From NCBI GenBank assembly GCA_017436305.1, contig JAFSDJ010000058.1, forward strand, positions 1-53,529: a stretch of 53,529 nt of DNA, written 5' to 3'. Positions 1-53,529 of this stretch are shown here, in pieces. Numbering within the stretch: the first letter of the stretch is position 1; every line of letters begins with the position of its first letter. The notes beneath the pieces were generated by a model. That model was given only the letters and a program-made list of their open reading frames with translations, was not told where the DNA came from and did not search any database. A program made the position numbers and the translations under genes. This DNA is from Lachnospiraceae bacterium. Its GTDB lineage: Bacteria; Bacillota; Clostridia; Lachnospirales; Lachnospiraceae.

Positions 1-209
1 AGGAGTGTCTGGATATATCGAAACTCTACACCATTTTCTAACAAATGCGTCGCAAAAGCATGGCGCAAAGTATGTGGTGAGATATGTTTTGTAAAGCCAG
101 CTTTTTTACATGTGTTTCTAAGGTACTGTTGAACCGCAGACAGGGTAATGCGGTTATGTGGCTTGTTTTTCTGAACAAATAAAGCTTCCATAGGTTTATT
201 ATAGACAAA
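1..209 (-). pseudogene. C-terminal part of a tyrosine recombinase (phage-type integrase), N-terminally truncated
   Basis: Read on the minus strand, the open frame gives [16 protein letters not shown], then a segment ending in [17 protein letters not shown]. The H-x-L-R-H block with the following ATHLLENG is the conserved box II of XerC/XerD and phage-type integrases (catalytic Arg and His). The frame is open from the window edge to a TAG at 210-212. The bases beyond that stop do not continue the catalytic domain in any minus-strand frame that I can see, so the part of the gene carrying the first catalytic Arg and the core-binding domain is missing. The active-site Tyr would lie outside the window to the left. 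An internal ATG at 191 could in principle start a short product, but a functional recombinase is not expected. I see this as the remnant of an integrated element or a decayed integrase. Confidence 0.75.
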
Positions 210-376
210 CTATAAGGACAGTATGCGTCCGCTGATTGAACGAGATATGACGGAAACTAAAAAAGCATTGATAGAGTAACTTTGAATTTTACGCATTATT
301 AACTTTCGGATATAAAGTGCCGATATTGCAGATATAGAAACGGATTTCTGTAGATTATTCAAGGAGGATTGGTATT
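210..376. other. Intergenic stretch next to the integrase remnant
   Basis: Holds no convincing gene. On the + strand a short frame runs from 205 to a TAA at 277-279 and reads MRPLIERDMTETKKALIE at its end. It could be the tail of a decayed gene, but it is too short to assign. A good ribosome site (AAGGAGG at 361-367) belongs to the gene starting at 377. Confidence 0.4.
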
Positions 377-1030
377 ATGAGTAAAATTGATTCAAATATG
401 TCAGGGTATCTACATACATATGAAGCATATCGTGTTCCGAAAGGAACGAAGGTACAGGATGCAACTGGAAAAGAGGTTGTGTTATCGAATGAAGAAGATG
501 TGCTGGTTCTTACGGAGAAAGCTAGTAAGCAGTTGGTAAAAGACCGTGGCGAGCATAATGGAATGCTTCAACAAAAGGCAGAAATGGCGGCACAGAAAAC
601 ACAAGATGCTGCAAATGAAAAGATAGCTAAAGATAATGCGAAGGTTATGGCTGTTTATAGAGCTATGGCAAATGGAGATACTGTACCAGCGAGTGATGAG
701 AGAAAACTGCAAGAATATGATAAAGATTTATATCAAGCGGCTAAAATGGCTCAATCAATGGCTCAATTAAGGGCTAAACAAGCAGAACGAAAACACCATG
801 CTTCACAGTGGGATGAAAAAGAGGAACAAGCACATAAAGCTAAAATGAAAGAACTTGGTGATGCGTCAAATGAAGCAGCACTTGCAATTGGTGAAGGCTC
901 ACAAGAATTTTCAAGTGCTCAAAAAGAAAACATAGTAGAAATTGATTCATCAGGTGTCGATTTTTCTTCTATGAAAGTAATGAGTTTGGGTTCTGGTGTA
1001 ACAGGAGCATACATTGACCTTTCTATATAA
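377..1030 (+). CDS. Uncharacterised charged, coiled-coil-rich protein (217 aa)
   Basis: I do not recognise a named family. The ATG follows AAGGAGG with normal spacing, so the start is well supported. There is no signal peptide or membrane segment. Residues 1-50 look globular (YLHTYEAYRVPKGTKV), residues about 60-165 are Ala/Lys/Glu/Gln rich and probably form long helices or a coiled coil, and the last 50 residues are Ser/Gly rich and end in YIDLSI. The protein should be cytoplasmic. It stands alone between an integrase remnant and a small membrane protein, which suggests accessory DNA. No function is assigned. Confidence 0.6.
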   Translation: MSKIDSNMSGYLHTYEAYRVPKGTKVQDATGKEVVLSNEEDVLVLTEKASKQLVKDRGEHNGMLQQKAEMAAQKTQDAANEKIAKDNAKVMAVYRAMANGDTVPASDERKLQEYDKDLYQAAKMAQSMAQLRAKQAERKHHASQWDEKEEQAHKAKMKELGDASNEAALAIGEGSQEFSSAQKENIVEIDSSGVDFSSMKVMSLGSGVTGAYIDLSI

Positions 1031-1119
1031 ACTAGGTAGAAGTGAAAATTTCAGTAAGCTGGTGTGTTTAACTAAGAGATGAATTTACGCACCACTGGTA
1101 GAATGGAGGTATTTCGGAT

Positions 1120-1464
1120 ATGACAGAAAATCAAAAATCCCCTTATTTGATGGTTTTTTGGCTAGAATTAGCATTAGCATTAGTAATTCCTATTATCATT
1201 TATTGGGGTAATAATCCCACAAGCGTCCTGAATTCTAATTCTCTGTTTAAGTTATTGGAATATATCGGAATTTGTGGAAGTATTCTTATTTTTTTTGCCG
1301 GAATACCTGTTGGTGTTATTGGAATTATCAAAGCAAAAAGGATGATAAAACTACGAAATGCTACTATTGTATTGTCTATCATCAATCTATTTGCAGGAAT
1401 CATCGAAATTCTCATACTATTATTTATTTTTTATGCTGTTGTATTTAGAGGAGTTTCTCACTAA
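1120..1464 (+). CDS. Small integral membrane protein, function unknown (114 aa)
   Basis: Three hydrophobic segments are visible at about residues 10-28, 48-68 and 82-108, with a short basic loop (KAKRMIKLRN) between the second and third. A GGAGG ribosome site precedes the ATG. The arrangement resembles small DUF4190/DUF4064-like membrane proteins, but the resemblance is only in topology and I do not claim a family. Its neighbours (an unknown coiled-coil protein and a giant secreted protein) give no functional hint. Confidence 0.6.
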   Translation: MTENQKSPYLMVFWLELALALVIPIIIYWGNNPTSVLNSNSLFKLLEYIGICGSILIFFAGIPVGVIGIIKAKRMIKLRNATIVLSIINLFAGIIEILILLFIFYAVVFRGVSH

Positions 1465-1656
1465 CAGTAGGTTCGGCAAATTATGAAAATGGCAGTCTGC
1501 TTTTTTCACGGTAGAAGCTCCCTGCATGGCCCCATTCAAAAATTGCAAAATATATGAAAATATCGTAAAATAAAGTAACTATGGTGTTTTCGGTTATGAA
1601 GTTATGTAGAAGGAATTACAAGCATAAATTTGGGTGAAAAGAAAGGGGTTACATAC

Positions 1657-4600
1657 ATGATACGAAGAAAAAAAGGGAAAAGCACAAAACGGTGGGCAGC
1701 AGCTATACTGGCAGCAGTAGTCTTGATGGAAAGCGGTTTAGGAAACGTCCGGATAAGTAGTGTTTTTGCCAAAGAGCAGGAGGAAAGTACCGTATCAGTC
1801 AACGAAATAAGTGTAGATATGGAATTTGACAGTCAGGCAGACATAGAAGCGCCGCCGGAAGAAAATACAGAGCCGGTTATTTATGAAGATACAGATGAGG
1901 TGTTAGGGGAAGCCGCTGCCTATCTTGCTAACACAGAAACAAAAAAAGTTGAAGTAGATATTACTTCCATTGCTACTACACAGATTTATAGAGACATGGA
2001 TTATTCCTTCCTAAAGGAATATGAGTTTGGTACAAATGTTGAAGCCAAGCCAACAGTTACCTTTGGTAGTACGGAAGAATTAGGAAAAAGTAAGGACCTA
2101 AGACTGACTGCCGGAAGAATCATTAAAACAGAAGGCTACTATGAAAGTGGAGATGGTGGAAGTGCTGTTTATGAGATTTTAACCGAATACGATATGGGAA
2201 AGGCAAACAGAAAAGAAGGTGCCATACAGTTAGCAAACGGATTGTATGCCTGCATTCTTCCGGATGTTTATGAGATAAATGGACAGAAATGGATACTCAT
2301 AAATGTTAAACAGTATGGTGCAATAGGAGATGGTGTAACACCGGCTCATGCAGGATTAAGTGCGGCTTTTTTCAGTGTATCCAAGCATGTGGCTTGGGAT
2401 GATGCAGAGGATAATGAGATTGTCAGGGGAATTGCATATATCCCGGCCGGTGAATATAAATGTGCAAAAGAAGTAACGTCCGATGGTCTTAAGAATGTAA
2501 ACATTGTAGGCGATGGTGACTCTACTGTTTTGTTTACTGACAATGATTATCGAAAAGACGAAGGCTATTCAGAATTCTTTTTTGCAGTATGGAACGCAAG
2601 TAATACTTATTTTGGAGATTTCAGAATTGAGGCAAGGGAAGTAGATTTATATAATTATATGAGGCAGTTTGTTCTGGTTTATTGTGACAATATTTACATT
2701 TATAACGTGGATTTAATTGTGCCTCAGGAGGCTTATTCCGGTTATTATTATGAGGACAAGCAGTACTCTAACTTCACTTGCTATAGTGGTGATACAAACA
2801 TTACGGTAGACGCTTGTACCATGATTCAGTTTAGTGGAACCTATAGAGGCGCCAACGTAGGAATTCTGGATTTCTGGGATAAGGAAGTAAAAAACATTAC
2901 GGTCATGAACTGTGATTTGTACAGCAATGCCAGAGACGAACAGATTGGTATTTTTAACATTCCAAAAACCGGTGCAGTGGAAAATAAGAACACCAGTATT
3001 CGTAACATTGATTTGATTAACAATACGATACATACCACTCCGGTAAAGTATGAGGAAGTTGTGGGCAATCAAAATATGTGTTTTACTGTGGCATACGCAG
3101 ACTCAGTAAGAATTGATGATGTTCGAATTGCAGGAAATCACTTTATTTGTGAAGTGGATTCCAAGTTTATGACCTTTGGAACCATTACCAATTGTGTAGT
3201 GGAAAATAATATCATCGAGATTACATCTACCAGAAATAATGGTGCCAGCGTTTTTGATTCCAGCAATTCGGATACTAAGAGCATTCTTATCAGGAATAAT
3301 GAGTTTTTCTTAACCAGCGCAGATGGAAAACGGGGAAAAGCCAGCTTTACACAAGGAAAAATGACCTTTGAAGGAAACCGGGTAGTTTCAGACGGGCTTA
3401 TGACTAACTATGTTGTGGGACAGGTAGCAAAAAACAACGTATTTATTTTCTTAAAACAAGTTTCCTATATTACTGCTGCAGTGGATTTAGTAGAAAATAA
3501 CACTTTTTATCTCTATGGTGGTGCTAGTGGTGGCAATTGTAATGGTGTATTTGATTTAAGTGCCGCCAGTGGAAAAACAGAAATATCTGTTAAAAATAAT
3601 ACCGTGTATGATTATAAATACCATATTGGAAAAAGAACAGTATGGCAGGCTTTAGCTAATGTGTCTGGCCATGATGAAAAGATAAGTGCAGAGTTTAGTG
3701 GCAACACTTATTATGCTCCTAACAGAAAATTTACAAGTGCCGATCATTACAGTAAAGATGATGTTAAAGCGGATGTAGACTGGATTACGGATGAAAATGG
3801 AAAAGACCGGATAACCGGCTACTATAACCGAATGTTTTATATGCGTGTACCTGATGATACTTCCACTTGTAACTTGAAAGAGCTTATTTTTGAAAATAAT
3901 ACCTTGCAGGGAGTCAAGGGGTACGTAGAGTGGAATAATGGTGTAAAGGAAGATGGCAGCCGTCCGGTTGAATATGTCATCAGTAATAATACAACCCTTC
4001 CTTATAACGAGAATTTAAGTGAAGATAACCTTCTAGCCAGCAGTGTTGATATCCTTTACAACAATGAAAAGGCAACAGAAATTGCAGTCACAGGGGATAC
4101 AGTAAAACTGGATAAAATCGTGCGTGTAGCAGAAAGAGATGAAGATGGAAATATCTTAGAGGAGCAGGAAGTATCAGATAAGGAAATCAAGTGGTATACA
4201 TCCGTTGACAGCATGGCAACAGTAAGCCAGGATGGCACTGTTACCAGAAAATTATACGGAGATGTTAAAGTATTTGCAGTTGCTACAGACGGAAGTGCTG
4301 TTTATGGAGAATGTACCATTCATTTCTTAAAAAACACAGCAACCAGTCTTTCTTTTTCAGAGGAGACGGTGGAGCTTCAACCGGGTCTGAAATACTATGC
4401 AGATTATGTAGTATTGCCGGAGGCAGAAACGTCACAGAATTTAAAGTGGACATCTTCCGATGAAAATGTGGCAACAGTGTCAAAAACGGGTCTTATTACC
4501 GCAGTTTCTGTTGGTAAAGCGGTGATTACCGGTACAACTACCGATGGAACCAATCTTTCAGCCTCCTTATCCGTGAATGTAACACCGGTTACTGTGAAGA

Positions 4601-7239
4601 AAATGACCATGGATAACACCTGGCTGTACTTCACACAGGAACAGATTGGTGAAAGCAAACAGTTAGCCATTAAAAACTACACACCGGACAATGCTGCCAA
4701 TAAAACAGTAAAAAGATGGGAGAGCACTGACAGAACAGTTGCAACTGTGGATGCACAGGGAAAGGTTAAGGTTGTGGGAAGTGGAAGGACGGAAATACGG
4801 GCGTATTCCACTGATGAATATTGCTATGCCAAATGTGTGATTTATGTGCAGTCACCTCAGGTAACAAATTTTAAAGCCACATCGGTTCTTAAAAATAAAG
4901 TGACCCTTTCCTGGGATCCGGTGGAGAAAAGCTATGGATATTTTCTCTATCAGTGGAATTCTTCTACCAACAAGTGGGAGGCATTGAATAATGGTAGAAC
5001 ATTAGAGAAGGATACAACTTCTTATTCAGTGAGTAACCTTACCGCTGGCACGGAGTACAAGTTCTGTGTTCGCGCCTATTATTGGAACAACTCCGACTTG
5101 GAGCATTGTCCATATGAAAGTAAGGACAGTATTGTTACAGTAAAAACATATGGGTATAACCCGGTTACTTCCATTATGGGAGCAAGTGATGTGTTTACCA
5201 TTGTGGATTATGGCTGGAAAAATCATCAGGATACTTTTACTATAAAGTATAATTCCAATGCTGATTACGAAAATCTGGATTTTGATTATAAAGTCGCAGA
5301 TGAAAGCATTGTTAAAATTGTATCAGTGGAAGATGGAAGTAATGCCGGAGAGAAAAGCATTAAGTTAGAAGGGCTTAAATATGGCACTACAACTCTTACG
5401 GTTACAGCTAATGATGGCGGCAATGCATCTGCAGAAATTCCGGTGGGCTTTATAATAAATAACAGTGTTAGTAACTGCGAAGCAGATCCTGTCTACAAGC
5501 AGACTACCATTTCCTTTGATGGCTTGGAGGACGAATCAAACATTGACGGATATTATGTACGTTCCATGGTTACCATGTATACTTATAATGAAGTGGCATA
5601 TATTCCCAAAACAGGTGCAGGTACTTATAGTGTGGTGGATAAGAATGTAAATGTAGGAGCCGGTCCACAGAGTGGTGGATATAGATATGTAGTCAGTCCA
5701 TGTCTCACAGATGGTACCAACTACTATCTGGGAGCTGGAAAGACAGCCAATGAAAGCATTAATAATGGCATTGTGCAGATACCGGAGCCTACAAAGGCAG
5801 AAAGCCTGGAGATGGGACAGACCCGGTACGTTGTAAAAGGCGGAGAAACAATAGAAGTATCGGCTTCTGTTGGCAATGAAGATGCATCTACCAGTGAGTT
5901 ATACTGGGAAGTTATTAATGAAAACTATGCAGGGATTGAACGGATAGAGAGAACAGATGGGGAAATACTCACCGACTATGCCAAAGTTACAGGCAAGAAT
6001 GCCGGTGTTACAAAGATTAAAGCAGTTACAACCGACGGCTCAGAAATAGAGAAATACGCAAAATTAATTGTGGCACCACAATCGGTAGAAAATTTAAAGG
6101 CAGAGTCACAGTTTACTAATGTAACCTTAAGTTGGACGGATATTAAAAATGCAGACGGCTATGGGATTTACAGATGGGATGAGAAGAAAAATAAGTTTGA
6201 GCTGTTAGCAGAAACTACAGAGGCTTTCTATAAAGATACCGGTTTAGAAGCGGACACTGCTTATCGGTATAAAATTGCTGCATATATACATGTAGAAGGA
6301 GTAAGGTATGATGGAAACTATTCGCCAGAAATAGGTGTGACCACTGCAAGCACCAATTACGGAATTTACGCAACCGGATATTCAGGTTGTTATGATGGAA
6401 AGAGTCATAATGCAGTAACTTTAAAGGGTGTAAAGGAAAACATAGACAAGGTTACTTATAGTAAAGATTCAAAAAACTGGTCTGCCACAGTGCCAACTGT
6501 AACAGAAGTAAAAGATAGTGGCAATATTTGCATCAAGATAGAAAGACAAGGTCAGACGAAACCTTATCAGATAACTGTTGCAGCAACTGTGTCACCTGTT
6601 TTAGTTGAGCAGACGGATATTGTGTTAAAAACCGGATTAGTGGAATGGGATGGAAAAAATCATACTCCGGAAGTTGTATCAAATACATGCGCAGTAGACA
6701 AAGATTATACGGTAAGCGGCATTAAAAAATATAAAAACCAGGGTGTCTATACGATAACTGTAACCGGAATGGGCAATTACACCGGCACCAAAAAGCTGAC
6801 TTATAAAATTCAGGTAGTAAAGGGCCATAAATATAAACTTTCAGGATATATTTACAAGGTAACCGGAAGCAGTACTGTTTCAGTTACCGGTATTACCAAC
6901 AAGAAAAAGACCACCGTCACTGTGAAAGATACTGTTAAAATCGGAGGCAAAAAGTATAAGATTACAGCCATTGGTAACAGTGCATTTAAAAATTGCAAAA
7001 AGCTGAAAAAAGTAACTATCGGAAAATATGTTACTACTATTGGGAAAAATGCGTTCTATGGAGATAAGAAGCTTAAGAAAATTGTAATAAAGACCAAGAA
7101 ACTGAAAAAGGTTGGAAAAAATGCACTAAAAGGCATTAGCAAAACAGCACAGATACAAGTGCCAAAAAGCAAACGGAGTAAATACAAAAAACTGTTTAAA
7201 AAGTCTACGGGTTATGTTTCTACAATGAAGGTGAAATAG
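1657..7239 (+). CDS. Giant secreted multidomain surface protein: beta-helix, Big_2, FN3 and LRR_5 domains (1860 aa)
   Basis: The ATG at 1657 is preferred over the upstream TTG at 1630 because GAAAGGGG at 1640-1647 lies just before it and the product then begins with a signal peptide: MIRRKKGKSTKRW, a hydrophobic stretch, and probable cleavage after VFA (residue 38). Residues about 217-790 start with VKQYGAIGDG, the typical opening of pectate-lyase-3-like right-handed beta-helices, and contain many short NNT/NN-rich turns. Then follow bacterial Ig-like group 2 domains (about 802-1065, each ending in a version of WxSxDxxVATVSxxGxVT), a fibronectin III domain (about 1068-1164), more Ig-like and FN3 units (to about 1562), an MBG-like unit (about 1648-1723) and a lysine-rich LRR_5/BspA-like tail (1725-1860). 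There is no LPXTG motif. A role in binding or cutting polysaccharide at the cell surface is inferred; no catalytic residues could be assigned. Confidence 0.8.
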   Translation: MIRRKKGKSTKRWAAAILAAVVLMESGLGNVRISSVFAKEQEESTVSVNEISVDMEFDSQADIEAPPEENTEPVIYEDTDEVLGEAAAYLANTETKKVEVDITSIATTQIYRDMDYSFLKEYEFGTNVEAKPTVTFGSTEELGKSKDLRLTAGRIIKTEGYYESGDGGSAVYEILTEYDMGKANRKEGAIQLANGLYACILPDVYEINGQKWILINVKQYGAIGDGVTPAHAGLSAAFFSVSKHVAWDDAEDNEIVRGIAYIPAGEYKCAKEVTSDGLKNVNIVGDGDSTVLFTDNDYRKDEGYSEFFFAVWNASNTYFGDFRIEAREVDLYNYMRQFVLVYCDNIYIYNVDLIVPQEAYSGYYYEDKQYSNFTCYSGDTNITVDACTMIQFSGTYRGANVGILDFWDKEVKNITVMNCDLYSNARDEQIGIFNIPKTGAVENKNTSIRNIDLINNTIHTTPVKYEEVVGNQNMCFTVAYADSVRIDDVRIAGNHFICEVDSKFMTFGTITNCVVENNIIEITSTRNNGASVFDSSNSDTKSILIRNNEFFLTSADGKRGKASFTQGKMTFEGNRVVSDGLMTNYVVGQVAKNNVFIFLKQVSYITAAVDLVENNTFYLYGGASGGNCNGVFDLSAASGKTEISVKNNTVYDYKYHIGKRTVWQALANVSGHDEKISAEFSGNTYYAPNRKFTSADHYSKDDVKADVDWITDENGKDRITGYYNRMFYMRVPDDTSTCNLKELIFENNTLQGVKGYVEWNNGVKEDGSRPVEYVISNNTTLPYNENLSEDNLLASSVDILYNNEKATEIAVTGDTVKLDKIVRVAERDEDGNILEEQEVSDKEIKWYTSVDSMATVSQDGTVTRKLYGDVKVFAVATDGSAVYGECTIHFLKNTATSLSFSEETVELQPGLKYYADYVVLPEAETSQNLKWTSSDENVATVSKTGLITAVSVGKAVITGTTTDGTNLSASLSVNVTPVTVKKMTMDNTWLYFTQEQIGESKQLAIKNYTPDNAANKTVKRWESTDRTVATVDAQGKVKVVGSGRTEIRAYSTDEYCYAKCVIYVQSPQVTNFKATSVLKNKVTLSWDPVEKSYGYFLYQWNSSTNKWEALNNGRTLEKDTTSYSVSNLTAGTEYKFCVRAYYWNNSDLEHCPYESKDSIVTVKTYGYNPVTSIMGASDVFTIVDYGWKNHQDTFTIKYNSNADYENLDFDYKVADESIVKIVSVEDGSNAGEKSIKLEGLKYGTTTLTVTANDGGNASAEIPVGFIINNSVSNCEADPVYKQTTISFDGLEDESNIDGYYVRSMVTMYTYNEVAYIPKTGAGTYSVVDKNVNVGAGPQSGGYRYVVSPCLTDGTNYYLGAGKTANESINNGIVQIPEPTKAESLEMGQTRYVVKGGETIEVSASVGNEDASTSELYWEVINENYAGIERIERTDGEILTDYAKVTGKNAGVTKIKAVTTDGSEIEKYAKLIVAPQSVENLKAESQFTNVTLSWTDIKNADGYGIYRWDEKKNKFELLAETTEAFYKDTGLEADTAYRYKIAAYIHVEGVRYDGNYSPEIGVTTASTNYGIYATGYSGCYDGKSHNAVTLKGVKENIDKVTYSKDSKNWSATVPTVTEVKDSGNICIKIERQGQTKPYQITVAATVSPVLVEQTDIVLKTGLVEWDGKNHTPEVVSNTCAVDKDYTVSGIKKYKNQGVYTITVTGMGNYTGTKKLTYKIQVVKGHKYKLSGYIYKVTGSSTVSVTGITNKKKTTVTVKDTVKIGGKKYKITAIGNSAFKNCKKLKKVTIGKYVTTIGKNAFYGDKKLKKIVIKTKKLKKVGKNALKGISKTAQIQVPKSKRSKYKKLFKKSTGYVSTMKVK

Positions 7240-7311
7240 AAAAAATGTAGAAGTGTATACGATAATTAATTATATAGTGAAAGAAATGGTATGGGTAAAA
7301 GGGGATAAACA

Positions 7312-10300
7312 ATGGCATTACAATTTTATTTTGGTGGCTCCGGCTCAGGCAAGAGCACAGCTGTATACAAACACATAATTGAGTGGTCAAAAAAGGAACC
7401 GGAACGGGATTTTATTATCCTGGTTCCGGATCAGTTTACCATGCAGACTCAAAAAGAGCTATGCCTTTTAAATGGTGGCATTATGAATATAGATGTACTA
7501 AGCTTTTCCAGACTTACCTACCGTATTTTTGAAGAAGTAGGAAAGGAAAACAGAGTTGTTCTTGACGATACGGGAAAAAACCTGATTATCAGAAAAGTAG
7601 CCTCTGAAAGAGAAGCAGATTTAACGTTACTTGGAAGCCATTTAAAGCAGATAGGTTATATTCATGAAATAAAAAGTGTAATCTCCGAATTTATGCAATA
7701 CGATATCGCTCCAAAAGGGGTAGAAGAATTAATTTCCTATGGAGCAAAAAAGGGAGAACTTTCCTTAAAGTTAACAGATTTAAACATCTTATATGAAGGA
7801 TTTTTAGCATTTTTAAAGGAAAAATACATTACTACAGAGGAAAGCTTAGATTTGTTGGCTAAGTCTTTGCATAAATCAAAACTCATAAAAAACAGCATTG
7901 TAGTGTTAGATGGATTTACCGGATTTACTCCTGTTCAGAACCGTCTGATTAAGGAACTGATGACACAGGCAGTAGATGTGATTATGACAATTACCATAGA
8001 TACAAGGGAAAATCCTTATGAAACGGATGGAGAGCATAAGCTGTTTTATTTAAGTAAAAAAACAGTTTCGGTTATGGAAAATCTGGCAAAAGAAGCAGGA
8101 ATTTCAAGAAAAAAAGATGTAACACTTTCTGAGAAAGAGCTTCCCAGATTTAGAAAAAGTAAAGAACTTGCCCATCTGGAAAAAAATCTGTTCCGTCAGA
8201 AAAAAACAGTCTTTCAGGAGAAAAACCGGTGTATCTTTTTAACAGAAGGAGCAAACCCAAAAGAAGAAATACAAAAGGTATGTGTGCAGATAAAAAATCT
8301 GATTCGTACCGAGGGATATTGTTATCGGGACATTGCCATTATTGCAGGAGATTTGGAAACCTATGGGCATATTATGGAAAGAGAGTGTGCCAGATATGAC
8401 ATCCCTGTCTATATAGACCAGACAAAAAGCGTACTGAGTAACCCTATGGTATCAGCTATTACAAGTGCCCTTCAGGTAATACTATATGGATTCTCTTATG
8501 ACAGTGTATTTCAGTTTTTAAAGACAGGTTTGTCAGATTTATCTTTTGAAGAAACAGATCGGTTAGAGAAATATACAAAGGCTCTGGGCATACGTGGAAA
8601 GAGTGCTTATGAAAGACCTTTTGTCAGAAGAATGAAAGGCATGGATGAGGAAACAGCGCTAGAGGAGCTTGAGAGGTTAAATCTTTCCAGAGAGAAATTT
8701 GTGACAAATATGTCGCCAATTTTAAACCTTGAAATACGGCAGGGCAATGAGTCTCAGTATTCTGCCTCAAGTCTTGTAAAGGCTGTCTATGATTTCTGCT
8801 ATGAACTTGGCCTTCAGGGAAAAATGGAAAAGCTCGAGCAGGAATTCACTGACAGAGGTGAGTTAGCAAAGGCTAAGGAATATGGACAGGTTTATCCGTT
8901 GGTAATGGACTTATTAAACCAGATTTATGAACTACTAAAAGAAGAAAGCATGACTTTGCAGGAATTCTATGACATTCTCACAGCAGGTTTTAGTGAATTA
9001 AAAGTAGGCACTATTCCCCAGAACGTGGATCAGGTAGTGGCCGGAGATATGGAACGAACCAGATTAAAGCAGGTCCGGGCATTATTTTTTGTAGGAATTA
9101 ACGATAATGCAATTCCGGGAAATGCCAAAAAAGGCGGACTGATTTCTGATATGGAGCGGGAGTTTTTACAGGAAAGCGGCATGGAGTTAGCACCTACCGG
9201 AAGGCAGCAGATGTTTATTCAAAGGCTTTATTTATATTTAAATATGACAAAACCGTCAGAAAAGCTTTTCTTATCTTTTTCCCGAGTGGATATAGAAGGG
9301 AAAACAAGTCGTCCGGCTTATTTAATTGATGTAATAAAAGGCCTTTATCAAGATTTACCTATGCAGGGAAGAAATGAAACCATAGGGGAGAAAATTGCAG
9401 CTAAGAAAGATGGTTTGGACGATTTTGCAGCACTTATGGGCCGGTATGGGCAGGGATTTTTAGAAACCAATTTAGAAGAACGAAAAGACTTCTTTACCTT
9501 GTATCATTTTTATGAAAAGGAAGAAGAAATGAAAAAGCTGTTAGAGGCAGCTTTTTACGAATACGTGCCATCACCCCTTTCAAAAGAGGCCGCAAGACTT
9601 ATATATGGAGATATATTGGAAAGCAGTGTCAGCCGTTTTGAGCAGTTTGCGGCCTGTGGCTATGCTCATTTCTTAAAATATGGACTTATGCTTAAGGAAG
9701 AGGAAGAATTTTCCTTTGAAGCAGTGGACATGGGAAATGTGTTTCATGCAGTATTGGATGGATTCGCTGACTATTTAAAAGAGCGGGGAGTTACCTGGTT
9801 TCAGTTTACAAAAGAACAGTCGCAGGAATATGTAGATAAAAAACTGACAGAATTGTCGGTTGAATATGGAGAAACGGTACTTTTAAACAGTGCCAGAAAT
9901 TCTTATATTTTAAAAAGAATGGGACGGATTTTAAACCGTACCATCGAAACCTTACAATATCAGTTAAAAAAAGGAATTTTTGAACCGAAAGCCTTTGAAA
10001 TTCCATTTTCCATGGTAAAAGAATTTGATGGAAAAACTATGAAGGTAAGAGGACGTATAGACCGGATGGACACTGTGGAGAAGGATGGAACGGTGTATGT
10101 AAAGGTTATGGATTATAAATCAGGTAATGTGAAATTCGATCCGGTTTCACTTTACTTTGGCCTTCAGATGCAGCTGGTTTTATATATGAACAGTGCCATT
10201 TTAACGGAAGAAAAGAAGCATCCCGATAAAAAAGTAGAGCCGGCAGCACTTCTTTATTATCAGATGGCAGACCCTTACGTGGAGCGCAGTGAAGAAGTTT

Positions 10301-10746
10301 CTTCCAAGGAACAGGTAGAAGAGGCAATCCACACGGCTCTTCGTACAAAAGGTGTACTGTTAGAAGATGACGGTGTTGTCACAATGCTTGATGGCAGCTT
10401 TGAAGAAAGTTCTGATGTTATTCCGGTGGAACGGAAAAAAACAGGAGGCTATAAGGCAACCTCTAGTGTAGTAACAAAACAAGAGTTAGAAGTTATTTCC
10501 CGGTATGCGGATTTGAAAATACAGGAAATCGCCAAAAATATTTTAAATGGAGAAATCCCGGTAAATCCTTACGAAAAGGAAAATAAAACTCCCTGCACTT
10601 ATTGTAATTATCAAGGCATTTGTGGTTTTGACAAGAAAATAAAGGGATTTGAAAAGAAAAAATTAGACGGAGTTTCCAAAGAGGAAGCTATGGAGAAAAT
10701 GGTGGAAATGGTAGGAGTAAACCAGAGTAGGGAGGAAAGAGAATAA
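7312..10746 (+). CDS. addB: ATP-dependent helicase/nuclease subunit B
   Basis: AddB partners AddA in the Firmicutes version of RecBCD, which resects double-strand breaks and recognises Chi. The 1144-residue length is normal. The N-terminus carries the P-loop GGSGSGKST (8-16). The C-terminal RecB-type nuclease has DYKSG near residue 934, and the four cysteines of the iron-sulfur staple are seen as one Cys in FEQFAACGY (about 782) and three in CTYCNYQGIC (about 1095-1104). The start has AAAGGGG upstream. The stop codon overlaps the addA start by one base (TAATG), which indicates translational coupling. Confidence 0.95.
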   Translation: MALQFYFGGSGSGKSTAVYKHIIEWSKKEPERDFIILVPDQFTMQTQKELCLLNGGIMNIDVLSFSRLTYRIFEEVGKENRVVLDDTGKNLIIRKVASEREADLTLLGSHLKQIGYIHEIKSVISEFMQYDIAPKGVEELISYGAKKGELSLKLTDLNILYEGFLAFLKEKYITTEESLDLLAKSLHKSKLIKNSIVVLDGFTGFTPVQNRLIKELMTQAVDVIMTITIDTRENPYETDGEHKLFYLSKKTVSVMENLAKEAGISRKKDVTLSEKELPRFRKSKELAHLEKNLFRQKKTVFQEKNRCIFLTEGANPKEEIQKVCVQIKNLIRTEGYCYRDIAIIAGDLETYGHIMERECARYDIPVYIDQTKSVLSNPMVSAITSALQVILYGFSYDSVFQFLKTGLSDLSFEETDRLEKYTKALGIRGKSAYERPFVRRMKGMDEETALEELERLNLSREKFVTNMSPILNLEIRQGNESQYSASSLVKAVYDFCYELGLQGKMEKLEQEFTDRGELAKAKEYGQVYPLVMDLLNQIYELLKEESMTLQEFYDILTAGFSELKVGTIPQNVDQVVAGDMERTRLKQVRALFFVGINDNAIPGNAKKGGLISDMEREFLQESGMELAPTGRQQMFIQRLYLYLNMTKPSEKLFLSFSRVDIEGKTSRPAYLIDVIKGLYQDLPMQGRNETIGEKIAAKKDGLDDFAALMGRYGQGFLETNLEERKDFFTLYHFYEKEEEMKKLLEAAFYEYVPSPLSKEAARLIYGDILESSVSRFEQFAACGYAHFLKYGLMLKEEEEFSFEAVDMGNVFHAVLDGFADYLKERGVTWFQFTKEQSQEYVDKKLTELSVEYGETVLLNSARNSYILKRMGRILNRTIETLQYQLKKGIFEPKAFEIPFSMVKEFDGKTMKVRGRIDRMDTVEKDGTVYVKVMDYKSGNVKFDPVSLYFGLQMQLVLYMNSAILTEEKKHPDKKVEPAALLYYQMADPYVERSEEVSSKEQVEEAIHTALRTKGVLLEDDGVVTMLDGSFEESSDVIPVERKKTGGYKATSSVVTKQELEVISRYADLKIQEIAKNILNGEIPVNPYEKENKTPCTYCNYQGICGFDKKIKGFEKKKLDGVSKEEAMEKMVEMVGVNQSREERE

Positions 10747-13700
10747 TGGGAATTTCCTTTACAAAAGAGCAACAACAGGTCATTGATGCCAGAAATAAAA
10801 ATCTGTTGGTATCCGCTGCAGCCGGTTCGGGAAAAACTGCTGTTTTAGTTGAGAGAATCCTTTCTATGATTACGGATAAAGAAAATCCCGTAGACGTGGA
10901 CAGACTTTTAATTGTTACTTTTACCAATGCAGCAGCGGCAGAAATGCGGGAACGTATATTAAAAGCAATCTTAGACAGGCTGGAAGAAGATCCGGAAAAT
11001 GAACATTTGCAAAAGCAATCTGCCTACATTCACAGAGCCCAGATTACAACTATTGACAGCTTTTGTAAGTATTTACTGAGCAATCATTTTGAAGATATTG
11101 GATTAGATCCGGCTTTTCGAGTTGGAGATATGGGGGAATTAAATCTAATAAAAAGGGATGCCCTTTCAGAGCTTATGGAAAAGAAACATGAGCAGGCAGA
11201 GGAAGGCTTTATCCGGCTTTTAGAAAGCTATGTTTCCGGCAGAAACGAGGAAATTTTAGAAAATTATGTGTTAAAGCTTTATGAGTTTGCCATGAGTTAT
11301 CCATGGCCTGAAAACTGGTTGTCAGCCTGTGCTAACCAGTATCAGTTGTCGGAACATATAAGGGAAACCGGTTTTAACAAGGAAGACGAAAGTCAGGAAG
11401 TAAATGCAGATAACAGTCCGGTTAGCAGTGAAGTGATGACAGCTTTTAAGGAGAAGCTGTTTCTAAAAGAAATGATGAATTATATAAGAAAGCTTTGTCA
11501 GGAAGGCTCATACTTATTACAGCGTGCTCTTAAAATCTGTGAACAAAGTGATGGTCCTTATATGTATGCAGAGCTTATGGAGGCAGAGCAGGAAGTTTTT
11601 ACAAATCTGTCAAAGGAAACTGACTATGAGTCGTTTTATGAAAAAATAGGCAAGGTAAAATTCGGAAGATTATCAACCAAAAAGGATGAGACAGTTTCTT
11701 TGGAAAAAAAGGAGGAGGTTAAGACCCTTCGCAATCAGGCAAAGGATTTGCTGACTCAGATAAAGGAGAATTTTTTCTTTGTTTCGCCCTGGCAGGCATA
11801 TGAAGATTATATAGCCTGCGAAACAAACATAAAAGCTCTGATCGATTTGACACTTTCCTTTATGGAGTTATACGCAGAAAAAAAGAAAGAGAAAAATTTG
11901 CTGGATTTTTCCGACATGGAGCATTATGCACTGAAAATTTTGTTAGAGGAGAAAGACGGTGAGTACGTTCCTACAAAAACAGCACTGGCTTATCAGGAAT
12001 ATTTTAAGGAAGTTATGACGGATGAGTATCAGGACAGCAACCTGGTGCAGGAGCTTTTATTGCAAAGCATTTCAAAAAGCGATAAAGGGAAGTGCAACCG
12101 GTTTATGGTAGGAGATGTAAAACAGAGCATTTACGGCTTTCGTCTTGCCAGACCTGAGCTTTTTATGGAAAAATTCAAGGAATACCATCAGAGTTATGTA
12201 AACTGTAGTGACGACAATATGCGAATTGACCTTCATAAAAATTTTCGAAGCAGAAAAGAAGTAATTGAAAGTGTTAATTTTATATTTGAAAAGATTATGG
12301 AGGAGTCTTTAGGTGGAATTACTTACGATGAGGAAGCCGCCTTATATCCGGCAGCAGACTTTCCCAAGCCGGATTCTTTGGAACCTAAAGAACCGGAGAG
12401 TATTTCACAGCCCTCCATTTATGAAACAGAGCTTCTGCTATTTGAACGGAAAGAAAGTATCATTCATGAAGATGGCACAGAAGAAGAACTATCTGCTACG
12501 GTGCCTAAAAAGCATGGCGAAGCCATCATGATAGGAAACCGCATACGGGAAATGGTTGGAAGCTTTCTCGTTACTGATAAAGAAACAGGAAATTTGCGCC
12601 CGGCTATGTATAAGGATATTGTTATTCTATTGCGTGCCGGTTCTGATACCCAGGAAATTTTAAAAGAAGAGTTGAACAATCAAGGGATTCCGGTGCATAT
12701 AGCTTCCAAGTCAGGTTATTTTTCCACAATGGAAGTACGCAATGTACTTCAGTACTTAAGAGTGTTAAATAATCCTTACGAGGATCATGCGCTGGCAGGG
12801 TTATTGAAATCTCCATTTTTCCTTTATACGGATGAGGAATTAGCCATGCTAAAAGGTTTTCGGGGAAAGGAAAAGAAAAAGGAATATCTTATAGAATGCA
12901 TGAATGCAGCTGCTAACCAAATTCCAAAAGAGTGGCATTCTCTTCAAGCTAAAGTAAAAGCTACGCTGGAAAAAATAGAAGCAAACAGAAAGAAAGCAGT
13001 GATTCTTTCCACTTACGAACTAATAGCCGGTATCTTATCAGAATCTTTCTACTTAGAGTACGTCAGTGCCATGCCCGGCGGAGAGCAGAAAAAAGCAAAT
13101 GTGGAAATGCTTTTAGAGAAAGCCATTGCCTTTGAAAAAACCAGCTTTCACGGTTTGTTTCAGTTTGTCAGATACATTGAACAGTTGGAAAAATACAATG
13201 TGGAGGAAGGCGAGGCTAACACGTTAGATGAGATGGCAGATACTGTGCGGATTATGACAATCCATAAAAGTAAAGGATTGGAATTTCCAATCTGTTTTGT
13301 AGCAGGCTTAGCCAAAAGATTTAATATGCAGGATGCCCAAAGCCCGGTACTTTTGGATATAGACTGGGGAATTGGAACAGAGAGGATTGAACCAAAGCTT
13401 CGTATAAAAGCAAAAACAATCAGCAAAAATATGCTGGCCACAAAGCTGAAAATGGATAGTCTGGGTGAAGAACTTAGGATTTTATATGTAGCTTTAACAA
13501 GAGCCAAGGAAAAGCTGATTTTAACTGGGGAAGTGGATAAAGCAGCCACCCTGCTTCAAAAATACAAAGGGATGGAACAGATGCAGGTACTTCCATTTTC
13601 CATAAGAAACAGTGCATCAAATGCCCTTTCCTATATTGTGGCAGCATTGCTATCACACAAGGATTTTGAAAGAATATGCCGTGTTTTTCATGAAAAGGAT

Positions 13701-14621
13701 TTACAGCTTTTTTCATTTGGTAAAGACCTTCAAAAGCATATTAGAAAAGAACAATTGCAAAGTAACTGGAGGCAGGAAGAAATCCATGACCAGCTGGAAG
13801 AAGAATTGAAAGAAAAATTTTCCTATGAATATCCTCACAAGATTTTAGGCAGTATGTATACAAAGACCAGTGTATCGGAATTAAAAATCCAGGCCATGAA
13901 AGAGGAAGGGGAAGAACTGCATTCCATATTCGAAACAGAAAGGCCACCGGTGCCTTATTTACCGGAATTTTTAAGAGAAGAAGAGGAAGCTGGTGGTACA
14001 AGCAGAGGTAGTGCTTACCACAGAGTATTGGAGCTTTTGGATTATAGCAAATATGAGATGACTTCTTTTGTAAATGACCAATATGAGGGATTGCAACAGA
14101 CCGAAAACATTATGGAAAGCGGCCCGAATTTTGTAGAAGAAACAGATAGCAATAAAAAGAAAATGAAATTAAACCTGGTAAATGCCATTAAGCAGGATAT
14201 GGAAACCTTTGTAGCAGAAGGAAGGTTAACAAAAGAGTACAAAGAGTTAGTAAGAGCAGATAAAGTTGCGAATTTTGTTATGTCAACCTACGGGCAAAAA
14301 ATGTGCATAGCCTCCAAACAAGGAAAACTTTACAAAGAAAGACCATTTGTTATGGGCATCCCGGCAAACCGTGTAAACCCGGATTTTCCAAGTGAAGAAA
14401 TTGTACTGATACAGGGAATCATAGACGTTTATTTTGAAGAAGATGGCCAACTGGTTGTATTAGATTACAAAACCGACAGAGTAGATGCTATGGAAGAATT
14501 AATACACCGCTATAAAACCCAGCTTTCCTATTACGAAGAGGCACTACAATCCATTATTCAAAAACCTGTTAAAGAGAGAGTTATTTATTCATTTGCATTA
14601 GAAAAGGAGACTGCATGGTAG
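10746..14621 (+). CDS. addA: ATP-dependent helicase/nuclease subunit A
   Basis: AddA is the UvrD-like 3'-5' helicase plus nuclease subunit of AddAB. At 1291 residues it is slightly longer than the Bacillus protein. The Walker A motif AAAGSGKT lies at 24-31, motif Ia is seen as IVTFTNAAAAEMRERI, the Walker B region is DEYQDSN near residue 425, motif V/VI residues are in TIHKSKGLEFP and LRILYVALTRAKEKL, and the C-terminal RecB nuclease motif is VLDYKTDR near 1238. It is translationally coupled to addB. A terminator hairpin overlaps its stop codon. Confidence 0.96.
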   Translation: MGISFTKEQQQVIDARNKNLLVSAAAGSGKTAVLVERILSMITDKENPVDVDRLLIVTFTNAAAAEMRERILKAILDRLEEDPENEHLQKQSAYIHRAQITTIDSFCKYLLSNHFEDIGLDPAFRVGDMGELNLIKRDALSELMEKKHEQAEEGFIRLLESYVSGRNEEILENYVLKLYEFAMSYPWPENWLSACANQYQLSEHIRETGFNKEDESQEVNADNSPVSSEVMTAFKEKLFLKEMMNYIRKLCQEGSYLLQRALKICEQSDGPYMYAELMEAEQEVFTNLSKETDYESFYEKIGKVKFGRLSTKKDETVSLEKKEEVKTLRNQAKDLLTQIKENFFFVSPWQAYEDYIACETNIKALIDLTLSFMELYAEKKKEKNLLDFSDMEHYALKILLEEKDGEYVPTKTALAYQEYFKEVMTDEYQDSNLVQELLLQSISKSDKGKCNRFMVGDVKQSIYGFRLARPELFMEKFKEYHQSYVNCSDDNMRIDLHKNFRSRKEVIESVNFIFEKIMEESLGGITYDEEAALYPAADFPKPDSLEPKEPESISQPSIYETELLLFERKESIIHEDGTEEELSATVPKKHGEAIMIGNRIREMVGSFLVTDKETGNLRPAMYKDIVILLRAGSDTQEILKEELNNQGIPVHIASKSGYFSTMEVRNVLQYLRVLNNPYEDHALAGLLKSPFFLYTDEELAMLKGFRGKEKKKEYLIECMNAAANQIPKEWHSLQAKVKATLEKIEANRKKAVILSTYELIAGILSESFYLEYVSAMPGGEQKKANVEMLLEKAIAFEKTSFHGLFQFVRYIEQLEKYNVEEGEANTLDEMADTVRIMTIHKSKGLEFPICFVAGLAKRFNMQDAQSPVLLDIDWGIGTERIEPKLRIKAKTISKNMLATKLKMDSLGEELRILYVALTRAKEKLILTGEVDKAATLLQKYKGMEQMQVLPFSIRNSASNALSYIVAALLSHKDFERICRVFHEKDLQLFSFGKDLQKHIRKEQLQSNWRQEEIHDQLEEELKEKFSYEYPHKILGSMYTKTSVSELKIQAMKEEGEELHSIFETERPPVPYLPEFLREEEEAGGTSRGSAYHRVLELLDYSKYEMTSFVNDQYEGLQQTENIMESGPNFVEETDSNKKKMKLNLVNAIKQDMETFVAEGRLTKEYKELVRADKVANFVMSTYGQKMCIASKQGKLYKERPFVMGIPANRVNPDFPSEEIVLIQGIIDVYFEEDGQLVVLDYKTDRVDAMEELIHRYKTQLSYYEEALQSIIQKPVKERVIYSFALEKETAW

Positions 14622-14633
14622 TAGTCTCCTTTT
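14602..14633. terminator. Bidirectional terminator between addA and the convergent glycosyltransferase
   Basis: A perfect 11-bp stem (AAAAGGAGACT at 14602-14612 with AGTCTCCTTTT at 14623-14633) with a 10-nt loop. The T run serves addA and the A run serves the minus-strand gene. The hairpin contains the addA stop codon. Confidence 0.85.
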
Positions 14634-14681
14634 TGGCACAAGAGTATCGGTTGGAGTTTCACAGTGGCATAATAAAAAAAA

Positions 14682-15701
14682 CTATTGTTCTGCACTCCAG
14701 TTAGCAGCGGCTGACTGATATTTTTCTGCATCTTCAGTTAGTCCTAGCTTACTATAACAGTTAGCAATGGCTAACAATGGTAAATCACCACCAAGATGAA
14801 TATTTAAAATGCTTTCTGTTTCAAAGGCAGCATTGTAATACCATATAATGGCTTCCTCGTAATCAGCAATTCCTTCATAATAGGCACCTAGCTCAAAACA
14901 GATTTCAGAACAGCCCTTCCCTGCTACATTTTTTAGAGCATATTTAAAAAAGTTGCCCACATCAGCTAATAACCGATAAGCTTTGGAAACAACACAGAAG
15001 GCCTCAGCAATTTCGTCTTCTGTGCGGGTTGTATCTGACAGAGATTTAAGAAAAACAGGTAGTGCCTTAATAAAATCCTCTTCTTTTCCCGATATAAATA
15101 ATTCCTTGGCATAAATATTGTGAAGACGTTTATCCAGACGAACTCCCTTTTCACCTAACGTCTCAAAAGCTTTCAAATCTCTGGAAGTATGCTCGCCGGT
15201 TGGCATATGTAAAATTTCCACATCGCTGTCATAAATAACAGGATCTAATCGTACAGCCTCGTGAATAGCACCCTCCCAGAAAAAGCTGCGAAGTCTTTTA
15301 TAAAGCTTAGGGCGATATTCCTTGTCAAAATTGTAAATCGTATTATAGGATAACTGATTACAGTAAAACATCTGCACAATATCAATTTCCGGCAAAAGTG
15401 TCTGCTTTAGGAGAAGAAAGCGTTTACGGTTAGCCTCGTCTAACACTTCATCAGCATCAGCACAATAAATATACTCCTTTGTAGCCTTGGAAAAAGAAAA
15501 ATTTCTGGCATCAGAAAAATTTCCCGTCCAAGTAAAGTCATATATTTTATCTGTAAATTTTCTGGCAATCTCTTTAGTACAATCGTTAGAGCCTGTATCA
15601 ACAATAATAATCTCATCCATTAAATCAGAAATGGATGAAAGACATCTGCTTAGCACCTGCTCTTCGTTTTTTACAATCATACATAAGCTTATGGAAATCA
15701 T
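14682..15701 (-). CDS. Family 2 glycosyltransferase with C-terminal TPR-like region
   Basis: The N-terminus ISLCMIVKNEEQVLSRCL, followed by IIIVDTGSNDCTKEIA and then CADADEVLD, is the GT-A nucleotide-sugar binding fold of family 2 transferases of the SunS/WcaA type, with DAD as the metal-binding DxD. Residues about 200-339 are helical and resemble TPR repeats. This type transfers a sugar from a nucleotide-sugar donor, often to a peptide or protein, in the cytoplasm. No partner gene (precursor peptide, flagellin) is adjacent, so the acceptor is unknown. The ATG has GGAGG upstream on the minus strand. It is divergent from apt. Confidence 0.85.
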   Translation of the reverse strand: MISISLCMIVKNEEQVLSRCLSSISDLMDEIIIVDTGSNDCTKEIARKFTDKIYDFTWTGNFSDARNFSFSKATKEYIYCADADEVLDEANRKRFLLLKQTLLPEIDIVQMFYCNQLSYNTIYNFDKEYRPKLYKRLRSFFWEGAIHEAVRLDPVIYDSDVEILHMPTGEHTSRDLKAFETLGEKGVRLDKRLHNIYAKELFISGKEEDFIKALPVFLKSLSDTTRTEDEIAEAFCVVSKAYRLLADVGNFFKYALKNVAGKGCSEICFELGAYYEGIADYEEAIIWYYNAAFETESILNIHLGGDLPLLAIANCYSKLGLTEDAEKYQSAAANWSAEQ

Positions 15702-15746
15702 GGCAGCCTCCTTTGTATATTTCGTATGGTCAGTTTAACATTAATA

Positions 15747-15758
15747 TTCACATGTGAA
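15747..15758. promoter_or_regulatory. 12-bp perfect palindrome in the divergent region between the glycosyltransferase and apt
   Basis: TTCACATGTGAA is self-complementary and lies between two divergent genes, so it could be an operator. No regulator is identified. Confidence 0.35.
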
Positions 15759-15801
15759 CACTAATCAGTTTAGCATAAGAAGTCAAAATATGCTATTCAC
15801 C

Positions 15802-15830
15802 TTGTTAAAATACTAAAAAATTGATAAAAT
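15802..15830 (+). promoter_or_regulatory. Probable promoter of apt
   Basis: TTGTTA at 15802-15807, 17-bp spacer, TAAAAT at 15825-15830, about 40 bp before the start codon. Confidence 0.55.
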
Positions 15831-15872
15831 ATGATAGATTCATAAATAAAACATTAAAGAAAGGGAGATACG

Positions 15873-16397
15873 ATGAGTAAAGTCCAACAGTATGTTACAA
15901 GCATTCCGGATTTTCCTAAACCGGGTATTATCTTTCGGGATATTACTTCTGTCCTAGGAGATGCGGATGGTCTTAAATTGGCCATAGATGAAATGTCCGC
16001 TCTGTTAGATGGTGTAGAGTTTGACATGATTGCCGGACTGGAATCCAGAGGATTTCTTTTTGGTATGCCTTTGGCTTATATCTTTCATAAGCCTTTCATT
16101 CCTGTTCGCAAAAAGGGCAAGTTGCCGAGGGAGACAGTGGAGGCATCTTACGATTTAGAATATGGTAGTGCCATTATTGAAATACACAAAGACGATATCA
16201 AACAGGGAATGAGAGTTGTTTTAGTGGACGATTTAATTGCCACTGGAGGAACACTGGAGGCTGCGGCGGGATTAATAGAAAGCCTGGGAGCAAAGGTAGT
16301 AAAAATTATTTGTCTTATGGAGTTGAAAGGACTTAAAGGAAGAGAACGTATTATCAAATATCCTGTAGATACTGTTATTTCTTACGAAGGAGAATAA
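15873..16397 (+). CDS. apt: Adenine phosphoribosyltransferase
   Basis: The enzyme converts adenine plus PRPP to AMP and pyrophosphate in purine salvage. At 174 residues the length is that of the short bacterial type. The PRPP-binding motif VVLVDDLIATGGT lies around 115-127, and GLESRGFLFG and FIPVRKKGKLP are typical of APRT. The start follows AAGGGAGATACG. The next gene is a purine permease in the same direction, consistent with a purine-uptake and salvage pair. Confidence 0.95.
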   Translation: MSKVQQYVTSIPDFPKPGIIFRDITSVLGDADGLKLAIDEMSALLDGVEFDMIAGLESRGFLFGMPLAYIFHKPFIPVRKKGKLPRETVEASYDLEYGSAIIEIHKDDIKQGMRVVLVDDLIATGGTLEAAAGLIESLGAKVVKIICLMELKGLKGRERIIKYPVDTVISYEGE

Positions 16398-16511
16398 TTG
16401 TTATTGTCTACGACCTTATCAGTAAAGTAATAAATATTTTTTCTTAAATTGTGGAATAAATAAAAAAGCAAAAGATAGCCGGAAAAGTAAAAATGGCAGA
16501 AAGAGGAAAAC

Positions 16512-17873
16512 ATGTTAGAGAAACTATTCAAACTAAAAGAAAGCAACACAAATGCAAAAACAGAAGTACTTGCAGGAATCACTACTTTTATGACAATGGC
16601 TTACATTCTTGCAGTCAATCCAAGTATTTTAAGTGCAGCAGGCATGGACCCTACAGCGGTACTTCTTGCTACAGCAATTGCTTCCTTTATTGGTACAGCT
16701 TGTATGGCGTTTATGGCAAATTTACCGTTTGCTTTGTCAGCCGGTATGGGACTTAATGCCTATATGGCGTATACAGTTGTACTTGGCTATGGGTATACGT
16801 GGCAGGTTGCTTTATTAGCAGTATTTGTAGAAGGGATTGTTTTTATTGTACTGTCTTTAACCAATGTGCGAGAAGCAATTTTTAATGCAATTCCATTAAA
16901 CCTGAAAAAAGGCGTATCAGTGGGGATTGGTTTATTTATTGCTTTTATCGGACTTCAAAATGCAGGTTTATCTGTAGATTCTTCTACTTTAGTAACCATT
17001 ACGGACTTTACAGAGAATTTCAATACTTCCGGTATTTGTGCAGTACTGGCTATTGTAGGATTGTTTATTACAGCAATTTTGTATATTAAAAATGTGAAAG
17101 GTTCCATATTAATCGGTATTGTAGCAACCTGGCTTATTGGTATGGTTTGTCAGCTTGTAGGAATTTATGTACCAAATCCGGAAGCCGGTTATTACACTTT
17201 GTTCCCATCACTTTCCATTACAGATTTTAGTAAACTCGGAGAGACCTTTGGACAATGTTTTAATGTAGATATAAATGGACTTGGAATATTTAATTTTATA
17301 GTGATTGTTTTTTCTTTCCTTTTTGTTGATATATTTGATACTTTAGGAACATTAATCGGTGTCAGTACAAAAGCTAAAATGCTGGATGAAAACGGACGTC
17401 TTCCAAAAATTAAACCGGCACTTATGGCAGATGCTATTGGAACTACAGCCGGTGCAGTACTTGGTACTTCTACCACCACCACCTTTGTAGAATCAGCATC
17501 CGGTGTAGCGGCAGGAGGACGTACAGGACTTACCGCATTGGTAACAGGCTTATTATTTCTTGTTTCCACCTTATTTGCTCCGATTTTTACTGCCATTCCA
17601 TCCTTTGCCACAGCGCCGGCACTGATTATGGTAGGTTTCCTTATGTTTGGAGCAATTACAGATATTAAATTTACCGATGACAATTTGACAGAAGCAATAC
17701 CTGCATATTTGTGTATTATTGCAATGCCATTATTCTATAGTATTTCAGAAGGTATTTCCTTTGGAATCATTTCCTATGTAGTATTAAATGCAGTAACTGG
17801 AAAAGCAAAAAAAGTAACACCGCTTATGTATGTGTTGGCTGTGTTATTTATTCTTAAATATATGTTTCTGTAG
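16512..17873 (+). CDS. AzgA/PbuG-type purine (hypoxanthine/guanine/adenine) permease
   Basis: A 453-residue polytopic membrane protein of the NCS2-like AzgA family. TEVLAGITTFMTMAYILAVNPSIL is the characteristic N-terminus (split here as TEVLAGITTF and MTMAYILAVNP), and GTSTTTTFVESASGVAAGGRTG is the conserved substrate-site loop (GTSTTTTFVES, then GGRTG). The position behind apt supports purine-base uptake. The exact base cannot be told. I saw no purine riboswitch in the 114-bp gap. The start at 16512 follows AGAAAGAGG. Confidence 0.92.
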   Translation: MLEKLFKLKESNTNAKTEVLAGITTFMTMAYILAVNPSILSAAGMDPTAVLLATAIASFIGTACMAFMANLPFALSAGMGLNAYMAYTVVLGYGYTWQVALLAVFVEGIVFIVLSLTNVREAIFNAIPLNLKKGVSVGIGLFIAFIGLQNAGLSVDSSTLVTITDFTENFNTSGICAVLAIVGLFITAILYIKNVKGSILIGIVATWLIGMVCQLVGIYVPNPEAGYYTLFPSLSITDFSKLGETFGQCFNVDINGLGIFNFIVIVFSFLFVDIFDTLGTLIGVSTKAKMLDENGRLPKIKPALMADAIGTTAGAVLGTSTTTTFVESASGVAAGGRTGLTALVTGLLFLVSTLFAPIFTAIPSFATAPALIMVGFLMFGAITDIKFTDDNLTEAIPAYLCIIAMPLFYSISEGISFGIISYVVLNAVTGKAKKVTPLMYVLAVLFILKYMFL

Positions 17874-17890
17874 TTAATATCTATCTGATA

Positions 17891-17965
17891 GCATAAAAAA
17901 GAACACTAATTTCAAAACCTGCAACAACTGTTGTAAAGGTACTTGAAATTAGTGTTTTTTTATGC
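17891..17965 (+). terminator. Extended hairpin terminator behind the purine permease
   Basis: Arms 17891-17915 and 17943-17965 pair almost perfectly (one 2-nt bulge). The right arm contains a run of seven T. The tip of the hairpin is a second, branched structure that recurs behind sigF. Confidence 0.85.
17902..17956 (+). repeat. 55-nt conserved palindromic element, copy A
   Basis: Same length as copy B at 53334-53388, with 43 of 55 positions identical. The structure is an outer stem of 14 bp, then ACCT/AGGT, then an inner 5-bp CAAC/GTTG helix with a 4-nt loop. Pairs 2/54, 7/49 and 8/48 differ between copies but stay complementary. Confidence 0.75.
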
Positions 17966-18069
17966 CTGAGTACAGGATTTTCAAATCCATGAGTTAGCAA
18001 TAGATTACTGTTCAGTCAGCAGCAAAACACTTGTTGTTTTGTTGCGTATGAATATTACTATATTCGAGC

Positions 18070-18128
18070 TTGACAAAAGTCAGATTGTGTGGTTATATTT
18101 AAATATGAACATATGAATAAGTATTCAT
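18070..18128 (+). promoter_or_regulatory. Promoter with a downstream dyad, ahead of the methyltransferase-like gene
   Basis: TTGACA at 18070-18075, 17-bp spacer, TTATAT at 18093-18098. An inverted repeat (ATGAATA at 18113-18119 and TATTCAT at 18122-18128) covers the expected start of transcription and may be an operator. The rest of the gap 17966-18226 holds a small CAAAACA/TGTTTTG hairpin near 18022-18043 and nothing else that I can support. Confidence 0.6.
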
Positions 18129-18226
18129 GTTTAGATAGTAATAGAATTTAATTCAACACAAATTAGGGAAAATAAAAGGACAAATCCCGGGAAAGCACTA
18201 ATTGCGGAAGGGAGTAGGAGGTAAGC

Positions 18227-18802
18227 ATGATTTATCAAATAACAGCTATTTTTATATTAATAGCATTTTACACATTTTATTTTGCAAAAATAATCATCCA
18301 AAAAAGAAAATCCATTAAGACCAATCAAATGGGTATTGGGAATAAGCCTAAGAAGGTGCTGCTTATTGAACGTATTATGAGTGTTGCAACAGTGATGACA
18401 TGTGTGGTAGGAGTATTAAGTATTTTTCTGGTAAAGAAATACCCCCTTGTAGAACTTAGAATGATAGGAATTTTAGTAGGAGTTATGGCAGTAGTCTTTT
18501 TTGCACTGGCAACTTTAACCATGAAAGCCAACTGGAGAGTTGGAATTCCGGAGGAAAAAACCAGCCTTGTTACAGAGGGGATATATAAATGGAGCAGGAA
18601 TCCGGCATTTGTTGGATTTGACTTATTATATGTTTCCATGTGCCTTATGTTTTTTAACATTCCACTTTTGTTAGTATCTATATGGGCAGCGGTCATGTTA
18701 CATCTACAGATTTTACAGGAAGAAGTACATATGCAAAATATGTTTGGAGAGGAATATAAGCAATATAAGCAGCAGACTTTTAGATACTTTGGGAAAAGAT
18801 AG
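18227..18802 (+). CDS. Isoprenylcysteine carboxyl methyltransferase-like (ICMT/PEMT fold) membrane protein
   Basis: A 191-residue protein with hydrophobic segments at about 2-22, 48-68, 75-95 and 130-155. The C-terminal half has the ICMT/phospholipid methyltransferase signature: LVTEGIYKWSRNPAFVGFDL, then EEVHMQNMFGEEYKQY. In the family, RNP and the terminal EE..FG..Y..Y bind S-adenosylmethionine. The family methylates membrane-bound substrates; bacterial members mostly have unknown substrates. GGAGTAGGAGG precedes the ATG. The gene seems to be transcribed alone. Confidence 0.8.
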   Translation: MIYQITAIFILIAFYTFYFAKIIIQKRKSIKTNQMGIGNKPKKVLLIERIMSVATVMTCVVGVLSIFLVKKYPLVELRMIGILVGVMAVVFFALATLTMKANWRVGIPEEKTSLVTEGIYKWSRNPAFVGFDLLYVSMCLMFFNIPLLLVSIWAAVMLHLQILQEEVHMQNMFGEEYKQYKQQTFRYFGKR

Positions 18803-18828
18803 CCGTCCTGTCATAAATACCCCACCTC

Positions 18829-18857
18829 TTGACTTTTATCGCATTTCCCAGTATAGT
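18829..18857 (+). promoter_or_regulatory. Promoter of the TPP riboswitch-thiT unit
   Basis: TTGACT at 18829-18834, 17-bp spacer, TATAGT at 18852-18857. Transcription would start about 20 bp before the riboswitch. Confidence 0.7.
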
Positions 18858-18883
18858 AAGTGGGACATATAAATAGTAAATAC

Positions 18884-18976
18884 ATGCTAGGGGAGTCCAT
18901 AAGGGCTGAGAGTGTAGGAATTCCTACTAACCCTCACTACCTGAACCAGATCATACTGGCGTAGGGAAGCATATTT
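18884..18976 (+). ncRNA. TPP riboswitch (THI box)
   Basis: Contains the landmark segments of the thiamine pyrophosphate aptamer in order: GGGGAGTCC, GGGCTGAGAG, AACCCTCACTACCTGA and CTGGCGTAGGGAAGC. It lies upstream of a thiamine transporter, which is the expected target. Ligand binding normally switches expression off. Confidence 0.93.
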
Positions 18977-19138
18977 CCTGTTTTACATCTAGCCATGTGC
19001 GCGCCATGGAGTATTTAAGGTTATTGTTTATGTAGCACCAATGGTTTATCATAACAGAGTAAACAGTAGCGTTTTTGAAGTTTCAATAGGAATAAGAGAA
19101 TTTCAGAAATAACATACAGGAAATATATTTTAGTGACC

Positions 19139-19163
19139 CCTCCAATGTAAAAGAAAAGGAGGA
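19139..19163 (+). promoter_or_regulatory. Shine-Dalgarno-sequestering hairpin upstream of thiT
   Basis: CCTCC at 19139-19143 can pair with the ribosome site GGAGG at 19158-19162, directly followed by seven T and the ATG. This may be the expression platform of the riboswitch, acting on translation initiation or as a weak terminator. About 165 nt separate it from the aptamer, which is unusually far. Confidence 0.5.
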
Positions 19164-19170
19164 TTTTTTT

Positions 19171-19857
19171 ATGTCTAATTTATTTGCATTTCCCACAACA
19201 AACAGTTGGGAAGAAGAAGGTTTTCAATTAACCACATCAGGTATTGTTGCAGTTGTAGTAATAATTGCAATTCTAATCAGCCTGGCTCTTTATTTTCACA
19301 AATCACAGTCTGATACTTCAAAAAAGGCATCCATAACAAAACAACTGACTTTTTCCGGTGCAGCTATGGCACTTGGACTGATTACTTCTGAGTTTTTACC
19401 GAACTTTGAACTGCCAATGGGTGGCTCCATTACAATTTTCAGCATGCTTTATATTGTGTTAATTGGTTATTTGTTCGGTTTAAAGGCAGGACTTATGAGT
19501 GCGGTTGCTTATGGCTTACTGCAGTTTGTGCTTGATCCGTTTTTCTACTCCATTCCACAGATGATTGTAGATTATCCTTTGGCATTCGGTGCATTAGGCC
19601 TTGCAGGTATTTTTGCAAATAAGAAAAATGGTCTGATTTTAGGGTATATTACCGGAGTTATCGGAAGATACATTTTTGCAGTGATTTCCGGTGTGATTTT
19701 CTTTGCTCATTATGCACCGGAAGGAACACCTGCAATTGTATATTCACTTTCCTATAATGCAACTTATATTGTGCCGGAAGCAGTGGCAACTTTAATTTTA
19801 CTGGCAATTCCACCAATACGTAAGGGAATTGGACAAATTAAAAAGATGGTAGCTTAA
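19171..19857 (+). CDS. thiT: ECF transporter S component for thiamine
   Basis: ThiT is the membrane substrate-binding subunit that joins a shared EcfAAT module to import thiamine. At 228 residues it is slightly longer than usual because of an extra N-terminal membrane segment (about 25-43). The family motifs are clear: MGGSITIFSMLYIVLIGYLFGLK, seen as GGSITIFSML and IGYLFGLKAG, and VDYPLAFGALGLAGIF. Six hydrophobic segments follow. The upstream TPP riboswitch confirms the substrate. GGAGGA lies 7 bases before the ATG. Confidence 0.93.
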   Translation: MSNLFAFPTTNSWEEEGFQLTTSGIVAVVVIIAILISLALYFHKSQSDTSKKASITKQLTFSGAAMALGLITSEFLPNFELPMGGSITIFSMLYIVLIGYLFGLKAGLMSAVAYGLLQFVLDPFFYSIPQMIVDYPLAFGALGLAGIFANKKNGLILGYITGVIGRYIFAVISGVIFFAHYAPEGTPAIVYSLSYNATYIVPEAVATLILLAIPPIRKGIGQIKKMVA

Positions 19858-19871
19858 GAGATGGAAGCATA

Positions 19872-19920
19872 TTGACAAAACAGAGACAAAACTATATAAT
19901 AAAACAAATGTTATATAACA
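19872..19920 (+). promoter_or_regulatory. Promoter with a palindromic operator, ahead of the TetR gene
   Basis: TTGACA at 19872-19877, 17-bp spacer, TATAAT at 19895-19900: consensus match in both boxes. The perfect palindrome TGTTATATAACA at 19909-19920 lies at the expected transcription start, so autorepression by the TetR product is likely. Confidence 0.7.
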
Positions 19921-19951
19921 AAGTTATACAAAAAAGAGAGGTTGTACAGCC

Positions 19952-20554
19952 ATGCCACCAAAAGCCAAACACACAAGAGAAGAAATCATAAATAAAGCAT
20001 TTGAAATGGCAAGAAAAAAAGGTATTGATGCAGTTGTTGCAAGAGAGCTTGGAAAGGAGCTTGGAACATCATCGTCGCCTATATTTACAGCATTTAAAAA
20101 CATGGAAGAGTTACAGAAAGAAGTAAGAAAGGTTGCTATGCGTGAATTTGAATCATATGTTCGTGATGCTTTAAATTATACACCGGCATTTAAATACGTG
20201 GGAATGAAGATGATAGAGTTTGCAACGAAAGAACCGAAGCTGTTTCAGCTTTTATACATGCGTGAGCACCAGGGAAACCAGACCTATGCCATGTTAATTG
20301 ATGAACTCGGTGATACTGTGGAAGTTTGTATTAAGATTATGCAGAAAGATTATAGCTTAAGCAGACAGGAAGCAGAACTGCTATTTCGGCAGGTATGGCT
20401 TCATACATTTGGCATTTGTGTATTGGTTGCAGGAAAGGTATGTCGGCTTTCACCGGAAGAAATATCAGAGATGTTGAGCGCTGAATTTCAAGGAACTTTA
20501 ATGCTTATTAAATCCGGAACATTTAAAACGATTCCGGTAAATGATGCGAAGTAA
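19952..20554 (+). CDS. TetR/AcrR family transcriptional regulator
   Basis: The N-terminal helix-turn-helix is typical: HTREEIINKAFEMARKKGID, then VVARELGKELGTSSSPIFTAF. The C-terminal ligand/dimer region (about 75-200) is helical and like the WHG group. A repressor of its own promoter is likely, given the palindrome at 19909-19920. The gene that follows is a chemoreceptor with its own ribosome site 115 bp downstream. Whether the two are co-transcribed is open, as no terminator is visible between them. The inducing ligand is unknown. Confidence 0.9.
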   Translation: MPPKAKHTREEIINKAFEMARKKGIDAVVARELGKELGTSSSPIFTAFKNMEELQKEVRKVAMREFESYVRDALNYTPAFKYVGMKMIEFATKEPKLFQLLYMREHQGNQTYAMLIDELGDTVEVCIKIMQKDYSLSRQEAELLFRQVWLHTFGICVLVAGKVCRLSPEEISEMLSAEFQGTLMLIKSGTFKTIPVNDAK

Positions 20555-20668
20555 CAGTTTAGCCATGGCTTATGGTATGAGTTACAAAATCTGTGCGAAG
20601 AAAACCTTTGTTCTAATATAGGACAACCGGGTTATAAATTCTGTGCTATGTGAAAGGAGAAAGAGAAA

Positions 20669-22183
20669 ATGAGTTTACTTAGGCAAAATGAAAAGGAAGC
20701 GAATTTATTAGTAGCAAAGGTTATGAGAAGCACATTTGTTATTTTTACTCTCATATACCTATTGAATGTAATCGGAATTTTTACAGTAGATAAAATGATT
20801 ATGACCATTGCCTATATTGCAGGGGGATGTCTGCTATTGTTACCAACACTGCTTGTAAATATTTTCAAAAGGGAAGATGGATTCATTAAGTATGTGAATG
20901 TCGTGTGTGCTTCCATATTTGTGACAATGCTAAGCATAACACTTACCTATCATGTTGTTGCCATTTATGTGTATCCTATTGCCATTGCAAGTCTTTATTT
21001 TTCAAAAGGGTTGAATATTGTGGCAACCGGACTTACTGTGGCAGGCGTTTCAGTAGGACAGATTCTGGCATTTTATATGGATACCTTGCAGGATGATAAT
21101 TTTACAGAATTTAATGATGTGATTATATTTGGGGTCATTCCCCGTGCGTTGGTATTGATTGCAGTTGCAGCTATTTTTACCATGCTGTGCAGTAGAACTG
21201 CCTCCATGCTTTCGAATTTGATGGGAGCAGAAGAACAAAAGGAAATGTTTGACCGTATGAAGCAAATGAAGGAAAATGCAGCACAGACTTCTGAAATAAT
21301 GTTTGGTATGGTATCGGAACTTTCCGGTATTACAGAAGTTTCACTTAAGGCTAACCAGAGCATAGCAAAGGAAGCTGAGCGTTTGCTTATTGGAACCACT
21401 GATAATGCAACGGCGGTAGAAAATGCAGATTGCAAAATACAGGATATTACAGAACAACTGGAAGAACTTAGCAATATGAATCATAGAACGGCTAAACTTA
21501 CAGAGCAAATCGGGGCAAATACACAGGAAAATCAGCATAGAATGGATGATGCTACTGTCAGTATGGAGCAAATACATAATAGTACAAATGCGTGCAAACA
21601 GATTATTACGGTTCTTGGAGAAGAATCCAAGGAAATTATCGGAATCGTAGGAACGATTACCAATATATCAAGTCAGACTAATATTTTGGCATTGAATGCA
21701 TCAATAGAGGCAGCCAGAGCAGGGGAACATGGAAAAGGTTTTGCAGTGGTTGCGGAAGAAATTCAAAAGCTTTCAGAGCAGACAAAAACGGCTGTGGAAA
21801 GTATTGGAAGCATTGTAAATGAGGTAGTAAAAAATACAGAGAATGCAGTTGCTGCCATGGAACAGAACGCACTTTATACGCAAAATGGAATGGAGAGTAT
21901 TCAAAAGGCTAATGAGTCAGCAACAATTATTACAGCTTCAAATGAAGAATTAGTTGGACAGATTCATGAAATTGATAATGTGGCAGACATAATTCGGAAA
22001 AAAAGTGGTGAAGTTGCAGACAATATGAAGCAAATTAGCAATAATACACAGCAAAATTGTAATGCAGTAGAACATGTATCGGCATCTAGTCAGGAGAATA
22101 GCGCAGGAACGGAAAGCCTTGCAAATATTGTAGAGCAGATAAGGGGGCTTTCAGAACAGTTAAATAATGTTGTGCAGGGATAA
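20669..22183 (+). CDS. Methyl-accepting chemotaxis protein with multi-pass membrane sensor
   Basis: The C-terminal half is the MCP signalling hairpin: the conserved tip reads [20 protein letters not shown], then [15 protein letters not shown]. The N-terminal 190 residues contain about six hydrophobic segments (20-40, 46-70, 78-98, 100-115, 120-145, 155-182) with very short loops, so there is no extracellular ligand domain. No HAMP domain is apparent between the last membrane segment and the coiled coil. This suggests sensing within the membrane or an energy/lipid-related signal. It implies a motile or chemotactic host, although no che or fli operon is in the window. Confidence 0.92.
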
Positions 22184-22240
22184 TGTAGAATGGTTGTTGT
22201 GGTTCACACAAGTGAATTGTCTGAATATTTTGAATGAATA

Positions 22241-22323
22241 AGAAATACAAGCTTTTTGGAACAATTTTTTTAATATAAATTATAGAAAAATGAAAAGATA
22301 AATTGTTCCAAAAAGCGATTTCT
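22241..22323. terminator. Large imperfect inverted repeat behind the chemoreceptor gene
   Basis: Arms 22241-22267 and 22300-22323 share a perfect 17-bp pairing (CTTTTTGGAACAATTT with its complement) plus an outer AGAAAT/ATTTCT pairing. The loop is 32 nt and AT-rich. It can act as a terminator, though it lacks a clean T run after the right arm. The rest of the 343-bp gap 22184-22526 holds a TGACAA/TTGTCA dyad (22359-22389), the gltB promoter and its leader. Confidence 0.5.
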
Positions 22324-22420
22324 TATGAGAAAATAATATAATAATTATATAAAAAGACTGACAACTATATATAAATTGAATAATTGTCAAACAATCAGAC
22401 AATAAGGAAAAAATTTGCTA

Positions 22421-22493
22421 TTTACAAATAAAAATCATAGGTGTATAGTAATGGCAGAAACCGAGAGTTACTGGAAAGGTTGTGAACAGTAAC
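22421..22493 (+). promoter_or_regulatory. Promoter and leader hairpin of gltBD
   Basis: TTTACA at 22421-22426, 17-bp spacer, TATAGT at 22444-22449. The leader can form a hairpin (GTTACTG at 22467-22473 with CAGTAAC at 22487-22493) before the ribosome site GGAAAGGAG. A dyad just upstream (22359-22389) may bind a regulator. Confidence 0.6.
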
Positions 22494-22526
22494 GCTGACA
22501 GGGGCTTATAGGAAAGGAGAATAGAG

Positions 22527-25500
22527 ATGTTTGACGCAAAATTAAAAGTGCCGAAAGCGACTCTTTACAGAGAAGAATTCGAGCATGATAACTGCGGTAT
22601 TGGTGCTTGTGTGAACATTAAGGGAACGAAAAGCAGGACGACCGTTGAGAACGCATTAAAGATTGTAGAAAACTTAGAACATAGAGCAGGCAAAGACGCC
22701 GAAGGGAAAACCGGTGATGGTGTAGGTATCCTAACTCAGATATCACACAAATTCTTCACTAAGGTTACAAATCCCCTCGGCGTCTTTTTAGGTGAAGAAC
22801 GAGAATACGGTATAGGTATGTTTTTCTTCCCACAGGATGAACTGAAAAGAAATCAGGCCAAAAAGATGTTTGAAATCATTGTAGAAAAAGAAGGTCTTGA
22901 CTTTTTAGGCTGGAGAGAGGTACCTACCTTCCCATCTGTTCTGGGGCATAAAGCAATAGAATGTATGCCTTACATTATGCAGGGATTTGTAAAAAAACCT
23001 GCTCATGTGAAAAAGGGTCTTGAATTTGACCGCATACTCTATATTGTGCGTCGTGTTTTTGAACAGTCCAGCGACAATACGTATGTGGTATCTTTAAGTA
23101 GCCGTACCATTGTATACAAAGGAATGTTTTTAGTAGGTCAGCTTCGTACCTTCTTTAAGGATTTGCAGGATGAGGACTATGAGTCAGCAATTGCCATTGT
23201 TCATTCCCGTTTCTCTACCAACACAAACCCAAGCTGGGAAAGAGCCCATCCAAACCGTTTTATTGTACACAATGGTGAAATCAATACTATCCGTGGTAAT
23301 GCAGATAAAATGCTTGGCAGGGAAGAAAATATGGAATCCGAACATTTGCACGGATTACTTCACAAAGTACTTCCGGCAGTAAATGCATCCGGTTCTGACT
23401 CTGCAATGCTTGATAATACATTGGAATTTTTAGTAATGAGCGGCATGGATTTACCACTTGCAGTGATGATTACCATTCCTGAGCCTTGGGAAAATAACAA
23501 AACCATTTCTCAAAGCAAACGTGATTTCTACCAATATTATGCAACTATGATGGAGCCGTGGGATGGTCCTGCATCCATTTTATTCTCTGACGGAGATATT
23601 ATGGGTGCAGTTCTTGACAGAAACGGACTTCGTCCATCCCGTTACTACATTACCGATGATGACCAGCTAATTTTATCTTCCGAAGTGGGTGTGTTAGACA
23701 TTGACCCTACAAAAATTCTGGTAAAAGAAAGACTTCATCCGGGTAAAATGCTTTTAGTTGACACGATAAAAGGGGAAATAGTGGACGACGACCATTTAAA
23801 AGAATCCTATGCAAAAAGAAAGCCCTACGGTGAATGGTTAGACAGCAACTTAGTAGCATTAAAGGATTTAAAAATTCCAAACGAGAGAGTACCGGAATTT
23901 TCTTATGAAGAAAGACAGAGAATGCAGAAAGCATTTGGTTATACCTATGATGAATTGAAAACAAGTATTTTACCAATGGCAAAAACAGGAAGCGAAGCCA
24001 TTGCAGCCATGGGCGTAGACACACCACTTCCGGTTTTAAGTAATGTAAAACATCCATTGTTTAACTATTTTAAACAATTATTTGCTCAGGTTACAAACCC
24101 GCCTATCGATGCTATTCGAGAAGAGGTTGTTACTTCAACCACAGTTTATATTGGTACAGAAGGAAATGTATTGGAAGAAACACCGAAAAACTGTAACATG
24201 TTAAAGGTTCACAATCCAATTCTTACTAATACAGACATTATGAAAATCAAGAGCATGAAAGCAGATGGTTTTAAAGTAGAAGTAGTTCCGATTACTTACT
24301 ATAAAAACACCAGCCTAGAGCGTGCCATTGAAAGATTATTCGTTGAAGTAGACAGAGCCTACAGAGATGGAGCAAACATCCTGATTCTTTCCGACAGAGG
24401 TGTGGATGAAAACCATGTTGCAATTCCATCTTTACTGGCAGTATCAGCCTTAAACAGGCACCTTGTGAAAACAAAGAAAAGAACAAGTATTGCGTTGATT
24501 TTAGAGTCAGGTGAACCAAGAGAAGTACACCATTTTGCAACTCTTTTAGGATACGGTGCATGTGCCATTAACCCGTATTTAGCATTGGAATCTATCAAAG
24601 AATTAATTGACAATAGAATGTTAGATAAGGATTACTATGCGGCTGTTGATGATTATAATAACGCCGTACTTCATGGCATTGTAAAAATTGCTTCCAAAAT
24701 GGGTATTTCCACAATCCAGTCATACCAGGGTTCCCAGATTTTTGAGGCAATAGGTATTGATGAGCAAGTCATTAATAAATACTTTACAAACACAGTATGC
24801 CGCGTAGGTGGTATTACAATTAAAGATATAGAAAAACAGGTAGACGAATTACACTCCATGGCATTTGACCCCCTTGGACTTTCTACCGATTTAACATTAG
24901 ACAGTCCCGGACATCATAAAATGAGAAGTGGTGCTGATGAGCATTTATACAATCCGGTTACCATTCATCTTTTACAGGAATCTACCAAACGTGGAGATTA
25001 TCAGCTGTTTAAACAATACACACAGGCAGTGAATGACGAAAACAGCATTAAAAACTTACGTGGACTTATGGACTTTAAATATCCGAAAAAAGGAATTCCA
25101 CTTGACCAGGTAGAAAGTGTAGATTCCATTGTTACCAGATTTAAAACAGGCGCTATGTCCTACGGTTCTATTTCCAAAGAAGCTCACGAAACACTGGCAA
25201 TTGCAATGAATAAGCTTCACGGTAAATCAAATTCAGGTGAAGGTGGAGAAGATTTAGACAGATTAACTATAGGACCTGACGGATTAGACAGATGCTCTGC
25301 CATTAAACAGGTGGCTTCCGGACGTTTTGGTGTAACAAGCAGATATTTAGTAAGTGCAAAAGAAATCCAGATTAAAATGGCACAGGGTGCAAAACCGGGT
25401 GAAGGTGGACACTTACCGGGAGGAAAGGTATATCCATGGATTGCCAAAACAAGGCACTCAACACCGGGGGTAGGACTGATTTCCCCACCGCCACACCACG

Positions 25501-27074
25501 ATATTTATTCCATTGAGGATCTGGCACAGTTAATTTACGACTTAAAGAACTCTAATAAAGATGCCAGAATTTCCGTAAAATTAGTATCGGAGGCAGGGGT
25601 TGGTACCGTTGCGGCAGGTGTTGCTAAAGCAGGTGCCCAGGTTATCCTTGTTTCCGGTTATGACGGAGGTACCGGTGCAGCGCCAAGAAACTCTATTCAC
25701 AATGCAGGACTTCCCTGGGAGTTAGGGTTAGCAGAGACTCACCAGACGTTGATTATGAACGGACTTAGAAATAAGGTTCGCATTGAAACAGATGGTAAAT
25801 TAATGAGCGGGCGTGACGTAGCCATTGCAGCAATGCTCGGTGCAGAGGAATTTGGTTTTGCAACAGCACCATTAGTAACAATGGGATGCGTTATGATGAG
25901 AGTCTGCAACTTAGATACTTGTCCGGTAGGTGTGGCAACACAGAATCCGGAACTTCGTAAGAACTTCAAAGGAAAACCGGAATACGTTATGAATTTCATG
26001 CGCTTTATTGCAGAAGAACTTCGTGAATATATGGCAAAATTAGGAGTTCGTACCATTGATGAGTTAGTTGGCAGAACAGATTTATTAAAAGTAAAAGAAA
26101 ATGTAGATGCCAGATACGAAAAAATAGATTTAACCAATATCCTTTCTAATCCATATGTAGATTCCAAGGAAAAAGTCACTTTTGATCCAAAACAGGTTTA
26201 CGACTTTGAACTGGAAAAAACTTTAGATGAAAGAGTACTGTTAAAACAGCTTTCCAAAGCAATGGACGCAGGACAAAAGAGAAGTATTGAAGTGGATGTT
26301 ACCAATACAGATCGTTCTTTCGGTACAATCCTTGGTTCTGAAATTACAAAGAAATTTTATGATACTTTAGAAGAAGATACCTACCGTGTACTTTGTCACG
26401 GTGCAGGTGGTCAGAGCTTTGGTGCCTTTATTCCAAAAGGACTTACTTTAGAGCTTGTTGGTGATTCCAATGACTACTTCGGAAAAGGATTATCTGGCGG
26501 TAAGCTGATTGTTTATCCACCGGCAGGAAGTAAATTTAAACAGGATGAGAACATTATTATCGGTAACGTGGCATTATATGGTGCAACAAGCGGTAAAGCT
26601 TTTATTAACGGTGTTGCAGGCGAGCGTTTCTGCGTAAGAAACTCCGGTGCCATTGCCGTTGTAGAAGGTACGGGCGATCACGGCTGTGAATATATGACAG
26701 GTGGCCGGGTGGTAGTACTTGGCCATACCGGAAAGAATTTTGCAGCTGGTATGAGCGGCGGTATTGCTTACGTATTAGATGAAGATAATGATATTTACAC
26801 AAAAATTAACAAAGAAATGGTTTCCTTCTCGGAAATCACATCAAAATATGATGTTCTGGAATTAAAAGACATGATTAAAGAGCATGTGGCGTATACAAAT
26901 TCTGAGAAAGGAAAGAAAATCTTAGAAAACTTTGGGGAATACTTACCCAAGTTTAAAAAGATTATTCCTCATGACTATGAAAGAATGTTAAAGAACATTG
27001 TTCAGATGGAAGAAAAAGGATTAAGCGCAGAACAGGCGCAAATTGAAGCATTTTATGCAAATACAAGAAAGTAA
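22527..27074 (+). CDS. gltB: Glutamate synthase (NADPH) large subunit
   Basis: Makes two glutamates from glutamine and 2-oxoglutarate and thus completes ammonium assimilation with glutamine synthetase. The 1515-residue length matches the family. Cys23 in EHDNCGIGACV is the glutaminase nucleophile exposed after removal of a 22-residue propeptide. The N-terminal class II amidotransferase runs to about residue 400, the FMN-binding synthase domain is at about 800-1180 with the 3Fe-4S cysteines in CVMMRVCNLDTCPVG (C1121, C1127, C1132), and the C-terminal beta-helix domain has the GXXGG repeats (about 1240-1480). It is followed 15 bp later by gltD. Confidence 0.97.
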   Translation: MFDAKLKVPKATLYREEFEHDNCGIGACVNIKGTKSRTTVENALKIVENLEHRAGKDAEGKTGDGVGILTQISHKFFTKVTNPLGVFLGEEREYGIGMFFFPQDELKRNQAKKMFEIIVEKEGLDFLGWREVPTFPSVLGHKAIECMPYIMQGFVKKPAHVKKGLEFDRILYIVRRVFEQSSDNTYVVSLSSRTIVYKGMFLVGQLRTFFKDLQDEDYESAIAIVHSRFSTNTNPSWERAHPNRFIVHNGEINTIRGNADKMLGREENMESEHLHGLLHKVLPAVNASGSDSAMLDNTLEFLVMSGMDLPLAVMITIPEPWENNKTISQSKRDFYQYYATMMEPWDGPASILFSDGDIMGAVLDRNGLRPSRYYITDDDQLILSSEVGVLDIDPTKILVKERLHPGKMLLVDTIKGEIVDDDHLKESYAKRKPYGEWLDSNLVALKDLKIPNERVPEFSYEERQRMQKAFGYTYDELKTSILPMAKTGSEAIAAMGVDTPLPVLSNVKHPLFNYFKQLFAQVTNPPIDAIREEVVTSTTVYIGTEGNVLEETPKNCNMLKVHNPILTNTDIMKIKSMKADGFKVEVVPITYYKNTSLERAIERLFVEVDRAYRDGANILILSDRGVDENHVAIPSLLAVSALNRHLVKTKKRTSIALILESGEPREVHHFATLLGYGACAINPYLALESIKELIDNRMLDKDYYAAVDDYNNAVLHGIVKIASKMGISTIQSYQGSQIFEAIGIDEQVINKYFTNTVCRVGGITIKDIEKQVDELHSMAFDPLGLSTDLTLDSPGHHKMRSGADEHLYNPVTIHLLQESTKRGDYQLFKQYTQAVNDENSIKNLRGLMDFKYPKKGIPLDQVESVDSIVTRFKTGAMSYGSISKEAHETLAIAMNKLHGKSNSGEGGEDLDRLTIGPDGLDRCSAIKQVASGRFGVTSRYLVSAKEIQIKMAQGAKPGEGGHLPGGKVYPWIAKTRHSTPGVGLISPPPHHDIYSIEDLAQLIYDLKNSNKDARISVKLVSEAGVGTVAAGVAKAGAQVILVSGYDGGTGAAPRNSIHNAGLPWELGLAETHQTLIMNGLRNKVRIETDGKLMSGRDVAIAAMLGAEEFGFATAPLVTMGCVMMRVCNLDTCPVGVATQNPELRKNFKGKPEYVMNFMRFIAEELREYMAKLGVRTIDELVGRTDLLKVKENVDARYEKIDLTNILSNPYVDSKEKVTFDPKQVYDFELEKTLDERVLLKQLSKAMDAGQKRSIEVDVTNTDRSFGTILGSEITKKFYDTLEEDTYRVLCHGAGGQSFGAFIPKGLTLELVGDSNDYFGKGLSGGKLIVYPPAGSKFKQDENIIIGNVALYGATSGKAFINGVAGERFCVRNSGAIAVVEGTGDHGCEYMTGGRVVVLGHTGKNFAAGMSGGIAYVLDEDNDIYTKINKEMVSFSEITSKYDVLELKDMIKEHVAYTNSEKGKKILENFGEYLPKFKKIIPHDYERMLKNIVQMEEKGLSAEQAQIEAFYANTRK

Positions 27075-27089
27075 GGAAGGAGAGAGACT

Positions 27090-28583
27090 ATGGGAAAACC
27101 AACAGGATTTATGGATTATCATAGAGAAACAAGTAAAGCGGAATCGCCGAAAACGAGAATTAGTCATTTTAATGAATTCCACACTCATCTTCCAAAAGAA
27201 AAACAACAACTTCAGGGCGCAAGATGTATGGAATGTGGAGTGCCTTTCTGTCAGGCAGGTATGAATATTTCGGGGATGGCATCAGGCTGTCCTCTCCACA
27301 ACCTGATTCCGGAATGGAATGATTTAGTATATACGGGCAACTGGGAACAGGCTTACAATCGCTTAAAGAAAACAAACAATTTTCCGGAATTTACTTCAAG
27401 AGTATGTCCGGCTTTGTGTGAAGCAGCATGTACTTGCGGATTAAATGGAGATGCCGTTTCCACAAAGGAAAATGAATATGCCATTATTGAAAACGCATAC
27501 GCAGAAGGCCTGGCTGCACCAAACCCGCCAAAAGTAAGAACCGGAAAGAAGGTGGCGGTAGTAGGAAGTGGTCCTTCCGGCCTTGCCTGTGCGGACCAGT
27601 TAAACAAAAGAGGTCACTTAGTTACCGTATTTGAACGTTCTGACCGTATTGGCGGACTGTTAATGTATGGCATTCCCAATATGAAACTGGAAAAACACAT
27701 TATTGACAGAAAAATAAAAGTAATGGCAGAAGAAGGGGTTACCTTTGTGACAAGTACTGATGTAGGAAAAGATGTAAAGGCCGCCCGGCTTTTAGCGGAT
27801 TATGATAAAGTGGTACTTTGCTGTGGTGCATCTAATCCAAGAGATATTAAAGCACCGGGCAGAGATGCAAAAGGAATTTATTTTGCAGTAGACTTTTTAA
27901 CACAGACTACAAAATCATTACTGGATTCTGATTTAAAAGATGGTAATTTTGTCAGTGCCAAAGGCAAAGACGTAATCATTATCGGCGGTGGCGATACGGG
28001 AAATGACTGTGTGGGAACTTCCATTCGTCACGGAGCAAAAAGCGTTACCCAGATTGAAATGATGCCAAAGGCTCCTGACAAACGGGCGGAAAACAACCCG
28101 TGGCCGGAGTGGCCAAAGGTTTGCAAAACCGACTACGGTCAGGAGGAAGCAATTGCCGGATTCGGTCACGACCCAAGAATTTATGAATCAACCGTAAAAG
28201 AATTTATTAAAGATAAAAAAGGCGACTTAAAAGCAGTGAAAATTGTAAAACTTGCCTGGGAGAAAAATCCGGAAACCGGCAGAATGGATATGAAAGAAGT
28301 TCCCGGAAGTGAACAGATTTTAGATGCCCAACTAGTATTAATTGCAGCAGGTTTTTTAGGAAGTGAAAAATATGTAACGGATGCCTTTAAAGTAGAAACA
28401 AATGAAAGAACCAATGTAAAAACGGCTCCTGGAGAGTACAAAACAAGCGTAGAGCATGTATTCACGGCAGGAGATATGCACAGAGGCCAGTCATTGGTTG
28501 TCTGGGCCATCAGAGAAGGAAGAGAAGTTGCAAGAGCAGTGGATTTAAGTTTGATGGGCTATAGTAATTTGTATATTCAGTAA
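27090..28583 (+). CDS. gltD: Glutamate synthase (NADPH) small subunit
   Basis: Supplies electrons from NADPH through FAD and iron-sulfur clusters to GltB. At 497 residues the length is standard. The N-terminal 4Fe-4S cysteines are in RCMECGVPFCQAG, GCPLHNLIPEWN and VCPALCEAACTCG. The FAD site is VAVVGSGPSGLACADQL, and the NADPH site is IIIGGGDTGNDCVGTSIRHG. The C-terminus has VFTAGDMHRGQSLVVWAI. AAGGAAGGAGAG precedes the ATG. It forms an operon with gltB. Confidence 0.97.
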   Translation: MGKPTGFMDYHRETSKAESPKTRISHFNEFHTHLPKEKQQLQGARCMECGVPFCQAGMNISGMASGCPLHNLIPEWNDLVYTGNWEQAYNRLKKTNNFPEFTSRVCPALCEAACTCGLNGDAVSTKENEYAIIENAYAEGLAAPNPPKVRTGKKVAVVGSGPSGLACADQLNKRGHLVTVFERSDRIGGLLMYGIPNMKLEKHIIDRKIKVMAEEGVTFVTSTDVGKDVKAARLLADYDKVVLCCGASNPRDIKAPGRDAKGIYFAVDFLTQTTKSLLDSDLKDGNFVSAKGKDVIIIGGGDTGNDCVGTSIRHGAKSVTQIEMMPKAPDKRAENNPWPEWPKVCKTDYGQEEAIAGFGHDPRIYESTVKEFIKDKKGDLKAVKIVKLAWEKNPETGRMDMKEVPGSEQILDAQLVLIAAGFLGSEKYVTDAFKVETNERTNVKTAPGEYKTSVEHVFTAGDMHRGQSLVVWAIREGREVARAVDLSLMGYSNLYIQ

Positions 28584-28649
28584 AAAAGAATATGAGCAAA
28601 AGGAGAAGAACTGGAAGTTAAATAATGTAAATTGTATTAAAAAAAATAC

Positions 28650-28677
28650 TTTACAAAATTTGCAAATAGAGTATAAT
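28650..28677 (+). promoter_or_regulatory. Promoter of the HPr-like gene
   Basis: TTTACA at 28650-28655, 16-bp spacer, TATAAT at 28672-28677. The leader contains a 9-bp hairpin (GAAACATCT at 28742-28750 with AGATGTTTC at 28765-28773) just before the ribosome site. Confidence 0.6.
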
Positions 28678-28809
28678 GCTAACAAAAGCGGGAAAGAATT
28701 CATATTATATGGTAAGTCCTTAATTTATAAGGGCAATAGTAGAAACATCTCGTTTTAGGGGAAAAGATGTTTCGTCAACTTTGGTGAAAAAGGAAAGGTG
28801 GTTTTTATC

Positions 28810-29037
28810 ATGACGGAGCGTAAAATTATGTTAAGGTTGGACGAAGTTAGGGATTTTGTTGCAACAGCAAGTCAGTGCGATTTTGACATTGACATTTTCT
28901 ACAATCGTTACAGCGTAGATGCCAAATCCATTTTAGGAGTATTGGGACTGGATTTACGTCAGCCGCTTACTGTAAGATGCAACGGCTACAGTGAAGAATT
29001 TGACAGCTATTTAAACCGTTTTGCAATGGCTTCTTAA
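28810..29037 (+). CDS. HPr-like domain protein without the active-site histidine (75 aa)
   Basis: The ATG at 28810 is chosen over the GTG at 28798 because AGGAAAGG lies 8 bases before it. VDAKSILGVLGLDL and the preceding FYNRYS match the HPr fold (compare VNAKSIMGVMSLG of HPr), and the order TASQCDFDI also fits. The region that should carry the phosphorylated His (GLHARPA) reads LDEVRDFVA here, so the protein cannot take part in normal phosphotransfer. The regulatory-Ser position (Ser in AKSI) is kept. This may be a regulatory or structural derivative; its partner is unknown. A terminator follows. Confidence 0.8.
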   Translation: MTERKIMLRLDEVRDFVATASQCDFDIDIFYNRYSVDAKSILGVLGLDLRQPLTVRCNGYSEEFDSYLNRFAMAS

Positions 29038-29063
29038 GTAAATACTATAGGCAGAAGATTTTG

Positions 29064-29110
29064 ACTCTCTCTGGGAAGTAGGATATACTATTTTTCAGAG
29101 AGAGTTTTTA
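29064..29110 (+). terminator. Terminator behind the HPr-like gene
   Basis: ACTCTCTCTG at 29064-29073 pairs perfectly with CAGAGAGAGT at 29096-29105, followed by TTTTTAT. The loop is 22 nt. Confidence 0.85.
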
Positions 29111-29115
29111 TATGG

Positions 29116-29212
29116 GATTAGGGTCCGGGAAGCCCTATTCATAATTGTAAATTGTTAAATTGTACAATTTAACTATATGGCAGGTTGCGAAAGGGCTTCC
29201 CGCACCTTAATC
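29116..29212. repeat. 97-bp nested palindromic element
   Basis: Outer arms 29116-29136 and 29192-29212 are 21 bases each and agree at 19 positions when one is reverse-complemented. Within the 55-bp spacer sits a perfect 20-bp palindrome (29154-29173, half-site GTTAAATTGT). It lies between the HPr-like gene terminator and the helicase gene. It may be a small mobile palindrome or a structured leader. Confidence 0.6.
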
Positions 29213-29255
29213 AGCATGGGTAAATTTAGGCAATTTTTCCGGGGAGGTGAAAAGA

Positions 29256-31844
29256 TTGGAAATACGTGTATCAGTTCGCAATTTTGTGGAGTTTTTAATG
29301 CGTGAAGGAAGTATAGATAACCGAAGAGTTTCAGGTAGTGAGGATGCCATGCAGGAAGGCAGCAGAATTCATCGGATGATTCAGAGGCGTATGGGAGCTG
29401 AGTATAAGGCAGAGGTTTCTTTAGCACATGAGATTGATTGCGGCCAGTATACGGTACGCATTGAAGGGCGCGCCGATGGAATTATTGAAGGTAACCCGGT
29501 TGTAGTAGACGAGATTAAAGCAACCTATAGAGAACTTAAAAAGCTTACAAAACCTGTTGCAGTGCATCTTGCCCAGGCTAAGTGCTATGCTTACTTTTAT
29601 TGGTGTTTACTGAGAAAGAAGCAGCAGATTAAGAAAGAAGAGATACAAAAAGAAAAGCAACTCCCCTCTAATATAGAAGAAACAGTAAAAACCATCGGTG
29701 TCCGTATGACCTATTGCAACATTGATACCGAAGAAATTAAGTATTTTCATGAAAATTTTACCTTTCATGAGTTAGAAAACTGGTTTCATGACTTATTTGC
29801 CGAGTATAAAAAATGGGCTGATTTTACCTATGAATGGAGACAGATTAGAACCAAATCGGCAAAGGAAGTTCCTTTTCCCTTTCCTTATAGAGAAGGGCAG
29901 AAAGAGCTGGTTACTTATGTATATCAGACTATTTGCCATAAGAAAAAGTTATTCTTACAGGCGCCCACAGGAGTTGGGAAAACAATATCCACCATTTATC
30001 CGGGAATCAAGGCGGTAGGAGAAGGAAAGGCTGATAAAATCTTTTATTTAACAGCCAAGACTATCACTAGAACAGTAGCCGTGGATGCATTGGATATTTT
30101 GCGGGAAAAAGGACTTTTTTATAAGTCGGTGATAATTACCGCCAAGGATAAAATTTGCTTTTTAGAAGAAGCAAACTGCAATCCTGAAGCCTGTCCTTAT
30201 GCCAATGGACATTTTGACCGGATAAATGAAGCAATCTATGATTTACTTACCCATGAAGACAGCTTTACAAGAGAAACGATTGAGCAATATGCTTTAAAAT
30301 ATCAGGTATGTCCTTTTGAATTGGGGTTGGATATGAGCCTGTTTTCTGATGCTATTATTTGTGATTACAATTATTTATTTGACCCGTATGTATATTTAAA
30401 ACGGTTTTTTACAGAAGGCATAAAGGGAGACTATTTGTTCTTTATAGACGAGGCCCACAACCTGGTAGACAGAGGGCGGGAAATGTATAGTGCCAGTCTG
30501 ATTAAGGAACGGTTCTTGGAACTGAAAAAAGTAGTAAAGCTATATGATACAAAGATGGAAAAGCAGCTGGAGAAATGTAACAAGGAGCTGTTGGCATTAA
30601 AAAAGCAGTGCGAAGATATGGAAATTGTAGAATATTTTGGTTCCTTTGTTATGGCATTAAACAGGCTTCACGGTACTATGAGTACTTATTTGGAAGACCA
30701 TGATGACAGTCCTATCAGAAAAGAAATATTGGAATTTTACTTTGAAATTTCAAGGTTTTTACAGGTAAATGAAAAACTTGATGACGATTATGTCACATAT
30801 ACCCAGATGCTTGAAAATGGGGAATTTATGATAAAGGAATTTTGCGTAAATCCTGCCAGACAGTTAAAGGAATGTATGGACAGGGGCATCAGCAGTACTT
30901 TATTTTCGGCCACCTTTTTGCCAATACAGTATTATAAAGGTCTTCTTGGCGGTGATGAAAGTGACTATGAGGTTTATGCACAATCTACATTTGATAACAG
31001 AAAACGGAAGCTGCTAATTGGCAACCAGGTAACCAGCAAATATACAAGGCGTAGTGAGATGGAATATTATAACATTGCCAATTATATTTATGAACTTACT
31101 AAAGAACAGACCGGAAATTATATGGTGTTCTTTCCGTCCCATGCTTTTTTGGAAAATGTGTACGAAGCCTATGAACAGTATTTTTTAAAGCCCGAGAAAG
31201 TGGAGTGTCTGCTTCAAAGGGACTATATGAGCGAGGAAGAAAGGGAAGCATTTTTAAATCGATTTTATGAAAATCGTATAACGAAAACAAATGTTATTGA
31301 AAGCGAAAAACAGGAAATACAGGAAGAAATAGCACAAATTTGCAGTGATTGGATTTTCATGGAGATTGAAATGGAAGAAGAAAACGCAGATAATGAAAGA
31401 GCAGTGAAGATAAATGAGCGTGAAGCAAAAACAATTCTTGGCTTCTGTGTATTAGGAGGTATTTTCAGTGAAGGCATAGATTTAAAAAATGACAGTTTAA
31501 TAGGTGCCATCATTGTTGGAACAGGACTTCCTCAGGTGTGCCATGAAAGAGAAATATTAAAGGAGTATTTTGAAAATCAGGGAAAGAATGGCTTTGAGTA
31601 TGCCTATGCCTTTCCTGGCATGAATAAAGTACAACAGGCGGCAGGAAGAGTTATAAGGACTGCTGATGACATTGGGATTGTGGCACTTTTAGATGACAGA
31701 TTTTTGCAACGACAAAATAGAAAACTGTTCCCAAGAGAATGGGAACAGTTTCAGGTAGTCTCTATTAACGAATGTGGGAAAGAAGTAAAAGAGTTCTTCC
31801 ATCAAATGGAGGCGGAGCGGAACCGGGCAATTTCTTCCTTATAA
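29256..31844 (+). CDS. XPD/DinG-family helicase with N-terminal PD-(D/E)XK nuclease domain
   Basis: TTG at 29256 is the likely start ([12 protein letters not shown]) because GGGGAGG at 29241-29247 would be too close to the GTG at 29247. Residues 1-200 contain GRADG (about 72) and VVVDEIKAT (about 85-92), with a later QAKCYAYFY; the D..ExK spacing is that of Cas4/RecB-like nucleases. The helicase part has the P-loop APTGVGKT (about 236), cysteines in [16 protein letters not shown] and QVCPFE that fit the XPD iron-sulfur cluster, DEAH (about 398), and C-terminal motifs GIFSEGIDL and [10 protein letters not shown] 5'-3' helicase acting on damaged or branched DNA is inferred. The 3' end overlaps nfo on the other strand by 43 bp. 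Confidence 0.88.
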
Positions 31845-32668
31845 GGAGGAAGGGATTTATCAGGATTTTCCGGATCTTTAATATAAGGTGTTTCCAAAAT
31901 CTTAGGAACATTTTCAAAATCCTTGTGGTGTACTACGTAATTGAGGGCTTCAAAGCCTATATAACCGTCTCCAATGTTGGCGTGGCGGTCTTTGTGTGCA
32001 TTACAGGGATTTTTGCTGTCATTAATGTGGAAAACCGCAATCTGGTCTTTTCCAAGAACTTTATCAAAATTGTGGATAACTCCATCAAAATCTTCTTTTA
32101 CATTGTAACCTGCATCGTGAGTGTGGCAGGTATCAAAGCAAACTCTTAACTTTTCGTTATAAGTAACTCCATCATAAATTGCTGCCAGTTCTTCAAAGGT
32201 GCAACCGATTTCAGAACCTTTACCTGCCATAGTTTCTAAGGCAATCATGCAGTTGGTATCTTTCGTAAGTACCTGATTTAGGCCATTTACAATCTGTTTT
32301 ATGCCAACATCTGTTCCTGCACCTACATGAGAACCCGGATGCAAAATCAGAATATTGCTGCCCATAGCAGTTGTTCTTTCAATTTCCAGTCTTAAAAAAT
32401 CCACAGCCAAAGTAAAGGTTTCCGGCTTTATTGTATTTGCCAGATTAATAATATAAGGTGCATGTACAACAAATTCTTCAATGCCATGCTCCTTCATATA
32501 CAATGTGCCCGCTTCTATATTCAATTCTGAAATATCTTTTCTTCGCGTATTCTGTGGGGCACCGGTGTAAAGCATAAATGTATTGGCGTCATAGGAAACA
32601 GCTTCTTTTACAGAATTTAAAAACATATCTTTTCCACTCATCCCCACATGGGAACCTATTTTCAACAT
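31802..32668 (-). CDS. nfo: Deoxyribonuclease IV (AP endonuclease)
   Basis: Cuts DNA 5' of abasic sites in base excision repair. At 288 residues the length is standard. Typical Endo IV motifs are visible: [63 protein letters not shown] and HANIGDG. The His/Asp/Glu residues in these bind three Zn ions. The start at 32668 is chosen because GAGG lies 8 bases upstream, while the in-frame ATG at 32674 is only 2 bases from it. Convergent with the helicase, with overlapping 3' ends. Confidence 0.95.
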
Positions 32669-33191
32669 AGTCATATCCTCGCTTTTTCTTAATATTCTCG
32701 CTGATTATACAATAAAAACGTTTGTTATGAAAAGGGGATAGGAGAAGTTGGAAGAAAAAAAATAATGTAAATTTATGGAAAAATTTAAAAATAGTTCACA
32801 TAAATTTAAAAATAATAAAAATTATGCAAATAGGATAAAAGTACTAGAAACGAGCGTTATTAAAAAAAATTGACATATGTGTTTGCAAGTTTTTCAGTCA
32901 GAATTTTGAAATATGACACCACAGTTAATTGTGGATAACTATGTGGAAATTGGGGATTTCTTTTTTTTGAGTACTTTTTTTGGGACATTGCAAGAAAAAT
33001 ATCATAATTTTTTCTGCAAGACAACTTTCATTTTTGAGAAGTTATCCACAGAAATTATGTCAACTGGATTTTAATTTTTTGCTATGGTATAATAATCGGA
33101 GGTTCTTAGAAGCTGTCAAAATCATTGTTAAACGACAGCAGTATCTTAAGAGAATAAGCAGAAATCATAGACAGAAAAAGGAGAATCGCAT
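32669..33191. other. AT-rich divergent intergenic region with two DnaA-box matches
   Basis: A 523-bp gap between divergent nfo and the GH13 gene, rich in A/T runs. It holds TGTGGATAA at 32930-32938 and TTATCCACA at 33042-33050, both exact 9-mer DnaA boxes in opposite orientation, and the GH13 promoter. No gene was found in it: the longest frames lack a ribosome site. Confidence 0.5.
33085..33093 (+). promoter_or_regulatory. Extended -10 promoter of the GH13 gene
   Basis: TGGTATAAT is an extended -10 element (TGn plus TATAAT). No good -35 box lies 17 bp upstream. It is about 98 bp before the start codon. Confidence 0.55.
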
Positions 33192-34505
33192 ATGTGGGCT
33201 TATGAAAGTGTTTTTTATCAAATTTATCCATTAGGATTTTGTGGGGCACCTTTTGAAAATGATGGTGTGTTAGAACATCGGATTTTAAAAGTAAATGATT
33301 GGATACCTCATATTAAAAAATTAGGGACCGATGCTATTTATTTTTCCCCGGTTTTTGAATCAGATACTCATGGATATAATACAAGAGATTATAAAAAGAT
33401 AGACGTTCGCCTTGGCACCAATGAAGATTTTAAAGAAGTTTGTGATAATCTTCATAAGGAAGGCATAAAAGTAGTATTAGATGGAGTTTTCAATCATGTA
33501 GGAAGAGGCTTCTGGGCATTCCAGGATGTGCTTAAAAATAGAGAGGCTTCTCCATATGTAAGTTGGTTTCACAGAATTGATTTTGCAGGCAATTCCGGAT
33601 ATAATGACGGTCTTTGGTATGAGGGTTGGGAAGGTAATTACGACCTTGTTAAACTGAATTTAAGAAATGAAGATGTTATTAACCATTTATTAGAGTGTGT
33701 AAGTGGATGGATTGATGAATTTGATATTGATGGTTTAAGACTAGACGTGGCATATTGTTTAGATCATGATTTTGTACGCAGACTCAGAAGTTTTTGTGAC
33801 AGCAAAAAACAGGATTTCTTTTTATTAGGAGAAATGCTCCACGGAGATTATAATCAGATGGTAAATGATGGAATGCTTCATTCTGCCACCAACTATGAAT
33901 GTTATAAAGGATTGCATTCCAGCTTTAACAGCATGAATATGTTTGAGATTAACCATTCTCTCTTAAGACAATTTGGTCCGGAAAACTGGACCATTTATAG
34001 AGGAAAACATATGTTATCTTTTGTGGATAATCACGATGTAAGTCGTGTTGCCAGCATTTTAGGCAATGAAAAACATCTTCCTTTGATTTATGCAATGGCA
34101 TTTGGTATGCCGGGTATTCCGTGCGTTTATTATGGTAGTGAATGGGGAACGAAGGCAGATAAAAGCCAGGGTGACCCGGCACTTAGAGTTTCCTTTGAAG
34201 CACCTGAGTGGAATGAACTTACAGATTTTATTGCAAAGCTTGCTGAAATTAAAAAAGAAAGTCATGCTTTAAATTACGGTGATTTTCGTTCTGTTGTACT
34301 TACAAATCAGCAGTGTATTTTTGAAAGAAAAACAGAGAAAGAGCGTGTATTAGTTGCAATTAATGCATCTGATGCCCCATACACAGCTCATTTTGATGCA
34401 GGCTGTGGACAGGCACAGGAGTTGTTAACCGGATGCGTTCATGATTTTGGCGGCGGAAGTCAGTTAGAACCATACAGTGCATATATTTGGAAGATGGAGC
34501 GATAG
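33192..34505 (+). CDS. GH13 alpha-amylase-family glycoside hydrolase
   Basis: A 437-residue intracellular enzyme without signal peptide, acting on alpha-1,4-linked glucose oligomers (maltodextrin glucosidase or cyclomaltodextrinase type, inferred from length and lack of extra domains). The four family regions are visible: DGVFNHVG (region I), GLRLDVAYCLD with the Asp nucleophile near 187 (II), LLGEMLHG with the acid Glu near 214 (III) and FVDNHDV with the transition-state Asp near 282 (IV). The C-terminal beta domain ends in LEPYSAYIWKMER. GGAGAATCGCAT precedes the ATG. It appears to be a single-gene unit. Confidence 0.93.
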   Translation: MWAYESVFYQIYPLGFCGAPFENDGVLEHRILKVNDWIPHIKKLGTDAIYFSPVFESDTHGYNTRDYKKIDVRLGTNEDFKEVCDNLHKEGIKVVLDGVFNHVGRGFWAFQDVLKNREASPYVSWFHRIDFAGNSGYNDGLWYEGWEGNYDLVKLNLRNEDVINHLLECVSGWIDEFDIDGLRLDVAYCLDHDFVRRLRSFCDSKKQDFFLLGEMLHGDYNQMVNDGMLHSATNYECYKGLHSSFNSMNMFEINHSLLRQFGPENWTIYRGKHMLSFVDNHDVSRVASILGNEKHLPLIYAMAFGMPGIPCVYYGSEWGTKADKSQGDPALRVSFEAPEWNELTDFIAKLAEIKKESHALNYGDFRSVVLTNQQCIFERKTEKERVLVAINASDAPYTAHFDAGCGQAQELLTGCVHDFGGGSQLEPYSAYIWKMER

Positions 34506-34575
34506 ATTTGTAGAGTTTCAACAAAAAAAGTGAAAAATTTTTTCCAAAAAATGTGTGAAAAAATCAGTTGCTTAC

Positions 34576-34604
34576 TGGAAATCTTTTATAGTTTGTGCTA
34601 TACT
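34576..34604 (+). promoter_or_regulatory. Promoter of the coiled-coil gene
   Basis: TGGAAA at 34576-34581, 17-bp spacer, TATACT at 34599-34604 with the extended -10 TGC directly before it. Confidence 0.6.
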
Positions 34605-34691
34605 AAAAACTAGGCATATAGGCAATGACTTTCAGGAAGAAGCATTGCTGATAAATATAAAATAGATTTTAAATGGAATGGGGAAAACGGC

Positions 34692-35978
34692 ATGCAAGAA
34701 GAAGTTAGAAACGGAAATGAGGCGGCAAGAAAAGCAGCAGCCGAAGCAGCCAGAAGAGCAGCTTTGGCAGCAGCAGGTTTAGCAGGTACACAGCAGGCAG
34801 ATTCGGCTGGAAGAAAAACTACAGAAACTACCGGTAAAAAAGGGTCAACGGAAGACATCTTAAAGGTTGCAGAAGATGTGGCAAACCAGACAGCAAGAGT
34901 TATTATGAACAGCAGAGTAACAGAAAGAGATCCGGCAAAGCGTGCAGGTATTGAAACTTCTGTTTGCAAGAGTGCCATGGAGGCTGCCAGAAAAGCAGTT
35001 GATGAGAATATGAAGAAAATGGCTGAGGAAAATGCAAAGCGTGTTGAGAAAGAACGTGCCAAAGGCGCAGAAGCAATTCAGAAAGCCAAAGAAGATGCTG
35101 CAAAGCAGGCTGAGATGGAGTCCCAGATTCTTGTAAATATGGCAGTACAAAAAGCAGAGGAAGAAGCCAAAAAACTCATTGAAGATGCTAGAAAGAAAGC
35201 TCAGGATGAAGTTAAGGTGAAAATGGAAGAGGCTTCTAAAAAAGCGGAAGAAAATGCAAAGCGTGCAAATGAAGAGGCAGTTAGAAAAATTGAAGAAGAC
35301 GGTGCCAAAGAGTTAGAAGCTTCTGCTAAGAAATTAGCTGAAAGTACTGCGAAAACAGCAGCTGAGCAGGCTATTCTGAAAATAGAAGAAGAAAATAAAC
35401 GCCGTGAAGCAGAAGAAAGAGCAAAACGTGAAGCTGAGGAAAAAGCAAGACGCGAAGCAGAAGAAAGAGCAGCGGCAGAACGTAGGGCAGCAGAAGAAAA
35501 GGCCGCAGCAGAACGAAGAGCAGCGGAAGAAAAAGCTGCAGCAGAACGTAGAGCAGCAGAGGAAGCTGCCAGAAAGAAAGCGGAAGAAGAAAGAATTGCA
35601 GCTGAGAAGGCAGCGGCTGAAGCTGCCGCAGCACAGGCAGCAGCAGAAAAGGCGGCAGCAGAAAAAGCAGCAGCAGAAAAAGCAGCAGCCGAAAGAAAGG
35701 CAGCAGCCGAAGCAGCCTTTAAGCGCATAGAGGAAGAAACTGACAGGAAGAATGCAGAAGAAAAAGCAAGACGTGAAGCAGAAGAGGCAGCCAGAAGAAA
35801 AGCTGAGGAAGAAAGAGCAGCACAGGCAGCAGCAGCACATGGTCCTGAACAGGGAATTTCTTTAGATGAGTTTGAAAAAGCAGCTATGAAGCTTAAGATT
35901 TTATTGGACAATGGTATTATCAGTCAGGAAGAATTTGATTTAGAAAAACAGAAATTAGTAGCAAATATGCACTTCTAA
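34692..35978 (+). CDS. Ala/Glu/Lys-rich coiled-coil protein with C-terminal SHOCT domain
   Basis: A 428-residue TolA-like protein. Residues 1-60 are Ala-rich, about 60-370 form an almost unbroken charged helix, and within it (about 250-345) are near-perfect repeats of AAEEKAAAERR and AAEKAAAE. The last 45 residues (ISLDEFEKAAMKLKILLDNG, then IISQEEFDLEKQKL) are a SHOCT domain, a short oligomerisation or binding module found at protein ends. There is no signal peptide or membrane segment, so it is not a TolA orthologue. A scaffolding role in the cytoplasm is inferred. Repeat number may vary between strains. The ATG at 34692 has no strong ribosome site (GGAATGGGG nearby). Confidence 0.75.
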   Translation: MQEEVRNGNEAARKAAAEAARRAALAAAGLAGTQQADSAGRKTTETTGKKGSTEDILKVAEDVANQTARVIMNSRVTERDPAKRAGIETSVCKSAMEAARKAVDENMKKMAEENAKRVEKERAKGAEAIQKAKEDAAKQAEMESQILVNMAVQKAEEEAKKLIEDARKKAQDEVKVKMEEASKKAEENAKRANEEAVRKIEEDGAKELEASAKKLAESTAKTAAEQAILKIEEENKRREAEERAKREAEEKARREAEERAAAERRAAEEKAAAERRAAEEKAAAERRAAEEAARKKAEEERIAAEKAAAEAAAAQAAAEKAAAEKAAAEKAAAERKAAAEAAFKRIEEETDRKNAEEKARREAEEAARRKAEEERAAQAAAAHGPEQGISLDEFEKAAMKLKILLDNGIISQEEFDLEKQKLVANMHF

Positions 35979-35989
35979 GGATTATTAAA

Positions 35990-36023
35990 GAAGTTACCAA
36001 TTAAAGGTTGGTAACTTCTTTTT
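35990..36023 (+). terminator. Terminator behind the coiled-coil gene
   Basis: GAAGTTACCAA at 35990-36000 pairs perfectly with TTGGTAACTTC at 36008-36018, followed by TTTTT. Confidence 0.92.
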
Positions 36024-36213
36024 GTAGTGCGGTGTAAGTCAGGCTACTATAATTGCCGGTGAGACGGGTAGTGAAACTCGGTGCATTGCATTAATGTGGT
36101 TGTCTGAGTATGAGTAAGGAGCATCTGCTTTCAGAGTCAGCAGGGTGCCGGAACATTTGTATGAAGCTGTCGGTGGTAGAGATTGGCGGTAAAAGAGAAA
36201 CAAGGTGAAGTAA

Positions 36214-37254
36214 ATGAAAAAACAAAAAGCAGTATCAATTTTTGCTCTTGTAATTTTCATGGGGTGTATGCTTCTTATTACAAGTTTGAAAGAGGAAACG
36301 GATACGGAAGTGTATGAAAAAACAGATATTCTTATGGGTACCAATTTTCAGGGAACGATTTATGGTGGGAAGGAGGATATTCTTCCTGACTTAGTGATGG
36401 AGCTTAGAAATTTGGAACTGGAAACTCTTTCTGCCAAAGAAGAAAGCTCGGAAATAGGAAAATTAAATACTACAGGAGGACAGGGAAACTATGTAAAAAT
36501 AAGTGAGCAGCTTTGTGGCTATTTAAATGACACATTAAATATATCGGAACAAAGTAGTGGTGCACTTGACCCAACGGTAGGAAATATATCAGGCTTGTGG
36601 GATTTTGGCGGTGCAAATGAAAGATTACCCGGTCAGGAAGAAATTGAAAGAGAGCTATCAAAGGTTGGATACGAAAAGATTTTACGAAAAGAAAAGGCTG
36701 TCTTATTGCCAAAGGAAATGACAATTGATTTAGGAGCTGTAGGAAAAGGAATCGGTACCGATTATGCTGCTGACTATATTAGGGAGAACGAAGATATAAA
36801 AGGTGCAGTTATTGCTTTAGGAGGCAGCATTGCCATTTTGGGAAGTAAACCGGATGGGGAAATTTTTAAGTTAGCAATTGTTAACCCAAGAGGTGAAAAC
36901 GGAGAAATACTTGGGATATTAAGCTTAAAAGGAGATTGTTTTATCTCTACTTCAGGAGATTATGAAAAATGTTTTATTATAGATGGAAAACGCTATCACC
37001 ACATTTTAAATCCGAAAACCGGCTATCCGGCAGAAAGTGGTCTTATTTCTGTTACAGTTGTTTGTAACAGCGGATTAAAAAGCGATGGTCTTTCCACAGC
37101 CTGTTTTGTGCTGGGATTAGATGAAGGCATGAAGCTTTTAGAGAAATATGGGGCAGAAGGCATTTTTGTGGATGAAGATAAGAATGTGTATGTAACAGAA
37201 GGAATGGCTTCTTTATTTACGTTAAAGGCAAAAGAATACAAGGTTGTGGAATAA
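36214..37254 (+). CDS. apbE: FAD:protein FMN transferase (ApbE family)
   Basis: Attaches FMN covalently to Thr/Ser of target proteins outside the membrane. The 346-residue protein starts with a basic stretch and a hydrophobic segment (8-23, containing MGC, not a standard lipobox), so it is exported or membrane-anchored. Family motifs are ILMGTNFQGTIYG, SGALDPTVGNISGLWDFG, IDLGAVGKGIGTD, ALGGSIAILG and YHHILNPKTGYPA; the final SDGLSTACFVLG is also conserved. It is followed by NusG_II and Gx-transporter genes in the same direction, at 40 bp and then 1 bp. No FMN-binding target protein is encoded nearby. Confidence 0.93.
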   Translation: MKKQKAVSIFALVIFMGCMLLITSLKEETDTEVYEKTDILMGTNFQGTIYGGKEDILPDLVMELRNLELETLSAKEESSEIGKLNTTGGQGNYVKISEQLCGYLNDTLNISEQSSGALDPTVGNISGLWDFGGANERLPGQEEIERELSKVGYEKILRKEKAVLLPKEMTIDLGAVGKGIGTDYAADYIRENEDIKGAVIALGGSIAILGSKPDGEIFKLAIVNPRGENGEILGILSLKGDCFISTSGDYEKCFIIDGKRYHHILNPKTGYPAESGLISVTVVCNSGLKSDGLSTACFVLGLDEGMKLLEKYGAEGIFVDEDKNVYVTEGMASLFTLKAKEYKVVE

Positions 37255-37294
37255 GTTTCAAAAAATCCATAGCATACGAGGGAAGTGAAAATCA

Positions 37295-37741
37295 ATGAAA
37301 GAAAAGAAAATAGCGGCAGTTGTTGGTATTTTTTTAGGACTTGTGTTTATAATTTCAATGTTCTTTCTAATAAAAATTTATGGGACAAGTTCTATGAAAG
37401 AAGGGAGTTATGCGAAAATTTATCAAAAGGGTCGGTTTGTAAAAAAAATTTCCATGGAAGAAGAAACAACCTTTATAATAGAAGGAAAACATGGAAAGTA
37501 CAATAAAGTTCAGGTAAAAGATGGAGCCATTGGAATTGTAGAAGCCAGCTGTCCTGATTTTTTATGTGGAAAAATGGGTTTTTTATCCAAGGGTCCTATT
37601 CCCATTACATGTCTTCCAAATGAACTGGTAATTGAAATTTATAATGAAGGGGAAGGTGCCCAAAATACATATAATAATTCAAATGAAAATAAAGAAGCCG
37701 GTGTGAATGAGCAGGAAGAAATAGACGGGGTGGTATATTAA
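37295..37741 (+). CDS. NusG domain II-containing exported protein
   Basis: A 148-residue protein with one N-terminal membrane anchor (6-28) and an extracytoplasmic NusG_II (DUF1312-type) beta domain at about 45-120. The domain includes the characteristic CPDFLCGKMG and ITCLPNELVIEI; the Cys residues may form a disulfide or bind something redox-active. The tail is Asn/Glu rich. It lies between apbE and a Gx-type membrane protein. This trio is known from flavin-dependent extracytosolic electron transfer loci in Firmicutes, where such pairs are, from memory, called EetA and EetB. Confidence 0.85.
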   Translation: MKEKKIAAVVGIFLGLVFIISMFFLIKIYGTSSMKEGSYAKIYQKGRFVKKISMEEETTFIIEGKHGKYNKVQVKDGAIGIVEASCPDFLCGKMGFLSKGPIPITCLPNELVIEIYNEGEGAQNTYNNSNENKEAGVNEQEEIDGVVY

Positions 37742-37742
37742 T

Positions 37743-38252
37743 ATGAATACAAATATAAAGAAACTGACAACCTTGTCAATGTTTACGGCAGTGGCTTTAA
37801 CAATTTTTGTAATCGAATCTTATTTCCCGCCTTTGGTACCAATTTCCGGCGTGAAAATGGGACTGGCAAATGTGGTAACGTTATTGGTGTTCATTCTGTA
37901 TAATAAAAAAGACAGTTTTACTGTATTGATGCTTCGGATTGTTCTTGCCGGTATTATTACCGGGCAGGCAGTGGGCTTTTTTTACAGCCTGGCAGGAGGA
38001 ATTGCATGTTTTCTTGTAATGGCATTTTTTTATAAGGTTTTTAAGGGAAAGTATATTGTACTAATCAGCATGCTAGGTGCAATTTTTCATAATTTGGGGC
38101 AGATTGCAGTGGCATTTTTAATACTAAAATCAGCCGGTGTATTCTTTTATCTACCTGTTTTAATGATAAGTGGCCTTGTTACCGGTTTTTTTACCGGAAG
38201 TGTAGCTTATGGTCTTTCAAAACGACTGAAAAAACTAGGATTTACAGGCTGA
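37743..38252 (+). CDS. Gx transporter family membrane protein (heptaprenyl diphosphate synthase component I-like)
   Basis: A 169-residue protein with five to six hydrophobic segments and the family core ISGVKMGLANVVTLLVF near residue 37. The family is often annotated as heptaprenyl diphosphate synthase component I, but its fold resembles ECF S components, and an enzymatic role is doubtful. It starts one base after the NusG_II stop, so the two are translationally linked. In apbE-containing operons it is thought to take part in moving reducing equivalents or quinone-like compounds at the membrane. Confidence 0.85.
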   Translation: MNTNIKKLTTLSMFTAVALTIFVIESYFPPLVPISGVKMGLANVVTLLVFILYNKKDSFTVLMLRIVLAGIITGQAVGFFYSLAGGIACFLVMAFFYKVFKGKYIVLISMLGAIFHNLGQIAVAFLILKSAGVFFYLPVLMISGLVTGFFTGSVAYGLSKRLKKLGFTG

Positions 38253-38391
38253 AATTGTTAAAATTAGGACAGGATAGAAATAATGTTACGATTCAAACAG
38301 TAGCCAGACAGTTGTTGTGGGGTTGCCTAATTGTATGCTTCAGGCGCCACCTTCTGCTTTGCTTCTGAAATATTTGTAGAGAGGAAATCAC

Positions 38392-39762
38392 ATGGAAAAA
38401 GAGAATCAACAATATATAAAAATGACGGAAACAAAAATTTCATCTTTAATTAGTTCTTTGGCAGTTCCAACGATTGTTAGTATGCTGATTACTTCTATAT
38501 ATAATATGGCAGATACTTTTTTCGTTTCAAAGCTTGGAGCCAGTGCTTCAGGAGCCATAGGAATTGTTTTTTCCCTAATGGCTATTATACAGGCAGTGGG
38601 CTTTACTCTAGGGCAGGGCTCAGGAAGCGTTATTTCCAGACTTTTAGGCGAACAAAAAAATGATGAAGCAGACAAAATAGGATCCAGTGGTTTTGTGGCT
38701 TCTGTTGGATTTGGAGGCTTTTTAATGGTTATGGGACTGATTTTTTTAGAGCCTCTTATGAGACTTCTTGGGTCTACGGATACGATTCTCCCTTTTGCAT
38801 GTGAATATGCACAATATATTTTTTTGGCAGCTCCGGTTATGGCAGCATCTTTTGTTTTGAACAATCTGCTTAGAGCAGAAGGAAAGGTAAAGCTTGCCAT
38901 GATCGGAATTACAGTGGGAGGAGTTTTGAATATTCTTTTGGATCCGATTTTTATTTTCGCTTTAGGGTTTGGGGTTTCAGGAGCAGCCATTGCTACCGCA
39001 TTAAGTCAGTGTATAAGCTTTCTTATTTTACTAAGTCATTTTTTGAGAAACAGAACAATTATAAATTTAAAGTTATCCAATGCTTCCACGGAACTGATTA
39101 TATATTTGAGGATTATAAAAAACGGTCTGCCTTCTTTTTGCAGGCAGGGACTTGCCAGCATTTCTACGGTAGCCCTAAATTTAAATGCTGCCTTATATGG
39201 CGATGCTGCAGTAGCAGCCATGTCTATTGTTGGGAAAATATTTATGATGATTTTTTCTATGTTATTAGGCTTTGGTCAGGGATATCAGCCTGTAGTTGGC
39301 TATAATTATGGAGCCAAAAAGTTTGACAGAGTAAGAGAAGCTTTCTTTTTTACCTTAAAAGTGGGTGTTTCCATTATGACATCCCTTGGAATATTAGGAT
39401 TTCTCCTGGCAAGAAATATTATGGGGTGGTTTATTGCCGATGATGAAGAGGTTATAGCAATTGGCGTCAGGGCATTTAGAGCTCAATGTCTGGTTATGCC
39501 TCTAATGGCCCTTGGGGTTGTGTGTAATATGACCTTTCAGTCTATTGGAAAAGCATGGAGAGCTACCTTTCTTTCATGTACCAGACAGGGGATTTTCTTT
39601 CTTCCTTTTATTTTAATTCTGCCAAGATTTTTGGGAATAACAGGAGTGGAAATTACCCAGCCGGTAGCAGATTTGTGTAACTTTTTTTGTTGCCTGCCAT
39701 TTGCGGTGTTGTTTTTGAAAGCACTTCCCACAGAGGCGGATGTGAAAAATGATGCTGATTGA
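38392..39762 (+). CDS. MATE family efflux transporter
   Basis: A 456-residue protein with 12 membrane segments. It exports drugs or metabolites in exchange for Na+ or H+. The N-terminus SLAVPTIVSMLITSIYNMAD, then TFFVSKLGASASGAIGIV, and the later FGQGYQPVVGYNYGAKKFDR are MATE signatures. AGAGAGGAAATCAC precedes the ATG. It is separated by 139 bp from the Gx gene without an obvious terminator, so read-through is possible. The substrate cannot be told from sequence. Confidence 0.92.
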   Translation: MEKENQQYIKMTETKISSLISSLAVPTIVSMLITSIYNMADTFFVSKLGASASGAIGIVFSLMAIIQAVGFTLGQGSGSVISRLLGEQKNDEADKIGSSGFVASVGFGGFLMVMGLIFLEPLMRLLGSTDTILPFACEYAQYIFLAAPVMAASFVLNNLLRAEGKVKLAMIGITVGGVLNILLDPIFIFALGFGVSGAAIATALSQCISFLILLSHFLRNRTIINLKLSNASTELIIYLRIIKNGLPSFCRQGLASISTVALNLNAALYGDAAVAAMSIVGKIFMMIFSMLLGFGQGYQPVVGYNYGAKKFDRVREAFFFTLKVGVSIMTSLGILGFLLARNIMGWFIADDEEVIAIGVRAFRAQCLVMPLMALGVVCNMTFQSIGKAWRATFLSCTRQGIFFLPFILILPRFLGITGVEITQPVADLCNFFCCLPFAVLFLKALPTEADVKNDAD

Positions 39763-39895
39763 GAGAGGCTGTGGTATACTGGTAGTTGGGTATCCGGTTT
39801 TTCGGGAAAGTCAACATCACTTACAGGAGAGGTTTGCTTTGGATGATGGGGATGCTTTGAGAATGAAATACTAGATTAAAAAGGATAATATTTAT

Positions 39896-41710
39896 ATGAA
39901 AATTAGAGAGTATATAAAAGATAAAAAAATATTGATGGATGGTGCTTTTGGTACCTATTTTGCACAGGCGGTTGGGGATAAGATGTTGCCGGAGGCAGCT
40001 AACCTTTTGAAGCCGGATGTGGTAAAAGGAATTCATAAGGAATATATTCAGGCTGGGGCGGTAATGATTCGGACCAATACATTTGCTTCTAATAAGGAAA
40101 CTTTGCAATGTTCGGATGAGGAGCTTGTCATGAATGTGAAAAGTGCCTGCCGGATAGCAAGAGAAGCGGTAAAAGAGGCAAGGAATGAGAAACGTATAGA
40201 GGAAAAACAGCCGGTGTTTATAGCCGGAGATATTGGACCGATTCCGGTAGTGGGAGAACCTGACAGAGAAGCAATTCAAAATGAATATGAAATGATCTGT
40301 GGGGCTATGCTTGAGGAAGGGGTAGATGCTTTTGTATTTGAAAGCTTTTCTGATTATGACCGAATCAAAGCTGTGATAGAAAATATAAAAAAGAAATATG
40401 ATGTTTTTGTGCTGGTTCAGTTTAGTGTGAATCAGTTTGGCTATACCAATAGTGGAATTAGTATAAAACGTATATTTGAGGAAGTATCTGGGATAGAAGA
40501 AGTTGAGGCAATTGGTTTAAACTGCGGCGTGGGACCGGGGCATTTATATCAGATTATTAGCGAACTTAATATTCAAACGGACAAATATATTTCTGTTTTA
40601 CCAAATGCCAGTTATCCAAAGCTAATGAAAGATCGCATGGTTTTCATGGAAAATCAGGATTATTTCACAGACAGGTTAGTGAAGCTTACAGATATGGGAG
40701 TGGATTTCGTTGGAGGATGCTGTGGAACTACTCCTGAATACATAAAAAAGCTGGCTAAAAAGGTGCAGTTTGACAAAAAACAAGTATCAAAATCTTTGTT
40801 TAGGAAAAAGGATGTTGTGGCTGGTAAAGAGAAATCCTTTGAGAAGACAGAGCCAAAGCATGCTTTTTATGAAGATGAAAAGAATGGAGAAAAGCTTATT
40901 GCAGTGGAACTGGCACCACCATTTAAAGCAGACGATGAAAAGCTGTTAGATGCGGCTAACTATTTAAAGGTTCATAAGACTCATGCAGTTACCTTTCCGG
41001 ATTCGCCTTCAGGAAGAACCAGGGCGGACTCGATTTTAGTAGGTGTAAAAGTTATGGAGAAAACAGGGGTATGTGCTATGCCGCATATTTGCTGTAGAGA
41101 TAAAAACTCGATTGCAATCCGTTCCCAGTTGTTAGGTGCTTATATGAATGGAATTAGAAACCTGCTTGTAGTAACCGGTGATCCGGTTCCGCAAGTATTA
41201 CGCGGCGAAGTAAAGAGCGTTTATAACTTTGATTCAGTAGGACTTATGCGGATTATTCAGGAAATGAATGAAACAGAATTTGCAAAGGATCCTATGGTAT
41301 ATGGCGGTGCCATTAACTATAATCGCCCAAACATGGATGTGGAAATTGGAAGAATGAAAAAGAAAATGGAAGCGGGAGCCAGCTTCTTTCTAACCCAGCC
41401 ATTGTTTACAAAAGCAGATGCAGACAGGCTTCGGGAAATGAACCGTCAGATGCCGGCAAGAATTTTATGCGGTATTATGCCACTTGTAAGTAGGAAAAAT
41501 GCCCTTTTTATGAAAAACGAAATGGCAGGCATTAACGTAACAGAGGAAACTGTAAATCGTTACAGAGAAAATATGTCAAGGGAAGAAGGCGAAGCTGTAG
41601 GAATTTCCATTGCAAAAGAGATTATGGAGTATACGAAGGATTTTGCGGCAGGATATTATTTTTCCATTCCCTTTAACCGAGTGCATTTGTTAGATCAGAT
41701 ATTGAAGTAA
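39896..41710 (+). CDS. Homocysteine S-methyltransferase / methylenetetrahydrofolate reductase fusion
   Basis: A 604-residue bifunctional protein of the YitJ type. The N-terminal half (1-290) is a homocysteine S-methyltransferase barrel: LMDGAFGTYFAQ, and three Zn cysteines in GLNCGVGPGHL (about 211) and GGCCGTTPEYI (about 275-276). The C-terminal half (about 310-604) is an MTHFR barrel that binds FAD, with VVTGDPVPQVLRG and GASFFLTQPLF. The two halves are joined by a charged linker. It serves methionine synthesis and one-carbon metabolism. The ribosome site is weak (AAAGGATAAT). No cobalamin-dependent MetH is in the window. Confidence 0.92.
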   Translation: MKIREYIKDKKILMDGAFGTYFAQAVGDKMLPEAANLLKPDVVKGIHKEYIQAGAVMIRTNTFASNKETLQCSDEELVMNVKSACRIAREAVKEARNEKRIEEKQPVFIAGDIGPIPVVGEPDREAIQNEYEMICGAMLEEGVDAFVFESFSDYDRIKAVIENIKKKYDVFVLVQFSVNQFGYTNSGISIKRIFEEVSGIEEVEAIGLNCGVGPGHLYQIISELNIQTDKYISVLPNASYPKLMKDRMVFMENQDYFTDRLVKLTDMGVDFVGGCCGTTPEYIKKLAKKVQFDKKQVSKSLFRKKDVVAGKEKSFEKTEPKHAFYEDEKNGEKLIAVELAPPFKADDEKLLDAANYLKVHKTHAVTFPDSPSGRTRADSILVGVKVMEKTGVCAMPHICCRDKNSIAIRSQLLGAYMNGIRNLLVVTGDPVPQVLRGEVKSVYNFDSVGLMRIIQEMNETEFAKDPMVYGGAINYNRPNMDVEIGRMKKKMEAGASFFLTQPLFTKADADRLREMNRQMPARILCGIMPLVSRKNALFMKNEMAGINVTEETVNRYRENMSREEGEAVGISIAKEIMEYTKDFAAGYYFSIPFNRVHLLDQILK

Positions 41711-41770
41711 TAAGCAACCGGTTTACTATATGGGAGATTCTTAATGGTGATTATATTAAGGAAGAGAGTG

Positions 41771-41907
41771 AATTGAGGTCGTTCACCGGAGCCTGCTTTG
41801 GTGGACACGATCTTAATTTCTACAGTAGGCTTTGGTAAGGAAATAAGAGAATAAAGAAATATAGGATGACAGGGTAAGTGAAGAAAACTTTATTTACCCT
41901 GTTTTTT
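41771..41907 (+). terminator. Two hairpins behind the methyltransferase-MTHFR gene, the second a terminator
   Basis: First hairpin: 41771-41787 pairs with 41800-41818 (17-bp stem with two wobble pairs and a 2-nt bulge) but has no T run. Second hairpin: ACAGGGTAA at 41869-41877 pairs with TTACCCTGT at 41894-41902 and is followed by TTTTT. The second is a normal terminator. The gap 41711-42232 otherwise holds the PadR promoter and operators and one DnaA-box match (TTATCCACA at 42147-42155). Confidence 0.75.
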
Positions 41908-42025
41908 GCTGTATTTATTGAGTATTGTATTTGAATTCAAAGAAAAAATGTAACAGCTTAGTCCGCGCCAGTGATACATGCTACGGCGGAATTGTTATGA
42001 AATATAAAAAAATTTAAATTACTAC

Positions 42026-42122
42026 TTGACAGATAATATTATACGTCATATACTATGTGCAGACGCAATATTATACAATGTATAATATAACAAAAAATAT
42101 AATATTAAAAAATGTATAATAT
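42026..42122 (+). promoter_or_regulatory. Promoter and palindromic operators of the PadR operon
   Basis: TTGACA at 42026-42031, 17-bp spacer, TATACT at 42049-42054. A perfect 10-bp-arm palindrome with one central base (42068-42088, half-site TGTATAATAT) covers the transcription start region, and the half-site recurs at 42113-42122. This layout fits autorepression by the PadR product. Confidence 0.7.
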
Positions 42123-42232
42123 TAGTGGATTTTATAATATTTGATTTTATCCACATGGAAAGGTGAATAGCTATGGTGAAGGAAAATAAGTCCCCCATAC
42201 GTTTTATGATTAAGAAAGGAAGGAGAAAGATT

Positions 42233-42559
42233 ATGGTTTTTAACACAGGTGCAGCACTTTTAGATGCTATTGTTCTTGCAGTTGTTTCTAAGGAAGAAGG
42301 CGGCACGTATGGATACAAAATTACCCAGCAGGTTAGGCAGGTTATCGAACTTTCGGAATCCACTTTGTATCCGGTGCTCAGAAGATTGCAAAAGTATGGA
42401 TTTTTAGAAGTATATGATATGGAATGTGGAGGGAGAAATCGCAGATACTATAAACTGACCATGTCAGGAACTACCCAGCTTGCAATGTATAGGCGGGAAT
42501 GGAAAGAATATGCAGGCAAAATAAATGGAATGTTTGAGGGAGGAGCCATTTATGAATAA
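42233..42559 (+). CDS. PadR family transcriptional regulator
   Basis: The ATG at 42233 (MVFNTGAALLDAIVLAVVSK) is preferred over 42173 because it has GGAAGGAGA upstream and matches the usual family start. The 108-residue protein is a winged helix: YGYKITQQV, then LSESTLYPVLRRLQKYGFLE, then GGRNRRYYKLTMSGT. PadR proteins of this size usually repress membrane-stress or export genes until a ligand or antibiotic binds. It overlaps the DUF1700 gene by 8 bp. The palindromes at 42068-42122 are probably its operator. Confidence 0.93.
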   Translation: MVFNTGAALLDAIVLAVVSKEEGGTYGYKITQQVRQVIELSESTLYPVLRRLQKYGFLEVYDMECGGRNRRYYKLTMSGTTQLAMYRREWKEYAGKINGMFEGGAIYE

Positions 42560-43286
42560 AGAAGAATTTTTAAAGAAGTTAGAAGAGCTGCTTTCTGATG
42601 TGGATGCGGCAGAGCGTAGTGAAGCAATTCATTATTACCAGGAATATTTTCAGGATTCAGAAAAAGCAGAAGAGGATGTTATTAAAGAGTTAGGTTCACC
42701 ACAGGAAGTAGCTCATAGCATCAGAGAAGAGCTGGCAGAGAAAGAAATTGTTTTAGCTGGCACAGTGGCAGGTGAAAACGCTGGTGGAGAAAGTCAGGAA
42801 GCAGAGCAAAGCAAAGAAGCAGGGTGGCAGACGGCTGGAAGCTTTAGTGCAAATTCCGATGCAAGTCAGCAGTCTTCGTCCCAAGAAAAAGAGAAAAAGA
42901 GCATGGAGCCATGGGTCGTAGTTTTAATTATCCTTGCGGTAATTTTTGTAGGGATTCCGGTAGGACTGCCGTTACTTGGTAGTGCTTTAACATTGATCGT
43001 TGGAATTATCGGTGCAATGTTAGGGCTTGTGGTAGCAGGAGCAATTTGTTTTGTAGTATTTGGTCTGGCAGCAGTTATCTGTTTTGTAGTTAGCATTATG
43101 AAACTTGTTGCTGCACCTTTAGCAGGTGTTATTATATTGGGAATATCCCTTTTATTATTGGGACTTTGCTTCTTATCAGCTCTAATTACATGGAAAATGT
43201 GTTCTGTGGTAATACCGGCATGTGTAAGGGGTGTTGTATATTTGTGCAGATTACCTTTTAGAAAAAATCAGGAGGCGACAGTATGA
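42552..43286 (+). CDS. DUF1700 (HAAS domain) membrane protein
   Basis: A 244-residue protein. The N-terminal 75 residues (MNKEEFLKKLEELLSDVDA, then IHYYQEYFQDSE) are the HAAS/DUF1700 helical domain, followed by an acidic Gln/Ser/Glu linker (75-125) and four to five membrane segments (128-225). The ATG at 42552 has GGAGGAG upstream. It overlaps the PadR gene before it by 8 bp and the DUF4097 gene after it by 4 bp (ATGA), so the three genes form one tight operon. HAAS domains are thought to sense or mediate signalling with PadR partners; the exact mechanism is unknown. Confidence 0.88.
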   Translation: MNKEEFLKKLEELLSDVDAAERSEAIHYYQEYFQDSEKAEEDVIKELGSPQEVAHSIREELAEKEIVLAGTVAGENAGGESQEAEQSKEAGWQTAGSFSANSDASQQSSSQEKEKKSMEPWVVVLIILAVIFVGIPVGLPLLGSALTLIVGIIGAMLGLVVAGAICFVVFGLAAVICFVVSIMKLVAAPLAGVIILGISLLLLGLCFLSALITWKMCSVVIPACVRGVVYLCRLPFRKNQEATV

Positions 43287-44212
43287 AAAAAGGAACCAAA
43301 TTTTTGTTAATAGGTGGACTTTTACTTAGTGTGATTGGGGCACTCATTATTTCAGCAGGTGCTGCTGTTGCAGGTCCCAAACTACTTGCCGATATGTTTG
43401 CAAGAGGAGATTTTACCGTACAACTTCAAGGAACAGATATTAACATATTGGGTGGATACGGAGAAGATTTAGATGATAATGAAGGTGGCAGCGTAACTTT
43501 TACCAATGAAGAAACAGGAGAGCTTGCCAAAGCTGAGGATGTGAAAAAAATAAAAGCAAGTATGGGCGGCGGTCTTCTAAAAATTCAGGAAAGCGATAAA
43601 TACGAAAACTTTACTGTAAAGTATGAAGGCAGTAGTGACTCATGCCAATGGAAGTTTGAGGATGGCATTTTAACCATTGACAATACACTTATATTAAACA
43701 GAAAAAAAGGCTGGAGTAATAATGCGGGCTCCATTATCTTATATGTTCCGGCTGGAACGAATTTAGAGGCTTTGGATATCGAATTAGGCGGTGGTGAAAT
43801 GAAGCTGATTGATATTGAAGCGGCAGAATCCAATGTTGCTTTAGGTGCAGGAGAACTTACCATAAGTGGTCTAGTATCCCAAAAGCTTAATGTGGAAGTA
43901 GGCGCCGGAGAAGTGAAAATTGAAAATTCTACAACTGATGATTTAAACATTGATATGGCAATGGGAGAAAGCAAATATCAGGGCCAGGTATTGAAAAATG
44001 CAGACATCCAATGTAGTATGGGTGAAGTAGACTTAGAACTTTCAGGAAGAAAAGAAGACTTTAATTATACCATTGAATGTTCTGCCGGAGAGGTGGAAAT
44101 TGAAGATTCTGTATATTCCGGTTTAGGTGTAGCGAAATATATAGGTCACCAGGCAGAAAAAGAGATAGCCGTTAATTGTGCTATGGGTAATGTGGACATT
44201 GATTTTGAATAA
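43283..44212 (+). CDS. DUF4097 beta-strand repeat protein with membrane anchor
   Basis: A 309-residue protein with one N-terminal hydrophobic segment (5-28) and an extracytoplasmic beta-solenoid-like region built from repeated short strands such as LDIELGGGEMKL, VALGAGELTISG and NVEVGAGEVKIENS. The repeats GGGE, GAGE and AMGE at regular spacing are typical of DUF4097/DUF2807 (adhesin-like) domains. It is the last gene of the PadR operon. A role in envelope stress or surface structure is inferred from operon partners. Confidence 0.88.
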   Translation: MKKGTKFLLIGGLLLSVIGALIISAGAAVAGPKLLADMFARGDFTVQLQGTDINILGGYGEDLDDNEGGSVTFTNEETGELAKAEDVKKIKASMGGGLLKIQESDKYENFTVKYEGSSDSCQWKFEDGILTIDNTLILNRKKGWSNNAGSIILYVPAGTNLEALDIELGGGEMKLIDIEAAESNVALGAGELTISGLVSQKLNVEVGAGEVKIENSTTDDLNIDMAMGESKYQGQVLKNADIQCSMGEVDLELSGRKEDFNYTIECSAGEVEIEDSVYSGLGVAKYIGHQAEKEIAVNCAMGNVDIDFE

Positions 44213-44292
44213 ATGAAAATGTACACCTTACTGCTGTAAGACTTTTATTTATATTATTTGGATTTTTAAAACCTATTAGAAAAGAAAGATGG

Positions 44293-44337
44293 GACATTGG
44301 AATGTTGCGATAAATGGCGTATTTCAATGTCCTTTTA
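44293..44337 (+). terminator. Terminator of the PadR operon
   Basis: GGACATTG at 44293-44300 pairs with CAATGTCC at 44326-44333, followed by TTTT. The inner part adds further pairing. Confidence 0.75.
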
Positions 44338-44352
44338 TCGTGCAATGGAATG

Positions 44353-44381
44353 TTGACAACCACCTAAAATTCGACTATAGT
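44353..44381 (+). promoter_or_regulatory. Promoter of valS
   Basis: TTGACA at 44353-44358, 17-bp spacer, TATAGT at 44376-44381, about 40 bp before the start codon. The short leader excludes a T-box riboswitch, which is common ahead of valS in Firmicutes. Confidence 0.7.
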
Positions 44382-44420
44382 TAAGTAGTAAAAGTCTGTA
44401 ATTACAAGGAGAAGAATGAC

Positions 44421-47063
44421 ATGAGCAAAGAACTTGCAAAAACTTATGATCCTCATGGTCTTGAGGACAGGATTTATCAAAAATGGTTAGATAAAAAATA
44501 TTTCCACGCAGAAGTGGATTACAATAAAAAACCTTTCACAATCGTGATTCCACCGCCAAACATTACAGGACAGCTTCACATGGGACATGCTCTTGATAAT
44601 ACCATGCAGGACATTTTAATCCGTTTTAAGAGAATGCAGGGCTATAACGCATTGTGGCAGCCCGGAACAGATCATGCCAGCATTGCTACAGAGGTTAAGA
44701 TTATTGAAAAATTAAAAGAAGAAGGCATTAACAAAGAAGACTTAGGTAGAGACGGCTTCTTAGAGCGTGCATGGGACTGGAAAAGAGAGTACGGCGGACG
44801 CATTATTGAACAGTTAAAGAAAATGGGTTCTTCCTGTGACTGGGACAGAGAACGTTTTACAATGGACGAAGGTTGTTCCAAAGCCGTAGAAGAAGTATTT
44901 GTAAAAATGCATGAAAAAGGCTGGATTTATAAAGGCTCCCGTATTATTAACTGGTGTCCGGTATGTAACACATCTATTTCAGATGCTGAGGTAGAATACG
45001 AAGAACAGGCAGGCCATTTCTGGCATATTAAGTATCCAATCGTTGGAACAGACGATTATTTGATTTTTGCCACTACCAGACCGGAAACTATGTTAGGTGA
45101 TACTGCAGTAGCAGTACATCCTGATGATGACAGATACAAACACCTTATCGGCAAAACTGTTATGGTGCCTTTAGTAAACAGAGAGATCCCGGTTGTAGCA
45201 GACTCCTATGTTGATATGGAATTTGGTACCGGTGTTGTTAAGATTACTCCGGCACACGACCCTAACGATTTTGAAGTTGGAAAACGCCATAACCTTCCGG
45301 AAATCAACATTTTAAACGATGATGCTACCATTAATGCAAACGGCGGAACATATGAAGGTTTAGAACGTTATGAGGCGAGAAAGGCAATCGTAGCTGATTT
45401 AGAGAAATTAGGTCTTTTAGTAAAAATCGAAGACCATGTTCATAACGTAGGTACACATGACAGATGTAAAACCACTATCGAGCCTATGATTAAACAGCAG
45501 TGGTTCGTAAAAATGGACGAGCTTATCAAACCTGCTGTAGAAGCAGTTAAAAACAAAGATATCCGTCTTGTACCGGAAAGAATGGAAAAAACATACTTTA
45601 ACTGGACAGATAATATTCGTGACTGGTGTATTTCCAGACAGCTTTGGTGGGGACATAGAATTCCGGCATATTACTGCGATAAATGCGGTGAAACAGTAGT
45701 TTCCAAAGACGCGCCAAGTGTTTGTCCAAAATGTGGTGACACTCACTTTACACAGGATCCTGATACATTAGATACATGGTTTTCATCTGCATTATGGCCT
45801 TTTTCCACATTAGGCTGGCCGGATGAAACAGAGGATTTAAAATATTTCTATCCTACCGATGTATTAGTAACCGGATACGATATTATTTTCTTCTGGGTAA
45901 TCCGTATGATTTTCTCAGGCTTTGAGCAGATGGATGAAAAACCATTTAAGACTGTATTATTCCACGGTCTTGTAAGAGATTCCCAGGGAAGAAAAATGTC
46001 CAAGTCCTTAGGTAATGGTATTGACCCATTAGAGGTAATTGATAAATATGGTGCAGATGCGTTGCGACTAACCTTAATTACAGGAAATGCACCTGGAAAT
46101 GATATGCGTTTCTACTATGAAAGAGTAGAAGCATCCAGAAACTTCGCAAATAAAATCTGGAACGCTTCCCGCTTCATTATGATGAATATGGAAGGCAAGG
46201 ATGTAACAGAGTTAGCAGAGGCTAACTTAGAACCGGCAGACAAGTGGATTATTTCCAAGTTAAACAATCTTGTAAAAGAAGTAACAGACAACATGGAAAA
46301 TTATGAACTTGGTATTGCAGTACAGAAGGTATATGACTTTATTTGGGATGAGTTCTGCGACTGGTACATTGAAATGGTAAAACCAAGACTCTACAATTCT
46401 GACAACAAGGAAAGTCAGAATGCAGCGCTTGCTACTTTAAAAGCAGTTTTAATCGATGCATTAAAATTACTACATCCATACATGCCATTTATTACAGAAG
46501 AAATTTTCTGCACCTTACAAAGTGAAGAAGAGTCCATCATGATTTCAAATTGGCCTGAATATATGGAAGAGAAAAACTTTGAAAAAGAAGAAAAAGAAAT
46601 CGAAGTAATGAAAGAAGCTGTTCGTGGTATTCGTAATGTAAGAACAAGCATGAACGTACCACCAAGCAAAAAAGCACAGGTATTTGTTGTATCTGAAAAA
46701 GAAGAAGTATTAGAAATTTTCAGAACAGGAAAAGTATTCTTTGCTCCATTAGCATATGCTTCTGATGTTACCATACAGGCAGATAAATCAGGCATAGCAG
46801 AAGATGCAGTAAGCGTTGTAATTCCTGATGCTACACTGTATATGCCATTTGCAGAATTAGTAGACATTGCCCAGGAAATTGAACGTCTTGAAAAGGAAGA
46901 AAAGAAACTTCAGGGCGAAATCAAACGTGCAGAAGGCATGCTGAACAATGAGAAGTTCATCAGTAAAGCACCGGAAGCAAAGGTAGAAGAGGAAAGAAAG
47001 AAATTAGAGCAGTATACTCAGATGTTACAGCAGGTAAAAGAAAGACTGGAACAATTAAAGTAA
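44421..47063 (+). CDS. valS: Valyl-tRNA synthetase
   Basis: Class I synthetase of 880 residues, charging tRNA-Val, with an editing domain. The HIGH motif is [15 protein letters not shown] (about 46-58) and the KMSKS motif is [11 protein letters not shown] (about 524). The CP1 editing domain contains [19 protein letters not shown] zinc-ribbon-like insertion CDKCGE, then CPKCGD is present near residue 420. The C-terminal coiled-coil arm ([20 protein letters not shown]) that binds tRNA is complete. AAGGAGAAGA precedes the ATG. Confidence 0.97.
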
Positions 47064-47122
47064 GCAGTGGCTAACTAGTAATTTTAGTTATCAAAACGTA
47101 GTGAATAGCAACTAATTATAAA

Positions 47123-47147
47123 GAGAGTGTGTATAAAGCACACTCTC
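47123..47147 (+). terminator. Hairpin behind valS
   Basis: GAGAGTGTG at 47123-47131 pairs perfectly with CACACTCTC at 47139-47147. The following GTCTT is a poor T run, so termination may be incomplete. Confidence 0.6.
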
Positions 47148-47169
47148 GTCTTACAAAGGGGGAAGCTAT

Positions 47170-48636
47170 ATGGGTGAAGAAAAAGATTTACTGGAACTAT
47201 TAGATGAAATTGGGATGGGAATTGAAACTTCCATTTTTGAAGCTTATGATGGGACTTCCACCTATGTAAGAATTACGGAGGATAACAGTCAGGCGTGGTT
47301 GTATCTTGCCAAAAAAGAGGATGGCAGTGCTTATTCCAAAGAGGAAATCTATGAGCTGCTTGAAAAGAATGATGTCAGAGCCGGATACAACAATTCTAAC
47401 ATTGCAGCTATGGCAAAAAAGAAAGTATACGAAAGAGAAATCAAAGTAGCTGAGTCTGTTTTGCCAATTCCCGGGGAAAATGGATATTATGAATATACAG
47501 TTGATGTAGACAATACTGTCAAGATGCCGGAAATCAGAGAAGACGGTTCCGTTGATTATCAGAGTATGAGTGTACTTAACAATGTGAATGTTGGAGATTT
47601 GGTAGCAAGATATCATCATGCAACAGAAGGAAAACCCGGAGTCAATGTGCGGGGAGAAGAAATTCCGGTAGCACCGGTAAAGGAACTTCCACCTCTCAAA
47701 GGAAAAGGAATTAAAGTATCAGACACAGACCCTGATGTATATGAAGCAGAAAAAGATGGTAAGATTGAATTTAAAGACGGAAGAATTAACATTATTAGTG
47801 TCCATCAGGTAATGGGAGATGTAGACTTGATAACGGGTAAAATCGAGTTTTTTGGTGACGTAGTCGTAAGCGGTAATGTAGAAGCCGGAGTCATTATCAG
47901 GGCAGGAAAGTCCATTACCATTGAAGGTACAGTAGAGGCTGCTACTTTATATGCAGGAGAAGATATTGTACTAAAGCGTGGTATTCAGGGAAATCAAAAA
48001 GGTAAGGTTGTTGCCAAAGGTAATATATACGCAGATTTTATTGAACATACAGAGGTACAGTCAGGCAAAAGTATTCATGCAAACAGCATTTTAAACTCCA
48101 CAGTACGCGCCGGTGAAAAGGTAATTCTTACCGGAAAGAAAGGCTGTATCATTGGAGGCTTTGTTCATGGAGATTTAGGAATAGACTGTAAGGAACTGGG
48201 AAATATATCTGAAGTAAAGACGGTTGTTCATGCCGGATGTGAGCAGGAAATATGGGATAAATACAGAGAGATTTCAAAGCAGAAGGCTCACATTAAAGAG
48301 ATGGCTGCCCAGATTGCACCGGAGTTAAAGCATCTGTCTGCCATTATGGCAAAAGGCGGCGTGCTTCCTAAAAGTTTAAAAGATAAATTCGAACTTTTAA
48401 AGAAACAGAAAGAAGAATTGATTATTAAAATCGAAGACATTAAAGAAGCTGAAACAAGATACAATGCCCAGATAGAAAGAACCCAAAATGCAACGGTGCG
48501 GATTGATGGCAACCTGTACAAAGGAAGTATTATTGCTATAGGTAACTGCCAGTTGATTGTTCCTAATAATACATGCTATATGGAGTATCGAAACATTTCG
48601 GGTATGATAGCAGGAAAAGTAATCGCCAAATTTTAG
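47170..48636 (+). CDS. FapA/DUF342 family protein
   Basis: A 488-residue protein. The N-terminal half (about 1-160) is the FapA_N domain; the centre (about 195-340) is a DUF342 beta-helix with regular short strands (DVVVSGNVEAGVIIRAGKSI, then TIEGTVEAATLYAGEDIVLK); the C-terminal part (about 355-440) is a coiled coil. In Vibrio a member influences polar flagella, but in Firmicutes members are widespread without flagellar genes, and the true role is unclear. AAAGGGGGAAGC precedes the ATG. Neighbours (valS, folC) give no link. Confidence 0.88.
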   Translation: MGEEKDLLELLDEIGMGIETSIFEAYDGTSTYVRITEDNSQAWLYLAKKEDGSAYSKEEIYELLEKNDVRAGYNNSNIAAMAKKKVYEREIKVAESVLPIPGENGYYEYTVDVDNTVKMPEIREDGSVDYQSMSVLNNVNVGDLVARYHHATEGKPGVNVRGEEIPVAPVKELPPLKGKGIKVSDTDPDVYEAEKDGKIEFKDGRINIISVHQVMGDVDLITGKIEFFGDVVVSGNVEAGVIIRAGKSITIEGTVEAATLYAGEDIVLKRGIQGNQKGKVVAKGNIYADFIEHTEVQSGKSIHANSILNSTVRAGEKVILTGKKGCIIGGFVHGDLGIDCKELGNISEVKTVVHAGCEQEIWDKYREISKQKAHIKEMAAQIAPELKHLSAIMAKGGVLPKSLKDKFELLKKQKEELIIKIEDIKEAETRYNAQIERTQNATVRIDGNLYKGSIIAIGNCQLIVPNNTCYMEYRNISGMIAGKVIAKF

Positions 48637-48669
48637 CATATTCTAATCATTACTATCGGAGAGAAATAG

Positions 48670-49980
48670 ATGAAAAACAATTACGATGCTTCCGCATACC
48701 ACAATGCGGAAGCATATATTTATGATATACCTAAATTTACAAAAAAGAATGATTTAAAGCATACAGAAATGCTCCTTTATAAACTTGGAAATCCCGGTGT
48801 TGACAAAAAAGTCATTCATGTGGCAGGTACTAATGGAAAGGGGTCTGTTTGTGCTTATTTAAATAGCTTTCTTTTAGAAAGTGGAAAAAAAGTGGGAATG
48901 TTTACATCGCCTCATTTGATTACCATGAATGAAAGAATCAGAATTAATAATCAGATTGCTTCCAAAGAGGAATTTGTAGCAGGATTTGAAAAGGTAAAAG
49001 AAATGCTTGCCACATTACCGGAAGAAATACCGCATCCCACATTTTTTGAAACGTTATTCTTAATTGCTATGTGTATTTTTGAAAAAAGTAATGTGGAATA
49101 TATTATTTTGGAAACCGGTTTAGGTGGCAGGTTGGATGCAACTAATGTGATTGCAAAGCCGGAACTTACAGTTATTACGAAGATAGGTTTGGATCACTGT
49201 GAGTATTTAGGCGATACTAAAGAGCAAATTGCAGAAGAAAAGGCAGGGATTTTAAAGAATGAAGTGCCTGTTGTGTATTTGAAAAAATACCTTGAAACGG
49301 CACAGGTTATTGAAAAACAGGCAAATTTGAAGGGCAGTTTTTTAGAAGGATTAACTAAGGAATCCTTCAAGATAGAAAATTTTAAGAATAAAAGCATTGA
49401 TTTTTGTTATAAATCTAGGTATTATGATTATATTACTTTTACTGTGCCTACTTGTGCACTTTACCAGGTGGAAAATATTTCCCTGGCACTTAAAGCGTTT
49501 GAGTGTATTATGGAGAAGGAACAGATAAAGGTTGATACATTAAGAAAAGCCATTCTTAAGACAAACTGGGAAGGGCGTATGGAAGAAATTGCGGAGGGAA
49601 TCTATGTAGACGGAGCCCATAATGAAGATGGGATAAAGGCATTTTTAGATACTGTTTCTCATATCTCATGTAAAGGAAAAAAAATTTTACTTTTTTCCGT
49701 AGTTTCTGATAAAGATTATAAGAGCATGATACATGCATTAGCAGATAATAAATTATTTTCACAGATTATTGCAGTACCGTTACAGGATGCAAGAGGTCTG
49801 TCTTTGGAACATTTAAAAGAGAATTTTTCGTTCTGTCATAAAGCTGCAGTGAATTATTTTGAAACTGTAGAAGATGGATTTTCCTATGCCTTAAAGAGAA
49901 AAGGAAAGGAAGATATGCTCTTTGTGGCAGGTTCATTATATTTGGTGGGCCACATAAAGGCCTTGTTAAGGAGGAAGTAA
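48670..49980 (+). CDS. folC: Folylpolyglutamate synthase / dihydrofolate synthase
   Basis: Adds glutamate to folates (and possibly to dihydropteroate) with ATP. The 436-residue length is normal. P-loop HVAGTNGKGSV (about 55-65), omega loop FTSPHLITMNERIRIN, ETGLGGRLDATNVI and DGAHNEDGIKAFL are family signatures. It fits with the folate-dependent methyltransferase-MTHFR gene about 7 kb upstream. The stop is one base before the next small gene's start codon, whose ribosome site lies within folC. Confidence 0.95.
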   Translation: MKNNYDASAYHNAEAYIYDIPKFTKKNDLKHTEMLLYKLGNPGVDKKVIHVAGTNGKGSVCAYLNSFLLESGKKVGMFTSPHLITMNERIRINNQIASKEEFVAGFEKVKEMLATLPEEIPHPTFFETLFLIAMCIFEKSNVEYIILETGLGGRLDATNVIAKPELTVITKIGLDHCEYLGDTKEQIAEEKAGILKNEVPVVYLKKYLETAQVIEKQANLKGSFLEGLTKESFKIENFKNKSIDFCYKSRYYDYITFTVPTCALYQVENISLALKAFECIMEKEQIKVDTLRKAILKTNWEGRMEEIAEGIYVDGAHNEDGIKAFLDTVSHISCKGKKILLFSVVSDKDYKSMIHALADNKLFSQIIAVPLQDARGLSLEHLKENFSFCHKAAVNYFETVEDGFSYALKRKGKEDMLFVAGSLYLVGHIKALLRRK

Positions 49981-49981
49981 A

Positions 49982-50125
49982 ATGATTAACTTCGAAGAAG
50001 AACTGAAGAAATTTCACCCAAGTCTGGAAATTGAAGATGTAGGGGATGCAATATATAACCAGGATTTAACTGACATGGCAGATGTGTTAGTAGGAATGAT
50101 ACGAGAGGTAAAAGAGGAAGAATAG
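49982..50125 (+). CDS. Small acidic protein of unknown function (47 aa)
   Basis: ATG at 49982 preceded by AAGGAGGAAGTAAA inside the folC end, stop TAG at 50123-50125. The sequence runs MINFEEELKKFHPSLEIEDV, then ends GMIREVKEEE. It is acidic and probably helical, without a membrane segment. The tight spacing (1 bp after folC, 15 bp before the TPR gene) and the very strong ribosome site support a real gene. No family is recognised. Confidence 0.7.
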   Translation: MINFEEELKKFHPSLEIEDVGDAIYNQDLTDMADVLVGMIREVKEEE

Positions 50126-50140
50126 GATAGGTGATACCCC

Positions 50141-51550
50141 ATGAAATGTTTTAATTGCGGTTGCAGCTTATCTGAAAAAAATTTCTGCACAGGCTGCGGA
50201 GTCGATGTTAGTTTATATAAAAAGATTATGTTCATTTCCAACCGTTTTTACAATGACGGACTGGATAAAGCAAATGTCCGGGATTTATCCGGAGCAGTTG
50301 TCAGCTTAAGACAAAGTTTGAAATTCAACAAAAATAATATAGAAGCCAGAAACCTGTTGGGACTCGTTTATTTTGAAATGGGAGATGTGGTAGGTGCATT
50401 AAGCGAGTGGGTTATTAGTAAAAACTTCCGTCCCAATAAAAACATTGCAGATGATTATATTAATGCAGTACAGGAAAATACTTCAAAGTTAGAGACCATA
50501 AATCAGGCTGCTAAAAAGTACAATAAAGTACTGGACTATTGCAATCAGGGAAGCTTTGATTTAGCAGTTATCCAGTTGAAAAAGGTTTTATCCCTGACGC
50601 CTAATATGCTTAGAGGAAGACAGCTTTTAGCACTTTTGTATATGCAGTCGGAAGAATGGGAGAGGGCAAGAAGAGAGCTGCTTAGATGTCAGAAAATTGA
50701 CACAAATAATACTACCACTCTTAAATATTTAAAAGAAACAAAGAAAATGTTAGAAAGGGATACAAATAGTCAGTCTTCCCAAAAGAAAAAGAAGGTAGTG
50801 GCAGACAATGCGGTTGTATATCAAAGCGGCAACGAAACTATTATTCAGCCTTTAAATGTAAAGGAACCGGTAGTAGGATCCAATATAGTTAATATCATAA
50901 TTGGATTGGTTATAGGACTTGCGGTATGCTGGTTTTTGATATTGCCTGCCAGAATTCAGTCTGTCAGAGAAAATTATCAGACAGAATTAAAAGCCGTCAG
51001 TGACACTTCGGATGCCAAGACAGCTACCATTACAGATTTAGAACAGAGGGTAGAGGCACTTACAGAAGAAAATCAAACTTTAAATGAGAAAATTAAATCC
51101 ATTACAGGATCTAACGGAGCATTAGAGGCATCTGACAGTCTTATGCAGGCAGCTATGGCGTATATGAATAATTCAGCAGACGAGGATACCATTGGAGAAA
51201 TGCTGTCTAAGGTTGATGAAGAATATTTGGCAAATGACGCAACTGATTCTTACAAACAGTTGTACAATCAGCTTATGGAAGCTGTAGGACCTTCTTTAGC
51301 AGAAAAATACTATTCAGAGGGAACTTTAGCTGTTAATCAGAATGATTATACAAAGGCCATAGAGAGCTTGGAAAAAGCATGGTATTTTGATAAAACTGAC
51401 AGTCAGATTTTATATCAGTTAGCACAAGCATACCGAATGGCAGAAGATAACGAAAATGCAAAAGCTGCCTATAAACAGGTAGTTGAGTTATTCCCCGGCA
51501 CGGAAAGTGCCCAAAAAGCTCAGGAATATTTGGACGAAGGTACAGAATAA
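50141..51550 (+). CDS. Zinc-ribbon, TPR and transmembrane protein
   Basis: A 469-residue protein. Residues 1-22 form a zinc ribbon (CFNCGCSLSEKNFCTGCG), residues about 30-205 hold cytoplasmic TPR repeats, one membrane segment lies at about 250-270 (IIIGLVIGLAVCWFLILPA), then come a coiled coil (about 285-325) and a second TPR block (about 385-465) outside the cell. TPR repeats on both sides of the membrane suggest a scaffold that links a cytoplasmic and an external complex. It precedes the spoIIA operon, with a hairpin between them. Partner unknown. Confidence 0.82.
   Translation: MKCFNCGCSLSEKNFCTGCGVDVSLYKKIMFISNRFYNDGLDKANVRDLSGAVVSLRQSLKFNKNNIEARNLLGLVYFEMGDVVGALSEWVISKNFRPNKNIADDYINAVQENTSKLETINQAAKKYNKVLDYCNQGSFDLAVIQLKKVLSLTPNMLRGRQLLALLYMQSEEWERARRELLRCQKIDTNNTTTLKYLKETKKMLERDTNSQSSQKKKKVVADNAVVYQSGNETIIQPLNVKEPVVGSNIVNIIIGLVIGLAVCWFLILPARIQSVRENYQTELKAVSDTSDAKTATITDLEQRVEALTEENQTLNEKIKSITGSNGALEASDSLMQAAMAYMNNSADEDTIGEMLSKVDEEYLANDATDSYKQLYNQLMEAVGPSLAEKYYSEGTLAVNQNDYTKAIESLEKAWYFDKTDSQILYQLAQAYRMAEDNENAKAAYKQVVELFPGTESAQKAQEYLDEGTE
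51522..51548 (+). promoter_or_regulatory. Candidate sigma-H promoter ahead of spoIIA
   Basis: AGGAATA at 51522-51528 and GAAT at 51545-51548 resemble the sigma-H pattern (AGGAwww, about 12-14 bp, RnnGAAT) that drives spoIIA in Bacillus. It lies inside the end of the TPR gene. Confidence 0.4.
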
Positions 51551-51571
51551 TTAGGAATAAAAAGGTACAAA

Positions 51572-51605
51572 AGAGGACATACTATGTTTATGTCTTCTTT
51601 TTTTA
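51572..51605 (+). terminator. Hairpin between the TPR gene and spoIIAA
   Basis: AGAGGACATA at 51572-51581 pairs with TATGTCTTCT at 51589-51598 (one wobble), followed by seven or more T. It would end transcription of the TPR gene. Confidence 0.8.
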
Positions 51606-51637
51606 TGCAAAAAATGTTGAAAACAGGAGGAAAAAAA

Positions 51638-51946
51638 GTGGAAGAAAAATTTCAAATTGTAGACAACTATTTGATTGTCAAAGTACCGGAGGAACTGGAC
51701 CACCATCAGTCGGTTATGGTTAGGCAAAATGCGGACAAGTATCTGCTTGATGAAAGAGTGGAACATTTGGTCTTTGATTTTGAAAAAACAAGGTTTATGG
51801 ACAGTTCCGGTATAGGAATGATAGTAGGCAGGTATAAAAAGGTTTCCTGCTTTGGAGGAAAGATATTAATTGCGAATGCAGGTGAGAGAATTAAAAAAAT
51901 ACTTTCACTATCAGGGCTGGAGGGTATGATTGAATGGATTGATTAA
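51638..51946 (+). CDS. spoIIAA: Anti-sigma F factor antagonist SpoIIAA
   Basis: Part of the forespore switch: when dephosphorylated, it binds SpoIIAB and frees sigma F. GTG at 51638 is chosen because AGGAGG lies just before it and the longer frame from 51584 starts inside the terminator hairpin. The 102-residue STAS protein has the phosphorylated Ser in FMDSSGIGMIVGRYK. First gene of the spoIIA operon; 71 bp gap to spoIIAB. Confidence 0.95.
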   Translation: MEEKFQIVDNYLIVKVPEELDHHQSVMVRQNADKYLLDERVEHLVFDFEKTRFMDSSGIGMIVGRYKKVSCFGGKILIANAGERIKKILSLSGLEGMIEWID

Positions 51947-52017
51947 TAGAAATACCTGATTTAAAGCAGTAAAAGAATGAAATTAATAATGAATTTTCGG
52001 AAAGAAAGGATGGAATT

Positions 52018-52482
52018 ATGAAAAAAGAAATGAAGATGGAGTTTGATGCTCTTTCAGAAAATGAAGGATTTGCCAGAGTGGCAGTAGCAGCCTTTTTAAC
52101 CCCCTTAAATCCTACTTTAGAGGAAGTAGAGGATGTAAAAACTGCTGTATCGGAGGCGGTAACCAACTGTATTATACATGGTTATGGTCCGGGATATGAA
52201 GGAAGGGAAGATGAAAGTCCTAAAATATACATACATTCCACTATAGAAGGCGACAAGTTTTTTATAGAAATAAAGGATAAAGGAATTGGAATTGAAAATG
52301 TAAAACAGGCAATGGAGCCTTTATTTACATCTAAACCGGAATTGGAACGCTCGGGAATGGGATTCGCTTTTATGGAGGCGTTTATGGACAAGCTTTTTGT
52401 TGAAAGTACTCCTTTTAAAGGAACCATAGTGAAAATGGAAAAGCAGTGCGGTCATATTTCGGAGAAAGCAAATGAGGAATAG
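52018..52482 (+). CDS. spoIIAB: Anti-sigma F factor SpoIIAB
   Basis: Serine kinase/anti-sigma factor that binds sigma F and phosphorylates SpoIIAA. The 154 residues contain the GHKL ATPase boxes: DVKTAVSEAVTNCIIHGYG (N box), FIEIKDKGIGIENV (G1) and ERSGMGFAFMEAFMD (G2). GAAAGAAAGGATGG precedes the ATG. It stands two bases before the sigF start. Confidence 0.96.
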   Translation: MKKEMKMEFDALSENEGFARVAVAAFLTPLNPTLEEVEDVKTAVSEAVTNCIIHGYGPGYEGREDESPKIYIHSTIEGDKFFIEIKDKGIGIENVKQAMEPLFTSKPELERSGMGFAFMEAFMDKLFVESTPFKGTIVKMEKQCGHISEKANEE

Positions 52483-52484
52483 CC

Positions 52485-53204
52485 ATGGATCAAAATTTAC
52501 ATCTCATATCACAGGCAAAACAGGGAGATAAAGAAGCAAGAGATGTACTGATTCAGGAGAATTTAGGATTAGTCCGTCATATTGTGAAGCGATTTGGAAA
52601 TCGTGGTTATGAAATGGAGGATTTATTCCAGATAGGTACCATTGGTCTTATAAAGGCTATTGATAAATTTGATATGGAATACGGAGTGCAGTTTTCAACC
52701 TATGCAGTTCCTTTGATTATGGGAGAAATTAAGCGTTTTTTAAGGGATGATGGATTAGTAAAAGTATCCAGAACATTAAAAGAAAATGGCTATAAGATAC
52801 GACAGGCAGAGGAAAAAATTTCCTATATAAAAGGGCGTAATGCTACGTTGGAAGAGTTAGCCGAGGCTACAGGATTTACCAGAGAAGAAATCGTGCTTGC
52901 CATGGAGGCAAACACGGAGGTAGAGTCTATTTACAAACCGGTATATCAGTCTGATGGCAACGAAATTTATTTAGTAGACCAGATTGCAGATAAGGAAAAT
53001 GATAAAGAAAAATTGCTGAATCACATAATGATTACAAAGCTTTTAGATGAACTTGATGAAAAAGAAAGGGAACTTATAACTTTGAGATATTTTCAGGATA
53101 AGACTCAGGTGGAGGTGGCCAAGAAGTTGGGGGTTAGCCAGGTGCAGGTTAGCAGGTTGGAAAAGAAGATATTGATACGGATGAAGCGGGAGCTTACTGT
53201 TTAA
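52485..53204 (+). CDS. sigF: RNA polymerase sigma-F factor (forespore)
   Basis: The early forespore sigma factor (SpoIIAC). At 239 residues its length is normal. Region 2 contains ENLGLVRHIVKRFGNRGYEM, then EDLFQIGTIGLIKAIDKFD and FSTYAVPLIMGEIKRFLRDD; region 3 is LEELAEATGFTREEIVLAM; region 4 is ITLRYFQDKTQVEVAKKLGV, then SQVQVSRLEKKIL. Its TAA stop lies inside the first unit of a tandem repeat that begins at 53201. The operon with spoIIAA and spoIIAB shows a spore-forming lineage. Confidence 0.97.
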   Translation: MDQNLHLISQAKQGDKEARDVLIQENLGLVRHIVKRFGNRGYEMEDLFQIGTIGLIKAIDKFDMEYGVQFSTYAVPLIMGEIKRFLRDDGLVKVSRTLKENGYKIRQAEEKISYIKGRNATLEELAEATGFTREEIVLAMEANTEVESIYKPVYQSDGNEIYLVDQIADKENDKEKLLNHIMITKLLDELDEKERELITLRYFQDKTQVEVAKKLGVSQVQVSRLEKKILIRMKRELTV

Positions 53205-53333
53205 TTGAGGACGATACTGGGGAGGATGGGGGGTTTTAATTGAGGACGATACCGGGGAGGATGGGGGTTTTTTAATTGAGGACGATACCGGGGAGAATGG
53301 GGGTTTTTAATTGAGGACGATACCGGGGAGGAT
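53201..53333 (+). repeat. Tandem array of 35/36-bp units starting at the sigF stop codon
   Basis: Units begin at 53201, 53236, 53272 and 53307, each with TTAATTGAGGACGATAC and CGGGGAGGATGGGGG (first unit with one C-to-T change, third with one G-to-A change). The fourth breaks off after GGGGAGGAT, where copy B of the palindrome begins. No ORF of note lies in it. Confidence 0.9.
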
Positions 53334-53403
53334 AGCACTGTTTTCAAAACCTACAACACCCGTTGTCAAGGTGTTTGAAAACAGTGCTATCCTCCCCGGT
53401 ATC
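53319..53403 (+). repeat. Large perfect inverted repeat containing copy B of the 55-nt palindrome
   Basis: Arms 53319-53348 and 53374-53403 are exact reverse complements over 30 bases. The inner part 53334-53388 matches copy A (17902-17956) at 43 of 55 positions with three compensated pairs. The outer 15 bases on each side come from the flanking tandem arrays. No T run follows, so termination is uncertain. Confidence 0.9.
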
Positions 53404-53529
53404 TGTGTATGGAGAAAAAACTGGAAATGTTACCCCGGTATCTGTGTATGGAGAAAAAACTGGAAATGTTACCCCGGTATCTGTGTATGGAGAAAAAACT
53501 GGAAATGTTACCCCGGTATCTGTGTATGG
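53394..53529 (+). repeat. Tandem array of 39-bp units, running off the window
   Basis: Exact copies start at 53394, 53433, 53472 and 53511 (each beginning CCCCGGTATCTGTGTATGG and ending ACTGGAAATGTTA); the last is cut by the window end. The units have no differences in the part seen, which implies recent expansion. The CCCCGGTATC start is complementary to GATACCGGGG in the left-hand units. Confidence 0.9.

What the first reader, a model, noticed from the sequence alone, without database searches (positions are those of the whole stretch)
17902..17956. A 55-nt branched palindrome shared with the region behind sigF, with compensated base pairs
Two elements 35 kb apart (17902-17956 and 53334-53388) have the same length, 43 of 55 identical positions, and fold the same way: a 14-bp outer stem, an ACCT/AGGT helix, an inner CAAC/GTTG helix and a 4-nt loop. 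At three pairs (2/54, 7/49, 8/48) both bases changed and pairing was kept (A-T to G-C, A-T to G-C, A-T to T-A). This is evidence of selection or copying at the structure level. Outside the core the stems are unrelated but still pair. Both copies lie just behind the 3' end of a gene. It may be a dispersed palindromic element (REP or MITE-like), a terminator-tip family, or an RNA or protein binding site. I know no named family that matches.
Basis: seen in the sequence. Interest (0 to 1): 0.75.

Follow-up and report, generated by a model that had tools for sequence, protein, structure and literature searches.

The report
Shared hairpin tip behind unrelated genes
The two matching hairpins belong to a family of about 25 in this bacterium's genome, in which the same small hairpin tip sits on stems of mostly unrelated sequence, usually just behind genes, like a REP-type DNA repeat whose tip is the conserved part.

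Summary
It is no two-copy coincidence: a covariance model finds 24 places in this Lachnospiraceae genome at E below 1e-6, and two weaker ones fit by eye. It finds none in 396 other family genomes (E<=1e-4) and one weak hit, in a congener, among 97 relatives. The conserved part is a 22-nt tip (CCTACAACACCCGTTGTCAAGG). Beyond about 15 nt from the tip the stems mostly differ between copies, yet each pairs with itself (median 28 Watson-Crick pairs; swapped arms, 2). Eight of 25 copies have an exact GGAC foot 30-34 nt below the tip. In 19 of 24 a same-strand gene ends just upstream. Five congeners carry other large hairpin families; two (Fa, Fb) were sought here and not found. Some use the same GGAC foot, and there tips and feet recombine while arms still match. 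Best reading: a lineage-specific, REP-like, non-autonomous palindromic repeat whose tip has been placed on unrelated hairpin stems; some copies, 17902 included, may also act as terminators. No transposase was identified (no PF01797 here). Mobility and mechanism are inferred, not shown.

The parts
16512..17873 (+). Upstream gene of copy 1: nucleobase permease family (Xan_ur_permease)
   Evidence: ORF list; Pfam PF00860 E 1.1e-41
17897..17917 (+). Left arm of copy 1, opening with an A run
   Evidence: Arm alignment 21/22 nt, 19 Watson-Crick pairs plus 1 G-T
17918..17939 (+). Conserved 22-nt tip of copy 1 (CCTGCAACAACTGTTGTAAAGG)
   Evidence: Covariance model hit C49:17901-17954, E 1.1e-10; fold
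17940..17961 (+). Right arm of copy 1, ending in a run of seven T: terminator-like
   Evidence: The simple terminator scan reports nothing here; it allows loops of 3-8 nt only
52485..53204 (+). Upstream gene of copy 2: sigma-70 family factor, consistent with sigF
   Evidence: Pfam Sigma70_r2/r3/r4
53200..53333 (+). Left tandem array, 35-bp unit x 3.8, repeating the GGAC foot and the outer left arm of copy 2
   Evidence: TRF; sequence
53315..53318 (+). GGAC foot, unpaired, directly before the stem
53319..53349 (+). Left arm of copy 2 (31 nt)
   Evidence: 31 Watson-Crick pairs, no mismatch, 1 gap nt
53350..53371 (+). Conserved 22-nt tip of copy 2 (CCTACAACACCCGTTGTCAAGG)
   Evidence: Model hit E 1.3e-13; within the 24-base core found exactly at 7 places
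53372..53403 (+). Right arm of copy 2 (32 nt), followed by TGTG
53394..53529 (+). Right tandem array, 39-bp unit x 3.5, repeating the end of the right arm plus TGTGTATGG; runs to the contig end
   Evidence: TRF

Best explanation
This is a lineage-specific family of about 25 REP-like dispersed hairpins. The conserved, probably recognised, unit is the 22-nt tip: CCT/AGG helix, small A-rich bulge, CAAC/GTTG helix, 4-nt loop. The tip sits on self-complementary stems that are mostly unrelated in sequence between subgroups, and a subset has a GGAC foot 30-34 nt below the tip. Shown: the copies, the conserved tip, the divergent but paired arms, the foot, the 3'-end placement, near-absence from the relatives searched, and, in congeners, other tips combined with more than one foot. 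Inferred: the tip spreads as a non-autonomous element, or by exchange, at the apex of existing hairpins, possibly while single-stranded during replication, so the arms belong to the hairpin it landed on. It persists behind genes because insertion there is harmless, and copies with a T run can serve as terminators. The enzyme is unknown.
For: 24 places at E<=7.8e-7 in the own genome, 7 of them not used to build the model, one of these 7 a near-duplicate of a model row. Tip mean identity 0.80 over 300 pairs of 25 copies, arms 0.25-0.34 beyond 15 nt. Own arms pair (median 28, 27 rows), swapped arms do not (median 2, n=702). Mid-arm similarity between 7 GGAC-class representatives is at most slight once the bases next to foot and tip are left out: mean z 0.70 over 21 pairs, against 0.26 for random 21-mers. 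Exact GGAC foot at 30-34 nt in 8 of 25. Congeners: of 13 Fb tips, 5 are on foot b, 3 on foot d, 1 on foot a with GGAC, 1 matched a and c, 3 matched none on both arms; of 9 Fa tips, 8 are on foot a and 1 in a stem with both a and b ends; the GGAC foot carries tips Fa (8 of 9), Fc (10 of 11) and Fb (1 of 13). Presence is complementary: Fa and Fb queries match in all 5 congeners and not in the own genome at E<=1e-10; the own tip matches in 0 of 53 stretches behind the corresponding congener genes. tatD-ksgA gene order is kept in 5 of 5 congeners without this element.
Against: No transposase, no target duplication and no strain with an empty site were found. One subgroup (C97, C23, C102b, C48, C44) shares its whole stem, so whole-hairpin copying also happens. 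A sixth copy, C75, resembles C9b, C23, C48 and C44 weakly (z 3.1-3.6) when the foot-proximal bases are counted, and the other GGAC-class pairs average z 1.06 in that test, which hints at diverged common stems; with those bases left out C75 scores 1.5 with C102b and 2.4 with C9b. In 453 kb of the own genome no GGAC-footed hairpin of 13 or more pairs without the tip was seen, so tip-free targets are not demonstrated. Stem lengths cluster at 30-34 nt in the GGAC class, which random target hairpins would not predict. One weak match exists in a congener (G005, E 0.001). Only 17% of the own genome was surveyed for hairpins.
Confidence: 0.48

Rival explanations
1. Whole-hairpin mobile element, MITE- or REP-like: foot, stem and tip move together. 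The stem then drifts fast while template switching between the arms, or selection for the hairpin, keeps it paired, so old copies look unrelated outside tip and foot.
For: Five copies share stem and tip with some compensated changes, by eye in the output, and C75 resembles four GGAC-class copies weakly (z 3.1-3.6). Stem length is nearly fixed (30-34 nt) in the 8 exact GGAC copies. Arms stay Watson-Crick (533 of 587 cells) without G-U preference, as template switching would give. Template switching is reported to create and maintain hairpins (PMC8794818, outline, abstract and opening lines seen).
Against: Apart from one weak match in G005 the family was not found in the five congeners, so there was little time for stems to randomise while tips stayed identical. 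By eye, Fa keeps its stem across congener species. Mid-arms of different subgroups show at most slight similarity (mean z 0.70 against 0.26 for random). Tips change foot in congeners.
Confidence: 0.32
2. Not mobile: a 3'-UTR RNA element or terminator cap, bound at its tip by a trans-acting factor.
For: Same-strand gene directly upstream in 19 of 24 copies with a left ORF (computed as 19 of 25, p 0.015). A run of 5 or more T in the 3' arm or base in 8 of 25, read by eye. Conserved bulge and loop.
Against: The upstream genes are functionally unrelated. A T-run score of at least 6 of 8 bases at the stem base is met on the sense strand in 2 of 25 and on the antisense strand in 5 of 25. There is no G-U excess (13 against 26 A-C, p 0.053 the other way). 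Not found in close relatives apart from one weak match.
Confidence: 0.15
3. Chance similarity or assembly artefact.
For: Copy 2 lies near a contig end between tandem arrays; 5 of the 26 places lie within 1 kb of a contig end (positions).
Against: About 25 copies on many contigs, 21 of 26 places more than 1 kb from a contig end; 0 matches to the reversed control pattern; covariation far above shuffles.
Confidence: 0.01

Closest known systems
CGTC- and GTAG-tagged REP repeats (Di Nocera et al. 2013, PMC3733652; abstract, passages and part 1 of the Discussion read)
   Same: Short dispersed palindromes with an unpaired tag at one foot, mainly downstream of genes, some families species-specific. 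Some REP units are reported inside other palindromes (A. variabilis GTAG-15, T. roseum GTAG-23, H. neapolitanus CGTC-1). CGTC repeats lack a dedicated transposase.
   Different: Their stems are 5-13 bp (GTAG) or 8-9 bp (CGTC) and part of the consensus; here stems are 13-43 nt and hypervariable and the tip is the consensus. The tag here is 5'-GGAC, in 8 of 25. The phyla listed for CGTC and GTAG repeats in the passages read do not include Firmicutes.
MITEs (definition recalled)
   Same: Short, non-autonomous, self-complementary, multicopy.
   Different: MITEs are defined by conserved terminal inverted repeats; here the arms are the variable part. No target duplication or parent transposon was found.
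Intrinsic (Rho-independent) terminators (definition recalled)
   Same: Hairpin behind a gene with a T run in several copies, copy 1 among them.
   Different: Shared tip, long stems, and by eye 7 of the 8 exact GGAC copies have no run of five T in the 3' arm or at its base.
Insertion sequences that target REP palindromes (ISPpu9, seen in the abstract of PMC8450116 in the listing; IS1397 is recalled)
   Same: Precedent for mobile DNA landing in palindromes.
   Different: Those are full insertion sequences with a transposase; this unit is about 22-40 nt.

Membership tests
REP repeats moved by RAYT (GTAG type) | GTAG tetranucleotide at the foot | tested here: not met
   The foot is GGAC in 8 of 25 and near variants in a few more by eye
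REP repeats moved by RAYT (GTAG type) | Y1 tyrosine transposase (PF01797) in the genome | tested here: not met
   0 in the own genome, 84% complete. Congener G001, 99% complete, has 0 too, yet 31 matches to the Fa query and 40 to the Fb query (matches, not elements, and the scored candidates are capped). The other four congeners each have one or two matches
CGTC REP repeats | Stem of 8-9 bp, loop 4-5, unpaired CGTC tag | tested here: not met
   Arms 13-43 nt. CGTC can be read only on the opposite strand, with its first C paired
CGTC REP repeats | Multicopy intergenic palindromes downstream of genes, no linked transposase | tested here: met
   (of transposases only PF01797 was searched)
MITE | Conserved terminal inverted repeats | tested here: not met
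   Arm identity near chance beyond 15 nt from the tip, except in one subgroup of 5 and weakly C75
MITE | Target site duplication | tested here: inconclusive
   None evident by eye in the flanks; no empty allele available
Intrinsic terminator | Hairpin followed by a T run, behind a gene | tested here: inconclusive
   8 of 25 by eye have 5 or more consecutive T; score-based test 2 of 25 sense, 5 of 25 antisense; pattern scan found none at copy 1
Known RNA family (Rfam 15) | Covariance model match at gathering score | tested here: not met
   Window: TPP riboswitch only, elsewhere. 18 loci: only a T-box reaches its gathering score, not at an element; below gathering, two microRNA models overlap the two copies on L048 and rnk_pseudo matches L125

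The most novel reading that the evidence does not exclude
Hairpin tips are themselves the mobile or exchangeable units. In this genus a small set of apex modules is moved onto, or swapped between, unrelated palindromic stems. Species can then carry different tip families on a shared GGAC-footed stem architecture, and both arms of a stem change together.
Probability: 0.38. Interest if true: 0.75.

Novelty: new variant of a known kind. Interest (0 to 1): 0.52.

Why it matters
The REP families described in the paper read are classed by their stems, loops and tags. A family conserved in its tip, with freely varying but paired stems, shows that compensated base pairs alone do not prove selection on an RNA. 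It also points to apex-targeted mobility, or arm-correcting replication, as a source of such hairpins. The genus offers a natural comparison: five species with two shared hairpin families, and a sixth in which both were sought and not found and which has its own tip.

Tried and rejected
Two-copy coincidence: rejected. Known RNA family: rejected at Rfam gathering scores. RAYT/REP system: PF01797 absent in the own genome and in G001. Autonomous parent with the same ends: inverted repeats 300-5000 bp apart in 453 kb own and 400 kb congener DNA gave none evident by eye. Spread beyond the species: core pattern 0 in genome contigs and viral contigs (near-identical genomes may be left out there); model R1 in 98 genomes gave only the own genome and a weak hit in G005, E 0.001, and in 397 family genomes only the own at E<=1e-4; both runs used stricter filters that lose weak matches. 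Regulon idea: the upstream genes share no evident function. RNA-level selection tested by G-U against A-C mispairs: no support. An over-permissive arm alignment was discarded and redone with strict scoring. The control averages failed (division by zero) and were redone with shorter mid-arms. Rows left out of counts: C9:53-106 (near-duplicate) and the G005 copy from the 25; L257 counted once, as Fa.

Literature: five paper searches returned no listing describing such a family in Lachnospiraceae; that is the only basis for calling it unreported.

Full report
Folding is far better than shuffles on both strands. The paired region is longer than reported: 17897-17961 for copy 1, and 53319-53403 for copy 2, whose arms pair without mismatch.

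It is a family. The window is one contig (C49) of a 2.6-Mb draft genome, 84% complete. The closest protein matches of a gene beside one copy (C48, ketol-acid reductoisomerase) are Lachnospiraceae, many of them metagenome assemblies; named ones include Konateibacter massiliensis and [Clostridium] polysaccharolyticum (capped list). The 24-base core occurs 14 times with up to 3 mismatches, 7 of them exact; the reversed control occurs 0 times. A covariance model from 17 copies finds 24 places at E<=7.8e-7; 7 of them are not in the model, one of these being a near-duplicate of a model row. C96 (E 0.023) and C58:27508 (E 0.29) fit by eye. I analysed 25: the 24 minus that near-duplicate (C9:53-106), plus those two.

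Anatomy. The tip is CCT-A-CAAC-ACCC-GTTG-TCA/AAA-AGG. On the 54-column alignment 87.8% of 238 cells pair, against 73.8% in shuffles (0 of 500 as high) and 26-44% with slid partners. Over 300 pairs of copies the tip averages 0.80 identity; the arms fall to 0.25-0.38 beyond 10 nt. Yet each left arm pairs with its own right arm (median 28 Watson-Crick pairs, range 13-39, 27 rows including the near-duplicate and the G005 copy) and seldom with others (median 2, 702 swaps; 31 swaps reach 15 or more pairs, many of them within the shared-stem subgroup). Eight of 25 have GGAC exactly 30-34 nt below the tip; in most of these the right arm ends in C followed by TG. Five copies share their whole stem. A sixth, C75, resembles C9b, C23, C48 and C44 weakly (z 3.1-3.6) when foot-proximal bases are counted, and the remaining GGAC-class pairs average z 1.06. 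With three foot-proximal and eight tip-proximal bases left out, seven representatives average z 0.70, against 0.26 for random 21-mers. So the conserved things are tip and foot, and the variable thing is the paired stem between them, with a hint of common ancestry in part of the GGAC class. Two copies (C102b, C15) carry a tip with a five-base block replaced, which breaks the inner helix.

Surroundings. In 19 of 24 copies with an identifiable left ORF, that gene runs in the direction of the tip and ends 27-172 nt before the 54-nt core (my own ORF caller). Two of those copies lie behind the same gene. The genes are unrelated: permease, sigma factor, TatD, ketol-acid reductoisomerase, FabH, MecA and others. 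By eye 8 of 25 have five or more consecutive T in or after the 3' arm, copy 1 among them; a stricter score at the stem base was met by only 2 of 25 on the sense strand and 5 of 25 on the antisense strand. Non-Watson-Crick cells in the arms are 13 G-T, 26 A-C and 15 others against 533 Watson-Crick. RNA selection on the sense strand would favour G-T, so this gives no support for it.

Relatives. The model finds nothing in 396 other family genomes at E<=1e-4 and one weak hit in 97 relatives at E<=0.1 (G005, a congener, E 0.001). It finds nothing in 53 stretches behind the corresponding genes in five congeners. At tatD-ksgA the gene order is kept in 5 of 5 congeners, and the model finds no copy there. 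Congeners carry other hairpins in such places: 8 of the 37 congener stretches printed show Fa or Fb tips, by eye. In 200 kb of G002 I counted 32 hairpins with at least 18 pairs, and in 200 kb of G003 10. Three tip families (Fa, Fb, Fc) give 33 tip matches in that DNA. Queries for Fa and Fb match in all five congeners (31-69 and 11-40 matches; matches are not elements, Fa and Fb are partly alike, and scored candidates are capped) and 0 times in the own genome at E<=1e-10; Fc was not searched there. Fa and Fc stems start with the same GGAC foot: 8 of 9 Fa and 10 of 11 Fc. Tips and feet recombine. Of 13 Fb tips, 5 sit on foot b, 3 on foot d, 1 on foot a with GGAC, 1 matched both a and c, and 3 matched none on both arms. 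One of 9 Fa tips lies in a stem with both a and b ends. The pattern tolerances were loose (up to 5 mismatches for d), so single odd matches may be chance; the clearest mixed cases are L264:11073-11308 (73 of 73 paired) and L257:16598-16826 (69 of 70).

Interpretation. If the stems had simply diverged, the tip family should be older than the species and common in congeners. It was not found there, save for one weak match, while Fa in congeners keeps its stem across species by eye. The stems of the own family therefore look acquired rather than inherited. The simplest mechanism is that a small REP-like unit lands at, or is copied into, the apex of hairpins. Precedent exists: REP units inside palindromes are reported for three species (PMC3733652, passages read). 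Against this, the GGAC class has a near-fixed stem length, part of it shows weak stem similarity, and I found no GGAC-footed hairpin of 13 or more pairs without the tip in 453 kb. Whole-element movement with arm-correcting template switching (mechanism described in PMC8794818, outline and abstract) stays a serious rival. On checking, the C75 similarity made me lower the best explanation from 0.50 to 0.48 and the novel case from 0.40 to 0.38, and raise this rival from 0.30 to 0.32. No enzyme was found; of transposases only PF01797 was searched. It is absent from the own genome and from G001, where the Fa and Fb queries match 31 and 40 times.

Verdict. A real, lineage-specific, REP-like hairpin family with an unusual division of constancy: tip and foot fixed, stem free but paired. 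A new variant of a known kind; mechanism open.

Noticed in passing
window 53200-53333 and 53394-53529 (TRF); L022 about 3595-3705 and 3775-3920 (C92, by eye); L016 about 765-835 and 895-1100 (C75, by eye): Three GGAC-class copies are flanked by tandem arrays whose units repeat the element's own foot plus some of its arm. Hairpin-provoked replication slippage or repeated one-sided insertion could explain this.
   Followed up: partly
L249-L268 and several of L099-L125 (congeners G001-G005): Abundant giant hairpin families (18-73 pairs, tips Fa, Fb, Fc), about one long hairpin per 6 kb in 200 kb of G002; no Rfam match above gathering in the copies tested.
   Followed up: partly
L014 (C9), 4330-4420: The arm of copy C9a contains CACCCGTTGTAATAGG, resembling half of the tip itself, as if an arm had been copied from an older tip.
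   Followed up: no
L014 (C9) 1-170 and 4446-4619: The 4.6-kb contig begins and ends with nearly the same stretch, each including one copy of the hairpin: a tandem duplication or circular form.
   Followed up: no
window about 18004-18052; L003 about 1770-1820; L156 1794-1836: A second dispersed hairpin repeat, around CAAAACACTTGYTGTTTTGTTGCGTATGAA, in at least three places of this genome, twice on the same stretch as a tip-bearing hairpin.
   Followed up: no
window 18879-18984: TPP riboswitch (RF00059, 72.5 bits).
   Followed up: no
L065 (G005:C57:4146-4198): A weak match to the tip model behind an epimerase gene in a congener, with a T run: possibly an ancestral-like terminator tip, or chance (E 0.001 per genome, 98 genomes searched).
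   Followed up: partly
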